Origin: a virus
Reading direction: 5' to 3' (one strand)
IMG/VR virus record: IMGVR_UViG_3300008459_000077
Span: 1 to 48,481 of that record
DNA length: 48,481 nucleotides
The notes below the pieces were generated by a model. That model was not told the DNA's origin. It ran no database searches and was given only the letters and a program-made list of their open reading frames with translations. Of the stretch, positions 1-48,481 are shown piece by piece. The position numbers and the translations under genes were made by a program. Positions within the stretch are counted from its first letter, which is position 1, and every line of letters begins with the position of its first letter.

Positions 1-49
1 TCATTTCCTCTTTTGCCTCTCGGATCGGTAGTAGGTTTTTTAATTTCAT
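1..49 (-). CDS. Start of a phage protein cut by the window edge (partial)
   Basis: An ATG at 49-47 opens a frame that stays open to the window edge. The 16 visible residues begin MKLKNLLPIREAKEEM. The start overlaps the stop of the upstream gene as ATGA, the usual junction in this genome, which supports it as a real start. The short charged amphipathic beginning resembles the N-termini of several other proteins in this window (those starting at 619, 3724, 30704, 38764 and 43892). Function cannot be judged from this fragment. Confidence 0.6.
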   Translation of the reverse strand, partial: MKLKNLLPIREAKEEM

Positions 50-309
50 AATACGATTACTTGAATTCTTTTTTCAATCATTAGTCTCGCTAATTCAGCC
101 AACTCAGTAACAAGATTTTCATCATACTCGTCATCGGTGCGTATTAATTCTGTATCTTTTAACATCTCAATTGTATCTGCAACCCATCCTTTAGAGATTA
201 CTTGTAGATCCATGTCTTGTGTTTGGTCATCAATGAGATTAAGTAATTCTGGACTTAGCTGCAGGTCCTTTTTCATCACTGCATTATATAGTTTTGGATT
301 TTTATTCAT
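46..309 (-). CDS. Small acidic hypothetical protein (87 aa)
   Basis: An 87-residue acidic protein that I do not recognise. It looks mostly helical, with a central acidic stretch (residues about 46-66, IEMLKDTELIRTDDEYDEN) and no membrane segment, cysteine motif or catalytic signature. The gene starts one base after the previous stop and ends in a 4-base ATGA overlap with the next gene, so it is probably co-translated with both. The coding-strand motif TATTTATA lies 13 nt upstream of the ATG, inside the end of the preceding gene. It is likely a small phage accessory protein; no function is assigned. Confidence 0.7.
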   Translation of the reverse strand: MNKNPKLYNAVMKKDLQLSPELLNLIDDQTQDMDLQVISKGWVADTIEMLKDTELIRTDDEYDENLVTELAELARLMIEKRIQVIVL

Positions 310-310
310 C

Positions 311-619
311 TTATATGTTTTTTATAAATATGTATGTTAATAGTTTACTTGCATCTAATCCATTTGGCATAAGCTTAAAAAATCCACATTCACCATACTT
401 ATTGTTTATTAAATTTGTTATTGGACTAATAACTTCATTTTCTCCAAATTTATTTATCATCTCAAAGAACCTAGATTGATCGTGTGGATACACTACTATA
501 TTACCATTGGGTTGTTGATAAAGATAGTAATGCATATCTATTTGTCTCACTTGAATCTTTAAAGGTCCTAGATTGACTAGCTGCTCTTGCTCTTTGAGTA
601 AACTCTTTAATTTTATCAT
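311..619 (-). CDS. Hypothetical protein with amphipathic N-terminal helix (102 aa)
   Basis: The frame is open from 676, but that would overlap the upstream gene by 56 nt. I choose the ATG at 619, one base after the upstream stop; the protein then begins MIKLKSLLKEQEQLV, a charged amphipathic helix of the kind that starts several other proteins here. The body (Y/H-rich middle, then MPNGLDASKLLTYIF near the end) matches no family I can name. No membrane segment or metal site is visible. The 3' end carries TATTTATA (323-330) just ahead of the next gene. It may be a virion-associated or accessory protein; that is a guess from the N-terminus only. Confidence 0.65.
   Translation of the reverse strand: MIKLKSLLKEQEQLVNLGPLKIQVRQIDMHYYLYQQPNGNIVVYPHDQSRFFEMINKFGENEVISPITNLINNKYGECGFFKLMPNGLDASKLLTYIFIKNI
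323..330 (-). promoter_or_regulatory. TATTTATA motif, 13 nt upstream of the gene starting at 309
   Basis: Coding-strand TATTTATA followed by A-rich sequence, inside the end of the upstream gene. One of a set of sites with similar placement (see findings). Whether it is a promoter is unproved. Confidence 0.4.
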
Positions 620-620
620 A

Positions 621-1052
621 TTACCATTTTCTGCAGGACCAATATCTTGCTTTGGTTTTTGGTCCAGGGTTGTCACATCTGTGCCTTGCTCTGAAGGACT
701 TCCTACGTTCAGGATTTGATTTCTTAATTCTCATATTAGGATCACCAAAGTTTACTTTTACAACATTGTCGCCTTTTTTAACATAAACTTTGAACTTCTT
801 AACATCCCCTCTTATTGGCTTGTTAAGCGGCACACTGCGTCCTTGGTATTCTGCCTCAAACAATCCCTCTTTTATATCCTCTAATAATGCAATAGCGCAA
901 TTTTCACATATAGTAACTTCTTCATCAGCGTTTATCTTCTTTGCAGCTGAAACTGCCTTATTATGCGCTTCAGATCCTTTACGTACAGGTTTCTCACCTC
1001 TTGCACGCTTAGCTCTTATATTATGCCACAATCCTTTAGATTCCTCGTTCAT
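621..1052 (-). CDS. Conserved marine-phage protein with basic N- and C-terminal motifs (143 aa)
   Basis: The protein has two basic ends. The start reads GLWHNIRAKRARGEKPVRKG (from about residue 6), a motif seen at the N-terminus of many small phage proteins (DUF5872-like, from memory). The C-terminus holds FRARHRCDNPGPKTKARYW with a final SCRKW, a tail I associate with conserved proteins of marine T4-like phages. Between them is a CENC pair (about residues 48-51) and a beta-rich segment. Cysteines in CENC, HRC and SCRKW could bind a metal, but this is not proved. Function is unknown; a nucleic-acid or capsid-associated role would fit its basic ends. Its 3' end abuts the next ATG. Confidence 0.8.
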   Translation of the reverse strand: MNEESKGLWHNIRAKRARGEKPVRKGSEAHNKAVSAAKKINADEEVTICENCAIALLEDIKEGLFEAEYQGRSVPLNKPIRGDVKKFKVYVKKGDNVVKVNFGDPNMRIKKSNPERRKSFRARHRCDNPGPKTKARYWSCRKW

Positions 1053-1542
1053 TTTCTACATTTAATAAGTCATCCTTTGCTTTTTGTACTAACGGCTTAG
1101 CTATCTCCTCAAATCTACTTCCTGCATTTCCTTGCCATGCCTCCACATCACCATCTTCGGTAACTAAATTCTGTGTATTATTGTCTTCTATAAATTCGTT
1201 TATGTAAACTTCTAGATCTGTAACAAACCCTTTTGCGTTTGCCAGCACTCTAGTTTTTTCATATTCTTCATACCTTCCTTGAACTCTTAATTCGTGTTCA
1301 AATTTAACTGTGCAGTCTAAGCAACAGTTATTAAATGTAAACATTTTTTGATCCATAGGCCTGCTTAGACTTTTGCCACATTTAGGGCAGCCCAGCGGCG
1401 TATTGATCTTCTTACGTATGCTATCAAACTTTGACAGTGTGCGCTTGATACCATTTTTAATAGTCCAAGTTTTACCTTTTTCTGTCCAAGTATCTCCTTC
1501 TTTATATTTCACCACTTTCTTCAGATTTTGTATGTAAACCAT
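1036..1542 (-). CDS. Putative zinc-binding conserved phage protein (168 aa)
   Basis: Two CxxC-type pairs (GCPKCGK, then NNCCLDC) about 20 residues apart suggest a zinc ribbon in the first half. The segment before it (DTWTEKGKTWTIKNGIKRT) and after it (KFEHELRVQGRYEEYEKT) is of a type found in conserved hypothetical proteins of T4-like marine phages. The longest frame begins with TTG at 1554. I use the first ATG at 1542, although GTG codons at 1515 and 1512 would reduce the overlap with the upstream gene and cannot be excluded. The acidic C-terminal third contains no recognisable motif. The biochemical role is unknown. Confidence 0.75.
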   Translation of the reverse strand: MVYIQNLKKVVKYKEGDTWTEKGKTWTIKNGIKRTLSKFDSIRKKINTPLGCPKCGKSLSRPMDQKMFTFNNCCLDCTVKFEHELRVQGRYEEYEKTRVLANAKGFVTDLEVYINEFIEDNNTQNLVTEDGDVEAWQGNAGSRFEEIAKPLVQKAKDDLLNVENERGI

Positions 1543-1843
1543 ATTTTTTAACAATGTATTCCATGTTTTTATTAAGTCTTGCTACTGCCTTTCTCATCTC
1601 ACGTTTCACTGCTAACTGAAACTTCTCCTTTTCAGCATCATCCGCAACTACCTTTGTGAAGTCTTTACCTCCAGTTGAGCTAATGCTTATTGTAAAATTG
1701 AGTTCAGGTTTTCCTGAATCTCCTACGCTATGAAATGTGTGGTCTAAGTGAAATGTTAAGTTGAGCAATGGTACTTCACCAACTGCTTCTTTTTTCTCCT
1801 TCAACAACGCATCACGCATTGCCATTATTTCTTTTAGTTTCAT
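1502..1843 (-). CDS. Hypothetical protein (113 aa)
   Basis: A 113-residue protein starting MKLKEIMAMRDALLKEKKEAV, a charged helix, followed by a beta-rich middle (LNLTFHLDHTFHS, LNFTISISST) and a helical C-terminus (about residues 70-100). I do not recognise a family. The start is an ATG three bases after the stop of the nucleotidyltransferase-ligase gene, which suggests coupled translation; the end overlaps the zinc-ribbon gene. No cysteine, membrane or catalytic motif is visible. Confidence 0.75.
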   Translation of the reverse strand: MKLKEIMAMRDALLKEKKEAVGEVPLLNLTFHLDHTFHSVGDSGKPELNFTISISSTGGKDFTKVVADDAEKEKFQLAVKREMRKAVARLNKNMEYIVKKYGLHTKSEESGEI

Positions 1844-1846
1844 ATT

Positions 1847-3724
1847 TTAAAATCTTAAATATCCTAATATTTGATTAATTGGTGCAAATGCTCCTGTAAG
1901 CTTGTATAGTTTACCATTGTAAGTGAACACAAGGCCTTCTGTTGGTACAATTGCTTCGTAGCCACCTAACTCTTTTAGTCTGTTTAATTCTCTTTTCAAA
2001 AAAGCTAGTGCCGTTTCGCTATCAGCATATCCTGGTGATGATGCTGCTTGTTTTATTTGTATTATTGCATCTTTCAAACTTTTTTTCATAGATGCGACTG
2101 ATTTGTCAGGATTTGCCGATACAAGATTCTCAATATTTTTTAAAACTCTTGCACCTAATTTAAGGAACAAGCTTTCTATTGGTCTTCCTGCAATTCCTTT
2201 TTGTGTTTTTAGTTCAGTTGCTTCAAATTGTCTTATCCAATTTTTAAAATCTTCACTCTCTACTTGTTGCAAGATAGCTTTAATTGATGTTGACTTATCA
2301 GTAAATGCCCATCTGTTTATTAATAGCTCCAAAACATTACCAGGTATTTTATATCGATAATTTTTAGCATTCTGCTTAATGTAATCTTTCCACCAATTGT
2401 AAAAATATAAAGACAACTTATCATCCTCTGATAAAGAGAACTTATCCTTAATAGCATTCAATTCACTCACAAACTCATCTCTTTTTGCTTGGTAATCCTG
2501 ATCTGGTTTTATTGTTGCTGGATCTGTTGTTCTTATTTGGTATGTTTTTTGATTTTCAGCTTTTTGTGTTTCAATTGCTGCTTGTAGTCTTTTTACTGGT
2601 TCTTGGTCTTCTGCAACAACGTTACCATTCTCATCGTATGTTTTTACGTGATGTAATCTAAGTTGTGCAGCTCCATATGGTATAACATTAGCTGTTCCTG
2701 GATAAAGTATCTCTAAAGAGATAAACTTTTTTCCATTATCAAATATTTCTTCCTTTTCTTGTGGTGTTAATTTACGCACAGCAGCTTCTAGATCATTCAT
2801 TGCTTCAACAAAGGCTACTTGTATTTCACCTCTATTGCTAAACTGCTTTTTCATTTGCTCTATGCTAAGAGAGTTCTCACCATAGTTTTTTATTTGTCCT
2901 TTATTTCTTGCAGCTACAACTTGACCATTTTTATAGGAAACCATTAGATTTTGACCATCAAGTTTTTCCTGTGCTAAATTTAACTTTCCTGATAGAGATG
3001 CATCTATCATATTCTTGACGTCTTTAAATGATAAATTGACATCTTCATAAGGATGAGCTAAGTGACCTGCTGCTCCTCCTTCATTTATTAACTCTACTGA
3101 TTCGGTAACAGATTTTGTTAGTATCTGATATATTTTTGCAATTACGTCTTTTGGTACATCAGGATAATTACTTGCAAAGTTTTTTAAATTCTTAGTTTTT
3201 AAATCTGATCTAAGAACTGAAGCGCTTATTCCTTTATTGTTTTGTGAATCCGATCTTCCTTTATAAAGAGATGGTTTTGTGTCTACCGGTAATTCCTGCA
3301 CAACGACACCAGATCTTGCGTATTTACCATCTTGGTTGTGATCTTGTACAAATTTCTGAACACGACCATAATCCTCTCCTTTTTGACTTGATGCTAATGC
3401 ATAAGTTCCTTTTGGTGCAGTTTCTATATATTTGTATGCTGCTGTTAGTGGTGATTCAACTTCTGTTGGTTTAATTTCAACATTAGGAACGTCCTTTAAT
3501 AACAATTTCCATATCTTTATAGACTGATCTCTTGTTATATTGTTTCTTGGTGATGGACCTATTAATATTACAATTTTGGATACCTGTGGTAATCCATAAT
3601 AAGCCATAGCCAGTTCCAAGTGTCCTGCATGTGGTGGTTTAAATCCACCAGGTAGTAAGACAGTAACACCTTTGGCCTCCTCTTGAATTAAGGATTCTAT
3701 TAAGTATTTAGCTAAACTATTCAT
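1847..3724 (-). CDS. Fusion of cytidylyltransferase-like nucleotidyltransferase and polynucleotide ligase-like domains (625 aa)
   Basis: Residues 20-200 look like an HxGH-type nucleotidyltransferase: GGFKPPHAGH (26-35) carries the signature, and a later ISASVLR (about 166-172) matches the ISxTxxR-type motif. Residues 215-625 look like a covalent nucleotidyltransferase of the DNA/RNA ligase superfamily: EKLDGQN with candidate nucleotidylated Lys254 (KxDG, motif I), FISLEI at 334-339 (motif III), EGLVF at 596-600 (motif IV) and YKLTG at 607-611 (motif V). Motif positions are unusually far apart because of a helical insert at about 370-560. I recall similar proteins as uncharacterised ORFs of marine T4-like phages. 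A role in NAD or nucleic-acid end repair is inference. The N-terminus (LAKYLIESLIQEEAK) is the amphipathic helix shared with other proteins here. Confidence 0.8.
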   Translation of the reverse strand: MNSLAKYLIESLIQEEAKGVTVLLPGGFKPPHAGHLELAMAYYGLPQVSKIVILIGPSPRNNITRDQSIKIWKLLLKDVPNVEIKPTEVESPLTAAYKYIETAPKGTYALASSQKGEDYGRVQKFVQDHNQDGKYARSGVVVQELPVDTKPSLYKGRSDSQNNKGISASVLRSDLKTKNLKNFASNYPDVPKDVIAKIYQILTKSVTESVELINEGGAAGHLAHPYEDVNLSFKDVKNMIDASLSGKLNLAQEKLDGQNLMVSYKNGQVVAARNKGQIKNYGENSLSIEQMKKQFSNRGEIQVAFVEAMNDLEAAVRKLTPQEKEEIFDNGKKFISLEILYPGTANVIPYGAAQLRLHHVKTYDENGNVVAEDQEPVKRLQAAIETQKAENQKTYQIRTTDPATIKPDQDYQAKRDEFVSELNAIKDKFSLSEDDKLSLYFYNWWKDYIKQNAKNYRYKIPGNVLELLINRWAFTDKSTSIKAILQQVESEDFKNWIRQFEATELKTQKGIAGRPIESLFLKLGARVLKNIENLVSANPDKSVASMKKSLKDAIIQIKQAASSPGYADSETALAFLKRELNRLKELGGYEAIVPTEGLVFTYNGKLYKLTGAFAPINQILGYLRF

Positions 3725-4232
3725 TACTAATAAATATCATTTGTTTTAGATTGACTACCTCTTTTTCAAGCATTTCAATCTTTTGTTGTAGTACTCTTAT
3801 TGTTTTTGTTAAATACCCTAAATCTGCGTTTGGTTCTTTAAAAATAACATCTTCTAAAACCGCTTTTCCATCAACAAATAATTTATAGTCGCTGTGGTGA
3901 TGCTCTTCTGGTGAGTGTCCTATGTATATTTTTTCAACGTTTCTTAGAGGTATTAATTCTCGTTTTTCTACTTGCTTTGTTAAAGGATTATATGCAAGGT
4001 ATTTTGTAAAAAGAAAGATTCTATCCTCTTTCATTTGCTTATCAGTTTGTGGTAAACCAATTCGCATAGTAAATGGGTTGTTATGTGACTTATCAACTAT
4101 TTCTTTAAAAGTTTCACCTCTCCAACCTTGATATATATTTTTTAATTTTATTCTACCAAGAAAGGATGGACCACCCATACTCTCAACTGCTGGGAAGATT
4201 AATTTTGGTTTTTTTATGTTGTTAGATATCAT
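3717..4232 (-). CDS. Putative structural protein with C-terminal coiled coil (171 aa)
   Basis: The protein overlaps the giant fibre gene upstream by 4 nt (ATGA) and the nucleotidyltransferase-ligase gene downstream by 8 nt. The C-terminal 35 residues (LQQKIEMLEKEVVNLKQ) form a clear heptad coiled coil, preceded by a beta-rich segment (KLFVDGKAVLEDVIFK) of the kind found before trimeric coils in phage fibre or chaperone proteins. The rest matches no family I can name. It may be a fibre-attached trimeric protein or assembly chaperone; that is inferred from position and the coil. Confidence 0.7.
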   Translation of the reverse strand: MISNNIKKPKLIFPAVESMGGPSFLGRIKLKNIYQGWRGETFKEIVDKSHNNPFTMRIGLPQTDKQMKEDRIFLFTKYLAYNPLTKQVEKRELIPLRNVEKIYIGHSPEEHHHSDYKLFVDGKAVLEDVIFKEPNADLGYLTKTIRVLQQKIEMLEKEVVNLKQMIFISNE

Positions 4233-7200
4233 CCTTGAATACCTGTTTGATTAATTGGAGATGCATTATTCCAAGTACCTCTTTTTGGCCTTTCGGTAAA
4301 GGTCTCGCTAAAGTTAGTTGGTTTAATAAAGTTTGGATCTGTAGTTACACCAATTTTGCACCACTCAATATCTGATATCATACCTCCCCACAAAGGTGCA
4401 TTTGCTGGAATATCGGCACTAATGTGTCTTAAATTGTAAAAACCACTATTAACCTCATCTGATGTTATCTCTATACCACTTGCATCAAATGTCAATTGAG
4501 CTCTGTCACCATACTGCACTAATATAAGATCATATGTATCTATAAATGCACCTGACCCTGAGTCGTAGTAGCGTAAAGTCGGTGTTGTACTGTATCCATT
4601 ACCTATAGTAACAATATTATTATCTGGTGGATAAAAACCTGAAGTACCCTTTTGCCATCTAGAACCAGTTAGAAGTGGTGTTGATACATCGTGTATGTAA
4701 ACCATTAATTTTGCTCCATCAATTGGTGAATATCTATTATTTACATCAACTGCTAGTGCCCAATCTAAGACTTCAGTTGTATTAAAATACCCAAAATCAT
4801 CTGGAAATCCTGATATACTGTTCACTGTTAATGATGGACTTGATCTTTGATATTGTGGCCATCTCTTTAAGTTAAACCTGACATTATATATACCACCATT
4901 TTCATTAAAACCATAGTAGTACTCCTCATTGTTTGTTGGGTAGTACAATCTAGTTTTTTTCAAATAGGTATTCCACTCTGTTGTTCGACTAGTGTTTTGC
5001 TGAACATAGAAACTACTACTGTATGTTGGTATTGCTTGTGCTATATCTATTGGTGATATAAGCACACCATTACTTTTCCAAAATAATTGGTTATCATCAC
5101 CTATGGAATATACTCCAGCTGATGATGCACTATACATTTGTGGAAATGGGCTTGTGCCTGGCATAGCTTGATCGTACACGGGCATTATTGGATCAAATTT
5201 TCTCCACAAAGTATTAATTGTATTTGACGATGTGTGCCAAGCTAGATTTGCAGATGAATATGTGCTGCCTACACCAAAGTTTATAACATTCCAATAAAAT
5301 CCATTAAATGTATTTAAACTATAAGTTGGCCAAAAATATAAATTGGTTGGTGACTCTACGTTGTAGGTTTCATTGTATAATTTTGGATCACTCGTTACAT
5401 CAACTCCTACAGTTGTGTTGGTTGTACCATTAGTTAAGACTTCATAGTATAATGGACAATGGTCATTAAAACGAGATGCTTCGGCTGAACAGAATCCTGG
5501 TACCTCTGTTATTAAATTTAATTGTACGTTAGGTATATATGTTGTGTATTCTGATTGCTTTCCTTGACAATCAAAGTATTCAATTTTTAAATCTATTGAC
5601 TGGGTCAATGATGCGTCATCATCTTGCAAAATCCACATGCTATCGGGTGGTGCTGCTGCAAATTGTAGTATGCTAGGTGTAAAACCAACTAGATCCAATG
5701 GTGTGATGCTTATCGATGATATGTAAGCGTTTTTATCTACTGCACTGTCTGTGTTAAGATACAATACCGGTCTACCAAATCCATCTGAATCGGCAAAAAA
5801 ATCAAAAGTTACATTATCATATGATTTTGCTGTACTTCCGTTTAAATTTGATATTTTTCCAATAAACTTACCAAACTTGTTATAATACTGTGGTATTAGT
5901 GGATCATCGTTTCTTGTTTCGTTAAATGCTTTTGGACCTTGTAGACCCAAAGCATTATCTTGCAACGGTGTACTACTCATATAGACTTCTAGCTCACATC
6001 CCGCGTCTAATGTGCAGTAAAAGGATAGTGAGAAGGGTTGATCTGGTATGTATGTTTGATAATACCTGCTCATAATACCTTTTCTTAGATCTGCTTTACT
6101 TGTAATTTGTAATGCGTTTGCTTGTGGATAAGAGCTTGTAGTATTGTAATTGTATTGATACAATATGCCATCACCTTCTATACCAAAGCCTCGCCAATAA
6201 TCTATCGCAATGCTAGCATCTGTAAATTCTCCATACACAAAAGCATCACTTTTATTTTTTGCATATACGGCTTGGTTTGGTTTGTCTGAATCTATTAAAT
6301 ACTCAGGAGGTAGTACAATGTGATCATTTAACTGTTGGTATTCTGTGTTACTTCCCGCTTGCTTTAAGTACGTTTTAATGCGGTATACGTCTCCAGCAAT
6401 TGGTTGAAAATCGCTAAAAGTAAATTGTATAAAAGATGAACTTAAATTTTGAGATCTTATTTCCTCTAACGAAGATGTTGGATAAATAAACGAACCAGTT
6501 ATACCACTAACTCTTTTAAAAGTTTGTTGATATATTAACGGGTTTATTGTGTTCATAGTATCTGATAATGTCAGACTAGGTGCTTGATCTAGTAATGCAT
6601 ACTTGTCATTTAACACATATACAATCTTAGATGTGTATGCGTTTAGTTGATCCATTAAAGATCCTGTTACTTGTAAGTTACTTGAAGTGTATGGCGGTTC
6701 AAACTGTAAGCTGCTTGTGTATGCACCATCTGTGGATTGATGCTCAAAGGAGAATATGGAACCTTCCATGTCTTTTGATAACCTACTCTGTGGATCATAT
6801 AATATTGTATTATATCTTGAATATTCAGAGTATATGAATCCGTTAACAACGTCGTTATTGTACTTCCTAATATTTGTTTGTACTGTATTTGTTGTTAAGG
6901 AATCTCCATAATAGTTATATAGATTGTCTTTGCTAGCTGCGTCGAGAATGTCATCAGATGTGTTTTCTACAAAATCTATGTCTGAGGCGTCGGATGTTGT
7001 TATTGTTAAACCACTATAGCTTTGTGTTGTTAATCTGCTTGCTAGAGCGTATGTACCTAAGTTAAATTTGTATGGTACCAAAACCTGCGCTATGCTAACT
7101 GTTGGTGCTTGTTGAAATATAATATCTGTTGTATTTCTTTCTGTTGATCTTATATCAATAAGTGTTGACCATTTTAAATTTATATACTTCTTTTGTTCAA

Positions 7201-7606
7201 ATGTCAAAGGTTGTCCACTCAGATCATTGTTTGCTGTGCCAACAAAGGTCAAACTTCCTACACCCTGCTTTGTAATATCATAGACATATATAATTGCATA
7301 AAAGAAATCAAATCGGTCTTTGTAGCCAGTAAATTCAGTGAATAGTGGATTACCTTCTGCATCTAAAACCTCGAGATCAATATCTGTAAAGTCCTTGAGG
7401 TACAATCCATTCGCAGCAAATTTTACTATATTTTTTCCAGCTGTAAGTGTTTGTGGTATCTCAGTGAATCGAAAATAATAAGGAGAGTTCACCGAATTAT
7501 CCGTTATTAGATAAGGTGTGTTTATATAATCCCTCTTTTGCTTTGTTTTGTACGCAGTTTCAAGTTCTTGATTTGCTCCGTACCTGTTTACTAGTGCTCT
7601 AGCCAT
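4229..7606 (-). CDS. Giant tail fibre/adhesin-like structural protein (1125 aa)
   Basis: A very long, beta-rich, Ser/Thr/Tyr/Asn-rich protein without signal peptide or catalytic motif, typical of phage tail fibre or baseplate-attached adhesin proteins. It begins MARALVNRYG, the same opening as the 1207-residue tail protein at 16779-20402 (MARALVNK), and the ARALVN motif recurs inside the repeat protein at 15760-16776. This points to a shared attachment or assembly signal. Scattered segments resemble carbohydrate-binding beta-sandwiches (for example about residues 470-640), but I cannot assign a named domain. The start follows an A/T-rich leader with AATAAATA on the plus strand (7625-7632), 18 nt before the ATG. 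It probably contacts the host surface. Confidence 0.75.
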   Translation of the reverse strand: MARALVNRYGANQELETAYKTKQKRDYINTPYLITDNSVNSPYYFRFTEIPQTLTAGKNIVKFAANGLYLKDFTDIDLEVLDAEGNPLFTEFTGYKDRFDFFYAIIYVYDITKQGVGSLTFVGTANNDLSGQPLTFEQKKYINLKWSTLIDIRSTERNTTDIIFQQAPTVSIAQVLVPYKFNLGTYALASRLTTQSYSGLTITTSDASDIDFVENTSDDILDAASKDNLYNYYGDSLTTNTVQTNIRKYNNDVVNGFIYSEYSRYNTILYDPQSRLSKDMEGSIFSFEHQSTDGAYTSSLQFEPPYTSSNLQVTGSLMDQLNAYTSKIVYVLNDKYALLDQAPSLTLSDTMNTINPLIYQQTFKRVSGITGSFIYPTSSLEEIRSQNLSSSFIQFTFSDFQPIAGDVYRIKTYLKQAGSNTEYQQLNDHIVLPPEYLIDSDKPNQAVYAKNKSDAFVYGEFTDASIAIDYWRGFGIEGDGILYQYNYNTTSSYPQANALQITSKADLRKGIMSRYYQTYIPDQPFSLSFYCTLDAGCELEVYMSSTPLQDNALGLQGPKAFNETRNDDPLIPQYYNKFGKFIGKISNLNGSTAKSYDNVTFDFFADSDGFGRPVLYLNTDSAVDKNAYISSISITPLDLVGFTPSILQFAAAPPDSMWILQDDDASLTQSIDLKIEYFDCQGKQSEYTTYIPNVQLNLITEVPGFCSAEASRFNDHCPLYYEVLTNGTTNTTVGVDVTSDPKLYNETYNVESPTNLYFWPTYSLNTFNGFYWNVINFGVGSTYSSANLAWHTSSNTINTLWRKFDPIMPVYDQAMPGTSPFPQMYSASSAGVYSIGDDNQLFWKSNGVLISPIDIAQAIPTYSSSFYVQQNTSRTTEWNTYLKKTRLYYPTNNEEYYYGFNENGGIYNVRFNLKRWPQYQRSSPSLTVNSISGFPDDFGYFNTTEVLDWALAVDVNNRYSPIDGAKLMVYIHDVSTPLLTGSRWQKGTSGFYPPDNNIVTIGNGYSTTPTLRYYDSGSGAFIDTYDLILVQYGDRAQLTFDASGIEITSDEVNSGFYNLRHISADIPANAPLWGGMISDIEWCKIGVTTDPNFIKPTNFSETFTERPKRGTWNNASPINQTGIQG

Positions 7607-7634
7607 TTAAAATTGTAGCTTTACAATAAATATC

Positions 7635-10600
7635 TCATGGATATTTTATGTGGCTAAAATCATTTGTTCGGTCGATGGTCAATATATGATCTACCATATC
7701 CCTAACAACATCTATATGTGATATGACTAATGTATGCTTAAATAAACTCTTCATATGATTGAAAAGCATATGCATGGAGTTTAGATTAGTTGAATCTAAT
7801 ACTCCCAATCCCTCATCCAAAGCTATGAAGTTTGGTTTTGGTAGATTTGTGATTTTTATTAATGCAATTCTTATTGCTAGTGATGACAAAAAACGCTCCA
7901 TTCCTGATGATAGTTCAAGTGGCCATTTACCTGTATCATATTTTATATAGGTGTTTATGTGCTTACCGTCCATCTCAAATTCAAGTGTAAAATCAATTAT
8001 CTGAGCAAGTATATTGTTAACATACTGCTCGATGTATGGTATTGCCTTTGATATAAGAATATATGGTATACCATCTCTACTCATTGCTTGACCATATAAA
8101 TTATATGCAACTTGCTTATCTGCCAACTCTTGCATATGCTCTATGCTATTTGTGCATTCGTTAATTGTTTGATCTGCAACTGCAATCTTACCGTGAAGTT
8201 CTTGTAATCTTTTGGTGATTTTAGACTCTTGATCCTTCAAGCCAGCAATAGTCTTATTAACTTCATCTATAGATTTTTGTGTTATTATATTCTGCTTTAT
8301 ATCTTGCTCATTAGCATGATACAGGTTAATTGAATCTTTTATTTTACTTAACTTATAATCAATATCTTGTAGCTCACTTGCAACTTTACCATCTTGCAGT
8401 GATAGCATGTTTTTCTTATTTGATGCTTGATCACAATCCGCTTTTGCTTTATAGTAGCTTGTGTGTTGTGTTTCGTAAGACTTATTGTCTTCTATAAAAC
8501 TATCAACAACTTTTTTTGATTCTAAGAAATCTGCTACTGATTTTTTGTCTTTTTCTAGTTCTGATTTTGTTGCTACTGCATCCTTAACAAAGACATTATT
8601 TACACAATATGAGCAAGTTGGATCATATTCATGTTCTTGTAGTTTTTGTAACTTCTCTAATTTAGACTTTATTGTTATTTTTAAGTGATTAAGTTCTACA
8701 TTTAGCTTATCACTCTTATTAACATACTCTGTGTATGTCTTAAAATTTTGCGTTATTGTGTCTGCCTTGTACTTTGTAAGCGCTTCAACACATCCTTCAT
8801 GTATTTTAACTGCTTCCGCAAGTTGCTGTATTATAAGCTCTCTTTTTTTGTTTAAGGATTCTAGTCTATCTTCACAATCCTTTTTTTGTTTATCAAGCTC
8901 GGTAACATTTAAACCATCTGCCTTTGTATGCTTAATTTGTTTTGTTAAATTAAGCAGTATTGTGCTTTGATTATCTAGTTGTTGTTTAGTAGTTGCTAGT
9001 TGCTCTTCACTGCTTTTATATAAGTCTTCACATTGCTCTTTTACTCTTTCAGAGTCACCAAGTTTTGTTTCAAAATCCTGCTTTTGATACTCCTCTAACA
9101 ATACTGCTGAGTTTTTATTTTCCTTACTAGCTGCATCATAGAGCTGATCAAAAATGCATAAATCTAGAAAATTAGCAAGCAATTCCTTTCTTTCACTTTG
9201 TGTTTTATCAATGAAATTTGAGTTATTATTTTGCAGTGATAATGCTGTTAATATAAAGTCATCAAATGTTCCAATATACGACTGAATTATCTTATCTGTG
9301 TCTCGCCTTTGTTCACCATTTAATGAAACATTATCACCATTTTCATCTACATACCAAAAGTCAATATCAACTCTTAATTTGCCTGATAACGGTCCTTTTT
9401 GATATCTTGTTGCTTTTTTATTAATAAAGTAATTAACTCCATTTAATTCAAAGTTAAAGCAGCAGGTGAAGTAATCAGACTTGTTATTTAAAACCTGTTC
9501 AGCTTTGCTAGCTCTAAACGAATGATCAAATAAACAAAAGCATAAAGCATCTAATACTGCTGATTTACCTGCGTGGTTTGGTGCAAATAATCCACACAAA
9601 CCAGACATGCCTGTAAAATCAATCTCATTATCTTCACCATAAGAAAACATATTTGAAAATGTAAATTTCTTAGGATTCCAAATTACATTTCTAACAAGTT
9701 CGCTTTGAGGTAAAGTGCTGTTGAGCTGCTTATTTATTGTATATATTTCACTCAAGGTATCATCGTCTACGTTCTTGTCAACTAAGTACTCTTTAATAAG
9801 ATCGTTCTGATATTCGACTCTTCTTATATCACCACTACTAAACACAAAATCTGTGGACTTTGCACTATCTTTTGGATCTGTGTAGTTTACTGTTGGTTCA
9901 CTTATTTTATACTCTTTTCGTATTGTTGCTAGTATTCTCTTTAATTGTGCTTGAGATGTATTTTTAACCTTTAATCTAAGGTTTGTTTTTGATGTTATTG
10001 GTAAGTTATCTGGTAGCACTCCTCCGTCGATTTCAAGTGTATAAAAACCATATCGATTTGGTAAATCTAGGAATCTATAATCTAGTGTATTGACATTTAA
10101 AATAGCAGGTCCGTGTCCTTCATAATCCTCACCAAAATTTTGTTGTACTAAACTTCCTGGATAGAGTACTAATGGTGAGGCTTTTAGTACTTGTCTTTTG
10201 TGAATATCACCTAGAAGGGCTACATCGTAATCGTTAAAGGTTTCCATCTTTAAGCCCTGTAATAGTTTAATGCCTGTATCTGTTGAACTGTTTTCAACTG
10301 TACCGTGGTATAAAGCTATCTTTCTCTTATATTCACCTTTAATTGACTCTGCTAGTATATACTCCTCTTGTGATTGAAGTAGTGACATTACAGAAAAGCA
10401 AATATCTCCGACTTCATACAGATTAGTGTCTTTTAAGTAGAAGAGATTGTTTTGTTTTAATGCTTTAAAAATTGGTGATAGTGCATCTAGTCTGTTATTA
10501 TTGTTAAGATTTGTATCGTGATTACCACATATAACAAAAGTTGGCGCTAACTCAGCCAAATTAACAAAGAAATCATTTACCATATCAATGAGCTCTGGAC

Positions 10601-10793
10601 TCATATCTGTCTTTGCGTGAACAATATCACCACCAACTGTTACAATTGTATTAGGTGGTGAGTTCTTTACAAGCTCATACAATTTGTCAAAAACTTCTCT
10701 GTATTCCGTATGACGTTTCCAATTACGTATATGTACGTCTGCAACGTGAATAATGTAATCAACTTTCTCTAAACCACAATCTATCTTTATCAT
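7635..10793 (-). CDS. 47-46: Fused Mre11/SbcD nuclease and Rad50/SbcC ATPase (gp47-gp46 fusion, 1052 aa)
   Basis: One polypeptide holds both subunits of the T4 gp46/gp47 recombination nuclease. Residues 1-350 are the Mre11-type phosphoesterase: DVH at 19-21, GGD at 54-56, GNHD at 90-93, YHGT at 162-165 and GDIH at 195-198 supply the metal ligands. Residues 370-1052 are the Rad50-type ATPase: Walker A APNHAGKS (404-411), two long coiled-coil arms with a zinc hook CSYC (727-730), ABC signature LSSGM (961-965) and Walker B FIALDEG (989-995). In T4 the two are separate genes. The complex resects DNA ends for recombination-dependent replication. It overlaps the primase gene by 4 nt and is followed by a fibre gene, so a replication block sits inside tail genes. 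Confidence 0.93.
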   Translation of the reverse strand: MIKIDCGLEKVDYIIHVADVHIRNWKRHTEYREVFDKLYELVKNSPPNTIVTVGGDIVHAKTDMSPELIDMVNDFFVNLAELAPTFVICGNHDTNLNNNNRLDALSPIFKALKQNNLFYLKDTNLYEVGDICFSVMSLLQSQEEYILAESIKGEYKRKIALYHGTVENSSTDTGIKLLQGLKMETFNDYDVALLGDIHKRQVLKASPLVLYPGSLVQQNFGEDYEGHGPAILNVNTLDYRFLDLPNRYGFYTLEIDGGVLPDNLPITSKTNLRLKVKNTSQAQLKRILATIRKEYKISEPTVNYTDPKDSAKSTDFVFSSGDIRRVEYQNDLIKEYLVDKNVDDDTLSEIYTINKQLNSTLPQSELVRNVIWNPKKFTFSNMFSYGEDNEIDFTGMSGLCGLFAPNHAGKSAVLDALCFCLFDHSFRASKAEQVLNNKSDYFTCCFNFELNGVNYFINKKATRYQKGPLSGKLRVDIDFWYVDENGDNVSLNGEQRRDTDKIIQSYIGTFDDFILTALSLQNNNSNFIDKTQSERKELLANFLDLCIFDQLYDAASKENKNSAVLLEEYQKQDFETKLGDSERVKEQCEDLYKSSEEQLATTKQQLDNQSTILLNLTKQIKHTKADGLNVTELDKQKKDCEDRLESLNKKRELIIQQLAEAVKIHEGCVEALTKYKADTITQNFKTYTEYVNKSDKLNVELNHLKITIKSKLEKLQKLQEHEYDPTCSYCVNNVFVKDAVATKSELEKDKKSVADFLESKKVVDSFIEDNKSYETQHTSYYKAKADCDQASNKKNMLSLQDGKVASELQDIDYKLSKIKDSINLYHANEQDIKQNIITQKSIDEVNKTIAGLKDQESKITKRLQELHGKIAVADQTINECTNSIEHMQELADKQVAYNLYGQAMSRDGIPYILISKAIPYIEQYVNNILAQIIDFTLEFEMDGKHINTYIKYDTGKWPLELSSGMERFLSSLAIRIALIKITNLPKPNFIALDEGLGVLDSTNLNSMHMLFNHMKSLFKHTLVISHIDVVRDMVDHILTIDRTNDFSHIKYP

Positions 10794-11713
10794 GCAAATA
10801 ATTTATATCTTACAAGATCACCAAATGTAAATACCTTACAATTATTAATCAATTCAACCATCTTGTTGAACCCTAGCTCATTAGGGTCCTTGCTAACAAG
10901 ATCAACATAGTAAACTTCAATACCTTGATTAAGAAAGTACTCAAGTTCTTCGAGCGCGTCTGTAACTGCATCTTTATCTAAACTTATATATAATTTTGGA
11001 ACTTTGTTATCTATTATTGTTTGTTTTAATTTTGGTAATATCTTTTTACCAAACAGTGGTACTGCGTTTCTCTTTGTTGATATTGCGTCAAACGCTCCTT
11101 CCACTAGTACTAGTGGTTGATTAAAAGATACTTGGTTTTCAAAACCAATAACATCTTTACTCCATGTTGGATTTTTATGTTTAATAAACGAACCATCATA
11201 AAAACTTCTACCAACAAAATAGCTTAATTGATTATTAGAATCATAACTTGGAATAATGACCATTCCTCTATAATCCCCCTCTTCACAATACCCTATATTA
11301 TACCTCAATATATCTAGTGGTGTTAGCCCTCTTTTGTTTACAACATAGTGTAATGCATTCTTGTAATCTGGTGTATTAAAATTTATGTGTAATGGTCTAA
11401 ATTCTGATGGAAGTTGCTTATCTATGTACTCCTTATCTGATACAATTTGCTCGTTTATTGATATTTCCTTAGCTAGATCTATAAGGCTAGAACTTGCTTT
11501 TGTTTTTCGCAATAAACTATATAAACCTCTACCTCGCATATTACATACCCAACAATGGTATGCTTGTGTTGATAAGTTTATTTGCAGTTTCTTTTTGTAG
11601 TGATTGCAGTTTGGGCAGTAGTAACTAGCCTCACCATTTTTATGGTATGAACCTAATCCTAAATGTGAATTAAGTATATTTTTTGCCTTTTCTATTTGCA
11701 GTTCTATCCCCAT
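10790..11713 (-). CDS. 61: DnaG-type DNA primase (gp61-like, 307 aa)
   Basis: An N-terminal zinc ribbon with CPNC (33-36) and CWVC (54-57) is followed by a TOPRIM catalytic core: VEGAFD (204-209) gives the conserved Glu205, and LDKDAV (245-250) the DxD metal site. At 307 residues it is close to T4 gp61 (342). It would lay RNA primers for lagging-strand synthesis with a gp41-type helicase not seen in this window. The stop overlaps the start of the fused recombination nuclease by 4 nt; 24 nt separate it from the endonuclease I gene upstream. All three form a replication/recombination block. Assignment to the primase family is secure from the motifs; equivalence to gp61 is inferred. Confidence 0.9.
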   Translation of the reverse strand: MGIELQIEKAKNILNSHLGLGSYHKNGEASYYCPNCNHYKKKLQINLSTQAYHCWVCNMRGRGLYSLLRKTKASSSLIDLAKEISINEQIVSDKEYIDKQLPSEFRPLHINFNTPDYKNALHYVVNKRGLTPLDILRYNIGYCEEGDYRGMVIIPSYDSNNQLSYFVGRSFYDGSFIKHKNPTWSKDVIGFENQVSFNQPLVLVEGAFDAISTKRNAVPLFGKKILPKLKQTIIDNKVPKLYISLDKDAVTDALEELEYFLNQGIEVYYVDLVSKDPNELGFNKMVELINNCKVFTFGDLVRYKLFA

Positions 11714-11737
11714 TAGGTATTAATATACGGAAAAAGA

Positions 11738-12136
11738 CTACTTAAGCCAACTATCTGGTATTGTTTTTTCAGCGTACACAAATCCATGCTTATTACACCA
11801 ATCTGCGTAGGTTGTTTTTGACTTCTTACTAAGCTTGTTATTTGCGTTTTGAAACACAAATCGAATATCTAATTCTGGATACTGCTCTTTGATAAGCAAA
11901 TGTTTCTTGCGATCTGCTGTTACAAATCTACCCTTAGTTTCAACATAGACACCACTTGGTAGTTTAAAATCTGGTGTGTACTTATGTTGTGTTGCTGGTT
12001 TTATGTATGCTATCTTGTGTTGCTCGTATTCACCATTTACACCACGATCAATTAGATGCTTATCCACATCTTCTTCTAATCCACTTCTATATCCTTTTAT
12101 TCTAGCTGCTTGCCTTTTCGTAACTTTCTTTGTCAT
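11738..12136 (-). CDS. T7-type endonuclease I, Holliday-junction resolvase (132 aa)
   Basis: Strong match in layout to phage T7 gp3 endonuclease I: RSGLEEDV with Glu21, YTPDF with Asp56, and VETKGR with Glu66 and Lys68 give the PD-(D/E)xK catalytic set. RKKHLLIKEQYPELDIR and the C-terminal KHG-IPDSW match the rest of the family. The family resolves branched DNA, including Holliday junctions, as a dimer. T4 itself uses an unrelated resolvase (endonuclease VII, gp49), so this gene may replace it here. It overlaps the upstream structural gene by 4 nt and precedes the primase. Confidence 0.93.
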   Translation of the reverse strand: MTKKVTKRQAARIKGYRSGLEEDVDKHLIDRGVNGEYEQHKIAYIKPATQHKYTPDFKLPSGVYVETKGRFVTADRKKHLLIKEQYPELDIRFVFQNANNKLSKKSKTTYADWCNKHGFVYAEKTIPDSWLK

Positions 12137-13821
12137 CTGTCAAATCTTACAACAAATGTTGTGTCTGTTGTTCGTGATGTTTGTATTGGTGTTGAGAGTT
12201 TTGCAACTGCTACTAAATTATGACTATTGTCATATAAACCTACAGTTGTTACATATGGTCTAAATGATGAGGATTGATACTGACATCCTATCTCATATTG
12301 ATTTGTTGATGGATTCCAACTATGTACACTCCTATTATGTGTTGTTGTAAATTCACCTGGGCCGACTGTGCACATAACTTCTGTCTCTAGCAATGTAACT
12401 GTGCCTCTAGTTATTATTTTTGTTATAGGTGGATCTATTACTTTAGGATGTGTTAGTACTACTAATCCTGTATTATAAAACACATTACCACAAAATCTGT
12501 TAATTGATCCAGTTGTCTGATGTAAATCACTTATCTCATTAGTAGTTAGGTACCTATCAAAAATGTGTATATAATCAATACTTCCACTAAGTGGTTCTGT
12601 TAAACTGTAATCATTTCCTAGTCGGATCATGCTATCATTTGCACAATGTAAGTCTGTGTTAGATTCACAAGGATCTGTTGTATAATAGGGATCTTGAACT
12701 GTATCTCCAATTGACCCACCTGGTCCAGTTACATATAATCCAATAGTAGATCCAGATCTTTGTGCAACAACACTATAATAGTTGCCTGGTGTTAAGGCAC
12801 TTGTTGTTCCAAGACTAAGTGTTGTTATACCATTAGATTTTTTAAAAATTAATTCAGGGCCGCTACCCATATCGCGTATTTCAAGTTTATATGGATAGTT
12901 TAGTGATGGATTTTGCTCTATATAAACATCCCCATCTGGTGATACAGCATAATCATCTCTATAATCTAGCTTTGTAACTAGGCTTGCACCGGATGTTGCT
13001 AATCCATCAAATCTAAACCTAAACGCTATAGCATATTCTTTATTTGAAAAATTATATACTTTTCTAAAGTCTTGATTTTCTGCTGGTATGAGTTTTACAA
13101 CTGAATTATACGATGGTACAAAGTTTACTGCAATAGAGCCACTTGTGTCAACTCTTTCAAACATTACATTACTAAAACTAGCGTATAATCTAGTTGATCC
13201 ATAAGTTGCTGGTAATTCTGTTACAACCGGACCCTTTTCTCTTCTCTGATCTACATATTTGTAATATCTGTTAAATGTGTAGCTGAGCATTAAATTATCA
13301 TAATCACATGGATCGGGTGATGTTAAGCCAGTTGCTGTTTTTAATATCAAATTACCAACTGCATCATCTTCAATTGTATAGCCACTACCGGTTATACTCA
13401 AACTTCCTGGTAAGATACCTTCGCCAATAGCGTTATTTGGAAAGCTAATAACCTTAGCTTTGTAACCTAAATCCCTATATTGTACGTTTATATTACCACC
13501 ACCACCCAATGTAGCTTTATTGTTTGATAAGTACTCTCTAAAGTAAAGATGATCTAGCTGAGTGTGTATAGCTGTTTTAAAATAACCATCAGTTGTTCTA
13601 GCAAATTCTGGTTCAAATTCAGGATGTGTATTACCTGCATCTAAGTTTGTTGTCGCTTGTTGATAATAGTTGTATGAAGATGATAATGAATTTTCTGCAC
13701 TATACACCTTGCAATACGATGATGATTCATTAGCATCAAAGTTTGCTACAACAGTTTTATGTGCTCTAAATGGTGTAACTCTAACATCTTTAGGCTGTAA
13801 TGATTTAAATATACCGCTCAT
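12133..13821 (-). CDS. Tail fibre-like protein with LamG/concanavalin-type domain (562 aa)
   Basis: The middle of the protein (about residues 260-440) has the strand pattern of a laminin G/concanavalin A-like lectin sandwich: AIAFRFRFDG, YKLEIRD, YYSVVAQRSG and SGSIDYIHIFDRYLT near its end. The C-terminal 60 residues (VTTVGLYDNSHNLVAVAKLS, then a final FVVRFDR) are homologous to the end of the protein encoded just upstream and recall a C-terminal domain frequent in marine T4-like tail proteins. It is probably a host-glycan-binding tail protein. The gene lies just downstream of a rho-independent terminator, so it begins its own transcription unit, and it overlaps the endonuclease I gene by 4 nt. 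Confidence 0.8.
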   Translation of the reverse strand: MSGIFKSLQPKDVRVTPFRAHKTVVANFDANESSSYCKVYSAENSLSSSYNYYQQATTNLDAGNTHPEFEPEFARTTDGYFKTAIHTQLDHLYFREYLSNNKATLGGGGNINVQYRDLGYKAKVISFPNNAIGEGILPGSLSITGSGYTIEDDAVGNLILKTATGLTSPDPCDYDNLMLSYTFNRYYKYVDQRREKGPVVTELPATYGSTRLYASFSNVMFERVDTSGSIAVNFVPSYNSVVKLIPAENQDFRKVYNFSNKEYAIAFRFRFDGLATSGASLVTKLDYRDDYAVSPDGDVYIEQNPSLNYPYKLEIRDMGSGPELIFKKSNGITTLSLGTTSALTPGNYYSVVAQRSGSTIGLYVTGPGGSIGDTVQDPYYTTDPCESNTDLHCANDSMIRLGNDYSLTEPLSGSIDYIHIFDRYLTTNEISDLHQTTGSINRFCGNVFYNTGLVVLTHPKVIDPPITKIITRGTVTLLETEVMCTVGPGEFTTTHNRSVHSWNPSTNQYEIGCQYQSSSFRPYVTTVGLYDNSHNLVAVAKLSTPIQTSRTTDTTFVVRFDR

Positions 13822-13840
13822 ACTAATAAATATTGTTATG

Positions 13841-13866
13841 AAAAGAAACCCTCCATAATGGAGGGT
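13841..13866 (-). terminator. Rho-independent terminator
   Basis: On the minus strand a perfect 7-bp GC-rich stem (ACCCTCC / GGAGGGT, 13848-13854 with 13860-13866) with a 5-nt loop is followed by TTCTTTT. It lies 37 bases past the stop of the tail gene at 13903-14883 and just before the LamG protein start. It is the only convincing intrinsic terminator I see in the window. Confidence 0.75.
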
Positions 13867-13902
13867 CTATCCTATAATGCTATTATAAGAGGGGTTCTAG
13901 TG

Positions 13903-14883
13903 TTAATAATCAATTTTTACTTTTACGAGAGCTTCGCGATTGAATGTCTTTAATAACGGTCTTGATAATTTAGCAACTGCTAATAGTCTGTTATTATTGT
14001 CATACATACCAATAGTCGTTATATACACTTGTGGATTTCTTAACATTGCAGACCATCTAAATAAACCATTTGATCCAGTTATGAATGTTGGATTGTTACT
14101 AAAGTTGAAGTCTCTATTATTTACTCTCACAAAGTAGTGATTTGATGTCACTTTTTCTTCTGTTCTAGCGGAGAAGTATGCTGAGCTTGATATAGCTAAA
14201 CTAAATGTTGCAGCGTTTTTAGCTGCTACTCCTGATGATCTATTGACTGAAAATCCAACCGACTGTGAAACAGTTGTACTAAAAATAAGCACACCTAAAT
14301 CCGGATAGGATAATCCAAACACTGTACTACTTGCAGTTACACCACCAGATCCTGAATATATATTAAATACTCGTCCTGCTTCATTTATAGTTGGATCATC
14401 ACCAGCTCCACTACCATCAATATACTTACAAGTTGTAACAGTTCCTTTTAATCTCAATTCCCAGTTTCCTGGATCCATTTTTTGCTTAAATCTTGCTCTG
14501 TTTAATGTTACTGCAAATATATCATTTACCGATGATCCGTTTATTTGAAACGCTGTTTGTGTTGGTGGTAATAGTAAATTGCGAAATTGTGAATATACTG
14601 TTTTTGATGGTGTATTGGTAGTATTGTCAACTGTAGTTGTGTCTCCTAGCGATCCACTACCATCAATATGACCATATGCTACTGAGAATTGTATAGCTGC
14701 CGTATCGTCAGTGATTGGATTTTTATCATACAAAGGTACATAGTATTCCCAACTAGCGCTAGTACTTCCTGTGTAAAAGGTTGTTAGTGGATTTATATCT
14801 CCTGACCAGACAGGACTGCTAACTGATTGTACATCTCCTGCTATTATATCATCTACTGTGAATCTCTTATAGATTTCTGCCAT
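13903..14883 (-). CDS. Tail structural protein with shared C-terminal domain (326 aa)
   Basis: A beta-rich protein starting MAEIYKRFTVDDIIAGDVQS. The last 60 residues (YITTIGMYDNNNRLLAVAKL, then LVKVKIDY) are paralogous to the end of the 562-residue LamG protein, so the two probably dock to the same partner. The middle (AVTLNRARFKQKMDPGNWEL and VFNIYSGSG) is of a type I recall from conserved tail proteins in marine T4-like phages, function not established. No catalytic motif, signal peptide or coil is visible. Its transcript probably ends at the terminator 37-62 bases downstream. Confidence 0.75.
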   Translation of the reverse strand: MAEIYKRFTVDDIIAGDVQSVSSPVWSGDINPLTTFYTGSTSASWEYYVPLYDKNPITDDTAAIQFSVAYGHIDGSGSLGDTTTVDNTTNTPSKTVYSQFRNLLLPPTQTAFQINGSSVNDIFAVTLNRARFKQKMDPGNWELRLKGTVTTCKYIDGSGAGDDPTINEAGRVFNIYSGSGGVTASSTVFGLSYPDLGVLIFSTTVSQSVGFSVNRSSGVAAKNAATFSLAISSSAYFSARTEEKVTSNHYFVRVNNRDFNFSNNPTFITGSNGLFRWSAMLRNPQVYITTIGMYDNNNRLLAVAKLSRPLLKTFNREALVKVKIDY

Positions 14884-14913
14884 CTTGGTTTATATTATAT
14901 GGGTAATTATATT

Positions 14914-15705
14914 TTATTGTTGGTTTGGTTGGATAGAAGTTGTGTACTGATTAATTGTATCTGTTACTGTTACTATTACTGTTTTAAATCCACCCGTTTC
15001 ATTACCAATGATAGTCAACAATGTTGATGCGGTTCCTATAATACCTCTTGGTTTAAGAATAAATTTACCTCTACTAACCTTTGTTATAGTTCTACCAGAT
15101 GTTGTAATATCTCCTGTTTCATCATCCAAGAAGCTTCCTACATCACTTGCAGCTGCGTTGATAGCGTTAGATGTTGTTAAGTCAACAGATGTTCCTGTTG
15201 CTGCTGTTCTAGCTGAGTCGGTTCCTGCGTTTGCGGCAATAGCACTGTTACTTGTTGTCATTAACATTGAATCAGGAGCTGGTTCAAGTGAGCAGACTGT
15301 GTCATCTGCTAAAATTGCTGTATATCCTAATGTTGTGTTTCCGCCTGGTAGGTTTAATGTGCTAGCAGTTATTGTTTGTGATTCATTTAGGTTTACAAAG
15401 CTTACGGTTCCTGGTAAAACACTAATAACCGGTATACCAATAACATCTTTTGGTAAAGTAACAAGCTTGTATCTAAGCATTTGTGTTTCATCTGGAAAAG
15501 CTTCTAAAATTGGCATGTTTTCTATTACAGAGCCATAGTAGTTTGTTCCTAGTGAGTGAGCAGGATTCCAAAGGGTATAATCAATCTCGTCATCTGCTAA
15601 TGCAAATTTTGTAATTGTTAATTGACCACCTCTAGCTAGAATCTCTCTACCCTTATTTGTTAATATTGCATCAACTGTTACAGTTGTGTTATCTAAATAT
15701 CCCAT
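14914..15705 (-). CDS. Conserved T4-like tail/baseplate-associated protein (263 aa)
   Basis: The first 45 residues (NTTVTVDAILTNKGREILAR, then KFALADDEIDY) carry the signature of a protein family that is conserved in marine T4-like phages next to tail genes; its exact role is not established to my knowledge. The second half is low complexity, Ala/Thr/Ser-rich (about residues 145-195), followed by a beta-rich end. TATTTATA on the coding strand (15725-15732) lies 19 nt before the ATG in a 54-nt intergenic gap, suggesting a separate start of expression. It is followed 30 nt later by the 326-residue tail protein. Confidence 0.8.
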   Translation of the reverse strand: MGYLDNTTVTVDAILTNKGREILARGGQLTITKFALADDEIDYTLWNPAHSLGTNYYGSVIENMPILEAFPDETQMLRYKLVTLPKDVIGIPVISVLPGTVSFVNLNESQTITASTLNLPGGNTTLGYTAILADDTVCSLEPAPDSMLMTTSNSAIAANAGTDSARTAATGTSVDLTTSNAINAAASDVGSFLDDETGDITTSGRTITKVSRGKFILKPRGIIGTASTLLTIIGNETGGFKTVIVTVTDTINQYTTSIQPNQQ

Positions 15706-15724
15706 AGAGTGTTATTAGTTTTAT

Positions 15725-15732
15725 TATAAATA
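15725..15732 (-). promoter_or_regulatory. TATTTATA motif, 19 nt upstream of the gene starting at 15705
   Basis: Coding-strand TATTTATAATAAAA in a 54-nt intergenic gap that follows the repeat-protein gene. Candidate late promoter-like element. Confidence 0.5.
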
Positions 15733-15759
15733 TACTGCTGTTCAAAAATTATACCTTCT

Positions 15760-16776
15760 TTATTGTCCTGTTGAGGTTCTGTTGGCTAAAGCTCTTGCAT
15801 CAACTACAACTGGATTTCCATTATTATCATATAAAGTTACCATAACTCTTTGACCACTAGACAGTCCGGTATCAGCATATGATGCTACGGATCTTTGATC
15901 TGTGGTATAAACTGGATTTCCTCCAGCATCAAATCCTATAATTCTTGATTGTCCTTGGGTTCCTTTACTTACTAGTGATCTTGCATCTGTTACTGGATAG
16001 GTTATAGGTGCTGGATTGTTGGATGTTCTATTGACTAGTGCTCTTGCTGGGTCTATAGATGGTATAGGATTGTCGGTATTTTGGGTTGTTCTTTGTGAGC
16101 TAGACATTCCTACATCTCCATAGCTAACTAGATTTCTTGCGTCTACCACACCAAGTGGATTTCCTGATGAATCATATACATTTACTAAAGCTCTTCCAGC
16201 TCTTTCATTAGCTTCTCCGGTGCTTGCCACATTTATAATAGCTCTTCCGTCTGCAGTTCTTTGATTGACCGTAGTTCCTCTATTTACTAAGGCTCTTGCG
16301 TCATTTACGACTGTTGGTACGCTAGTAATAATATTACTACTAACTGATTTTACAGTTACAACAGGACCGCCATCGATTGTATCTGGACTATCTAAATTAA
16401 TACCTCTACTTGTTATTTTTGTTCCTTCATAATAAGAGGTTCTTCGACCAGCCCATCTCATATCACTATCTTGAATCTCTGCCTTCTCAAATCTAATAAT
16501 TTGAAAGTTTTTGAGATTAATTGTTGCAGAGGTTACTGTACCGGTGACATCAAACACTAAATCTATTGAGCTACTTGCTTCTACAACTGTTTCAATATCT
16601 ATTCCAATCCACACATTCTCTTGTGTTGTTGATTGTAATGGTGTTGCGTTATCAGATCTTTTTATTTCTAATGTTTGTGTACCAGCGCCTAAGGCGCTAA
16701 AATTAACAGCACCTATAATTCTATATTTACACTTTTGGGATGATGATAATCCGTTATTTACTGATAATAATGCCAT
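15760..16776 (-). CDS. Tail-associated repeat protein with ARALVN-type repeats (338 aa)
   Basis: Residues 1-130 form a beta-sandwich-like domain. From about residue 158 to the end the chain is built from imperfect repeats. DARALVNR-type cores lie with their Arg at 161, 178, 195, 214, 245, 266, 295 and 328; three are preceded by DxxGNP (for example YDSSGNPLGVVDAR) and three elements read G(L/M)SS(S/G)Q(R/K) (residues 10-14, 223-229 and 304-310). The same ARALVN string opens the two giant tail proteins of this window. I do not know a function; a scaffold or receptor for those N-termini is an inference. It ends 54 nt before the next gene and starts three bases after the previous stop. Confidence 0.75.
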   Translation of the reverse strand: MALLSVNNGLSSSQKCKYRIIGAVNFSALGAGTQTLEIKRSDNATPLQSTTQENVWIGIDIETVVEASSSIDLVFDVTGTVTSATINLKNFQIIRFEKAEIQDSDMRWAGRRTSYYEGTKITSRGINLDSPDTIDGGPVVTVKSVSSNIITSVPTVVNDARALVNRGTTVNQRTADGRAIINVASTGEANERAGRALVNVYDSSGNPLGVVDARNLVSYGDVGMSSSQRTTQNTDNPIPSIDPARALVNRTSNNPAPITYPVTDARSLVSKGTQGQSRIIGFDAGGNPVYTTDQRSVASYADTGLSSGQRVMVTLYDNNGNPVVVDARALANRTSTGQ

Positions 16777-16778
16777 TG

Positions 16779-19700
16779 TTACGGTACGTAAGTAAGTGTT
16801 AAAGTATCACCACTAATTGTTATATCTCCTAAAGTTGTTTCTATACCAAGTCTAGTTAAGTATGCAGTTGTTTGTGTTGTTGGTATTTTATCAAAAAAAC
16901 CATATCCCATAAGCCTATCTATTTCTGTTGTATAAATATCGCTCAATCTATTTTGTAATATAGTTGGTTGTACACCATCTGAATAATCTGCTCCTACAGA
17001 TGGTAAATAAGCCCAATCTTGATCGGCTGATCCAGTCTTAAACCACGCGTAATAATAGTACTGTGATGCATTCCCAAATGGTAAAGTTATTGTATCATCA
17101 ATAGATAAAACACTTTCATTATTATACTCATTTAAATCACTACCTATTAATGCAATAGTCGTATCTATACCAACATCCTCCATTACCATACTATCTGATA
17201 GTATTTGTGTTGGTAACTCTACTGGTACTTGTTCTGTTTCACCTTCAAGCTGTATTGTATCACTCTCTAACTCAGTATGTTTTGCATCAATCTCTGTATC
17301 AAACACATATCCACCAGGTGATCTCCAATCACCATCCATATCCTGGATATAACCCTCTTGATCTCTTATAAGCTGTATTGAAGATGTGTAGCTTAAATCC
17401 TCATATGATGGTTTTAATTGACCGATCTTATTTCTATGCAACAGATGTGATTCAACTAATAATCCCGTTTGTAGTGCAGCTCTTTCTGGCACAAATTGTT
17501 TAATTAACTGGAATAGTGATGAGTCATAATTTTCTGTTAATCGTATAAACCCTTGTACATTATTTCTTTTTTGATATTTTTTAATGTAATGGTGTTTTAA
17601 TTTTTCTAGTTCTGTGTATTCGTTTCTGTAGTAGTCTCCAGGTACTCCTAAAAAGTCATCTAAATTTAATCCACCAAATTGCTCTGAAATATCTTCGTTG
17701 ACTTCGTCTGATGGTGAGAATGCTACACTTACTCGTGCTGAGTCTACTGGATAGGTGTCTAACAAAGAATCTTGAATTGTGCCTTGTAATTGTAGCTGTT
17801 GGTCAGAAACAATCACGCTATCTATTCTAACTTTATTTCCAATATTTCTATTTGCTCCTCCATCTACGTATTCAAGATAGTGTGTCTCTATTTGTGGTAT
17901 CCAATACGAGGCTGTATCGGCTGAGTAGCTGCTAAACGATGCTCCTCTAACTGCACTTGTACTATATCTTAAACTTGTTTGATCCGGGTGAGAGCTTGTA
18001 ACGCTTGCTGTTGCTAGTGCATTAAACTTCCTACCATCACTACCAAAAGTATGTCGTACTTTTAATGTGCTAAATGAGGATGTACTACCAACAATCCTAC
18101 CATCTAATGGACCTTGAAAACTAGTTGGTGCTAGTATGTGATTTTCATAAACATCTAAATCAATCACAGATTTCCATAAACGAAATTCATTAACAACACC
18201 ATAAAACTTAGGTGTGCCACTACCTGGAATCAATGCTGTTGATGGTGATGATATTGATCCAGGTGAGGCTGAGCTTGAATATATTAATGCTTTGCCATAT
18301 TTGTTTGTTCCAACATATGCACCTGATCCAGCATTAACTAAAACTGTCCACCAATCGGTGTCATCTTCAGATAAAGGTACTGTAAATGTTTGAGATCCTA
18401 CAGTTACAGAATTAGCTCCTGGATTGACAGTTACACTAATTGGTCCTGATAATAAGCTGTAATTTGCTGAACTTGTTAATATTGATGTGTCTACTCTAAA
18501 TCTCAACTCTAAAGCACTATAACCACCAGTACTACCATCAGAATCTAGATAGTTTGCTACTGGTATTGTTATTTGCTGACTACCACTGACCATGAGGCCA
18601 TAATAAAATTGATCGTAATCAAGTTGTGTTGCTGTCGTAAAGCTAGGTTCTGGACCACCATATTCTTTTACTCGCAGTATTGTACTCGGTATTCCATAAC
18701 AATTTACTAATGCTCTAATACCTCGTGCTGTGCCTTTTGTTTTTAATAGAAATGGTAGGTTTGTAATTATTCTTTTCCACGTTTCTTTGGTCTTATCCTC
18801 CATTGAAAACCCATAGGTTGGTGATGTTAAATTACCATTAACATCTGTACCAAGAACATATGTCCATAACTCTTCAAGCTGACTACCATTCTCTGTGTTT
18901 AATCCTAGGTTTTCACCAATTGTATAAACCAGATCTTTAGCAAATCCTTCTGTCAACGACTCGTATCGCTCGTAAATAGTTGGTAGTTGTTTTATGTATT
19001 GATATATGATATCAAAATAATGACCCATCATATCAATGAACAAAATATATTGATCATTTGATGGTACATTATACACGTGTTCTGGTATTAACTGTCTTAA
19101 ATTATTTGGATTATTTAAGTCATATACACTTGCAGATTGTATTACACCATTGAACCATGCTAAGCCTTCTGAGGATGTAGATGGATAATTAACATATGGT
19201 AATGTGCTATTTTGTTTTGGCCAAGTTGTTGGATAAAATTCACCAAAAGAGCTAGATTCATACGAGGAGCTTTGGTAATATAGATAATTTTCATATGTGT
19301 CAAATGCTCCCAATATTGCACTCTTTTTTGCTTTAGCATCCGTCACGTTTGCTACAAAATATTGTGATCCTGTTAATCCACTATTGGCACTGTAGGCAGG
19401 TGTGTTTGCGTATGACTGAGATAATGCATCTATACGCTCGTCATAGAATTCTAATAACTCTAGTTTATATTTAAAGTTTCGTAAGCGCTCTTCAGCTGAT
19501 CCAAAATGTATATAATTTTCAAACTTTTTAAAATCTACATTAAGTTTTATACCCTCAACAAGCGATCCACTAAACATTCTTTGAATTATAGAAAGAGATG
19601 TATCTGTGTTTGACGATAGGACATCATCCCAATCTTTATAATTCGTACTTACGTTTGTTATTTTATCAGAAACTATATCAAAGTTTGCTGGTCCAATATA

Positions 19701-20402
19701 AGTGTAATTGACTTGTGGTTTAGGTGGTATAACAGTAACGCTATCAGATATGGGTGCCGACACTTCCTGTGCCAACCATAATAAATCATCAACTTTTATT
19801 GTTAAAGGTAATGGTGCAGTTAGTTTAAAAATTATACTATAAGGATAGTCGCTGACTGTAAAGGGATCTTGTACGTAGTCAAATACTTTATATGTCTCAA
19901 ATGTATTTCTAAATAAAAATAGATTTGGTAGTACACTATTCTTTTCAATTTTGAAAAAGTCTTCGGCAAAGGCTTGTTCAAAAGCAGTTGCCATCAAATC
20001 AGTAGCGTCAGCTGGTATTATTGGCGTAACTCTGATTTCTAATCTATCTGCAGATATTTCTTGTATTACAAGTTTATTACCATCTCCAGATCCAAGATAG
20101 TTTCTAAGAAATCTTGCTCGAACATTATATTTGCCTGAATAATACCTTTGTTGTTGTAATATTTTTTCAACGTCAATTGATACTTTATAATTTTCAACGT
20201 TGTAGGCAGATGGTCTATATACTGTTTCTAAGTAGTCATTGGTGAAATTATATATCTCCAACAAAATACTCTCGTTTGGATATACATTTCGTTCGGGACT
20301 ACCTGCTCCAAACGGTGGTACACTGTCTCCAGCAGTTTGTTCTACAGTAAATGGGTTCCGGCTCTCACCAGCCTGTGTTTTGTTTACTAATGCTCTAGCC
20401 AT
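16779..20402 (-). CDS. Giant baseplate/tail protein with LamG-like domain (1207 aa)
   Basis: The protein starts MARALVNKTQAG, like the 1125-residue fibre protein. Around residues 545-583, ITNLPFLLKTKGTARGI followed by a YGIP element and EYGG matches a motif I recall from conserved tail proteins of marine T4-like phages and resembling P2 gpI-type baseplate proteins. Residues about 605-755 have a LamG/concanavalin-like strand pattern (ALELRFRVDT, FYGVVNEFRLWKS). The C-terminal 300 residues are acidic with no known domain. The probable role is a baseplate-attached, surface-binding component. TATTTATA (20422-20429) stands 19 nt before the ATG in a 54-nt gap. No peptidase or lyase motif is visible. 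Confidence 0.8.
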   Translation of the reverse strand: MARALVNKTQAGESRNPFTVEQTAGDSVPPFGAGSPERNVYPNESILLEIYNFTNDYLETVYRPSAYNVENYKVSIDVEKILQQQRYYSGKYNVRARFLRNYLGSGDGNKLVIQEISADRLEIRVTPIIPADATDLMATAFEQAFAEDFFKIEKNSVLPNLFLFRNTFETYKVFDYVQDPFTVSDYPYSIIFKLTAPLPLTIKVDDLLWLAQEVSAPISDSVTVIPPKPQVNYTYIGPANFDIVSDKITNVSTNYKDWDDVLSSNTDTSLSIIQRMFSGSLVEGIKLNVDFKKFENYIHFGSAEERLRNFKYKLELLEFYDERIDALSQSYANTPAYSANSGLTGSQYFVANVTDAKAKKSAILGAFDTYENYLYYQSSSYESSSFGEFYPTTWPKQNSTLPYVNYPSTSSEGLAWFNGVIQSASVYDLNNPNNLRQLIPEHVYNVPSNDQYILFIDMMGHYFDIIYQYIKQLPTIYERYESLTEGFAKDLVYTIGENLGLNTENGSQLEELWTYVLGTDVNGNLTSPTYGFSMEDKTKETWKRIITNLPFLLKTKGTARGIRALVNCYGIPSTILRVKEYGGPEPSFTTATQLDYDQFYYGLMVSGSQQITIPVANYLDSDGSTGGYSALELRFRVDTSILTSSANYSLLSGPISVTVNPGANSVTVGSQTFTVPLSEDDTDWWTVLVNAGSGAYVGTNKYGKALIYSSSASPGSISSPSTALIPGSGTPKFYGVVNEFRLWKSVIDLDVYENHILAPTSFQGPLDGRIVGSTSSFSTLKVRHTFGSDGRKFNALATASVTSSHPDQTSLRYSTSAVRGASFSSYSADTASYWIPQIETHYLEYVDGGANRNIGNKVRIDSVIVSDQQLQLQGTIQDSLLDTYPVDSARVSVAFSPSDEVNEDISEQFGGLNLDDFLGVPGDYYRNEYTELEKLKHHYIKKYQKRNNVQGFIRLTENYDSSLFQLIKQFVPERAALQTGLLVESHLLHRNKIGQLKPSYEDLSYTSSIQLIRDQEGYIQDMDGDWRSPGGYVFDTEIDAKHTELESDTIQLEGETEQVPVELPTQILSDSMVMEDVGIDTTIALIGSDLNEYNNESVLSIDDTITLPFGNASQYYYYAWFKTGSADQDWAYLPSVGADYSDGVQPTILQNRLSDIYTTEIDRLMGYGFFDKIPTTQTTAYLTRLGIETTLGDITISGDTLTLTYVP

Positions 20403-20421
20403 TTAAAAGTATAGACTTTAG

Positions 20422-20429
20422 TATAAATA
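20422..20429 (-). promoter_or_regulatory. TATTTATA motif, 19 nt upstream of the gene starting at 20402
   Basis: Coding-strand ATATTTATACTAAAG in a 54-nt intergenic gap before the 1207-residue tail protein. Same distance to ATG as at 15725. Confidence 0.5.
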
Positions 20430-20456
20430 TATTCTACTATCATTTCTAATAATAGT

Positions 20457-23168
20457 TTATCCACCAACATTACCTAAACCATCCGTTGATGATACACTTG
20501 GTGGTGGCTCCCCTGTAATACCACTTCCTGATAAAAGCTGTGGTACAGATGATTGTGTAACTATAAGCCTAGCTGTTTGTGTTAATTCTTCCAAATCAAT
20601 TATACCTGGAGCCCCTGCATTGAATCTTAAGTTCTCTAAATCGTATGTTGTTACTGATGGCGGTGTAATTGTAAAAGCAACTTCTGCATCATCTGGTTCA
20701 ACATTATATGGATACACCAAACTATCTATATTTGTCTCATTTCCTTGCGGTCCACCACCTGACTGTATACTATTAAAGTAGTTATCGTTGTCAGATTCTA
20801 GCAACTGCTTTTGTTTATACCACACATTTCCTGGTGGTATTTTGTATGTAATGTGTTTATCAGTGACTTCTACGTTATTAGGATGAAGTGATAAGTGCAT
20901 CGCAGTTACACCACATCGAGGATTTCCATACTCATAGTATCTTTGATCAGATTCAACGTTGGATAAGTAATCATAATAAATTTCTTGCTTGTTCCATCCT
21001 TTTATTTGTGGATTATTATCGTATATAACATTTGATGTATGATTAAATATTATATTAACTCTAATTCTTCTTGTTTGTACTGGTACAACGATATCTGCGC
21101 TAACCCCAAACATAGCTGAGCCACCAACATCCCAAATAACATCTTTAATTCTCTGGTTTCTAATTTCCCAATCATCAAACAACCTATAGTGATATGCTTT
21201 GATCCATAATGCGTATAGATCAGGCCGACCTGTATTTGTACTAGCTAATTTTACAGCATCGATAGTTGTGTATGTTTTATTAAAAATCTTTACAGCCTGT
21301 GATGTTAAGTCGGTTATCCAGCTATATGTATTTCCAATGTAAAATGGCATAAAAAACTTTTCTTTTACCGCCCACATATCTTTAGCTGTTGGGCCTTTTA
21401 TTAGCTCAGATCTTAAAGTGTTATTATCAATGTCAAGAAAATCCAATCTTATGTCGGTTACATCATCTGTTATTGGTTCAATGTTGAATGGTTCATTTGG
21501 TTTTAAAAATAAAGCTGTCTTCCTCTGCACTCTTTTGTTTGTAATGGAATTTATTGCAGGTTTATAAGGCTTTAACCAATCAATTTCCTTAAATAGCGTT
21601 AGTTTTAGGTCTGTTGCATCTCCACCAGGTATTGTAGGTTCGCTACCATTTCTACGAGCGAACCCTATACGAAAAGTATTTTTACCATAGGTAACTGGTG
21701 TCCCATCAGCACGTCTAACATACCCTACCCACCAATTGCTTGCAAGTATCTTTGATTGGAAGTCTCCTAATCCAGTTTTCCACATATCAGGCCATGCCCA
21801 AGTTAATCCTTGTGGATCTGATTCATCGTAATCAAGTGTTACAACCGATGGATTACCATCCTCTCCTTTTGGTGCATATCCATTTATTAAATCAAGCACA
21901 TCTTGCCTAGTATATGGTACAAAGTTTTCTGGTTTAATGTAAGGTATTACAGGTGGTTTTACCTCGGTACCTTCTATGTCATTTGCTCGTGATGCACTTT
22001 CATAAAGCTTTTGAGACAATGGTATTGTGTTATTTTCAATATACTCATTATCTCTAGTTACATACTTTGTTTTGTATCTTGTTATTCCTGTGCCTATATA
22101 AGCAAAAAAATGTGCCACTAGTCTATCAATACCATATGCTTGCCCATCTACTATATTAGCAACTTCTGTTACATCTATGTCTTGATATGCAGTACAACTT
22201 GCCTTACCACCATAAGTTGTGAATTTTATTCTATCGCGAGTAAAATAAGTATTACCGTCTACAATATTTTTTTGTAATCCATAAAGTGGATTTTTATTTG
22301 CTTTATCAATATATGTACATGCTGGAAAAAAGCCACTATGTGTTGTGTCATCTTCAGATGCAACTAGTAGTGGATGAAAATACTTTATACGCCAAACATA
22401 ATAATCGTTACTTGGATCTCCAACGTCAATAGTCTTTGTCTTTAAAAACCAATTTCTTAATATCATTTCGTTTTTCCTTAACGAAAAGTGAAAATTAAAA
22501 TTTCGTGATATTTCAGCGTCCTGCTTTCGCGTTTTCCAATAAGAATCTTTTGGTATACTTGCATTTGATTGTCCGAAACCAAGATCAACAAAGTTTTGTG
22601 TTGTAAAATCTGCGTCTGCAATCCAATCTTCAACTCCTTTTAATCCATTTGAATTTAAAATAAGATTGCTATAAAATAATGGATAATTGTCTTTACTTAT
22701 AATATCTATTTCGACTTGATCTGATACCGTTACTCCTACCTTATTTGATATTTGTAATTCATAAATACCTGACATATCCCTTTTTGCTTGTTGAAGCATT
22801 ATTGAACCAGTCCCTTGTAATTTATTAAGAGCATTTATTTCATATAATGGACTATCGTTTCTTGTCCAGCGATATGTTATATTTTTTAAATCAAATACAT
22901 TCTTTATATTATGTGGATCTTCAATCACTGGCTGAAAGGCAAAACTTGTCCCTTCTAGCATTGTTATTTTGTTAGTTGTTTGTTGTAGGTTTTTAAAACT
23001 AACAAACTCTCCTTCGGATATTTGATCCACCCAAGTATACTGCTTAAAGCTATTAAGCAGGCCACCTACTAATGTTGGTGGTTGGTTAACTACAGGATAT
23101 AACACAAATGTTGTGTTATTGTAGTTTTCGTTTTTCTTTTCTAAAGTTTTTAATACACCTTTTATCAT
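20457..23168 (-). CDS. Ig-domain tail protein, paralogue of its upstream neighbour (903 aa)
   Basis: Residues about 68-158 form an immunoglobulin-like domain: ITMLEGTSFAFQP, the core Trp in ITYRWTRND (Trp101), then DMSGIYELQISNKVGV. The usual disulphide cysteines are absent. The segment after the Ig domain (FYSNLILNSNGLKGVEDW) and a later one (IKFTTYGGKASCTAYQDIDV, YGIDRLVAHFFAYIG) align with the 1227-residue protein encoded just upstream, so the genes are tandem duplicates. Their 4-nt ATGA overlap indicates coupled translation. Ig domains are common on phage tails and heads and usually give weak surface binding. It is likely a long tail or baseplate appendage protein. Confidence 0.82.
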   Translation of the reverse strand: MIKGVLKTLEKKNENYNNTTFVLYPVVNQPPTLVGGLLNSFKQYTWVDQISEGEFVSFKNLQQTTNKITMLEGTSFAFQPVIEDPHNIKNVFDLKNITYRWTRNDSPLYEINALNKLQGTGSIMLQQAKRDMSGIYELQISNKVGVTVSDQVEIDIISKDNYPLFYSNLILNSNGLKGVEDWIADADFTTQNFVDLGFGQSNASIPKDSYWKTRKQDAEISRNFNFHFSLRKNEMILRNWFLKTKTIDVGDPSNDYYVWRIKYFHPLLVASEDDTTHSGFFPACTYIDKANKNPLYGLQKNIVDGNTYFTRDRIKFTTYGGKASCTAYQDIDVTEVANIVDGQAYGIDRLVAHFFAYIGTGITRYKTKYVTRDNEYIENNTIPLSQKLYESASRANDIEGTEVKPPVIPYIKPENFVPYTRQDVLDLINGYAPKGEDGNPSVVTLDYDESDPQGLTWAWPDMWKTGLGDFQSKILASNWWVGYVRRADGTPVTYGKNTFRIGFARRNGSEPTIPGGDATDLKLTLFKEIDWLKPYKPAINSITNKRVQRKTALFLKPNEPFNIEPITDDVTDIRLDFLDIDNNTLRSELIKGPTAKDMWAVKEKFFMPFYIGNTYSWITDLTSQAVKIFNKTYTTIDAVKLASTNTGRPDLYALWIKAYHYRLFDDWEIRNQRIKDVIWDVGGSAMFGVSADIVVPVQTRRIRVNIIFNHTSNVIYDNNPQIKGWNKQEIYYDYLSNVESDQRYYEYGNPRCGVTAMHLSLHPNNVEVTDKHITYKIPPGNVWYKQKQLLESDNDNYFNSIQSGGGPQGNETNIDSLVYPYNVEPDDAEVAFTITPPSVTTYDLENLRFNAGAPGIIDLEELTQTARLIVTQSSVPQLLSGSGITGEPPPSVSSTDGLGNVGG

Positions 23169-26100
23169 TCTTCTCCTTGATAGTTGTCAATATAACTATA
23201 AACAAAATAGCATATTTTTTTTTGATTTGGATAAACTATTGCAGCTGGTGTTCTCATATCCTTTTTTGGCATCACGTTAATTAATTTAACTCTGTCAAAA
23301 GTTCCACCATATGCATAAATCTTTTTTGTAATAACAACTTTATCTACATCAGTAATAACTCTAGCATCATCTCCAGCTATTAATGTAACATCTTTGTAAA
23401 AAATTTCTATTGTTACGCCACTTCCAACATTATCTATATTTGTTACTGCTATTGGATATTTATTTTGCCATAAACCAAATAGTCCACTAGGGCCATAATC
23501 TGCGTCTAATTTTGCCTTTGCTTTATTATAAACCTCGTTTATGAGCTGAATACGTCTATTTAATGCTTTGGTTTCATTACTTACTGGATTGGACAGATAG
23601 CTCGCTACTCCTGAGAATCCTCCTTGTAAAAATGCACCAACACCGGTACTTGGTCGATCTGGTGTTGGATTGTTGGCAATATTTACTATATCTCTTGCTC
23701 GCCGATAAACCACAACCCTTCCCCCATCACCAACATTGTATGTAACTTGGAATCTACCTATTTGATCCCCAGTATAGGTGCTCACCTGCTCATATAGCAA
23801 GACTTTTTCAATTGATGATTTTTGCCTCAGTGCTTCATCGGTTAGTTCATTCGAGCCTTGATTACTTAATTTGGTAGCTAGTTCTGGTCCAACGTTTCTA
23901 TGCCATTGTGGTGATGATATATCATCGCCTATTGGTGTTGGTACATACTTATCGGTTGTTGGATCATAGTTTGATCCTATTCTATAAAACTCATTATCAG
24001 CATCTCTGTATGGTGAGTTTTGTTCTGCGTCTAAGCTATAGTATAGTACTTGTCTATTTGCTACTTCATTGGCAGATCCTCTACCATTTTGATTAACATT
24101 AGCTCCTTGTTTAAATGGATTACATTCTATATCAATTATAGGTGCTTCTTGTTGATTTAGTCCTACTTGTTCTACTTTCCAATAATCATAAGGTGTTGGT
24201 CTATTTGCAAAAGCAATAACACTACTATTAGAAAAAGGGTTGAAACTAGGCTGTGGCGGTACCTCTTCTCCGTAAGGAGAATACTGAACTTGTAAATCAA
24301 AGCTAATGTTTTCGGCTAGTTGATTTAAGTTCGTTTCAACTACTTCAAATCCTTTAGGTAATGATGTAAATATTGGTTTATCAATCCACTTTATTGTGTT
24401 TGATTTTAATTCTCCTACAATTTGTGGTATACTTGCTTCGTTTAACGACTCAGCGTATTTATTGTACACCACATACACTTTTTCAAATGGTGGTATATAA
24501 TCATTTGAACCTGGCTTTGGATCTCCAACATATGGTGCAATAGATCCTGTCGTTGTCAATTCTCTATATGGTGCAACCTCAATCCAATTACTTGCACCCT
24601 CACTTTCAGATATCCTTGTTAAATCAGTTACTGGTGTTTTAATTAATGGATTTCTGTCGTTTATAAATTTGAAAGTAGTAATGGTTGTTGCCGTTGCTAT
24701 ACCACCTTGAGCTCTTAAGTTTACTAATTGCTTATAAGTGTCGCTATCCGTTGAGACGTAATATTGGTTGTTTTGTGACTTAATTTGCTTTGGGGTATTG
24801 TATGCATTAGCTACCTCTATCCCTATTATACTGCTAGAATATTCAGCCCATTGTGATATTAATTCTGTATAATTTTCAGCAGTCTCCAGCAGTGAGCTTG
24901 ATAATATTGGATATGATAAATTTTCCGTGACCTGTGATAGTATTGTTTTTGTATAATAATTGACTTTGTTTGGATAGTAGGATTCTATAGGCAGTAGAAC
25001 CATATTAAATCCCGATGCTAGGGATCTCGGCTGGCCGTAGACAGGTGTGTACTCGTTGAGTGGTGGTTTGTCTATTTCATCTAACGTGCCGATAGTTTGT
25101 GTTTCATTCCAATCTATAATTCCAACTCGATTACCTGCTATTTTAAAGTAGGCATCCTCTGATTGTGGAAACCAAAAAGGCTTAACAATAGATTCCCAAT
25201 TGAAATTTTCATAAACCGAGTCTGTTGTGTCTAAAAACTTGTAAAACGCCTCTTCTAATGGTGTTCCTGTTCTAATTTCAAACTCAACAGATATTCTTAT
25301 TTTGTTTGTTTTAAAATTAAGCTTAGATATAACTTCTCGATTCCATTTTACATACTGACCATGTGTTGGTATTGTTGCTTTTTCGCCATATAGCTTAGAT
25401 ACAGCAGCTATTATCTTTTCTTCTCTGGTATTCCCGTACGATTGAAATCCACTTCCAAGTTGCTGAGGTACTAAATTAACATCACCTATCTGTGGTAAAA
25501 TTGTTGTCCATGGATCATATACAGTTATACCATAATCCATATACACTTCTCCAGTATTTATATCTACTAATCTTGCAGTCTTAAGTGGCGTTTCTTGATC
25601 ATATTCTGTTACTCGAACTACTACACTTTCTTCTAATTGTGGTACCCCTGCAATCAAAGCGTTTAATGTTGATAATCTCGGACTACTTGGGTCTATAGTA
25701 TAGATATAATTCCTTTGTTCATTGATAGCTGTAATGAAAGTTTGTCTAAACTTATTAACAGCATTGCCTATATAACATCCAAAAACACCTCGCACTCCAT
25801 TAACACCATATACTGAGCCTTGTATATAAGGTTTAATTTCTGATAAGTCTATATCATATTCTGCTCTTATTTTTTGTTTGCCACCATTTGCATAATACAC
25901 AAATTTATCCCTAGTAAAGTAGCTACCGTTTGTTAGGTAATCTCTTGTAAAATTACTATTTTTTACATCGTATGTGTTGATGTGATATGGCCTAGGATAA
26001 AACATATCTAAGCTATACCCAAACGTATCCTGATTCCACTGCTTACTAAACTCTGTAAATGGTGCTGTGCTTAGTTTTGCTGACTTAAATTCATCGTCTG

Positions 26101-26848
26101 CTGTAGTCCAACCATCTATACCCTGCTCTCCGGTTGAGTTTTGTACTAAATTTGTATAAAAAGTATTCTCTAGATCTGGGTTATACACTTCTAGTGTTAT
26201 ATACTCCGTAGTAATAGTTCCTATATCGTTTGTAATTTCACAATAATAGGTACCTGTGAATGTTTGACTAATGTTTTCAAACACGAGTGCTGTGCCTTCA
26301 TCTCTAAAAGATACCTTTGCTCCAGGTCTTCCTGGATCCACTTGGTCAATGGCTATCTGTGCATTATCTTTAAACCAAACATAAGTTAAGTCTTCTTCCA
26401 AGAAGCTTTGCTCAGTTATACTTCCAGTTTGTTGTAATTGTCTTATGCGTACATTTTGATGTATATCTTGTCTACCAGTGTCCGATGGTATTATAGTATC
26501 TGTTAATAAGGTTGGTATACCATTCTCCACATTGTATATTGGTGGTTGTTGTGCTTTACATCTTAGGACAAAGTTTGATCCTATTGTAACTTTTATAACA
26601 CCATTTTCATCAACATATAAGAGATCGCGATCTTCCTCATTAAATTGTATAGGCTTAATTACCGGCTCACTAGCATCATACGCTGATTTTTCAAAGTATG
26701 GTACAAAGTTGATTAATTCAGGTAATAGATTATAAGATGTTAAATTTTCGTTATAATCAGATTTGCCTATAGTGGCAACGCTGCCCGTAACATTAGCTGG
26801 GTCCGAGTCATTTAAATCCGCAATAAGTCTTCCATCTAAGCCTCTCAT
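23165..26848 (-). CDS. Ig-domain (I-set type) tail protein (1227 aa)
   Basis: Residues about 86-222 are a well-formed I-set immunoglobulin domain: FVLRCKAQQPP with Cys97, TYVWFKDN with Trp158, and TGTYYCEITNDIG with Cys203. The domain is enlarged by an insert between strands (about 103-150). The region after it is paralogous to the 903-residue protein encoded next (FYTNLVQNSTGEQGIDGW; VYGVNGVRGVFGCYIG). The C-terminal half is beta-rich with no named domain. It overlaps both neighbours by 4 nt (ATGA), forming one translational chain from gp6 through the DNRLRE-like protein. It is probably an elongated tail appendage that binds the host surface. Confidence 0.82.
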   Translation of the reverse strand: MRGLDGRLIADLNDSDPANVTGSVATIGKSDYNENLTSYNLLPELINFVPYFEKSAYDASEPVIKPIQFNEEDRDLLYVDENGVIKVTIGSNFVLRCKAQQPPIYNVENGIPTLLTDTIIPSDTGRQDIHQNVRIRQLQQTGSITEQSFLEEDLTYVWFKDNAQIAIDQVDPGRPGAKVSFRDEGTALVFENISQTFTGTYYCEITNDIGTITTEYITLEVYNPDLENTFYTNLVQNSTGEQGIDGWTTADDEFKSAKLSTAPFTEFSKQWNQDTFGYSLDMFYPRPYHINTYDVKNSNFTRDYLTNGSYFTRDKFVYYANGGKQKIRAEYDIDLSEIKPYIQGSVYGVNGVRGVFGCYIGNAVNKFRQTFITAINEQRNYIYTIDPSSPRLSTLNALIAGVPQLEESVVVRVTEYDQETPLKTARLVDINTGEVYMDYGITVYDPWTTILPQIGDVNLVPQQLGSGFQSYGNTREEKIIAAVSKLYGEKATIPTHGQYVKWNREVISKLNFKTNKIRISVEFEIRTGTPLEEAFYKFLDTTDSVYENFNWESIVKPFWFPQSEDAYFKIAGNRVGIIDWNETQTIGTLDEIDKPPLNEYTPVYGQPRSLASGFNMVLLPIESYYPNKVNYYTKTILSQVTENLSYPILSSSLLETAENYTELISQWAEYSSSIIGIEVANAYNTPKQIKSQNNQYYVSTDSDTYKQLVNLRAQGGIATATTITTFKFINDRNPLIKTPVTDLTRISESEGASNWIEVAPYRELTTTGSIAPYVGDPKPGSNDYIPPFEKVYVVYNKYAESLNEASIPQIVGELKSNTIKWIDKPIFTSLPKGFEVVETNLNQLAENISFDLQVQYSPYGEEVPPQPSFNPFSNSSVIAFANRPTPYDYWKVEQVGLNQQEAPIIDIECNPFKQGANVNQNGRGSANEVANRQVLYYSLDAEQNSPYRDADNEFYRIGSNYDPTTDKYVPTPIGDDISSPQWHRNVGPELATKLSNQGSNELTDEALRQKSSIEKVLLYEQVSTYTGDQIGRFQVTYNVGDGGRVVVYRRARDIVNIANNPTPDRPSTGVGAFLQGGFSGVASYLSNPVSNETKALNRRIQLINEVYNKAKAKLDADYGPSGLFGLWQNKYPIAVTNIDNVGSGVTIEIFYKDVTLIAGDDARVITDVDKVVITKKIYAYGGTFDRVKLINVMPKKDMRTPAAIVYPNQKKICYFVYSYIDNYQGEE

Positions 26849-27930
26849 TTAGTAACTTTAAAGATATAATTGTTATCAAAGTATTCAACTGATGAGTCTC
26901 TTTCTACTTTAAATACAAATTTATAATACTTTTCTGCATATAATCCATCTAACCACATATTAACAAAATTTCCACTGGATGTACAGCTCACCTTAGTGTA
27001 TGTATCATCAAACGGTATCACTACTTCATCTGTGTCTGCATATCTGACACTGTAGTGTAATGATGAAGTTGGTAGATAATTCACAGTCAAGTAATTGCTC
27101 TGTGTTGCAAAAGTTATTGTTGGATATTTTTCTCTAATTTTTACATCAAGCTTAACCCTACTTGCTTCGTTGTAGCTTTTTTTGAGATTAGGTAAATATA
27201 ATGTTATATCTTTGTTGTTAGCTGGTTGGGTTAATGATCCTGTTGTATAAACGCTATTATCCCAAGCTATTTCTAATTTTGGTGTGTAAACTGTTTGACT
27301 ATCAACTGAAAAATACTTAAGTGTTTGGAAGTTATCTCTGCTCAATTCATCTGTGTGTGATTTTTTTATAATAAAACCATCATTTTGTATAGTTCCATTT
27401 AACCAAGCATTTACTATAGTTGTAACATCAATCCTAATATCCGTATTACTATTATTATAGGACTGTGTTTGTTCATAGTTTGTGTACCATGTACCTCCAC
27501 CTGATACTAATGTTGTGCTTCCAGTTGTATTTGCTGCAAATGAACTAGTAGTCCACGCAACAGTACTAGCTGCTGTATTGAATCTATTAGTCCAACTTGC
27601 TCCATATAGTGTTTGTGGATTGTTTATATACCTACCGGTTCCTGAATCCCAACTTTGTGATACTGGATGTACTGTTACAGTGTAATTGACTGGAATTTCT
27701 TGCACATCTACAGTATATAAGTTTAAGTAATATTTTGGAGTTGTTATTTCTCCTAATACAATTGATCGTGAAATGCTTGATAAATCAAACTTTAATAACG
27801 CTCGATTGTTATAAATACTTTCCGATAGAATGTGTTTTGATAAGTCTAGTACAGCATCCAATCCTGTATTTACTGCAGGATAATATTCATATAAGGTTGT
27901 GTCTATGGTAGGGTATATACTGTGTATCAT
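26845..27930 (-). CDS. DNRLRE-like tail protein (361 aa)
   Basis: The N-terminal 230 residues follow the DNRLRE/carbohydrate-binding-like pattern: DTTLYEYYPAVNTGLDAVLD, then NNRALLKFDLSSI, PVSQSWDSGTGRY, IDVTTIVNAWLNG and a late TPKLEIAW strand. Such modules are beta-sandwiches usually attached to surface proteins. The C-terminal 100 residues are a second beta domain. It starts one base after the gp6 stop and overlaps the Ig protein by 4 nt, so it is made with the baseplate wedge. It may connect the wedge to the adhesins; that role is inferred from position. Confidence 0.7.
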   Translation of the reverse strand: MIHSIYPTIDTTLYEYYPAVNTGLDAVLDLSKHILSESIYNNRALLKFDLSSISRSIVLGEITTPKYYLNLYTVDVQEIPVNYTVTVHPVSQSWDSGTGRYINNPQTLYGASWTNRFNTAASTVAWTTSSFAANTTGSTTLVSGGGTWYTNYEQTQSYNNSNTDIRIDVTTIVNAWLNGTIQNDGFIIKKSHTDELSRDNFQTLKYFSVDSQTVYTPKLEIAWDNSVYTTGSLTQPANNKDITLYLPNLKKSYNEASRVKLDVKIREKYPTITFATQSNYLTVNYLPTSSLHYSVRYADTDEVVIPFDDTYTKVSCTSSGNFVNMWLDGLYAEKYYKFVFKVERDSSVEYFDNNYIFKVTK

Positions 27931-27931
27931 C

Positions 27932-29824
27932 TTAGTAAGAGGTTATTCTAACTTTAATGTCGTTAGCTGGATACTTTACTTCAAATATTGTTGGATCGTA
28001 GCTTGGATAAATAACTCCGTTCTTAGTTGCAGTCTTTAGATCATACACAACATTCGAATAACCTAATAATTCGTTATTTAAATTTACTACATCTAGTTGT
28101 GTAACCATTTGCACTCCCTTAACTTTCATCAAAGCACCAAATACATCACTAAATATAATAGGTTCATTTATTTGCCATCTTTCAATATCAAAATATTCCT
28201 TTAATGCGACAACACACTTACCTATAAGCTCATTAGCATTATATCCTGGGTAAGCTATAACCGACACATTAACACCTATATTAACAACAAAAGCATTTCT
28301 AATATTAATGCTATCTGTTAACATTCTATACTGTGCTAGATAGGTTTTAAGGTTTTCTTTAACCGCTCTAGTGACAGTTGTAAGCTGTTTTTCAGAATTG
28401 TATCCCAGCACATATAAATTTAATGCTAGTGGATTTGCTATTTTATCTGTTACGTCAGATGTTGTTAAGTTTTCTTGCTCATCAGGAGTTATATATGCTT
28501 TAGAAACACTACCAAATGAAGCTGGCATAGCGTACGTTCGCAGTATATAATCTTCCTTTGTTACAGCTCGTTGTTGTGACATAAACTGTGCAAGTGTATT
28601 CTGTCTTATCTCCTCAATAGTTTCTTCAGACCTACCACCTGATGCTGCTATAGCATTATTAACTGCTAGCGAGTTTCTAATCGTATTTGTAAGATTAGGA
28701 TTAATTGATGGTAGTGTGTTTGTGATATTTCGTTCCGTTACGACATTTATTGTATTAGATGGCACGTTTGCAGCTATTCCTCCTCCAACCAAATATCTAA
28801 CAGTTAAAGTTGTATTTGCTGGTGCTTGACCGTATGCAGAAGTAAACACAGGACTTACAGAATCAAAAGCAATATCCGTATCCTCTATTCCTGTTGGTAA
28901 GGATAACGCTATGTTTTCTGGTGTTGGTAGCATCTCTTCACCTGCGGAAGTGCTTAATCCTGCTCCAAATTGCATTTCTAGTCCGGTAGTTGTTACACGT
29001 GAAATAAATCTACGCGGAACTCTAAGTAATTTTAATAAATATGGAACCTCTTGTGTACTAACATAAGAATCTGGATCATTGTATTGAGTGTTCTCAATCC
29101 TTTGAAAGATAGTATCTTGAGCTAGATAAGGTACCTCGTACCACGTATTACCATCACTATCTTCTACATCTTGAATACCTATTACATTTTCGTCTGAAAT
29201 TATTGCTTTTGCAAATTTAGTTGGTGTTCCAAAAGTAATCTGCGTTTCTTGAACTGCAGCGCTTATAGCTTTGTAAGTCTTCTTTGCTAAGTAATATATT
29301 ACTGATCCATCAATATCACTTATCTCCGCAACTGATATTGTTCTAGGTGATAGATAATCATCTGTTTCAAAATTTACCTCTTCCTGTATAATAAACTCGG
29401 TATCGTTGTAGGTACTCTGCACTCGCATACCAGGTGCTATTCTTAATGCATAATCTAGATCTGGTGTTGTGTTGACTCCCGATCCTGATGCTGGTAAGTA
29501 CTGAAACACATCTACCTCAGTATACGCTGGTACTGATACCTTAGGCTTATAACCAAAAGCCTGTGCTATACTTAAGATATTCTTTCTTTCAGTAGCTTGT
29601 AATATCATTGATTCCTTTAGTTGAGAATCTACGTAATAGTTTAGCACATCACCTATGTATGCTGCCATTTCAAGAAACATCATTCCTGGTGATGATTCAT
29701 TGAAATCATTATAAGTTGATGGATAGTAGTTTTTAACAAAATCGATTAAGCCTGCTTTAAGCTGGTCGAAATCTCTACCTGTATACTTTACCTCTTTTGA
29801 TGTGTTTCTTGTTACTGTATTCAT
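27932..29824 (-). CDS. 6: Baseplate wedge protein, gp6-like (baseplate J family, 630 aa)
   Basis: The N-terminus (YTGRDFDQLKAGLIDFVKNY, then FLEMAAYIGDVLNYYVD and a further ERKNILSIAQAFGYKP) is the typical start of T4 gp6 and the baseplate J-like family. The central region has the AxxGGRxEETIEEIR-type element (about residues 400-415) followed by AVTKEDYILRTY, another family hallmark. Length is close to T4 gp6 (660). gp6 forms the inner ring of the baseplate and triggers sheath contraction. It overlaps the gp25-like gene by 4 nt, the same gene neighbour as in other contractile systems. Confidence 0.92.
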   Translation of the reverse strand: MNTVTRNTSKEVKYTGRDFDQLKAGLIDFVKNYYPSTYNDFNESSPGMMFLEMAAYIGDVLNYYVDSQLKESMILQATERKNILSIAQAFGYKPKVSVPAYTEVDVFQYLPASGSGVNTTPDLDYALRIAPGMRVQSTYNDTEFIIQEEVNFETDDYLSPRTISVAEISDIDGSVIYYLAKKTYKAISAAVQETQITFGTPTKFAKAIISDENVIGIQDVEDSDGNTWYEVPYLAQDTIFQRIENTQYNDPDSYVSTQEVPYLLKLLRVPRRFISRVTTTGLEMQFGAGLSTSAGEEMLPTPENIALSLPTGIEDTDIAFDSVSPVFTSAYGQAPANTTLTVRYLVGGGIAANVPSNTINVVTERNITNTLPSINPNLTNTIRNSLAVNNAIAASGGRSEETIEEIRQNTLAQFMSQQRAVTKEDYILRTYAMPASFGSVSKAYITPDEQENLTTSDVTDKIANPLALNLYVLGYNSEKQLTTVTRAVKENLKTYLAQYRMLTDSINIRNAFVVNIGVNVSVIAYPGYNANELIGKCVVALKEYFDIERWQINEPIIFSDVFGALMKVKGVQMVTQLDVVNLNNELLGYSNVVYDLKTATKNGVIYPSYDPTIFEVKYPANDIKVRITSY

Positions 29825-30252
29825 GCTGTCCTATTTGATATTTCTAAGAACAAAGGTTTAGTATCAAATGTATTGTTTTTAAGACTTATAATCATCTGTA
29901 TTCGTAACGTATTTTTGTTATCTTCACCGGTTGCGTTAATCTGAAGATCATTAATAAATATATACGGTAACCAATAGTCAAATTGCTCTTTTACTAGTAA
30001 CTTCAAATCATCTATCATACTATCAGTTATATTATCAAATAGTATTTTATATAAATTGCATCCAAATGTTGGTAACATTATTCTTTCACCTTGATTTGTC
30101 AGCATTAAGTTTCTTGCATTTGCTGATGCCTGGTCTAATGTTGTGTAGTTAAGTTTAAATCTACTGCCGTAATCGTCAAATAGTGGCAAATCAATGCCAA
30201 TAGCAACATTTTTAGTAACATCTAACCGATTTATAAGATTATCTGTTGGCAT
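29821..30252 (-). CDS. 25: Baseplate wedge protein gp25-like (143 aa)
   Basis: The protein has the gp25/GPW signature: LDVTKNVAIGIDLPLFD at the start, ARNLMLTNQGERIMLPTFGC (about residues 46-65) and a C-terminal strand pair (LQINATGED, LRIQMIISLK). T4 gp25 has 132 residues. In the virion it sits at the interface of wedge and sheath and nucleates sheath assembly. It overlaps gp6 by 4 nt and follows the 149-residue helical protein with a 2-nt gap. Confidence 0.93.
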   Translation of the reverse strand: MPTDNLINRLDVTKNVAIGIDLPLFDDYGSRFKLNYTTLDQASANARNLMLTNQGERIMLPTFGCNLYKILFDNITDSMIDDLKLLVKEQFDYWLPYIFINDLQINATGEDNKNTLRIQMIISLKNNTFDTKPLFLEISNRTA

Positions 30253-30254
30253 TA

Positions 30255-30704
30255 TTATCTACCGTTTGAAATTTGATCTGCTTTTTTTAACACCGCGGAG
30301 TAGTCCTTAACATATTGCATTGTTGGATCACTATATTGTGATGTAACTGGTAAATCTTCCTCGGTAAGCATGCTGCTTAATCCTGCTGTTGGTACATCAT
30401 TTGATGTGAATCCAAATTCATTGATATCAGCAACCATTGGTCCGTTTTCTCCTCCGAATCCTCTTGGAACAATCGTTTCAGCTAAAACTTCATCTAACAT
30501 ACTATTACCAGTGTTAAATCTACTTGATACGGATTGCTTTTGTTGTTGTGGCTGTGGTCTAGTTACAACCTTTTCTTCAATAGGTAGTTTTGCAGCTCTA
30601 TGTACCGACTCAATCATTATTTCTTTTACTTCTTGTCGCACCGCAGCTCTTACTTCCTCTCTAATAAGTTTACGTAAAACTTGAACAAAGTCTTTTGCTT
30701 TCAT
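30255..30704 (-). CDS. Hypothetical virion-associated protein with helical N-terminus (149 aa)
   Basis: The first 35 residues (MKAKDFVQVLRKLIREEVRA and beyond) form a long charged amphipathic helix of the LIREE type, the clearest example of the N-terminal element shared by several proteins here. The rest is low complexity and probably disordered (PQPQQQKQS around residue 52) with a helical end. I recall comparable proteins beside gp25 in marine T4-like phages, without known function. TATTTATA (30717-30724) lies 12 nt before the ATG, and a TATAAATA on the same strand (30739-30746) forms an inverted repeat with it. Confidence 0.72.
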   Translation of the reverse strand: MKAKDFVQVLRKLIREEVRAAVRQEVKEIMIESVHRAAKLPIEEKVVTRPQPQQQKQSVSSRFNTGNSMLDEVLAETIVPRGFGGENGPMVADINEFGFTSNDVPTAGLSSMLTEEDLPVTSQYSDPTMQYVKDYSAVLKKADQISNGR

Positions 30705-30716
30705 ACTGTCTTTCTT

Positions 30717-30724
30717 TATAAATA
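30717..30724 (-). promoter_or_regulatory. TATTTATA motif, 12 nt upstream of the gene starting at 30704
   Basis: Coding-strand TATTTATAAAGAAAG; an upstream TATAAATA (30739-30746) on the same strand makes an 8-bp inverted repeat with it. Confidence 0.45.
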
Positions 30725-30736
30725 GTTTAATTCTAA

Positions 30737-33700
30737 TTATTTATAGCCTCTAAACACTAATAATGGTATTCCTGTGTTAGGTGGGGGTTGTAGTGTACCT
30801 ACCATATTAGCAGCTTGATATGGAAATAGTGCCCATGCAGCTGCTTGTACCCATCCAGACACACCATCGTCATCGATAATAACCTTCCTTGTTACTACGT
30901 CCCTTAGTGGCGTTATTTGTGGTATTTGTAAACACCTTATTACTGTTCCATCAGGAGCGTTCCATGAGAATCCTATCCAAAACGCTCTTGTAGCTAAATT
31001 TAACACTCTTGGCAAGAGATATGCAATATCAAACCTAGTTAATCTTCTTGATAAATTTTGTATTTCTTCTTTATAGGATTTCTGCCACTTATCAAATTGA
31101 TCAATAACTCCTTTTAATTCTGGTTGAATGTATTTCTTGTATAGATCATCTAGTACTTTACCCAACTCACGAACAATATAAACCATTGCATAAATCGGCA
31201 ACATTATAAAGCTTTCTTCAAAGGGTTTTTGTGGTATAAAGCTTTGGACCTTTGCATAATACTTTGATCGACTAGACTCTGGATCACCAGTCAACTGTTG
31301 TTGTTTTGCTAACTGCGCTAGTTCGCTATTTGCAAAACTATTATATCTACTCTTTATGTTACCTATGTATTCATTTTCTAGTTGGGTCAATGTTGTTTGG
31401 AGTTGTGTTGATTCCAATATTCTCGACTTTGTTGATAGTCCCTCTATTGTATTCATAAAGTTTAAAGCTTGTGATAGTGTATTGTAAACTTTTTTAGAAC
31501 CGCCTGTATTTTGTAAACTGTTTATAAACTTTTGTAATTCAACATAGAAGGATCGGTAGGGTGCTATGGCGTCTGATGTTTTCCATTTGGCCTCCAGTCT
31601 TTCTCCAAGAGCTTGCGTCAATGATATACCGGTATTCTCACTTTTCTTTATTTCTGCGGCTACTTCAATTATTAAATCAATAAACAGCTCTAAATAAGTT
31701 AGTAATCCCCTTATATCTGCTTTTAGTGTATCTCTCTGATTTATTAACTGTTGCGTTTCTGATGTCACATATGATTGTGATCTCTGACTCTGTCCACGTT
31801 GATTTTGTGGATCCGTGTACCACTGACCTCCTGGATAACCTAAACTAAAAATCTTATAATCAAAGAAGCTGTCTATTAGTTGGTCTATGGCTCTTGCATT
31901 ATCTCTGTAAGAATACTTTTTATTAGTTACTATATTTGTTATCACAAGCGTTCTTATAGCATTAAAGGATTTAAACATCAACTGTGTTCCTTTTACTAAA
32001 GCCTTAGCCTGTTTAACTCTATCCCTTACTCTTCGTCTTTTATACTCCAATAACTGAGCTTTATTTTTTCTTTCTTTATTTTTACTACTTACTGGCACTA
32101 ATTGTAATAGTAGTACTTCAATATCCTTTTTAGCTTTATTTGTTAGGTCTTCTACTTTTGTAGTAATTTCTCCAGCTAGTGTGTTAACATCTTTTTTTAT
32201 TGTACTTATTTCCTTTTCAATATCCTCATATACACCATTTAATAATAACTTTAATGATACCTTTGTCACTAATGGTGATATAGGAAAATCTCTAGGATCA
32301 ACATCTTTTCCATTAAGTAAAGCTTTCGTTCTAAAATACACTTCCCTTATTTCTTTTCTTAATATTGTCACATCATTATATAATCCTACGTATTGTGAAC
32401 CTTCAGTTAAAAAATACTGGTATAGTGGGTATGGTGTTTTTATGCTTTTTAATTGTAATTTATTTATTATTACGTCTCTTAGCTGCTTTGGTCTAATGCC
32501 AATCACATCTAAAATAGCTAATAAGTCAGTATCTACATTGTCAATGACTTTGTCACTACCAGCTACTAACAAATGACCATTAATACCGTTGATAAGTTGC
32601 GATGTGTCTGTATTAACATCTAAGGATCCCTCTAGATATCTCTGCAAACCCTCTTCAAGTTGATATTCTACTTCGTTTTTAATTTTTATTCCTCGTTCTT
32701 CTATATTTCTTATTAAAAGAAGTATTTTTCTAATATCCTTTAGTCTCTTATTATATAGACGAACTCTATCTAATATTTTCTTTTTCTTATCACGTATTTG
32801 TTTTAATCGCTTGACTCTTTGTGCTTGCTTAGCCTCTCCATCTCTTTTAGCAGCTTTTTCTACTTGCTTTTTCTTTAATAGATTTACCTGCTCTGCTATT
32901 TTTTCATTGACTATTTTTTTGAGTTCTTGTGTTTTATTTTCTACTTTAATCTGTAGTTTTTTTAGTTGTGGCTTCAAGATTGTATACAATATTCTATAGT
33001 CTTCTAATAGTGCAACAACTCTTACATATTTGCGATCAAAAGTAGCTACATCTCTAAAATATGCTATATATTCCATTGGATTTGCAACGCAGTTCACTAA
33101 ATTAAATAAACTGCGAAAGGATTCTAATGTCTGTTGGAGTGCATAGCGTTTGACACTTGCCAACTCATCTCCCACTTCTTGATCTGTTTGCTGTTCAGTG
33201 TTGGGTTCATCAGTTGGTATATTCTCTAGAAAATCCTCAAGCCTAGTTAGATAATAAGAAAATTGATTTATTCTATCTAGTAATCCATTAAATGATAGTT
33301 CTTGATTTTTAAAACTTTGAATAAACTTAAATAATTCAGTCTCTTCTGGTGTTAATTGAATTTTAAAGTTATCTAGTCCATCTAGCAATCTTGTTAGCTG
33401 ATTTACCTCCTCTAGAAATATATCTTCTATAACAATTTTTAAATCTTCTACTAGTCTTGGCAATCGCTCTATCTCCTCTGCTATATTTCTAATTTCCTTT
33501 TGTAACTTTGCTAATTCTTTTCGTAATGCAGGTACTAATTTTGTTAGTCTACGTATGTTTGTTATTATAGCTCTTATACTACCATTTTGTATAAAAATTT
33601 CTCTTGCCTGAAAGTATACCTTTAGTATTTTCTGCATTCTTCTTTTCCTAACCTCATAATTGTTTATTGGTACGGCAATTATAGGGTAAGGTGGTGGTGC

Positions 33701-33892
33701 AGTTGGATTTAGTCCTGGAGCTGGTAGAGTTGGTGGTAACGTAGATGGTGATCCACCCGGTAATCCGGTCAGTAGTGTCTTGACATAATAATCTGTAAAT
33801 GCTGACGACAGTTTATCTGGTCCTCCAACAAAACCTTTATCCAAAAGATTTAATAATGGTGTATTGAATGTAAGTTGATAATTAATTGGCAT
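30737..33892 (-). CDS. Very long coiled-coil tail protein, possible tape measure or hub protein (1051 aa)
   Basis: Residues about 100-850 are almost entirely helical with long coiled coils and strongly basic patches (AKRDGEAKQAQRVKRLKQIR). The N-terminus is proline-rich (about residues 45-75, SPSTLPPTLPAPGLNPTAPP), and the C-terminal 130 residues are globular with Trp-rich strands. No transmembrane segments stand out. Position between hub proteins and gp25, length and coil content suggest a tape-measure or central hub protein, but no motif proves it. It overlaps the upstream gene by one base (TAATG). Confidence 0.7.
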   Translation of the reverse strand: MPINYQLTFNTPLLNLLDKGFVGGPDKLSSAFTDYYVKTLLTGLPGGSPSTLPPTLPAPGLNPTAPPPYPIIAVPINNYEVRKRRMQKILKVYFQAREIFIQNGSIRAIITNIRRLTKLVPALRKELAKLQKEIRNIAEEIERLPRLVEDLKIVIEDIFLEEVNQLTRLLDGLDNFKIQLTPEETELFKFIQSFKNQELSFNGLLDRINQFSYYLTRLEDFLENIPTDEPNTEQQTDQEVGDELASVKRYALQQTLESFRSLFNLVNCVANPMEYIAYFRDVATFDRKYVRVVALLEDYRILYTILKPQLKKLQIKVENKTQELKKIVNEKIAEQVNLLKKKQVEKAAKRDGEAKQAQRVKRLKQIRDKKKKILDRVRLYNKRLKDIRKILLLIRNIEERGIKIKNEVEYQLEEGLQRYLEGSLDVNTDTSQLINGINGHLLVAGSDKVIDNVDTDLLAILDVIGIRPKQLRDVIINKLQLKSIKTPYPLYQYFLTEGSQYVGLYNDVTILRKEIREVYFRTKALLNGKDVDPRDFPISPLVTKVSLKLLLNGVYEDIEKEISTIKKDVNTLAGEITTKVEDLTNKAKKDIEVLLLQLVPVSSKNKERKNKAQLLEYKRRRVRDRVKQAKALVKGTQLMFKSFNAIRTLVITNIVTNKKYSYRDNARAIDQLIDSFFDYKIFSLGYPGGQWYTDPQNQRGQSQRSQSYVTSETQQLINQRDTLKADIRGLLTYLELFIDLIIEVAAEIKKSENTGISLTQALGERLEAKWKTSDAIAPYRSFYVELQKFINSLQNTGGSKKVYNTLSQALNFMNTIEGLSTKSRILESTQLQTTLTQLENEYIGNIKSRYNSFANSELAQLAKQQQLTGDPESSRSKYYAKVQSFIPQKPFEESFIMLPIYAMVYIVRELGKVLDDLYKKYIQPELKGVIDQFDKWQKSYKEEIQNLSRRLTRFDIAYLLPRVLNLATRAFWIGFSWNAPDGTVIRCLQIPQITPLRDVVTRKVIIDDDGVSGWVQAAAWALFPYQAANMVGTLQPPPNTGIPLLVFRGYK

Positions 33893-34509
33893 TATAACAA
33901 ATAGCTTAATTCGGAGTTGAGATAGTTTACTGTTTGTTGTGGTGTATATATGTATGGTGATTTATCTCCTCTCCAATACCATATTGTTGGATCAAAAGGT
34001 CCATAATGTAAAAATCCAAACCGTCCTGCACAGTCGGTCATAAACTTTAGTATTGTTGGATTTATTATTGTCTTTGGTCCTATGCGAATAACTCTACCAG
34101 ATCTACGCGGATCAAGTAATGGGTAATTTGGTATACTATACAGTATCTCATTATCTGCTCTGTTTGATTGCCTGTTTGGGCCTATTACTGGTTCAAACTT
34201 CTCAGGGCCACTATTTTCTATTACTGTTTTGACTGCTTTGTATAAATCTTCTTCTGCCGACCTAGTTGCTATGTCAGAGAGTATTTCATTATATTCATTT
34301 TTAGTTTTGTTACCTTGTCGTGGTAGTTCATTTTTATACTTATATAGTGTAATAAGCTCATACACAATATCGGATTCATCCTTTACTGATTCCACCACAT
34401 CAATACTAATACCAAGTGTACCAAGCATTAAACTTCTGAGCTCTAAAAAGCTAGCTCTTACATTTTCATGCATTATAGCATTGTTATAATATACTAGTTG
34501 TTGTCTCAT
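33892..34509 (-). CDS. Putative baseplate protein (205 aa)
   Basis: I do not recognise a family. The N-terminal half is helical (about residues 15-110), the C-terminal half has a conserved-looking aromatic block (MTDCAGRFGFLHYGPFDPTI followed by WYWRG), and the end is TVNYLNSELSYLL. It lies between the spike-like protein and the long coiled-coil protein, one base after the former's stop and overlapping the latter's start, so it is probably a baseplate hub or spike component. The GFLHYGPFDPTIWYW segment recalls proteins encoded next to hub genes in marine T4-like phages. Confidence 0.7.
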   Translation of the reverse strand: MRQQLVYYNNAIMHENVRASFLELRSLMLGTLGISIDVVESVKDESDIVYELITLYKYKNELPRQGNKTKNEYNEILSDIATRSAEEDLYKAVKTVIENSGPEKFEPVIGPNRQSNRADNEILYSIPNYPLLDPRRSGRVIRIGPKTIINPTILKFMTDCAGRFGFLHYGPFDPTIWYWRGDKSPYIYTPQQTVNYLNSELSYLL

Positions 34510-34510
34510 A

Positions 34511-35878
34511 TTATGCGGTATATAGCATTTTTAATATTGCTGTGTCTAATGTTTCTCCACGATTAGAGAAATACTTACCATCGTCCCTTCTTAACTCAAC
34601 ATCCGTTAGTGCTGAGCTGTTTACGTCTAGTGTACCGGTTATGGTATAACTACCCTTAAACTTAACTGCACCTTCTTGTGATACTACAAACCTTTTGTTA
34701 CTATAAAACACCACTTCTATTGTATCATTTATATAATTTACAATATAGTAAACTTCTTTTTGTGGCATTTTCATACCTATATGACCTTTATTTAACAGTT
34801 GCTTTATTTTAGTAAATGGTGTTTTGTCAGTTCCTGCAGGAAAGTTGTTTTCTCCTAAAGTTGACGGTCCAGTGTAAGTTTGTGGCTGTGGTGGTGTACT
34901 TGTCCAACCACTACCTTGATTCATCGAATTCGATCCTATTACAGGCGTTGCTGCTGTTGGATTAACTACATCTGGTAAAGGTGTTAATGGTGTGTTCTCT
35001 GGTGGTGATGTTATATCGCCATCTACATTAGTAGACGTTGGTGTTAATGTTATATTGTTTAAAAAATTAGTTGATGCGGATGTACCTTCCCCTAAAGTTA
35101 GGGATGTACCTTGTTGTAAATTTGGTGTTGCTCCTCCTAATCCTTCACCACCGGCAACAGTTGTAGTTGTTAATGGATTATTAGCTGGTGTAACTACCGT
35201 AGCTGCGCCTGCGATATTTGTTTGTGTATTACTTACCATACTACTTGCTCCAACCGTTGATCCTGCATTTGATGTACCTTGTTGATTGGATACTTGTATT
35301 GTTGGTGTATATGCATTTGGAGCTTTGTGTGACACACCATCTATGTAAGCATAAGTAGATACTATTTCTGGTATGCGTGATTCTAAAGCTTTTAAGTTTT
35401 CTATCATCTCTGGAGACATTTGGGAGGATCCTGCAGCTCCGTTAACAATCGTCTGTTGTAATAGTGTTGTCAGATCCTCTAGCCAATTTGCTAGCTTTAA
35501 ACCTAGTACTAGTGGCTCATATCTAATATTTTTTGTTGGATCTGCTTTTGTTTTTGCTTCCTTTTGCTTATTAAAGTCATATGGTTCACCTCTATTTGGT
35601 AATCCTAAATACAATTCTGTATTTGAAAAAATGTATATGTCGTCGTCACAATCTATGTGAACGGATTTAGGTGATGTTAATAATAACCCCTCTTGTCCAC
35701 ATAACATTAAATAATCTTTTTTTGTATTTAGAATAAGTCTATCTGAATTTAAAATAATGGTACTGCCGTCATTGTAATTGTTTACAGTTCCATTTGTTGA
35801 TGACTTTATTCTAAGTATATCGTCTACAGATTTTTTATCTGATAAACCGACATCTAAATTAAATGATATATCTGCCAT
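34511..35878 (-). CDS. Spike/needle-like baseplate hub protein (455 aa)
   Basis: Residues about 35-95 (STIILNSDRLILNTKKDYLM, then LLLTSPKSVHIDCDDDIYIF) resemble the repeated strands of the gp5/VgrG C-terminal beta-helix. A helical segment (about 130-175) follows, then a long Thr/Ser/Asn/Pro/Gly-rich stretch (190-345) that looks flexible, and a beta-rich C-terminus (about 355-455) ending with a short helix. The gene directly follows the two OB-fold hub genes, so the T4 gp5 functions appear split over three proteins here. It has no peptidase motif. A role as membrane-puncturing needle or its base is inference. Confidence 0.72.
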   Translation of the reverse strand: MADISFNLDVGLSDKKSVDDILRIKSSTNGTVNNYNDGSTIILNSDRLILNTKKDYLMLCGQEGLLLTSPKSVHIDCDDDIYIFSNTELYLGLPNRGEPYDFNKQKEAKTKADPTKNIRYEPLVLGLKLANWLEDLTTLLQQTIVNGAAGSSQMSPEMIENLKALESRIPEIVSTYAYIDGVSHKAPNAYTPTIQVSNQQGTSNAGSTVGASSMVSNTQTNIAGAATVVTPANNPLTTTTVAGGEGLGGATPNLQQGTSLTLGEGTSASTNFLNNITLTPTSTNVDGDITSPPENTPLTPLPDVVNPTAATPVIGSNSMNQGSGWTSTPPQPQTYTGPSTLGENNFPAGTDKTPFTKIKQLLNKGHIGMKMPQKEVYYIVNYINDTIEVVFYSNKRFVVSQEGAVKFKGSYTITGTLDVNSSALTDVELRRDDGKYFSNRGETLDTAILKMLYTA

Positions 35879-35927
35879 TATAAGCTTGTTGAACTATGTT
35901 TTTAATAAACTCTTCTCTAACATTAAT

Positions 35928-36731
35928 CTAAATACCAACATTGTATGCATACATATATGATTTTAGCTTTTTAGATGTTGCTATCTGTACGTCTATCTGT
36001 TGTCTCGAGCACACTGCTATTGTTGAGTCATTATTATCTAAATCTTCAATGGATTTATTTGTACTTACATCGCTTATTATAGCTCGATTAACCGATAATA
36101 TTGTTATTGGACTTCCTGCCATTCCTCCAAACTCAGACCATGGATTCTTATCATTTATATTAGTACTACCTAATCTGACGCTTGACCCGAATCTACTCTG
36201 TATTATAAAATCTCCCTCAAAAGGTCTTAATACCGGTCTCTCTATAACAATTTGTTTTTTAAGAAATCTACTAGTGTCTTGTAATTTGCGTTCAAACCTT
36301 CTTTCGCCATTTCCAGCAAAGATGTTAGTTATGCCAGATCTAGATTCTTTATTTAAAAAGTAAGGATTACTATTATAAGTTACACTACTAGCTGCTGATA
36401 ACACTGTTGTGTAATAATACTTGCCTGCAACATATCCGTTTGCACTTGAGTCGGTTAGAGAGACTGATAGCATAACTAACTCACCAGGTAGTGGGTACTT
36501 GATTATATTTTTATTAATAGGATACGCTTCTGTCACAACATCCTTTTCATCTTGACCTTGTGATTGATTATAAACTTTAACACGAATTCTACCAATATTG
36601 TCACTACCTCTGTAATATACTTCCAGTACTTGACCAAATAGTGGATCAACTCCAGTACCGCTAGTTGCCTTTGGTTGACTAGTTGTTGGACCTAGTCCAG
36701 CCCATCCTTTAAAATACGATCCGTTCACCAT
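35928..36731 (-). CDS. OB-fold baseplate hub protein lacking peptidase domain (gp5-like paralogue, 267 aa)
   Basis: Residues 1-260 are homologous along their length to the first 260 of the neighbouring 469-residue protein: NGSYFKGWAGL, FGQVLEVYYRGSDNIGRIRV, AYPINKNIIKYPLPGELVML, and the late ATSKKLKSYMYAYNV. The IGRI and KYPLPGE elements are typical of the gp5 OB domain. The protein stops where its paralogue continues into an M15 peptidase. The two genes are 12 nt apart, a tandem duplication with domain loss or gain. It probably forms part of the hub or spike complex. Confidence 0.8.
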   Translation of the reverse strand: MVNGSYFKGWAGLGPTTSQPKATSGTGVDPLFGQVLEVYYRGSDNIGRIRVKVYNQSQGQDEKDVVTEAYPINKNIIKYPLPGELVMLSVSLTDSSANGYVAGKYYYTTVLSAASSVTYNSNPYFLNKESRSGITNIFAGNGERRFERKLQDTSRFLKKQIVIERPVLRPFEGDFIIQSRFGSSVRLGSTNINDKNPWSEFGGMAGSPITILSVNRAIISDVSTNKSIEDLDNNDSTIAVCSRQQIDVQIATSKKLKSYMYAYNVGI

Positions 36732-36743
36732 ATTTTTATTATT

Positions 36744-38153
36744 TTACACATTCCAGTTTGTATAATTTACATAACTTTTTAGTTGTGTAGTATTTGTTGT
36801 ATACGTAAAATGCCAATCCTCGTTAACAGCCTTCCCCTCATACCAAGACCAACCATACACCCATCCATACACTTTTAACCATTTCTTGAATTTTGGACCT
36901 GATGCGTCTACAGATCTACCCCATCCATGATTTGATGTTCCAGGAAATGCAGCTGCAACAGTTCCATTTGTACCTTTCTTTCTTCGCTTAGCTCCGGGAG
37001 TTGGTTTTGTATCTGAGCGAGACCCTCCTGTTGCGATATACAAATCCCAGTCAAATATAGAAGACTGCACTGAATATGGTCTGTATCCACCAGTCGCACC
37101 TATGTCCGGAACTCCTGCCGCTCTTGCTGCTACTATTAACCTATCCCACGCGTCCGCTGCCTCAGCTTCTAACTTGATTCCAATACTTGTTGTTTTTAAT
37201 TGATTAGGGCTCAATTTACCATTCACTCCTAGTGGTAAATCTGTATTAATATTGCCTTCATCATAATTTAAATTATCAATAGCTGCTTCTGATGATTCGT
37301 GTATTTGTGATTCAAGATACTTTGTTGTATCTACCGATGTTGTTAACAAGTCTCCTGGCGTAACTGCTACATCATAAACGTAGGCATATGACTTTAGTTT
37401 CTTAGCAGTTGCTAGTTGTATTGGTATAATTTGTGTTGAACAAAGATAAATAGATGAATCGTCTTTATTTACATCCTCTACAACAGTCTCTGTTCCAGTT
37501 GATCTATTAACTGTAATTATTGTTATTGGGTTACCTGATAACCCACCCTTATTTGACCACTGATTCTTCTCTCTAAATCCCGTACTGCCAAATCGTATTG
37601 CTGATCCCCACCTGCTTTGTAATATAAAGTCTCCTTCAAATGGTTGTAATTCTGGTCTTTTTTTAATAGTACCATTTTCGATAAAACTTTCATTATTAAC
37701 AAGACTTTTTTCAAATCTTCTTTCGAAGTCACCAGTAAAAGCAACACTAGATTGATCTCTACCGACTGAGTTAAGATAATATGGATTTGCATTATAAGTT
37801 ATATTCATTGCTGATGTTATTACGGATGTGTAATACAATCGAACTGCAACGTATCCATTAGTTTGATAGTCTGTTAACCCTTTCGTGAGTAGGACTAGTT
37901 CCCCAGGTAATGGATATTTAATAATATTTCTATCAGCTGGGTATGCGTATGAAGCAATTACGTCTTCTTGCTTAGCTGTGTCTTGTCCAAAGATTTTAAT
38001 CTTTATTCTACCTATATCTTCAACTTTGTCGCTATCATAGGTAACCTCGAGCACTTGCCCAAAGTACGGCACAACACTACCCTGACCTGCTGTGGTAGGA
38101 TTTACATTGGGCTGGAGTGCGGCCCATTCTTTAAAGTATGAACCAATAGCCAT
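36744..38153 (-). CDS. 5: OB-fold hub protein with C-terminal M15 peptidase (gp5-like, 469 aa)
   Basis: Residues 1-260 are a gp5-like OB-domain region (FGQVLEVTYD, IGRIKIKIFG, NIIKYPLPGELVLL). Residues about 305-460 are an M15 D-Ala-D-Ala carboxypeptidase/L,D-endopeptidase domain: GGYRPY with Arg358, SNHGWGRSVD with Zn ligands His409 and Asp416, and EDWHF with catalytic Glu445 and ligand His448. In T4 gp5 the cell-wall domain is a glycosidase; here a peptidase takes its place, so the tail would cut peptide cross-links during entry. It is followed by its peptidase-less paralogue. Its stop is 12 nt before that gene and its ATG shares one base with the upstream stop. Confidence 0.88.
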   Translation of the reverse strand: MAIGSYFKEWAALQPNVNPTTAGQGSVVPYFGQVLEVTYDSDKVEDIGRIKIKIFGQDTAKQEDVIASYAYPADRNIIKYPLPGELVLLTKGLTDYQTNGYVAVRLYYTSVITSAMNITYNANPYYLNSVGRDQSSVAFTGDFERRFEKSLVNNESFIENGTIKKRPELQPFEGDFILQSRWGSAIRFGSTGFREKNQWSNKGGLSGNPITIITVNRSTGTETVVEDVNKDDSSIYLCSTQIIPIQLATAKKLKSYAYVYDVAVTPGDLLTTSVDTTKYLESQIHESSEAAIDNLNYDEGNINTDLPLGVNGKLSPNQLKTTSIGIKLEAEAADAWDRLIVAARAAGVPDIGATGGYRPYSVQSSIFDWDLYIATGGSRSDTKPTPGAKRRKKGTNGTVAAAFPGTSNHGWGRSVDASGPKFKKWLKVYGWVYGWSWYEGKAVNEDWHFTYTTNTTQLKSYVNYTNWNV

Positions 38154-38491
38154 TACTGCTTATCTAGTAAATCTTGTGCTTCGTTTAGCAATTGTCTTTT
38201 TTCTGCATCCGATAAACCAAATTCTTCTTTTTCACCTCTATCTGCAGCTACTAATAGCTTTTGAACTATTGACGCTAAGCGAACTAAGTTATCATCATTC
38301 TTTACAGAAACTTCCAGGTACTCCTTTATAAGAGGTACCATCATTGATGCATCTGATACATTTTTAATAAGTGGCTTGAGGCCATCTATTAATGATGTTA
38401 TTTGTGCATCTTTCTTTTTACTGTTAATGTAAATGTCTCTAAGTATATCAGAGAACTTTTTGTCATCGAATACTATAAACTCTGTGCTCAT
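38153..38491 (-). CDS. Helical hypothetical protein (112 aa)
   Basis: An all-helical, charged 112-residue protein without cysteine, membrane or catalytic motif. Segments EFIVFDDKKFSDILRDIY and GLSDAEKRQLLNEAQDLLDK suggest a small helical bundle. It shares one base with the start of the M15 hub protein, so it may be an assembly factor of that protein; this is inference. TATTTATA (38507-38514) lies 15 nt before the ATG inside a 6-bp hairpin (GTGTCT/AGACAC). Confidence 0.7.
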   Translation of the reverse strand: MSTEFIVFDDKKFSDILRDIYINSKKKDAQITSLIDGLKPLIKNVSDASMMVPLIKEYLEVSVKNDDNLVRLASIVQKLLVAADRGEKEEFGLSDAEKRQLLNEAQDLLDKQ

Positions 38492-38506
38492 CTTTTGTGT
38501 CTTTTA

Positions 38507-38514
38507 TATAAATA
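38507..38514 (-). promoter_or_regulatory. TATTTATA motif, 15 nt upstream of the gene starting at 38491
   Basis: Coding-strand TATTTATATAAAAG within a 36-nt gap ahead of the hub-protein cluster; it lies in the loop of a GTGTCT/AGACAC hairpin. Confidence 0.5.
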
Positions 38515-38527
38515 GACACTAGAAAAA

Positions 38528-38764
38528 TTATCTATTATCGATGTTGTAGTCTTGTAAAAATTGCTTGAGTTGTTTAACTCGAACACCACCAACCCAAGCT
38601 TCTCTATTTTTATAATATCCTTTTTTCTTTAACTCTTTAGGATCAACTGTTTTTGGATCGAATTGAAAAGCATCTAAGTTTGGACCACCAGCCAGTGATT
38701 CCCACGCTTCTATTTCTTCTTGTAGAAGCTTCTTGATGTCCTCGAGTCTTATTACGATCACCAT
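38528..38764 (-). CDS. Small hypothetical protein with amphipathic N-terminal helix (78 aa)
   Basis: A 78-residue protein beginning with a charged helix (RLEDIKKLLQEEIEAWES), then FDPKTVDPKELKKKGYYKNR and a C-terminal helix (VKQLKQFLQDYNI). I do not recognise the family. The start shares one base with the sigma-factor stop (TAATG). The N-terminus belongs to the LIxEE-type set described among the findings. Confidence 0.7.
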   Translation of the reverse strand: MVIVIRLEDIKKLLQEEIEAWESLAGGPNLDAFQFDPKTVDPKELKKKGYYKNREAWVGGVRVKQLKQFLQDYNIDNR

Positions 38765-39468
38765 TAATAACTTCGATCATATGGTATATAGTCCAGCTCA
38801 ACATATGCACTAAGTAGTTTAACGTGCTTGTCTCTCATCGTCTTAATAACTCTTGTTATTTGTTGAGTTGAAGCACTTGACATTTCTCTTATGTATACAT
38901 ATAAAGCTTTCTTATTAAAAATCTCTATATTCTCTCTTCTTCGAAACAATTCAACAATTGCGGCTGCAACAGCCTTTTCTTGCCTTTTTGTGAAATGCTG
39001 ATCTAGGTTTAGATCCCAGTAATCTATGTATTGATTGAAAAATTTTTCTAGATCGATTCCTGTATTTGTTGGCGCACTTATCTCTTCATCAACAGTTGAT
39101 ACATCTGTTGTATCGACTAATTTTTTGAAGTTTTTATTATTATTTAAGATGAGATAGTTTTTAGCAATAATACTAAAATAGCTAAATGCCTTACCTTTAC
39201 CTTCAGTAAACTTTGGAAGTTTCTCTATCAAAAAAGTAACAACATCATGTTGTACTGTTTTAAAATCTTGCCCGTCAGTGTAATAAAATTTAAAAGTATG
39301 TATAATGTTTTCGACTAACTTCTCAAAAGCATACCTTATTTCTGTGTTATATATAATACTCCTTTGATGTGAATCTTCTGTAATATTATATTTTATAATT
39401 GCTGTTTCAACTTCCGGTCCAAAGTATAATTTTTTAGCCTTTTTTGGCTTCCTCGTTTTTGTCGACAT
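38764..39468 (-). CDS. 55: Late-transcription sigma factor, gp55-like (about 234 aa)
   Basis: The region IRYAFEKLVENIIHTFKFYY through a VQHDVVTFLIEKLPKFTEGK block to AFSYFSIIAKNYLILNNN (about residues 44-112 from the chosen start) has the layout of sigma region 2 as kept in T4 gp55, where [20 protein letters not shown] is the equivalent. Family resemblance to gp55 of marine T4-like phages is clear to me; the helical C-terminus is longer than in T4 (185 residues). gp55 directs RNA polymerase to late promoters together with the sliding clamp. I take the ATG at 39468 (STKTRKPKKAKK follows) instead of the upstream one at 39495, which overlaps the previous gene by 62 nt; neither choice is proved. 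Confidence 0.78.
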   Translation of the reverse strand: MSTKTRKPKKAKKLYFGPEVETAIIKYNITEDSHQRSIIYNTEIRYAFEKLVENIIHTFKFYYTDGQDFKTVQHDVVTFLIEKLPKFTEGKGKAFSYFSIIAKNYLILNNNKNFKKLVDTTDVSTVDEEISAPTNTGIDLEKFFNQYIDYWDLNLDQHFTKRQEKAVAAAIVELFRRRENIEIFNKKALYVYIREMSSASTQQITRVIKTMRDKHVKLLSAYVELDYIPYDRSY

Positions 39469-39757
39469 ATTTTGTAATAAACTCATATAATTCATCTATA
39501 CATTCTTGCAGTGTTGTGAAAGTATGTCCGACTTGATCGTCTGCTTTAAATGCACCTAATCTATCTACTTCATCCATTCTCTTTTTTGTATCATTAAATT
39601 TAAACCACAATCGCGATATAAATTGAATATACATTTCTGTATAAGCTATGGACTCTTCGGCATACTTCACTGCCTTTTTATATTTACTATAGTTAATATA
39701 CGCCAAATAACTGACAGTAACAAGTAATGTGGATAATATGACTATTGTAATAACCAT
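39434..39757 (-). CDS. Membrane-anchored coiled-coil protein (107 aa)
   Basis: One transmembrane helix at the very N-terminus (about residues 2-20, VITIVILSTLLVTVSYLAYI) is followed by a charged, helical domain and an acidic end (KYVDKNEEAKKG). No signal-peptidase site is evident, so it would be an inner-membrane protein with its helical part in the cytoplasm or periplasm. Function unknown. It follows the HD hydrolase with a 3-nt gap and overlaps the sigma-factor gene. Confidence 0.7.
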   Translation of the reverse strand: MVITIVILSTLLVTVSYLAYINYSKYKKAVKYAEESIAYTEMYIQFISRLWFKFNDTKKRMDEVDRLGAFKADDQVGHTFTTLQECIDELYEFITKYVDKNEEAKKG

Positions 39758-39760
39758 TTA

Positions 39761-40495
39761 TTAGTCTTTTTTGAAAAGTTGATCAAACACATTCATTAAC
39801 TCCTGCTTATGTGCATCATTTGATTCTGAACTTTGTTTTATTTTAGGTTTCTTAACACCTTTAGCCCATTGATCATATTCAACTTTAGCTGCAATACTGT
39901 CCGCTTGATGGAGTATATAGGGTAGATTTGATCTTAAACGAGAATTCTTGTCATACGTTATGAAGTATGGCTTGTTGCTTTCATCATACAAGCCATCGTG
40001 TAGTTTTATACCAAACCACTCTTTTAATGAGACTCTTATTCCTCGTTGCTGTAAAAGAAATAAGCTACGGTCAGGTATAAGCATGAATTCCGGTAATGGA
40101 TTCATCTTATATAATGCTCCTTGGTTTTTCCTATGCCAATCAGAGTCTTGTGGTATATACATCTCATTATCCTCATCACCTATCTTACCTAAGTCGTGAT
40201 TAATAGCAGCAAAAACATATTCCTCTGTAGTGAAGTCAATGTCCGCACCTAAAGCTTTCCATGTTTCAATAACCTTAAAGCCAGCTTCAATTACATTCAT
40301 CACATGCAGCACATAACCACCTGGAAATGCATTGTGATGATGTTCCTTAGATGATGCTGGCATTAGCATAATACGTTCCTGATGATCCAAATACAGTTGT
40401 CTTAGTTCCTCTTTTCTAGTACCAGTTATGTACTGATCGATATATGATAGAAATTTCTCGTAATTGTCTGTTAATTGTTCTACAGTAAGATCCAT
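39761..40495 (-). CDS. HD-domain phosphohydrolase (244 aa)
   Basis: An HD-superfamily metal site is visible: HHHNAFPGGYVLHVMN (ligand His64), INHDLGKIG (His100-Asp101) and a later LHQADSIAAKVE (about 211-222), the order expected for HD hydrolases. A cluster of three His at 52-54 may contribute. The family hydrolyses nucleotides or phosphodiesters; marine T4-like phages often carry one, substrate unknown. It abuts the zinc-finger gene, sharing one base with its stop. Confidence 0.82.
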   Translation of the reverse strand: MDLTVEQLTDNYEKFLSYIDQYITGTRKEELRQLYLDHQERIMLMPASSKEHHHNAFPGGYVLHVMNVIEAGFKVIETWKALGADIDFTTEEYVFAAINHDLGKIGDEDNEMYIPQDSDWHRKNQGALYKMNPLPEFMLIPDRSLFLLQQRGIRVSLKEWFGIKLHDGLYDESNKPYFITYDKNSRLRSNLPYILHQADSIAAKVEYDQWAKGVKKPKIKQSSESNDAHKQELMNVFDQLFKKD

Positions 40496-40920
40496 TATTG
40501 TATTAATTTTGATATTTGATTTAATCTCTTTTCTATTTTCTTTTTAGCTACTTTTCCTTTTTCAGTCTTTAGCTTCTTCTTCAAGGATGTGTATTCATCT
40601 AATAGTGATTGCTTTTCTGTTGCTTTTTGCTTTTTAGTTACTTTCGGTTTATCAACAATAGGTGTTGCCTCTAAAGTGCCAAACAACTCCGGCTGCTCAA
40701 CACCTCTATGATAAACAGTACCATTGCTGTGTACGAAAGTGCTCATAAACCTCCAGCCTTTTGGATATCCTATATTCTTTTTCTTTTCCTGTACAGGAAC
40801 TTCCCAAGATTCTACAATACACTGTGCACAAAGAACACTAGCTACGTCACTAGATACCTTTGTTAATGCTCCACATAAGGAGCAGTCAATAACTTTCGTT
40901 GTTTTAATCTTCGAGATCAA
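40495..40920 (-). CDS. Conserved zinc-finger phage protein (141 aa)
   Basis: Two CxxC pairs (CSLCGAL at about 14-17 and CAQC at about 32-35) suggest a zinc ribbon. The middle (GYPKGWRFMSTFVHSNGTVY, then HRGVEQPELFGTLEATP) is a block I recall from conserved hypothetical proteins of T4-like cyanophages. The C-terminus is Lys-rich and helical (about residues 95-141). No ATG precedes the zinc ribbon; the first possible start after an in-frame TAG is TTG at 40920, so a TTG start is likely. Function unknown, perhaps nucleic-acid binding. Confidence 0.75.
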   Translation of the reverse strand: MISKIKTTKVIDCSLCGALTKVSSDVASVLCAQCIVESWEVPVQEKKKNIGYPKGWRFMSTFVHSNGTVYHRGVEQPELFGTLEATPIVDKPKVTKKQKATEKQSLLDEYTSLKKKLKTEKGKVAKKKIEKRLNQISKLIQ

Positions 40921-41083
40921 GTCTTTCTGAAACTAATTGTAAATTTGACATAACCATTGCTAATTTCTCAAGAACAAAGGCTTGAGTTATATGTGGCTTA
41001 TTGTTTTCTATATCATTATACAAACTTTCAGCCAGATTTCTAGCGTTATCTATTTTTGTTTCAACAAAATCTTTATTTTTCAT
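40904..41083 (-). CDS. Small helical protein (59 aa)
   Basis: A 59-codon frame fills the gap between two genes. It begins MKNKDFVETKIDNARNLAES and ends VSERLDLED; the chain is helical and acidic. It overlaps the TTG start of the zinc-finger gene by 17 nt and begins with a good ATG three bases after the stop of the upstream gene. Gap-filling position and codon make-up support it. I do not recognise a family. Confidence 0.65.
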   Translation of the reverse strand: MKNKDFVETKIDNARNLAESLYNDIENNKPHITQAFVLEKLAMVMSNLQLVSERLDLED

Positions 41084-41086
41084 AAT

Positions 41087-41506
41087 TTAGTTTTGGGTTA
41101 TCGGCAATGTTCTGAATGTCAAATCATACATCGCTGAATGGTATAACTTATTTTGTATGTAATGGCGAGTCCTATAGAAAGGTATATCACCTGATGATAC
41201 TAGTGCTTGATTTACTGTTAAATCTATAATAGCCTTCACTCTTGCACATATCAACAACAGACTACCTTCCTGCATGTAATATAGAGCATGTAAATCTGTT
41301 ATATCAAAGTTATCAAACTCATGCTTGAATCCACAAAGATGTAAATAACAATTATACTTTTCTTTTTTAGCCTTCTTGCTAATTGGAAAGCTGCCTATAG
41401 GAGGACAGTTATCGGTAAACTTATCAATAACAGATTGAGCATTCCTTATCTCAACACCTAGGTGATTAAGGAAATTAGAATCTGTAAGTTTATCGAAACA
41501 ATCCAT
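41087..41506 (-). CDS. Hypothetical protein (139 aa)
   Basis: A soluble alpha/beta-looking protein with several cysteines (Cys3, a CPP at about 34, CYLHLCGF near 53-58, and a LLICAR near 86). The cysteines do not make a standard zinc motif. No family is recognised. It follows the small membrane protein with a 3-nt gap and precedes a 59-residue protein by three bases. Confidence 0.7.
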   Translation of the reverse strand: MDCFDKLTDSNFLNHLGVEIRNAQSVIDKFTDNCPPIGSFPISKKAKKEKYNCYLHLCGFKHEFDNFDITDLHALYYMQEGSLLLICARVKAIIDLTVNQALVSSGDIPFYRTRHYIQNKLYHSAMYDLTFRTLPITQN

Positions 41507-41509
41507 ATA

Positions 41510-41710
41510 TTACTTTTTTGGTTTACGTCCCTTTTTTGCAGGCTCTTTAGTAACCGACTTTGATGATGGTTTAGTATCCTCAATATAAGCTTTAATACTT
41601 TCGTATTTAACTTTATAGTTAATCATCTCATCGGTTAATTTACCAATTTTAATGTAATGGTAAATAACAAAACCTACTAGTAGGGCAAATAGTGTAATAG
41701 AGTAAATCAT
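41510..41710 (-). CDS. Small membrane-anchored protein (66 aa)
   Basis: An N-terminal transmembrane helix (about residues 2-18, IYSITLFALLVGFVIYHYI), a helical middle and a strongly basic C-terminus (AKKGRKPKK). The basic end suggests that the C-terminus lies in the cytoplasm. No family recognised. The preceding 63 nt are A/T-rich with TAATAAATAA on the coding strand. Confidence 0.65.
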   Translation of the reverse strand: MIYSITLFALLVGFVIYHYIKIGKLTDEMINYKVKYESIKAYIEDTKPSSKSVTKEPAKKGRKPKK

Positions 41711-41773
41711 TTATTATAACTTTTTTAATTATTTATTAATATGCAATTAATGTCACGTTTTTTTACCATAAAG

Positions 41774-41920
41774 TCAACGGCCTTGGCCTCTATACTGCTT
41801 TAAATAGTTTTTTGATGTCTTGAGAACGCTTGACTTTTTCTTCGAATGTATACCAGGTCTATTGACAGCTGCCCTAGCTTTATATCCAGTAAGTGGTTGG
41901 TTTTTAGTTGTTTTCGCCAT
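41774..41920 (-). CDS. Very small basic protein (48 aa)
   Basis: A 48-codon frame not long enough for most ORF cut-offs. It begins MAKTTKNQPLTGYKARAAVN and ends KNYLKQYRGQGR; 14 of 48 residues are Lys or Arg. I recall small basic proteins with this RPGIHSKKK...YRGQGR layout in marine T4-like phages. TATTTATA (41931-41938) lies 10 nt before the ATG, and the frame exactly fills an otherwise empty 240-nt gap. A DNA- or RNA-binding, or packaged, protein is plausible but unproved. Confidence 0.75.
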   Translation of the reverse strand: MAKTTKNQPLTGYKARAAVNRPGIHSKKKSSVLKTSKNYLKQYRGQGR

Positions 41921-41930
41921 TGTGTTTTCT

Positions 41931-41938
41931 TATAAATA
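41931..41938 (-). promoter_or_regulatory. TATTTATA motif, 10 nt upstream of the 48-residue gene
   Basis: Coding-strand TATTTATAAGAAAACACA directly before the ATG at 41920. Confidence 0.45.
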
Positions 41939-41952
41939 CAGGCGAAAGAGAT

Positions 41953-42246
41953 TTATATACGTGAATTGACTCCCATGGGGATTAAATTGATCCTCTTGAC
42001 AGCCCTTTTACCGTTTAACTCAACTATAGATACAATGCGTATTGTATCATTCTTTTTTAGTTTATACTTATTATTTGTACCTTCGTAGTAAATAGGCCCA
42101 GTATAAGGCTCACCGTTAGAAAAGCGTGGTCCTGTGTACGATCTAAAGTGATTGGTAGTTACACGTGCTCTTTTTCCAGGAGCATACTCAACTTCTAGAA
42201 CTGCAGAATCACTAAAATCGTATTTAATTTTTAATTTACTATGCAT
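41953..42246 (-). CDS. Small beta-rich hypothetical protein (97 aa)
   Basis: The chain is predominantly beta strands and basic: KLKIKYDFSDSAVLEVEY, RARVTTNHFRSYTG, NDTIRIVSIVELNGKRAVKR. It may be a small OB- or SH3-like barrel, but I cannot confirm a family. The start overlaps the end of the phosphoribosyltransferase-like gene by 8 nt. Confidence 0.7.
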   Translation of the reverse strand: MHSKLKIKYDFSDSAVLEVEYAPGKRARVTTNHFRSYTGPRFSNGEPYTGPIYYEGTNNKYKLKKNDTIRIVSIVELNGKRAVKRINLIPMGVNSRI

Positions 42247-42745
42247 ATGAAATGTGTGTTTGATTGCGATATAAACCTTCTTTGTCTATACCATAACCAT
42301 ACAAAATTTCATCCGAAATAACAAATCCATTCCATGATAATTGTGCAGTGCAAAACTGACTCTTAAAGAGTACACATCTATAAACATTACGTGCGCCAAG
42401 TTCTTGTACTAATTTGCTAATTGTTTTTATTGTATTACCAGTGTATGATACTACATCTAAAATTACAACAGCTTTATTGTTATATAGGCTAGGATCTGGC
42501 GCTTTATATATGTAAATACTATCTAAGGTGTGATCATAATTATGAGAAATAACACCAGCAAAATCAGCAACATAATCACCTTTAAGAGATTTACATATGT
42601 CAGAAAAAAACATAAAACTACTTTGCATTATAGGACATAGTACGAGCTCTTCGTGTCTAGATTTTATGTTATCAATCCAAGATGTACATTCAGTAACCTT
42701 ATTAGCTATTTGCTCTTGTGTATAAAGTACATTAGATGTAGTCAT
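42239..42745 (-). CDS. Hypoxanthine phosphoribosyltransferase-like protein with degenerate PRPP loop (168 aa)
   Basis: The C-terminal half follows HPRT: AVVILDVVSYTGNTIKTISK (92-111) occupies the PRPP-loop position, and ISDEILYGYGID with LYRN (143-161) matches the conserved PDEFVVGYGLDY...YR region. In active HPRTs the loop reads (V/I)(E/D)DIIDTGxT; here the second acid and the catalytic-base Asp are replaced (LDVVSYTGNT, Val98 and Tyr101). The fold is thus supported but purine-salvage activity is doubtful. It may be a pseudoenzyme or use another substrate. It overlaps both neighbouring genes by 8 and 14 nt. Confidence 0.75.
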   Translation of the reverse strand: MTTSNVLYTQEQIANKVTECTSWIDNIKSRHEELVLCPIMQSSFMFFSDICKSLKGDYVADFAGVISHNYDHTLDSIYIYKAPDPSLYNNKAVVILDVVSYTGNTIKTISKLVQELGARNVYRCVLFKSQFCTAQLSWNGFVISDEILYGYGIDKEGLYRNQTHISYA

Positions 42746-42887
42746 AAATTAGATCCATTAATGGCTCATGTCTCTTGATTGTATTAAATTGCTCAATACG
42801 CTCTAAAGGCTTTGCATCTGCCATGTTTGGAGACCAAGCAAAATAACCACGATTCATACCAGAGAAGAACTCTCCGAACTCATTCAT
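42732..42887 (-). CDS. Small hypothetical protein (51 aa)
   Basis: I place the start at the ATG at 42887, giving MNEFGEFFSGMNRGYFAWSP and an acidic end (LMDLIYDYI). A longer frame runs up to a TTG at 42995, but its extra Lys/Ser/Thr-rich residues read as the shifted frame of the 47-residue gene upstream. The GYFAWSPNMADAKPL block resembles small phage proteins I have seen, of unknown function. It overlaps the HPRT-like gene by 14 nt. Confidence 0.6.
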   Translation of the reverse strand: MNEFGEFFSGMNRGYFAWSPNMADAKPLERIEQFNTIKRHEPLMDLIYDYI

Positions 42888-43023
42888 TATTATGAACTCG
42901 CGTACCTGCTCTCTTTTTCTGCTTTTTCTCTTTTTTGTAGAGGTGCTTGATGTCTTTACTTGAGACGTACTGATAGATGTCTTCCTCTTCTTCAATTCGT
43001 AACTTTTTATTTCCTTTAAACAT
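42880..43023 (-). CDS. Small charged protein (47 aa)
   Basis: An ATG at 43023 opens a 47-codon frame (MFKGNKKLRIEEEEDIYQYV onward; Lys/Arg-rich second half; end RVHNNE). Its stop overlaps the next ATG (ATGAATGA), the common gene junction in this genome. The acidic patch at residues 11-15 followed by a basic region looks like a real small protein, but nothing more supports it. Confidence 0.5.
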   Translation of the reverse strand: MFKGNKKLRIEEEEDIYQYVSSKDIKHLYKKEKKQKKRAGTRVHNNE

Positions 43024-43052
43024 AAGAAATTAAAATTATTTTATCAACAGTT

Positions 43053-43523
43053 TTAAGCCCAAGGCTTATAAGTGGTTTTACCGTTTACTCTAACAGCTTT
43101 GAGTATTTGTTTTCTTTGACGTCCAGTAGATTCATAGGAAACATGAACCCAATCAGGATTATTATCATCACCAAATTCCCAAATCAGTTGATCAAAATTA
43201 AGATTATTCTTAATATAATCAAATACCATTTTATTGGTAATACCGGTATTCATAGAGTCTTGGTCCAAATCCAATGCTTCTCCACTGCAGTGCTGAGACG
43301 TTGCAGACGATCCTGGTGTTGCATCATTTAACGCCTTTGAACGATATCCTGACGATACGTTAATTGGCTTTTGAAAATGCTCTCGTATTGGTTGAAATAT
43401 ATTTTGTGCTACTAGTTTTAAGTTAGCAAGGTGTTCTGCTGTAGGGGTATTATCTATACCCAATCTTTTAGCAGTACTAGATTTAGTAACTTCTACTAAT
43501 GTTAAGTGAGTTGATAGTTTCAT
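43053..43523 (-). CDS. M15 peptidase (Peptidase_M15_3-like), lysis or wall-modifying enzyme (156 aa)
   Basis: A single-domain zinc peptidase of the M15 family: SSGYRS (57-62), SQHCSGEALDLD with ligands His78 and Asp85, and DWVHVSY with ligand His127. The family cleaves D-Ala-D-Ala or L-Ala-D-Glu bonds in peptidoglycan. No signal peptide is present, so it would need a holin to reach the wall, or act in the virion. It lies near the holin and spanin candidates, separated by the 116-residue and 79-residue genes, and may be a second endolysin next to the GH19 enzyme. Confidence 0.9.
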   Translation of the reverse strand: MKLSTHLTLVEVTKSSTAKRLGIDNTPTAEHLANLKLVAQNIFQPIREHFQKPINVSSGYRSKALNDATPGSSATSQHCSGEALDLDQDSMNTGITNKMVFDYIKNNLNFDQLIWEFGDDNNPDWVHVSYESTGRQRKQILKAVRVNGKTTYKPWA

Positions 43524-43541
43524 TTTATGTTTCCTATATTA

Positions 43542-43892
43542 TTAAGAGACACTTACATCTATATTTCCATTCTTATCAATATAAGCAATAGTAAATTCTT
43601 GATATTTAGGAAAAGTTTTTTCTGCCCAGGCAATTAAATTTGATATATTGGTTCTAGGATTGTCAGTATAATATATAGGAGTTAGCCCATAATCGTTTGA
43701 TAAGATCTGATCTCGATATTGCGCATGCACTTTCTCAGCTTGATCGCCCGCAAAAAGATAAGTACCCACTCTTTTAGTTTTATCACTTTTAAAGTACTTT
43801 ATTATTTCTTCTGGATCGGTTATCTTTTTTTCTTCTTTTAATACCTTTTGTATTTCTTCTTTAATAAGAGATCTTAGTTCAGATTTTTTCAT
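43542..43892 (-). CDS. Hypothetical protein with LIKEE-type N-terminal helix (116 aa)
   Basis: The first 25 residues (KKSELRSLIKEEIQKVLKEE) form the shared charged amphipathic helix. A globular domain follows (FAGDQAEKVHAQYRDQILSN, NLIAWAEKTFPKYQEFTIAY) that I do not recognise. TATTTATA (43903-43910) lies 10 nt before the ATG. It separates the holin candidate from the M15 peptidase. It may be packaged in the virion if the helix is a targeting signal; this is inference. Confidence 0.7.
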   Translation of the reverse strand: MKKSELRSLIKEEIQKVLKEEKKITDPEEIIKYFKSDKTKRVGTYLFAGDQAEKVHAQYRDQILSNDYGLTPIYYTDNPRTNISNLIAWAEKTFPKYQEFTIAYIDKNGNIDVSVS

Positions 43893-43902
43893 TTTATTTT
43901 AT

Positions 43903-43910
43903 TATAAATA
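43903..43910 (-). promoter_or_regulatory. TATTTATA motif, 10 nt upstream of the gene starting at 43892
   Basis: Coding-strand ATATTTATAATAAAAT in the 18-nt gap after the holin candidate. Confidence 0.45.
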
Positions 43911-44150
43911 TTATTCGTCAGTCTTTTTGCTACCAAATGCAAATTTTTCTACTGTATTACCAAATAAAGCAGCAATAGTAATATACTTAACTGCTTCTAC
44001 TAATTCAGGAGATGGTGCTACATCTAATGTTGAAAATGAATTTGCTGTCATAGTGCCTGCTAAGAATAAAAAGCCTAAGAAGCCAATTACTCTTTTAGTT
44101 GATACGCTACCATCTACTCCTGATAGCATGTTAGTTAAGAATTTTTTCAT
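43911..44150 (-). CDS. Two-TM holin candidate (79 aa)
   Basis: Two hydrophobic helices are visible (about residues 21-40, VIGFLGFLFLAGTMTANSFS, and 51-68, VEAVKYITIAALFGNT) with a charged C-terminus (GSKKTDE). Size and layout fit a class II-type holin, and I have seen similar small proteins annotated as holins in marine phages. Its position among an endopeptidase, spanin-like proteins and a beta-barrel supports a lysis role. There is no direct sequence proof. Confidence 0.55.
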   Translation of the reverse strand: MKKFLTNMLSGVDGSVSTKRVIGFLGFLFLAGTMTANSFSTLDVAPSPELVEAVKYITIAALFGNTVEKFAFGSKKTDE

Positions 44151-44171
44151 GTGTGTTGTGTTTTATGAGTG

Positions 44172-45167
44172 TTATTTCAATAAAAAAAAATTTCTGTTAT
44201 AAGCGTCTGTGAATGGATTGAACCAAGTCAGATTCTTCTTACCTTTATTACCAAATGTATATGTGTATCCTAGTGAAAAGCGGTTATAAGTATCGTTATC
44301 AGAGAATAATTGCTCTTTACCATCTAAGTCATCACCCAGATAATAATTCAGCGTGAAATCAAGGCTAATAGCGCTTTTTTCACTTAGCTTATACTTAGTA
44401 CCTACACCGTATGGAATAACAAATCCTAGCTTATCAGTACTTGGATCGGCAGTGAATTTTATTACGCCAAGTCCAGCATATCCATAGAAAATGGTTCTAG
44501 GCTTACTTTCTAGAAACTTAATATTACCTATTTGAAATTGAGGTAAGACTGAGAATTGTGTTGCTTTTGTGTAGTAAGTAAAGTTTCTTTCTTGACCTTC
44601 AAAGTTAGATCTATATAAATCAAAGTTTATTGCTACAACTGTAGATAATTGTTTTGTTGCTCGCAAACCAAAGCCAACTTTAGATGACATAGATGTTTGA
44701 AATAAGTCATTAGACACTCTATCAAAATTACCGTATCCATAATTTACATTAGCTTGTAAGGACCAGGTATTAAATGCACTTGCCTTATCTTTATTTTTAG
44801 GATCCAAGTAGTAGTAAAAGTAGGTAGTGTCATCAACTTTTGTTGTAGTCAAAGAAACAATACTCAACAACTTTAAGTTACTTTTGTAAAGTGAATCGTT
44901 TACTGTATATAAATTACTAACCTTATTATTGAGACTATCAACAACGACATTGCAAGCAGTTTTAATAGAATCTAATTGCAGCTTTAGTTGCCTATAAGAT
45001 TGATCAATTGCCCGTGTTTGCTTAATTGAAAAAACAACAACGGTGTCTTTATTCTCAATTCGGACTGCTGGATACTTCTGTTTCTTCTGTTTCGATCTCG
45101 ATTGGGACAGAGAAATTGTAGGGCTCATCAGCATAAACAGAAGAGTTAGTAACATTAGATTTTTCAT
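44172..45167 (-). CDS. Outer-membrane beta-barrel protein with signal peptide and coiled coil (331 aa)
   Basis: A signal peptide (residues 1-22, LMLLTLLFMLMSPTISLSQ) is followed by a basic linker, a helical/coiled segment (about 50-105) and an OmpA/OMP_b-brl-type barrel (about 130-331) with alternating strands such as FNTWSLQANVNYGYG, SKVGFGLRATKQ, FYGYAGLGVIKF and NRFSLGYTYTFG. Bacteroidetes genomes are rich in such barrels. The gene begins 113 nt inside the upstream spanin-like gene in another frame, and the signal peptide fixes the start in that overlap. In lysis cassettes the i-spanin and o-spanin genes overlap in this way. It could be the outer-membrane lysis partner, or alter the cell surface against superinfection. 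Confidence 0.8.
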   Translation of the reverse strand: MKNLMLLTLLFMLMSPTISLSQSRSKQKKQKYPAVRIENKDTVVVFSIKQTRAIDQSYRQLKLQLDSIKTACNVVVDSLNNKVSNLYTVNDSLYKSNLKLLSIVSLTTTKVDDTTYFYYYLDPKNKDKASAFNTWSLQANVNYGYGNFDRVSNDLFQTSMSSKVGFGLRATKQLSTVVAINFDLYRSNFEGQERNFTYYTKATQFSVLPQFQIGNIKFLESKPRTIFYGYAGLGVIKFTADPSTDKLGFVIPYGVGTKYKLSEKSAISLDFTLNYYLGDDLDGKEQLFSDNDTYNRFSLGYTYTFGNKGKKNLTWFNPFTDAYNRNFFLLK

Positions 45168-45441
45168 AATCGTCTTTATTTAAATTTTGTTTTTGATTTG
45201 ACTCTAATACTGTTTCAAGTAGTGAATCCTTAAAGACTGTTAATGTATCTACTACAATCTTCAACTTCACAACCTCAGTATATAAAGTTTCGTTTACTTG
45301 AGTTAGCATTTCATTCTTCTCTTTCAACGTAACGACCTGCTCTACGACTTCAACATGCTCTGTACCCGCTTTAAAAAGATTGCCCATCGTTAGTACTAAA
45401 AAACTAGCTAGGACTGCAAACAATATAACTGCTTTCTTCAT
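45055..45441 (-). CDS. i-spanin-like membrane protein with periplasmic coiled coil (128 aa)
   Basis: An N-terminal membrane anchor (about residues 3-20, AVILFAVLASFLVLTMG) is followed by a long coiled coil (about 30-85, TLKEKNEMLTQVNETLYTEV and onward) and an acidic, disordered end. This is the layout of lambda Rz-type inner-membrane spanins. Its 3' end overlaps the start of the outer-membrane barrel gene by 113 nt in a different frame, as Rz/Rz1 do. It is placed after the BhlA-like holin gene with a one-base gap. No sequence family is recognised; the call rests on layout and position. Confidence 0.6.
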   Translation of the reverse strand: MKKAVILFAVLASFLVLTMGNLFKAGTEHVEVVEQVVTLKEKNEMLTQVNETLYTEVVKLKIVVDTLTVFKDSLLETVLESNQKQNLNKDDYEKSNVTNSSVYADEPYNFSVPIEIETEETEVSSSPN

Positions 45442-45442
45442 A

Positions 45443-45733
45443 CTACTTAGATTTTCTACCGTTTGTTTGTAATATAATATCTTTCAAGTCTTGTAACGCC
45501 TTTGTATTATTGTCAAGAACAGCCTTCATATTAGCAGCATCGTTGCGAATATAGTTGTTCATTTCTTTTTGTAAATCGTCAACTTGTGCTTTTAATTTGT
45601 CTTCGGAAGCTATTTGTCTCTTTAATAAAAACCAGAGGGCTGCTCCTAATGCTAGCGTTATAACACCTAAAGCGCCGTATTGGGATAGGGTTTCAAAAAC
45701 GCCAAATGATTCAACTGCCTGCAGTAATACCAT
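45443..45733 (-). CDS. BhlA/UviB-like holin candidate (96 aa)
   Basis: One transmembrane helix (about residues 20-38, GALGVITLALGAALWFLLK) preceded by a short amphipathic N-terminus and followed by a helical, charged domain (DKLKAQVDDLQKEMNNYIR). That is the layout of BhlA/UviB bacteriocin-type holins. Position directly before the spanin-like gene fits. The motif TATTTATT (45759-45766) lies 25 nt before the ATG, between this gene and the tmRNA. Confidence 0.6.
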   Translation of the reverse strand: MVLLQAVESFGVFETLSQYGALGVITLALGAALWFLLKRQIASEDKLKAQVDDLQKEMNNYIRNDAANMKAVLDNNTKALQDLKDIILQTNGRKSK

Positions 45734-45799
45734 AATGTTTCGTTATTTATCGTGTGGTAATAAATAGTCTATGGTACACGAAAAGTGTAAAAAAAAGTG

Positions 45800-46179
45800 T
45801 GGAGCCGGAGGGATTCGAACCCTCGTCTTGCTCAGACATTAATAAAAAACTCATTCACAGGTTTAGTTAGTTTTTTCTGAACTAAACAAACATACCTAAT
45901 TTGTAGGTCTACTCAATATAGGTAACTGTAGGCAATTGTAAAGGACAATTTGCAAACCTCACTATGTGCTCACCTCTGTTCCTAGGTCAGGAGCTACCCC
46001 GTTTGATTAGGCTGCTACAGCGTAATCAGCACCGACGAACGCCATAGCGTCTTCGAAGGTGAAAGAAGATTTCTCTTCGCCATTTAATTGTTTACATAGG
46101 TTATTAAAGAGTTTCCAATGTTAACTCTACCTGCATCATTTCAAACAACGTACTGCCAATCGATACCAATGTCGACCCC
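45800..46179 (-). ncRNA. ssrA: tmRNA (transfer-messenger RNA)
   Basis: The 3' end has a tRNA-Ala-like half: a T-arm (GAGGGTTCGAATCCCTC) followed by CGGCTCCA. The 5' end reads GGGGTCG and pairs with CGGCTCC to make a 7-bp acceptor stem (one G-U and one U-G pair). CCA is not encoded. A tag reading frame lies at 46007-46081: it starts GEEKSSFTFEDA, ends GADYAVAA and stops with TAA, 24 residues in all. The stop is followed by GC-rich pseudoknot-like pairing (GCTC/GAGC and ACCT/AGGT). tmRNA rescues stalled ribosomes and tags the peptide for proteolysis. The GEE start and the (D/N)YA(V/L)AA end fit Bacteroidetes-type tags, but this tag is longer than the 9-residue tags I know from that phylum. Confidence 0.93.
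46007..46081 (-). other. tmRNA tag-peptide reading frame
   Basis: Resume codon GGC at 46081-46079, TAA at 46009-46007, 24 sense codons. The C-terminal AVAA resembles the LAA/VAA protease-recognition end of ssrA tags. The frame choice is fixed by the Ala-rich end immediately before TAA. Exact resume codon is inferred. Confidence 0.8.
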
Positions 46180-46215
46180 AATATTGTAGTAAGTAATAGT
46201 TCTTTAAACTATTTT

Positions 46216-46536
46216 TTAATCGTTAATAATTTGTTTTTTGGCACTATTGCCTATAAATTTGTTTTCCATTTTGTCGAACCGCGAATCAACATAACTGTTG
46301 AGTGCATCGACTCGATGATTGATTTCTTTACGATCATTTTCAATCGTACGACAGAGGTCTGCATCCAAATTTGTAATGCGACTATGTAGGTCACGCGTAT
46401 CTGCGCTCAGCCAACGTTCTATAGTATTTATTTTGTCTTGCATTTTAAAGACCTTTAGCATACCCATAACAACAATAACGATTGCAGCAATCGCTATCAC
46501 TGAAAGCATACCATAAGCAAATGATAATGTTTCCAT
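46216..46536 (-). CDS. Membrane-anchored coiled-coil protein (106 aa)
   Basis: An N-terminal transmembrane helix (about residues 8-28, GMLSVIAIAAIVIVVMGMLK) and a long helical, charged C-terminal part (TIERWLSADTRDLHSRITNL and onward, with DRKEINHRVDALNSYVDSR) that looks like a coiled coil. Layout resembles the nearby holin and spanin candidates. It lies between the tRNA and the tmRNA. The function is unknown; another spanin-like or membrane regulator role is possible. Confidence 0.7.
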   Translation of the reverse strand: METLSFAYGMLSVIAIAAIVIVVMGMLKVFKMQDKINTIERWLSADTRDLHSRITNLDADLCRTIENDRKEINHRVDALNSYVDSRFDKMENKFIGNSAKKQIIND

Positions 46537-46577
46537 AATTTTATCTCCTATATGTCAAAGAACTATTACTTACTTAG

Positions 46578-46649
46578 TTGCGGAGGGCGGAATCGAACCA
46601 CCGACCTACAGGTTATGAGCCTGCCGAGCTACCTCTGCTCTACTCCGCG
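46578..46649 (-). tRNA. Initiator-type tRNA-Met (CAU)
   Basis: A complete cloverleaf of 72 nt without encoded CCA. The anticodon loop is CTCATAA (anticodon CAU). Position 1 C faces A72 (no Watson-Crick pair), as in bacterial initiators; the D-stem is GAGC/GCTC with A11-U24, also an initiator trait. The anticodon stem GCAGG/CCTGT has only two of the three G-C pairs of classical initiators (A29-U41). TATTTATA (46668-46675) lies 18 nt upstream, inside the preceding gene. The 5' 44 nt overlap the 3' end of the small membrane-protein gene. Confidence 0.92.
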
Positions 46650-46869
46650 ATTTATTCTTCAGTATATTATAAATACCGTATACGTTTATCAAAATCACCA
46701 CACCACATAATACTAAGTGTGGGTATATTTCTCTAATTATGTCGTAGGTAATCCATAAAACATCTCCTACAATCCATGTAATCATAGCTGCATAGTACTT
46801 TGCTCGTGCATTAAAAAGATAACCGAGTAATACTAACGCTGTACCTAACCAACCAAACACCTCAATCAT
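46606..46869 (-). CDS. Small three-TM membrane protein, SemiSWEET/YgjV-like layout (87 aa)
   Basis: Three hydrophobic helices are visible (MIEVFGWLGTALVLLGYLF; YYAAMITWIVGDVLWITYDI; LVLCGVVILINVYGIYNIL), the layout of SemiSWEET half-transporters or YgjV-like proteins, but the PQ motif of SWEETs is not present. A longer frame starts with TTG at 46884; the ATG at 46869 is the better start. A perfect 11-bp inverted repeat stands immediately upstream. The last 14 codons overlap the initiator tRNA in the same direction, so the C-terminal residues (SRSRAEVARQAHNL) are encoded by tRNA sequence. It may be a transporter or a lysis-related membrane protein. Confidence 0.65.
   Translation of the reverse strand: MIEVFGWLGTALVLLGYLFNARAKYYAAMITWIVGDVLWITYDIIREIYPHLVLCGVVILINVYGIYNILKNKSRSRAEVARQAHNL
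46668..46675 (-). promoter_or_regulatory. TATTTATA motif, 18 nt upstream of the tRNA
   Basis: Coding-strand TATTTATAATATAC inside the small membrane-protein gene, at the same distance from the tRNA 5' end as other copies from start codons. It may start a separate tRNA transcript. Confidence 0.4.
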
Positions 46870-46870
46870 A

Positions 46871-46899
46871 TTTACAATATACAAACCATATATTGTAAA
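46871..46899 (-). repeat. Perfect 11-bp inverted repeat upstream of small membrane gene
   Basis: Arms TTTACAATATA (46871-46881) and TATATTGTAAA (46889-46899) with a 7-nt spacer. The element starts 9 nt after the stop of the secreted Ig-like gene and ends one base before the ATG at 46869. It lacks a T-tract, so it is not a typical intrinsic terminator; an operator or an mRNA hairpin covering the start is possible. Confidence 0.65.
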
Positions 46900-46907
46900 A
46901 ACAACTA

Positions 46908-47828
46908 CTATTCAGTTATAACGTATTTACCTTCTTCTGTAACAGTTATGTAATAGTTAGGCAACACCTTTACTACTCTACTAGTAGGGTTAGCGGTTGG
47001 TAGCTTGACTTTTACATTGCATGGGGTACCCCAACAAAAAGTTTGTCCATTTATAATAACACGGGAACGAACAGAATATACTTCACCTGGAATTAAAAGG
47101 CTCGCTGGTGTTTTTCTAGATCCTATTGGTGGGAAATATGTGATAACATTGGCTGGGTTAGAAACTTGAGTAAATTCCATTTCATACTGAGTAACATACA
47201 AATAATCTAGTACTAAACCGGCTGGAATAGAATCATTTGGGTTTATGTTCATCTTACCACAGTAAAATTGTCCAACACCATTAGGTGATCTAACTCCACG
47301 CAACACAATTGTGTCAGATGTTACTGAGCATCCATACACATTAGCCGTATACCAAACCCGCGCTGTATCTAATTGAGGACTTGTATAGGTCGAGTCCATA
47401 ATTCTATCAAATGTTGAGCCAACTGAACCATCACTCCATAAATAATTAACGTACCCAGGATCCGCTTCTAGTATAACATTATCAAATCTACATACCCAAG
47501 GTCCTTTAACTACAGTGATTGTCGGGCTGGAAGGGACTTTATAATATTTAGTAAAGGTATAGCTTCTAACAAAAAAGCTACGACCCATGTATCCAGTAAC
47601 GGTTAATGAATAAGTTCCTGATTGAGTAATTGAAATGGTAGGCGTAGTTTCGCCCGTGCTCCATTGATATACTAATGGGTAAAAGCTTTGACCGGCAATC
47701 CAAATACTTAGATCAGTACCTGAGCAGATTGTATCTTGATCGGGAACTAAACGAACATTGTTTTGTGCATACAACCCTGTAACACATAGTAGACTAATAA
47801 GCAATAATGTAACTTTATGCTTTAACAT
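46908..47828 (-). CDS. Secreted Ig/PKD-like protein of Bacteroidetes style (306 aa)
   Basis: A clear signal peptide (residues 1-21, TLLLISLLCVTGLYAQ) is followed by two Ig/PKD-like modules: about 26-80 (YQWSTGETTPTISITQSGTY) and about 106-178 (VILEADPGYVNYLWSDGSVG, GCSVTSDTIVLRG). This pattern (WS-G, I-I-V-SGTY, GC---D-I-V) is typical of Bacteroidetes cell-surface and gliding-type proteins. The remainder is beta-rich. No phage structural role is needed for a secreted protein, so it may act on the infected cell surface, for instance against superinfection. It overlaps the end of the endolysin gene by 14 nt. Confidence 0.75.
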   Translation of the reverse strand: MLKHKVTLLLISLLCVTGLYAQNNVRLVPDQDTICSGTDLSIWIAGQSFYPLVYQWSTGETTPTISITQSGTYSLTVTGYMGRSFFVRSYTFTKYYKVPSSPTITVVKGPWVCRFDNVILEADPGYVNYLWSDGSVGSTFDRIMDSTYTSPQLDTARVWYTANVYGCSVTSDTIVLRGVRSPNGVGQFYCGKMNINPNDSIPAGLVLDYLYVTQYEMEFTQVSNPANVITYFPPIGSRKTPASLLIPGEVYSVRSRVIINGQTFCWGTPCNVKVKLPTANPTSRVVKVLPNYYITVTEEGKYVITE

Positions 47829-48429
47829 ATGAATAATATTTATTTGTTTTTGATTTTCTATCTTCTAATCCATGGGTTCCACCATTGATTCTTTTTGTTA
47901 ATTCTAATATAACTGTATCATTTACTCCTTTATCACAAATGCTCCAAAGCTTATTCTTATCGAAGAAGAACATTGCAGATTCAAAAGCGTAGGTTGTTGC
48001 GACTAGGTCAGGATTAGTCATTATTTCAGGCTTTTTCAAGTAATCTGCGAAAGCTTGGTAGTTTGACTTGCCTGTTAACTGCAGAGCACCTCTACCCCTA
48101 TATTTCCAACCATCGCCTGATGCTTCACTACCATTACCCATCCTATCAGCATACACACGATTAGCTATTTTCTCTGGGTTACGAGCGTAAGATTCCTCTA
48201 ATGTACCTGGAAAATACTTACCAAAGATATTTTGCAATCCTTGCGCTGAGTAGTTTAAGTTCTCTGTAAAGATTGTAAATCCACCTGACTCGTGTGATGT
48301 TTGAGCAAAGAAGTGAGCTGCTCTTTCCGGAGTTAGTTTGTAGTAAGCCATTGCTGCTTTCATAGTTCCAGGTCCAAAAGCACCATCTGCTGTTAGACCT
48401 AGTTTAGTTTGCAAACTCTTTAAGCTCAT
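47815..48429 (-). CDS. GH19 endolysin (chitinase-like muramidase) with short N-terminal wall-binding repeat (204 aa)
   Basis: Residues about 1-30 (SLQTKLGLTADGAFGPGT) are a truncated peptidoglycan-binding_1-type repeat. Residues about 35-204 are a glycoside hydrolase family 19 domain: FAQTSHESGGF with catalytic Glu47, Glu56 as candidate second acid, WKYRGRGALQLTG (108-120) and ITKRINGG-type element LTKRINGGTHG near the end. Phage GH19 enzymes cut the glycan strands of peptidoglycan. It has no signal peptide and would depend on a holin. It leads the visible lysis region. The ATG follows the upstream stop by one base. Confidence 0.93.
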   Translation of the reverse strand: MSLKSLQTKLGLTADGAFGPGTMKAAMAYYKLTPERAAHFFAQTSHESGGFTIFTENLNYSAQGLQNIFGKYFPGTLEESYARNPEKIANRVYADRMGNGSEASGDGWKYRGRGALQLTGKSNYQAFADYLKKPEIMTNPDLVATTYAFESAMFFFDKNKLWSICDKGVNDTVILELTKRINGGTHGLEDRKSKTNKYYSYVKA

Positions 48430-48430
48430 A

Positions 48431-48481
48431 TTATCTAACTTTTTTAATTACTTCTATATTTTGTTTTGTTAACCCTTCCCA
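48431..48481 (-). CDS. C-terminal end of a protein cut by the window edge (partial)
   Basis: The frame is open from the window edge and ends TAA at 48433-48431, giving WEGLTKQNIEVIKKVR. The stop is one base before the endolysin ATG (TAATATG), a spacing typical for this genome. Too short to identify. Confidence 0.55.
   Translation of the reverse strand, partial: WEGLTKQNIEVIKKVR

Follow-up and report, generated by a model that had tools for sequence, protein, structure and literature searches.

A phage-encoded tmRNA whose long tag belongs to a large family of phage tags

tmRNAs are already known from mycobacteriophages and other phages (PMC4131195), and 402 of 18,146 phages were found to carry one (PMC9004378). 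The commonest tag length in the newest tmRNA database is 10 (PMC11915505). The tmRNAs of Bacteroidota hosts (GENNYALAA, DNNYSYRLAA and ANDYSYAMAA types) resemble the phage RNAs described here in being one-piece, in their RF00023 architecture and in a C-terminal YA[L/M]AA, and some of their tags begin GE, but they are 8-10 aa long in 68 of 69 genomes compared with 23-26 aa in the phages, and the phage RNAs group apart. The tmRNAs of the crAss-like phages cr272_1, cr273_1 and cr114_1, gut phages that are generally assigned to Bacteroidota hosts, are also phage-encoded, but ARAGORN calls them permuted, with tags of 13-15 aa and of another sequence. Cellulophaga phages phi38:1, phi40:1 and Calle_1-3 are Bacteroidota phages that do have a one-piece tmRNA with a long tag, here called family B; its sequence is a different one, with the end VGV and not VAA, and the Calle phages are podoviral, not T4-like (PMC8776804). 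Bacillus phage G and Stenotrophomonas phage Marzo are large phages with a tmRNA and tRNAs, but their tags are unrelated and only 13-14 aa long by ARAGORN. The ssrA tag of Mesoplasma florum is longer than usual, but it is bacterial, ends NYAFA, is read by Lon and is unrelated in sequence (PMC9382460). Our search of the open-access literature, with subscription journals outside it, found no description of phage tmRNA tag families. Phage tmRNA itself is known, and the part that looks new is the tag: large families of long, conserved, phage-only tags.

The tmRNA gene and its genomic setting

The DNA analyzed (the window) comprises all 48,481 bases of one IMG/VR virus record; it has no end repeats and is probably a fragment. 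Judged by its protein matches, it comes from a T4-like myophage whose structural genes are colinear with those of Flavobacterium phage immuto (T4-like Immutovirus relatives). About 18 of its proteins have immuto counterparts (26-77% identity), many of them in stretches where gene order is the same; among them are the baseplate wedge protein, primase and endolysin. Gp23, the T4-like capsid protein of immuto, was not found in the window fragment, and no tmRNA was found in the immuto genome. Shine-Dalgarno-like motifs were present at only 4 of 48 window starts, and few such motifs are usual in Bacteroidota. This scarcity, together with the immuto matches, makes a Bacteroidota host likely.

ARAGORN and Rfam agree on a complete tmRNA gene on the minus strand, as proposed by the initial annotation, which had named a covariance search as the check. 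The Rfam match (RF00023, gathering score 47) takes in the full model (1-374) at 45797-46179, with 80.9 bits and an E-value of 6.1e-30; the RNA ends pair in the acceptor stem and the T-arm is intact. RF00023 also matches 20 of 20 tested relatives of this tmRNA. The parts of the gene, all on the minus strand, are as follows.

45799-46179, minus strand: one-piece tmRNA (ssrA) gene (ARAGORN; Rfam RF00023)
46173-46179, minus strand: 5' strand of the acceptor stem, in which position 46177 is the G3 that pairs with U70 (the G3:U70 alanine identity pair)
45801-45807, minus strand: 3' strand of the acceptor stem, with the discriminator A at 45800
45808-45824, minus strand: T-arm (5-bp stem, TTCGAAT loop), 100% paired, with at most four pair types per position
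46094-46127, minus strand: pseudoknot 1, GAGTT/AACTC and ACATTGG/CCTATGT with one mismatch, from sequence inspection of the window only (the family alignment is poor there)
46085-46086, minus strand: frame-setting U (-5) and A (-4), which correspond to U85 and A86 of E. coli; the resume codon GGC follows at 46081-46079
46007-46081, minus strand: tag reading frame GEEKSSFTFEDAMAFVGADYAVAA and TAA stop (ARAGORN, family conservation, pN/pS 0.30)
46005-46027, minus strand: helix H5, at the tag end and across the stop codon, 99.2% paired

The tag frame has 24 codons and a stop: GGC GAA GAG AAA TCT TCT TTC ACC TTC GAA GAC GCT ATG GCG TTC GTC GGT GCT GAT TAC GCT GTA GCA GCC TAA. From end to end, the 7-bp acceptor stem reads G1:C, G2:C, G3:U, G4:C, U5:G, C6:G and G7:C; G3:U is found in 55 of 55 relatives, and every acceptor pair is preserved. 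CCA is unencoded in the window, where CAC stands instead, so a host enzyme would need to add it. The resume signal is just as regular among relatives, with A at -4 in 51 of 51 and U at -5 in 50 of 51; ARAGORN's choice of start may favor conservation at these two positions, and the A column is also invariant in a free alignment. In E. coli, A86, which occupies the same place as the phage -4 A, is essential (PMC2481249). Pseudoknot 1 is visible in the window, while the region of pseudoknots 2-4 aligns poorly to the model and is highly variable among relatives. Folding the window RNA as a single sequence was uninformative (z -1.9), and a sigma-70 scan upstream of the tmRNA gave no more matches than chance. 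Three neighboring genes are relevant to the setting.

47815-48429, minus strand: GH19-type endolysin, 77% identical to that of Flavobacterium phage immuto
43053-43523, minus strand: M15-peptidase endolysin
46577-46649, minus strand: tRNA-Met(CAT) showing initiator features such as a CUCAUAA loop below two G:C pairs; it lies 398 nt from the tmRNA, on its upstream side

The initial annotation had placed the gene in a lysis region, which is fair but loose, the two endolysins being about 1.6 and 2.3 kb off with small membrane-type ORFs between. It had also called phage tmRNAs uncommon, a relative term given that about 2.3% of sequenced phages carry one (PMC9004378). At least 80 viral contigs, mostly unlike the window in the rest of their genes, carry the GH19 endolysin at more than 80% identity, which suggests that this gene is widely exchanged. 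The tRNA-Met has the C1xA72 mismatch, and its anticodon stem has two G:C pairs and one A:U, compared with three G:C in the bacterial initiator criterion. Of 86 loci, 21 have a tRNA-Met with C1xA72 less than 2 kb from the long-tag tmRNA. Often the tRNA follows the tmRNA after only 5-7 nt, whereas the window has it on the upstream side. Between tmRNA and tRNA is a small ORF (46216-46536) flanked by a 25-nt imperfect inverted repeat (88%; 46188-46212 and 46550-46574).

Two families of long phage tags

Beyond what the initial annotation could see, the window tag is one member of a large family (family A). The family pattern is [A/D/G]xELS[T/S][M/F/W]TF[E/D]DAMAFVGADYAVAA, 23-26 residues long and present in more than 120 IMG/VR contigs; the window tag, SSFTFEDAMAFVGADYAVAA, fits the core defined here as S[ST]x[TNS]F[ED]DxM..F[VI]GADYA[VLI]AA. 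A first scan of IMG/VR, for DYAVAA followed by a stop, returned at least 120 loci. Among the matches listed, ARAGORN called 86 tmRNAs around the motif (window included), and at about 26 further loci the tag was cut off or the gene uncalled. A second scan that left the final residues free yielded 109 matches, every one with the same core and conservative ends. The C-terminal variants are DYAVAA (90), DYALAA (11), EYAVAA (4), DYAIAA (2) and DFAVAA (2), and tag lengths are 24 residues in 59, 23 in 32, 25 in 11 and 26 in 9. When the tag was compared with named phages by tblastn, family A gave no match.

The T4 capsid gene Gp23 was detected in 16 of 42 family A records, and long tRNA arrays occur in many records, many of them T4-like. 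A linked partner gene was sought at 55 tmRNA loci and none was found, no single flanking gene being present at more than 14 of the 55. A search of 47 phage records for SmpB found none, and the same search found SmpB in 10 of 14 control genomes; the phage records are fragments, in which SmpB or an adaptor could be missed. Phage ClpP was seen in 2 of 27 records and is not general. The records of loci L149 and L134 (G017 and G035) carry phage ClpP-like proteases, two of them in one record. Three phage contigs have a GOLLD RNA (RF02032, 292-306 bits) close to the long-tag tmRNA, inside the tRNA array or next to it; for mycobacteria, GOLLD, tmRNA and tRNAs are reportedly treated together (PMC6582537).

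L084, 4293-4702, minus strand: GOLLD RNA
L087, 2810-3221, minus strand: GOLLD RNA
L092, 9321-9735, plus strand: GOLLD RNA

Family B was met at two loci that have the window's endolysin gene and tags of the form [A/D]NAQIEANMNKVFSL[I/L][G/R]EEVAVAA. The tag of the Cellulophaga phage Calle_1 tmRNA is NAQIEANMEAVNAILNLEVAVGV, and is identical in phi38:1 and phi40:1, in both of which the tag region is annotated as a hypothetical protein.

Calle_1 MT732432.1, 43053-43127: family B tag region, end EVAVGV, without the usual AA degron
phi38:1 NC_021796.1, 26987-27061: family B tag region, end EVAVGV, without the usual AA degron

A family B scan gave 55 stretches, all with NAQIEANM, a segment demanded by the search pattern. 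It is mostly followed by NKVFSLL, and the ends vary (EEVAVAA, NEVLAAA, NEDVILGVAA, LEVAVGV), so the internal segment appears to be held more tightly than the end that a protease would read. There is little silent variation in the conserved segment, which may be under RNA constraint.

A 33-base pattern for F[V/I]xxDYAVAA-stop was used to look for a host source of the tag. Genomes of 84,980 bacterial and archaeal species, 257 billion bases in all, did not contain it, and 116 fetched viral loci did; being stringent, the pattern excludes this tag from the genomes searched but not every long tag. In an evenly drawn sample of Bacteroidota, 189 of 198 genomes had a tmRNA, and in the 69 genomes where the tag was read, the single call longer than 8-10 residues looks like a misread. 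A tree built on the tRNA-like ends only, with the tag left out, split 55 phage from 83 host RNAs by one branch (support 88). With its few columns, the tree is moderate evidence that the phage tmRNAs form one group apart from those of Bacteroidota hosts even without the tag.

Covariation and selection in the tag and RNA

The acceptor stem, T-stem and helix H2 show 100% pairing across 55 non-redundant relatives, and for 10 of their 18 pairs both bases have changed in at least one relative. The acceptor, T-arm and H2 together hold 155 double-changed cells, a count reached in 0 of 500 shuffles. One pair in H5 joins the third bases of two Ala codons and is UA in 37 relatives and AU in 18, so both the pair and the amino acids are kept.

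In an RNA that otherwise changes fast, conservation is highest in the tag core, with a mean pairwise identity of 0.81 compared with 0.53-0.72 elsewhere. Over its 20 codons pN/pS is 0.30 (codon bootstrap 0.15-0.49, related sequences inflating selection statistics of this kind), and 0.35 without DYAVAA. The two wrong frames over the same core gave 1.26 and 1.56, and pS in the tag is 0.39, silent sites varying freely outside the H5 part. Since the ratio is low in the tag frame and above 1 in the others, the conserved thing is the peptide, which by these ratios is under purifying selection. The initial annotation had recognized an unusually long tag, borne out by its 24 residues against 8-10 in sampled Bacteroidota, and had suspected that the extra residues matter, a suspicion now backed by purifying selection and by their absence from hosts.

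Proposed function and alternatives

We think it probable that the gene specifies a functional phage tmRNA for host-charged ribosome rescue, its tag combining a ClpXP-type end with an internal element selected by the phage. Host AlaRS would charge the RNA with alanine via G3:U70, and host EF-Tu and SmpB would carry it into ribosomes stalled on truncated mRNAs; with no SmpB in the 47 phage records, borrowing that of the host is the most economical arrangement. Translation would restart four bases past the conserved A, appending A-GEEKSSFTFEDAMAFVGADYAVAA, and the ribosome would be released with its protein product tagged. The YA[V/L]AA end most likely keeps recognition by ClpXP. The extra 14-15 conserved residues (S[T/S]xTFEDAMxFVG) would be a further element under phage selection, whose most likely role is that of a spacer or of a recognition segment giving better capture by a host protease or redirection to one. 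The data show the anatomy of the RNA, its covariation and conservation, and selection on the peptide; we infer expression, the use of host SmpB, the protease and the benefit to the phage. The tag conservation suggests that rescued proteins receive a message of the phage's own. The initial annotation's further ideas, a change of protease and a role late in infection while the host collapses, would be speculative. A stronger form of our reading is possible but tentative: at least two families of long ssrA tags would have arisen in Bacteroidota phages themselves, their signal being the internal segment and not the C-terminal degron, and this segment would send proteins to a protease, adaptor or location other than that to which the host tag leads.

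Large tRNA arrays, often with an initiator tRNA beside the tmRNA, fit a general replacement of the translation apparatus, and phage tRNAs are reported to protect against defenses that target tRNAs (PMC10264068). The gene could then be an ordinary host-derived tmRNA that replaces a host tmRNA destroyed or limiting in infection, with a drifted tag of neutral length. We regard this as doubtful, since drift would not keep one long core, common to all the phage tags, absent from hosts and with a pN/pS of 0.30, although replacement may be one benefit of a phage tmRNA. That the tag is conserved for RNA structure or message placement and not as a peptide is distinctly improbable: H5 does take in the tag end, where some codons are fixed (GAT, TAC, GTA), and the first codons of family B vary little even at silent sites, but silent sites elsewhere are free, the two other frames exceed 1, and the covarying H5 pair retains Ala on both sides.

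The long tag might instead hand proteins to a protease other than ClpXP, for instance Lon, which reads the longer tag of Mesoplasma florum (PMC9382460); this would suit both the aromatic and hydrophobic tag core and the variable or absent AA end of family B (NLEVAVGV in Calle and phi38:1). Such a switch nevertheless appears unlikely, because family A retains a ClpX-like YA[V/L/I]AA end and the change in Mollicutes came with the absence of ClpXP, which Bacteroidota probably have. A role as a decoy or inhibitor of host trans-translation has been proposed for the tag-less RNA of mycobacteriophage DS6A (PMC11915505, PMC4131195). For the present RNA it is highly implausible, since message, resume signal and stop are all intact here and selection acts on them.

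The preferred reading, a rescue tmRNA with a phage-selected tag element, bears on the question of why phages encode a tmRNA at all. Phage phi38:1 is cultured, and its infection of Cellulophaga baltica has reportedly been followed by mass spectrometry (PMC13288928), so the presence of family B in this phage makes the long-tag idea testable on existing kinds of data. A tag that is conserved across many phages, unlike sampled host tags and selected as a peptide suggests that the phage has a stake in what becomes of tagged proteins, and not in ribosome release alone. If the internal segment is indeed the signal, the phage would be rewriting the outcome of ribosome rescue.
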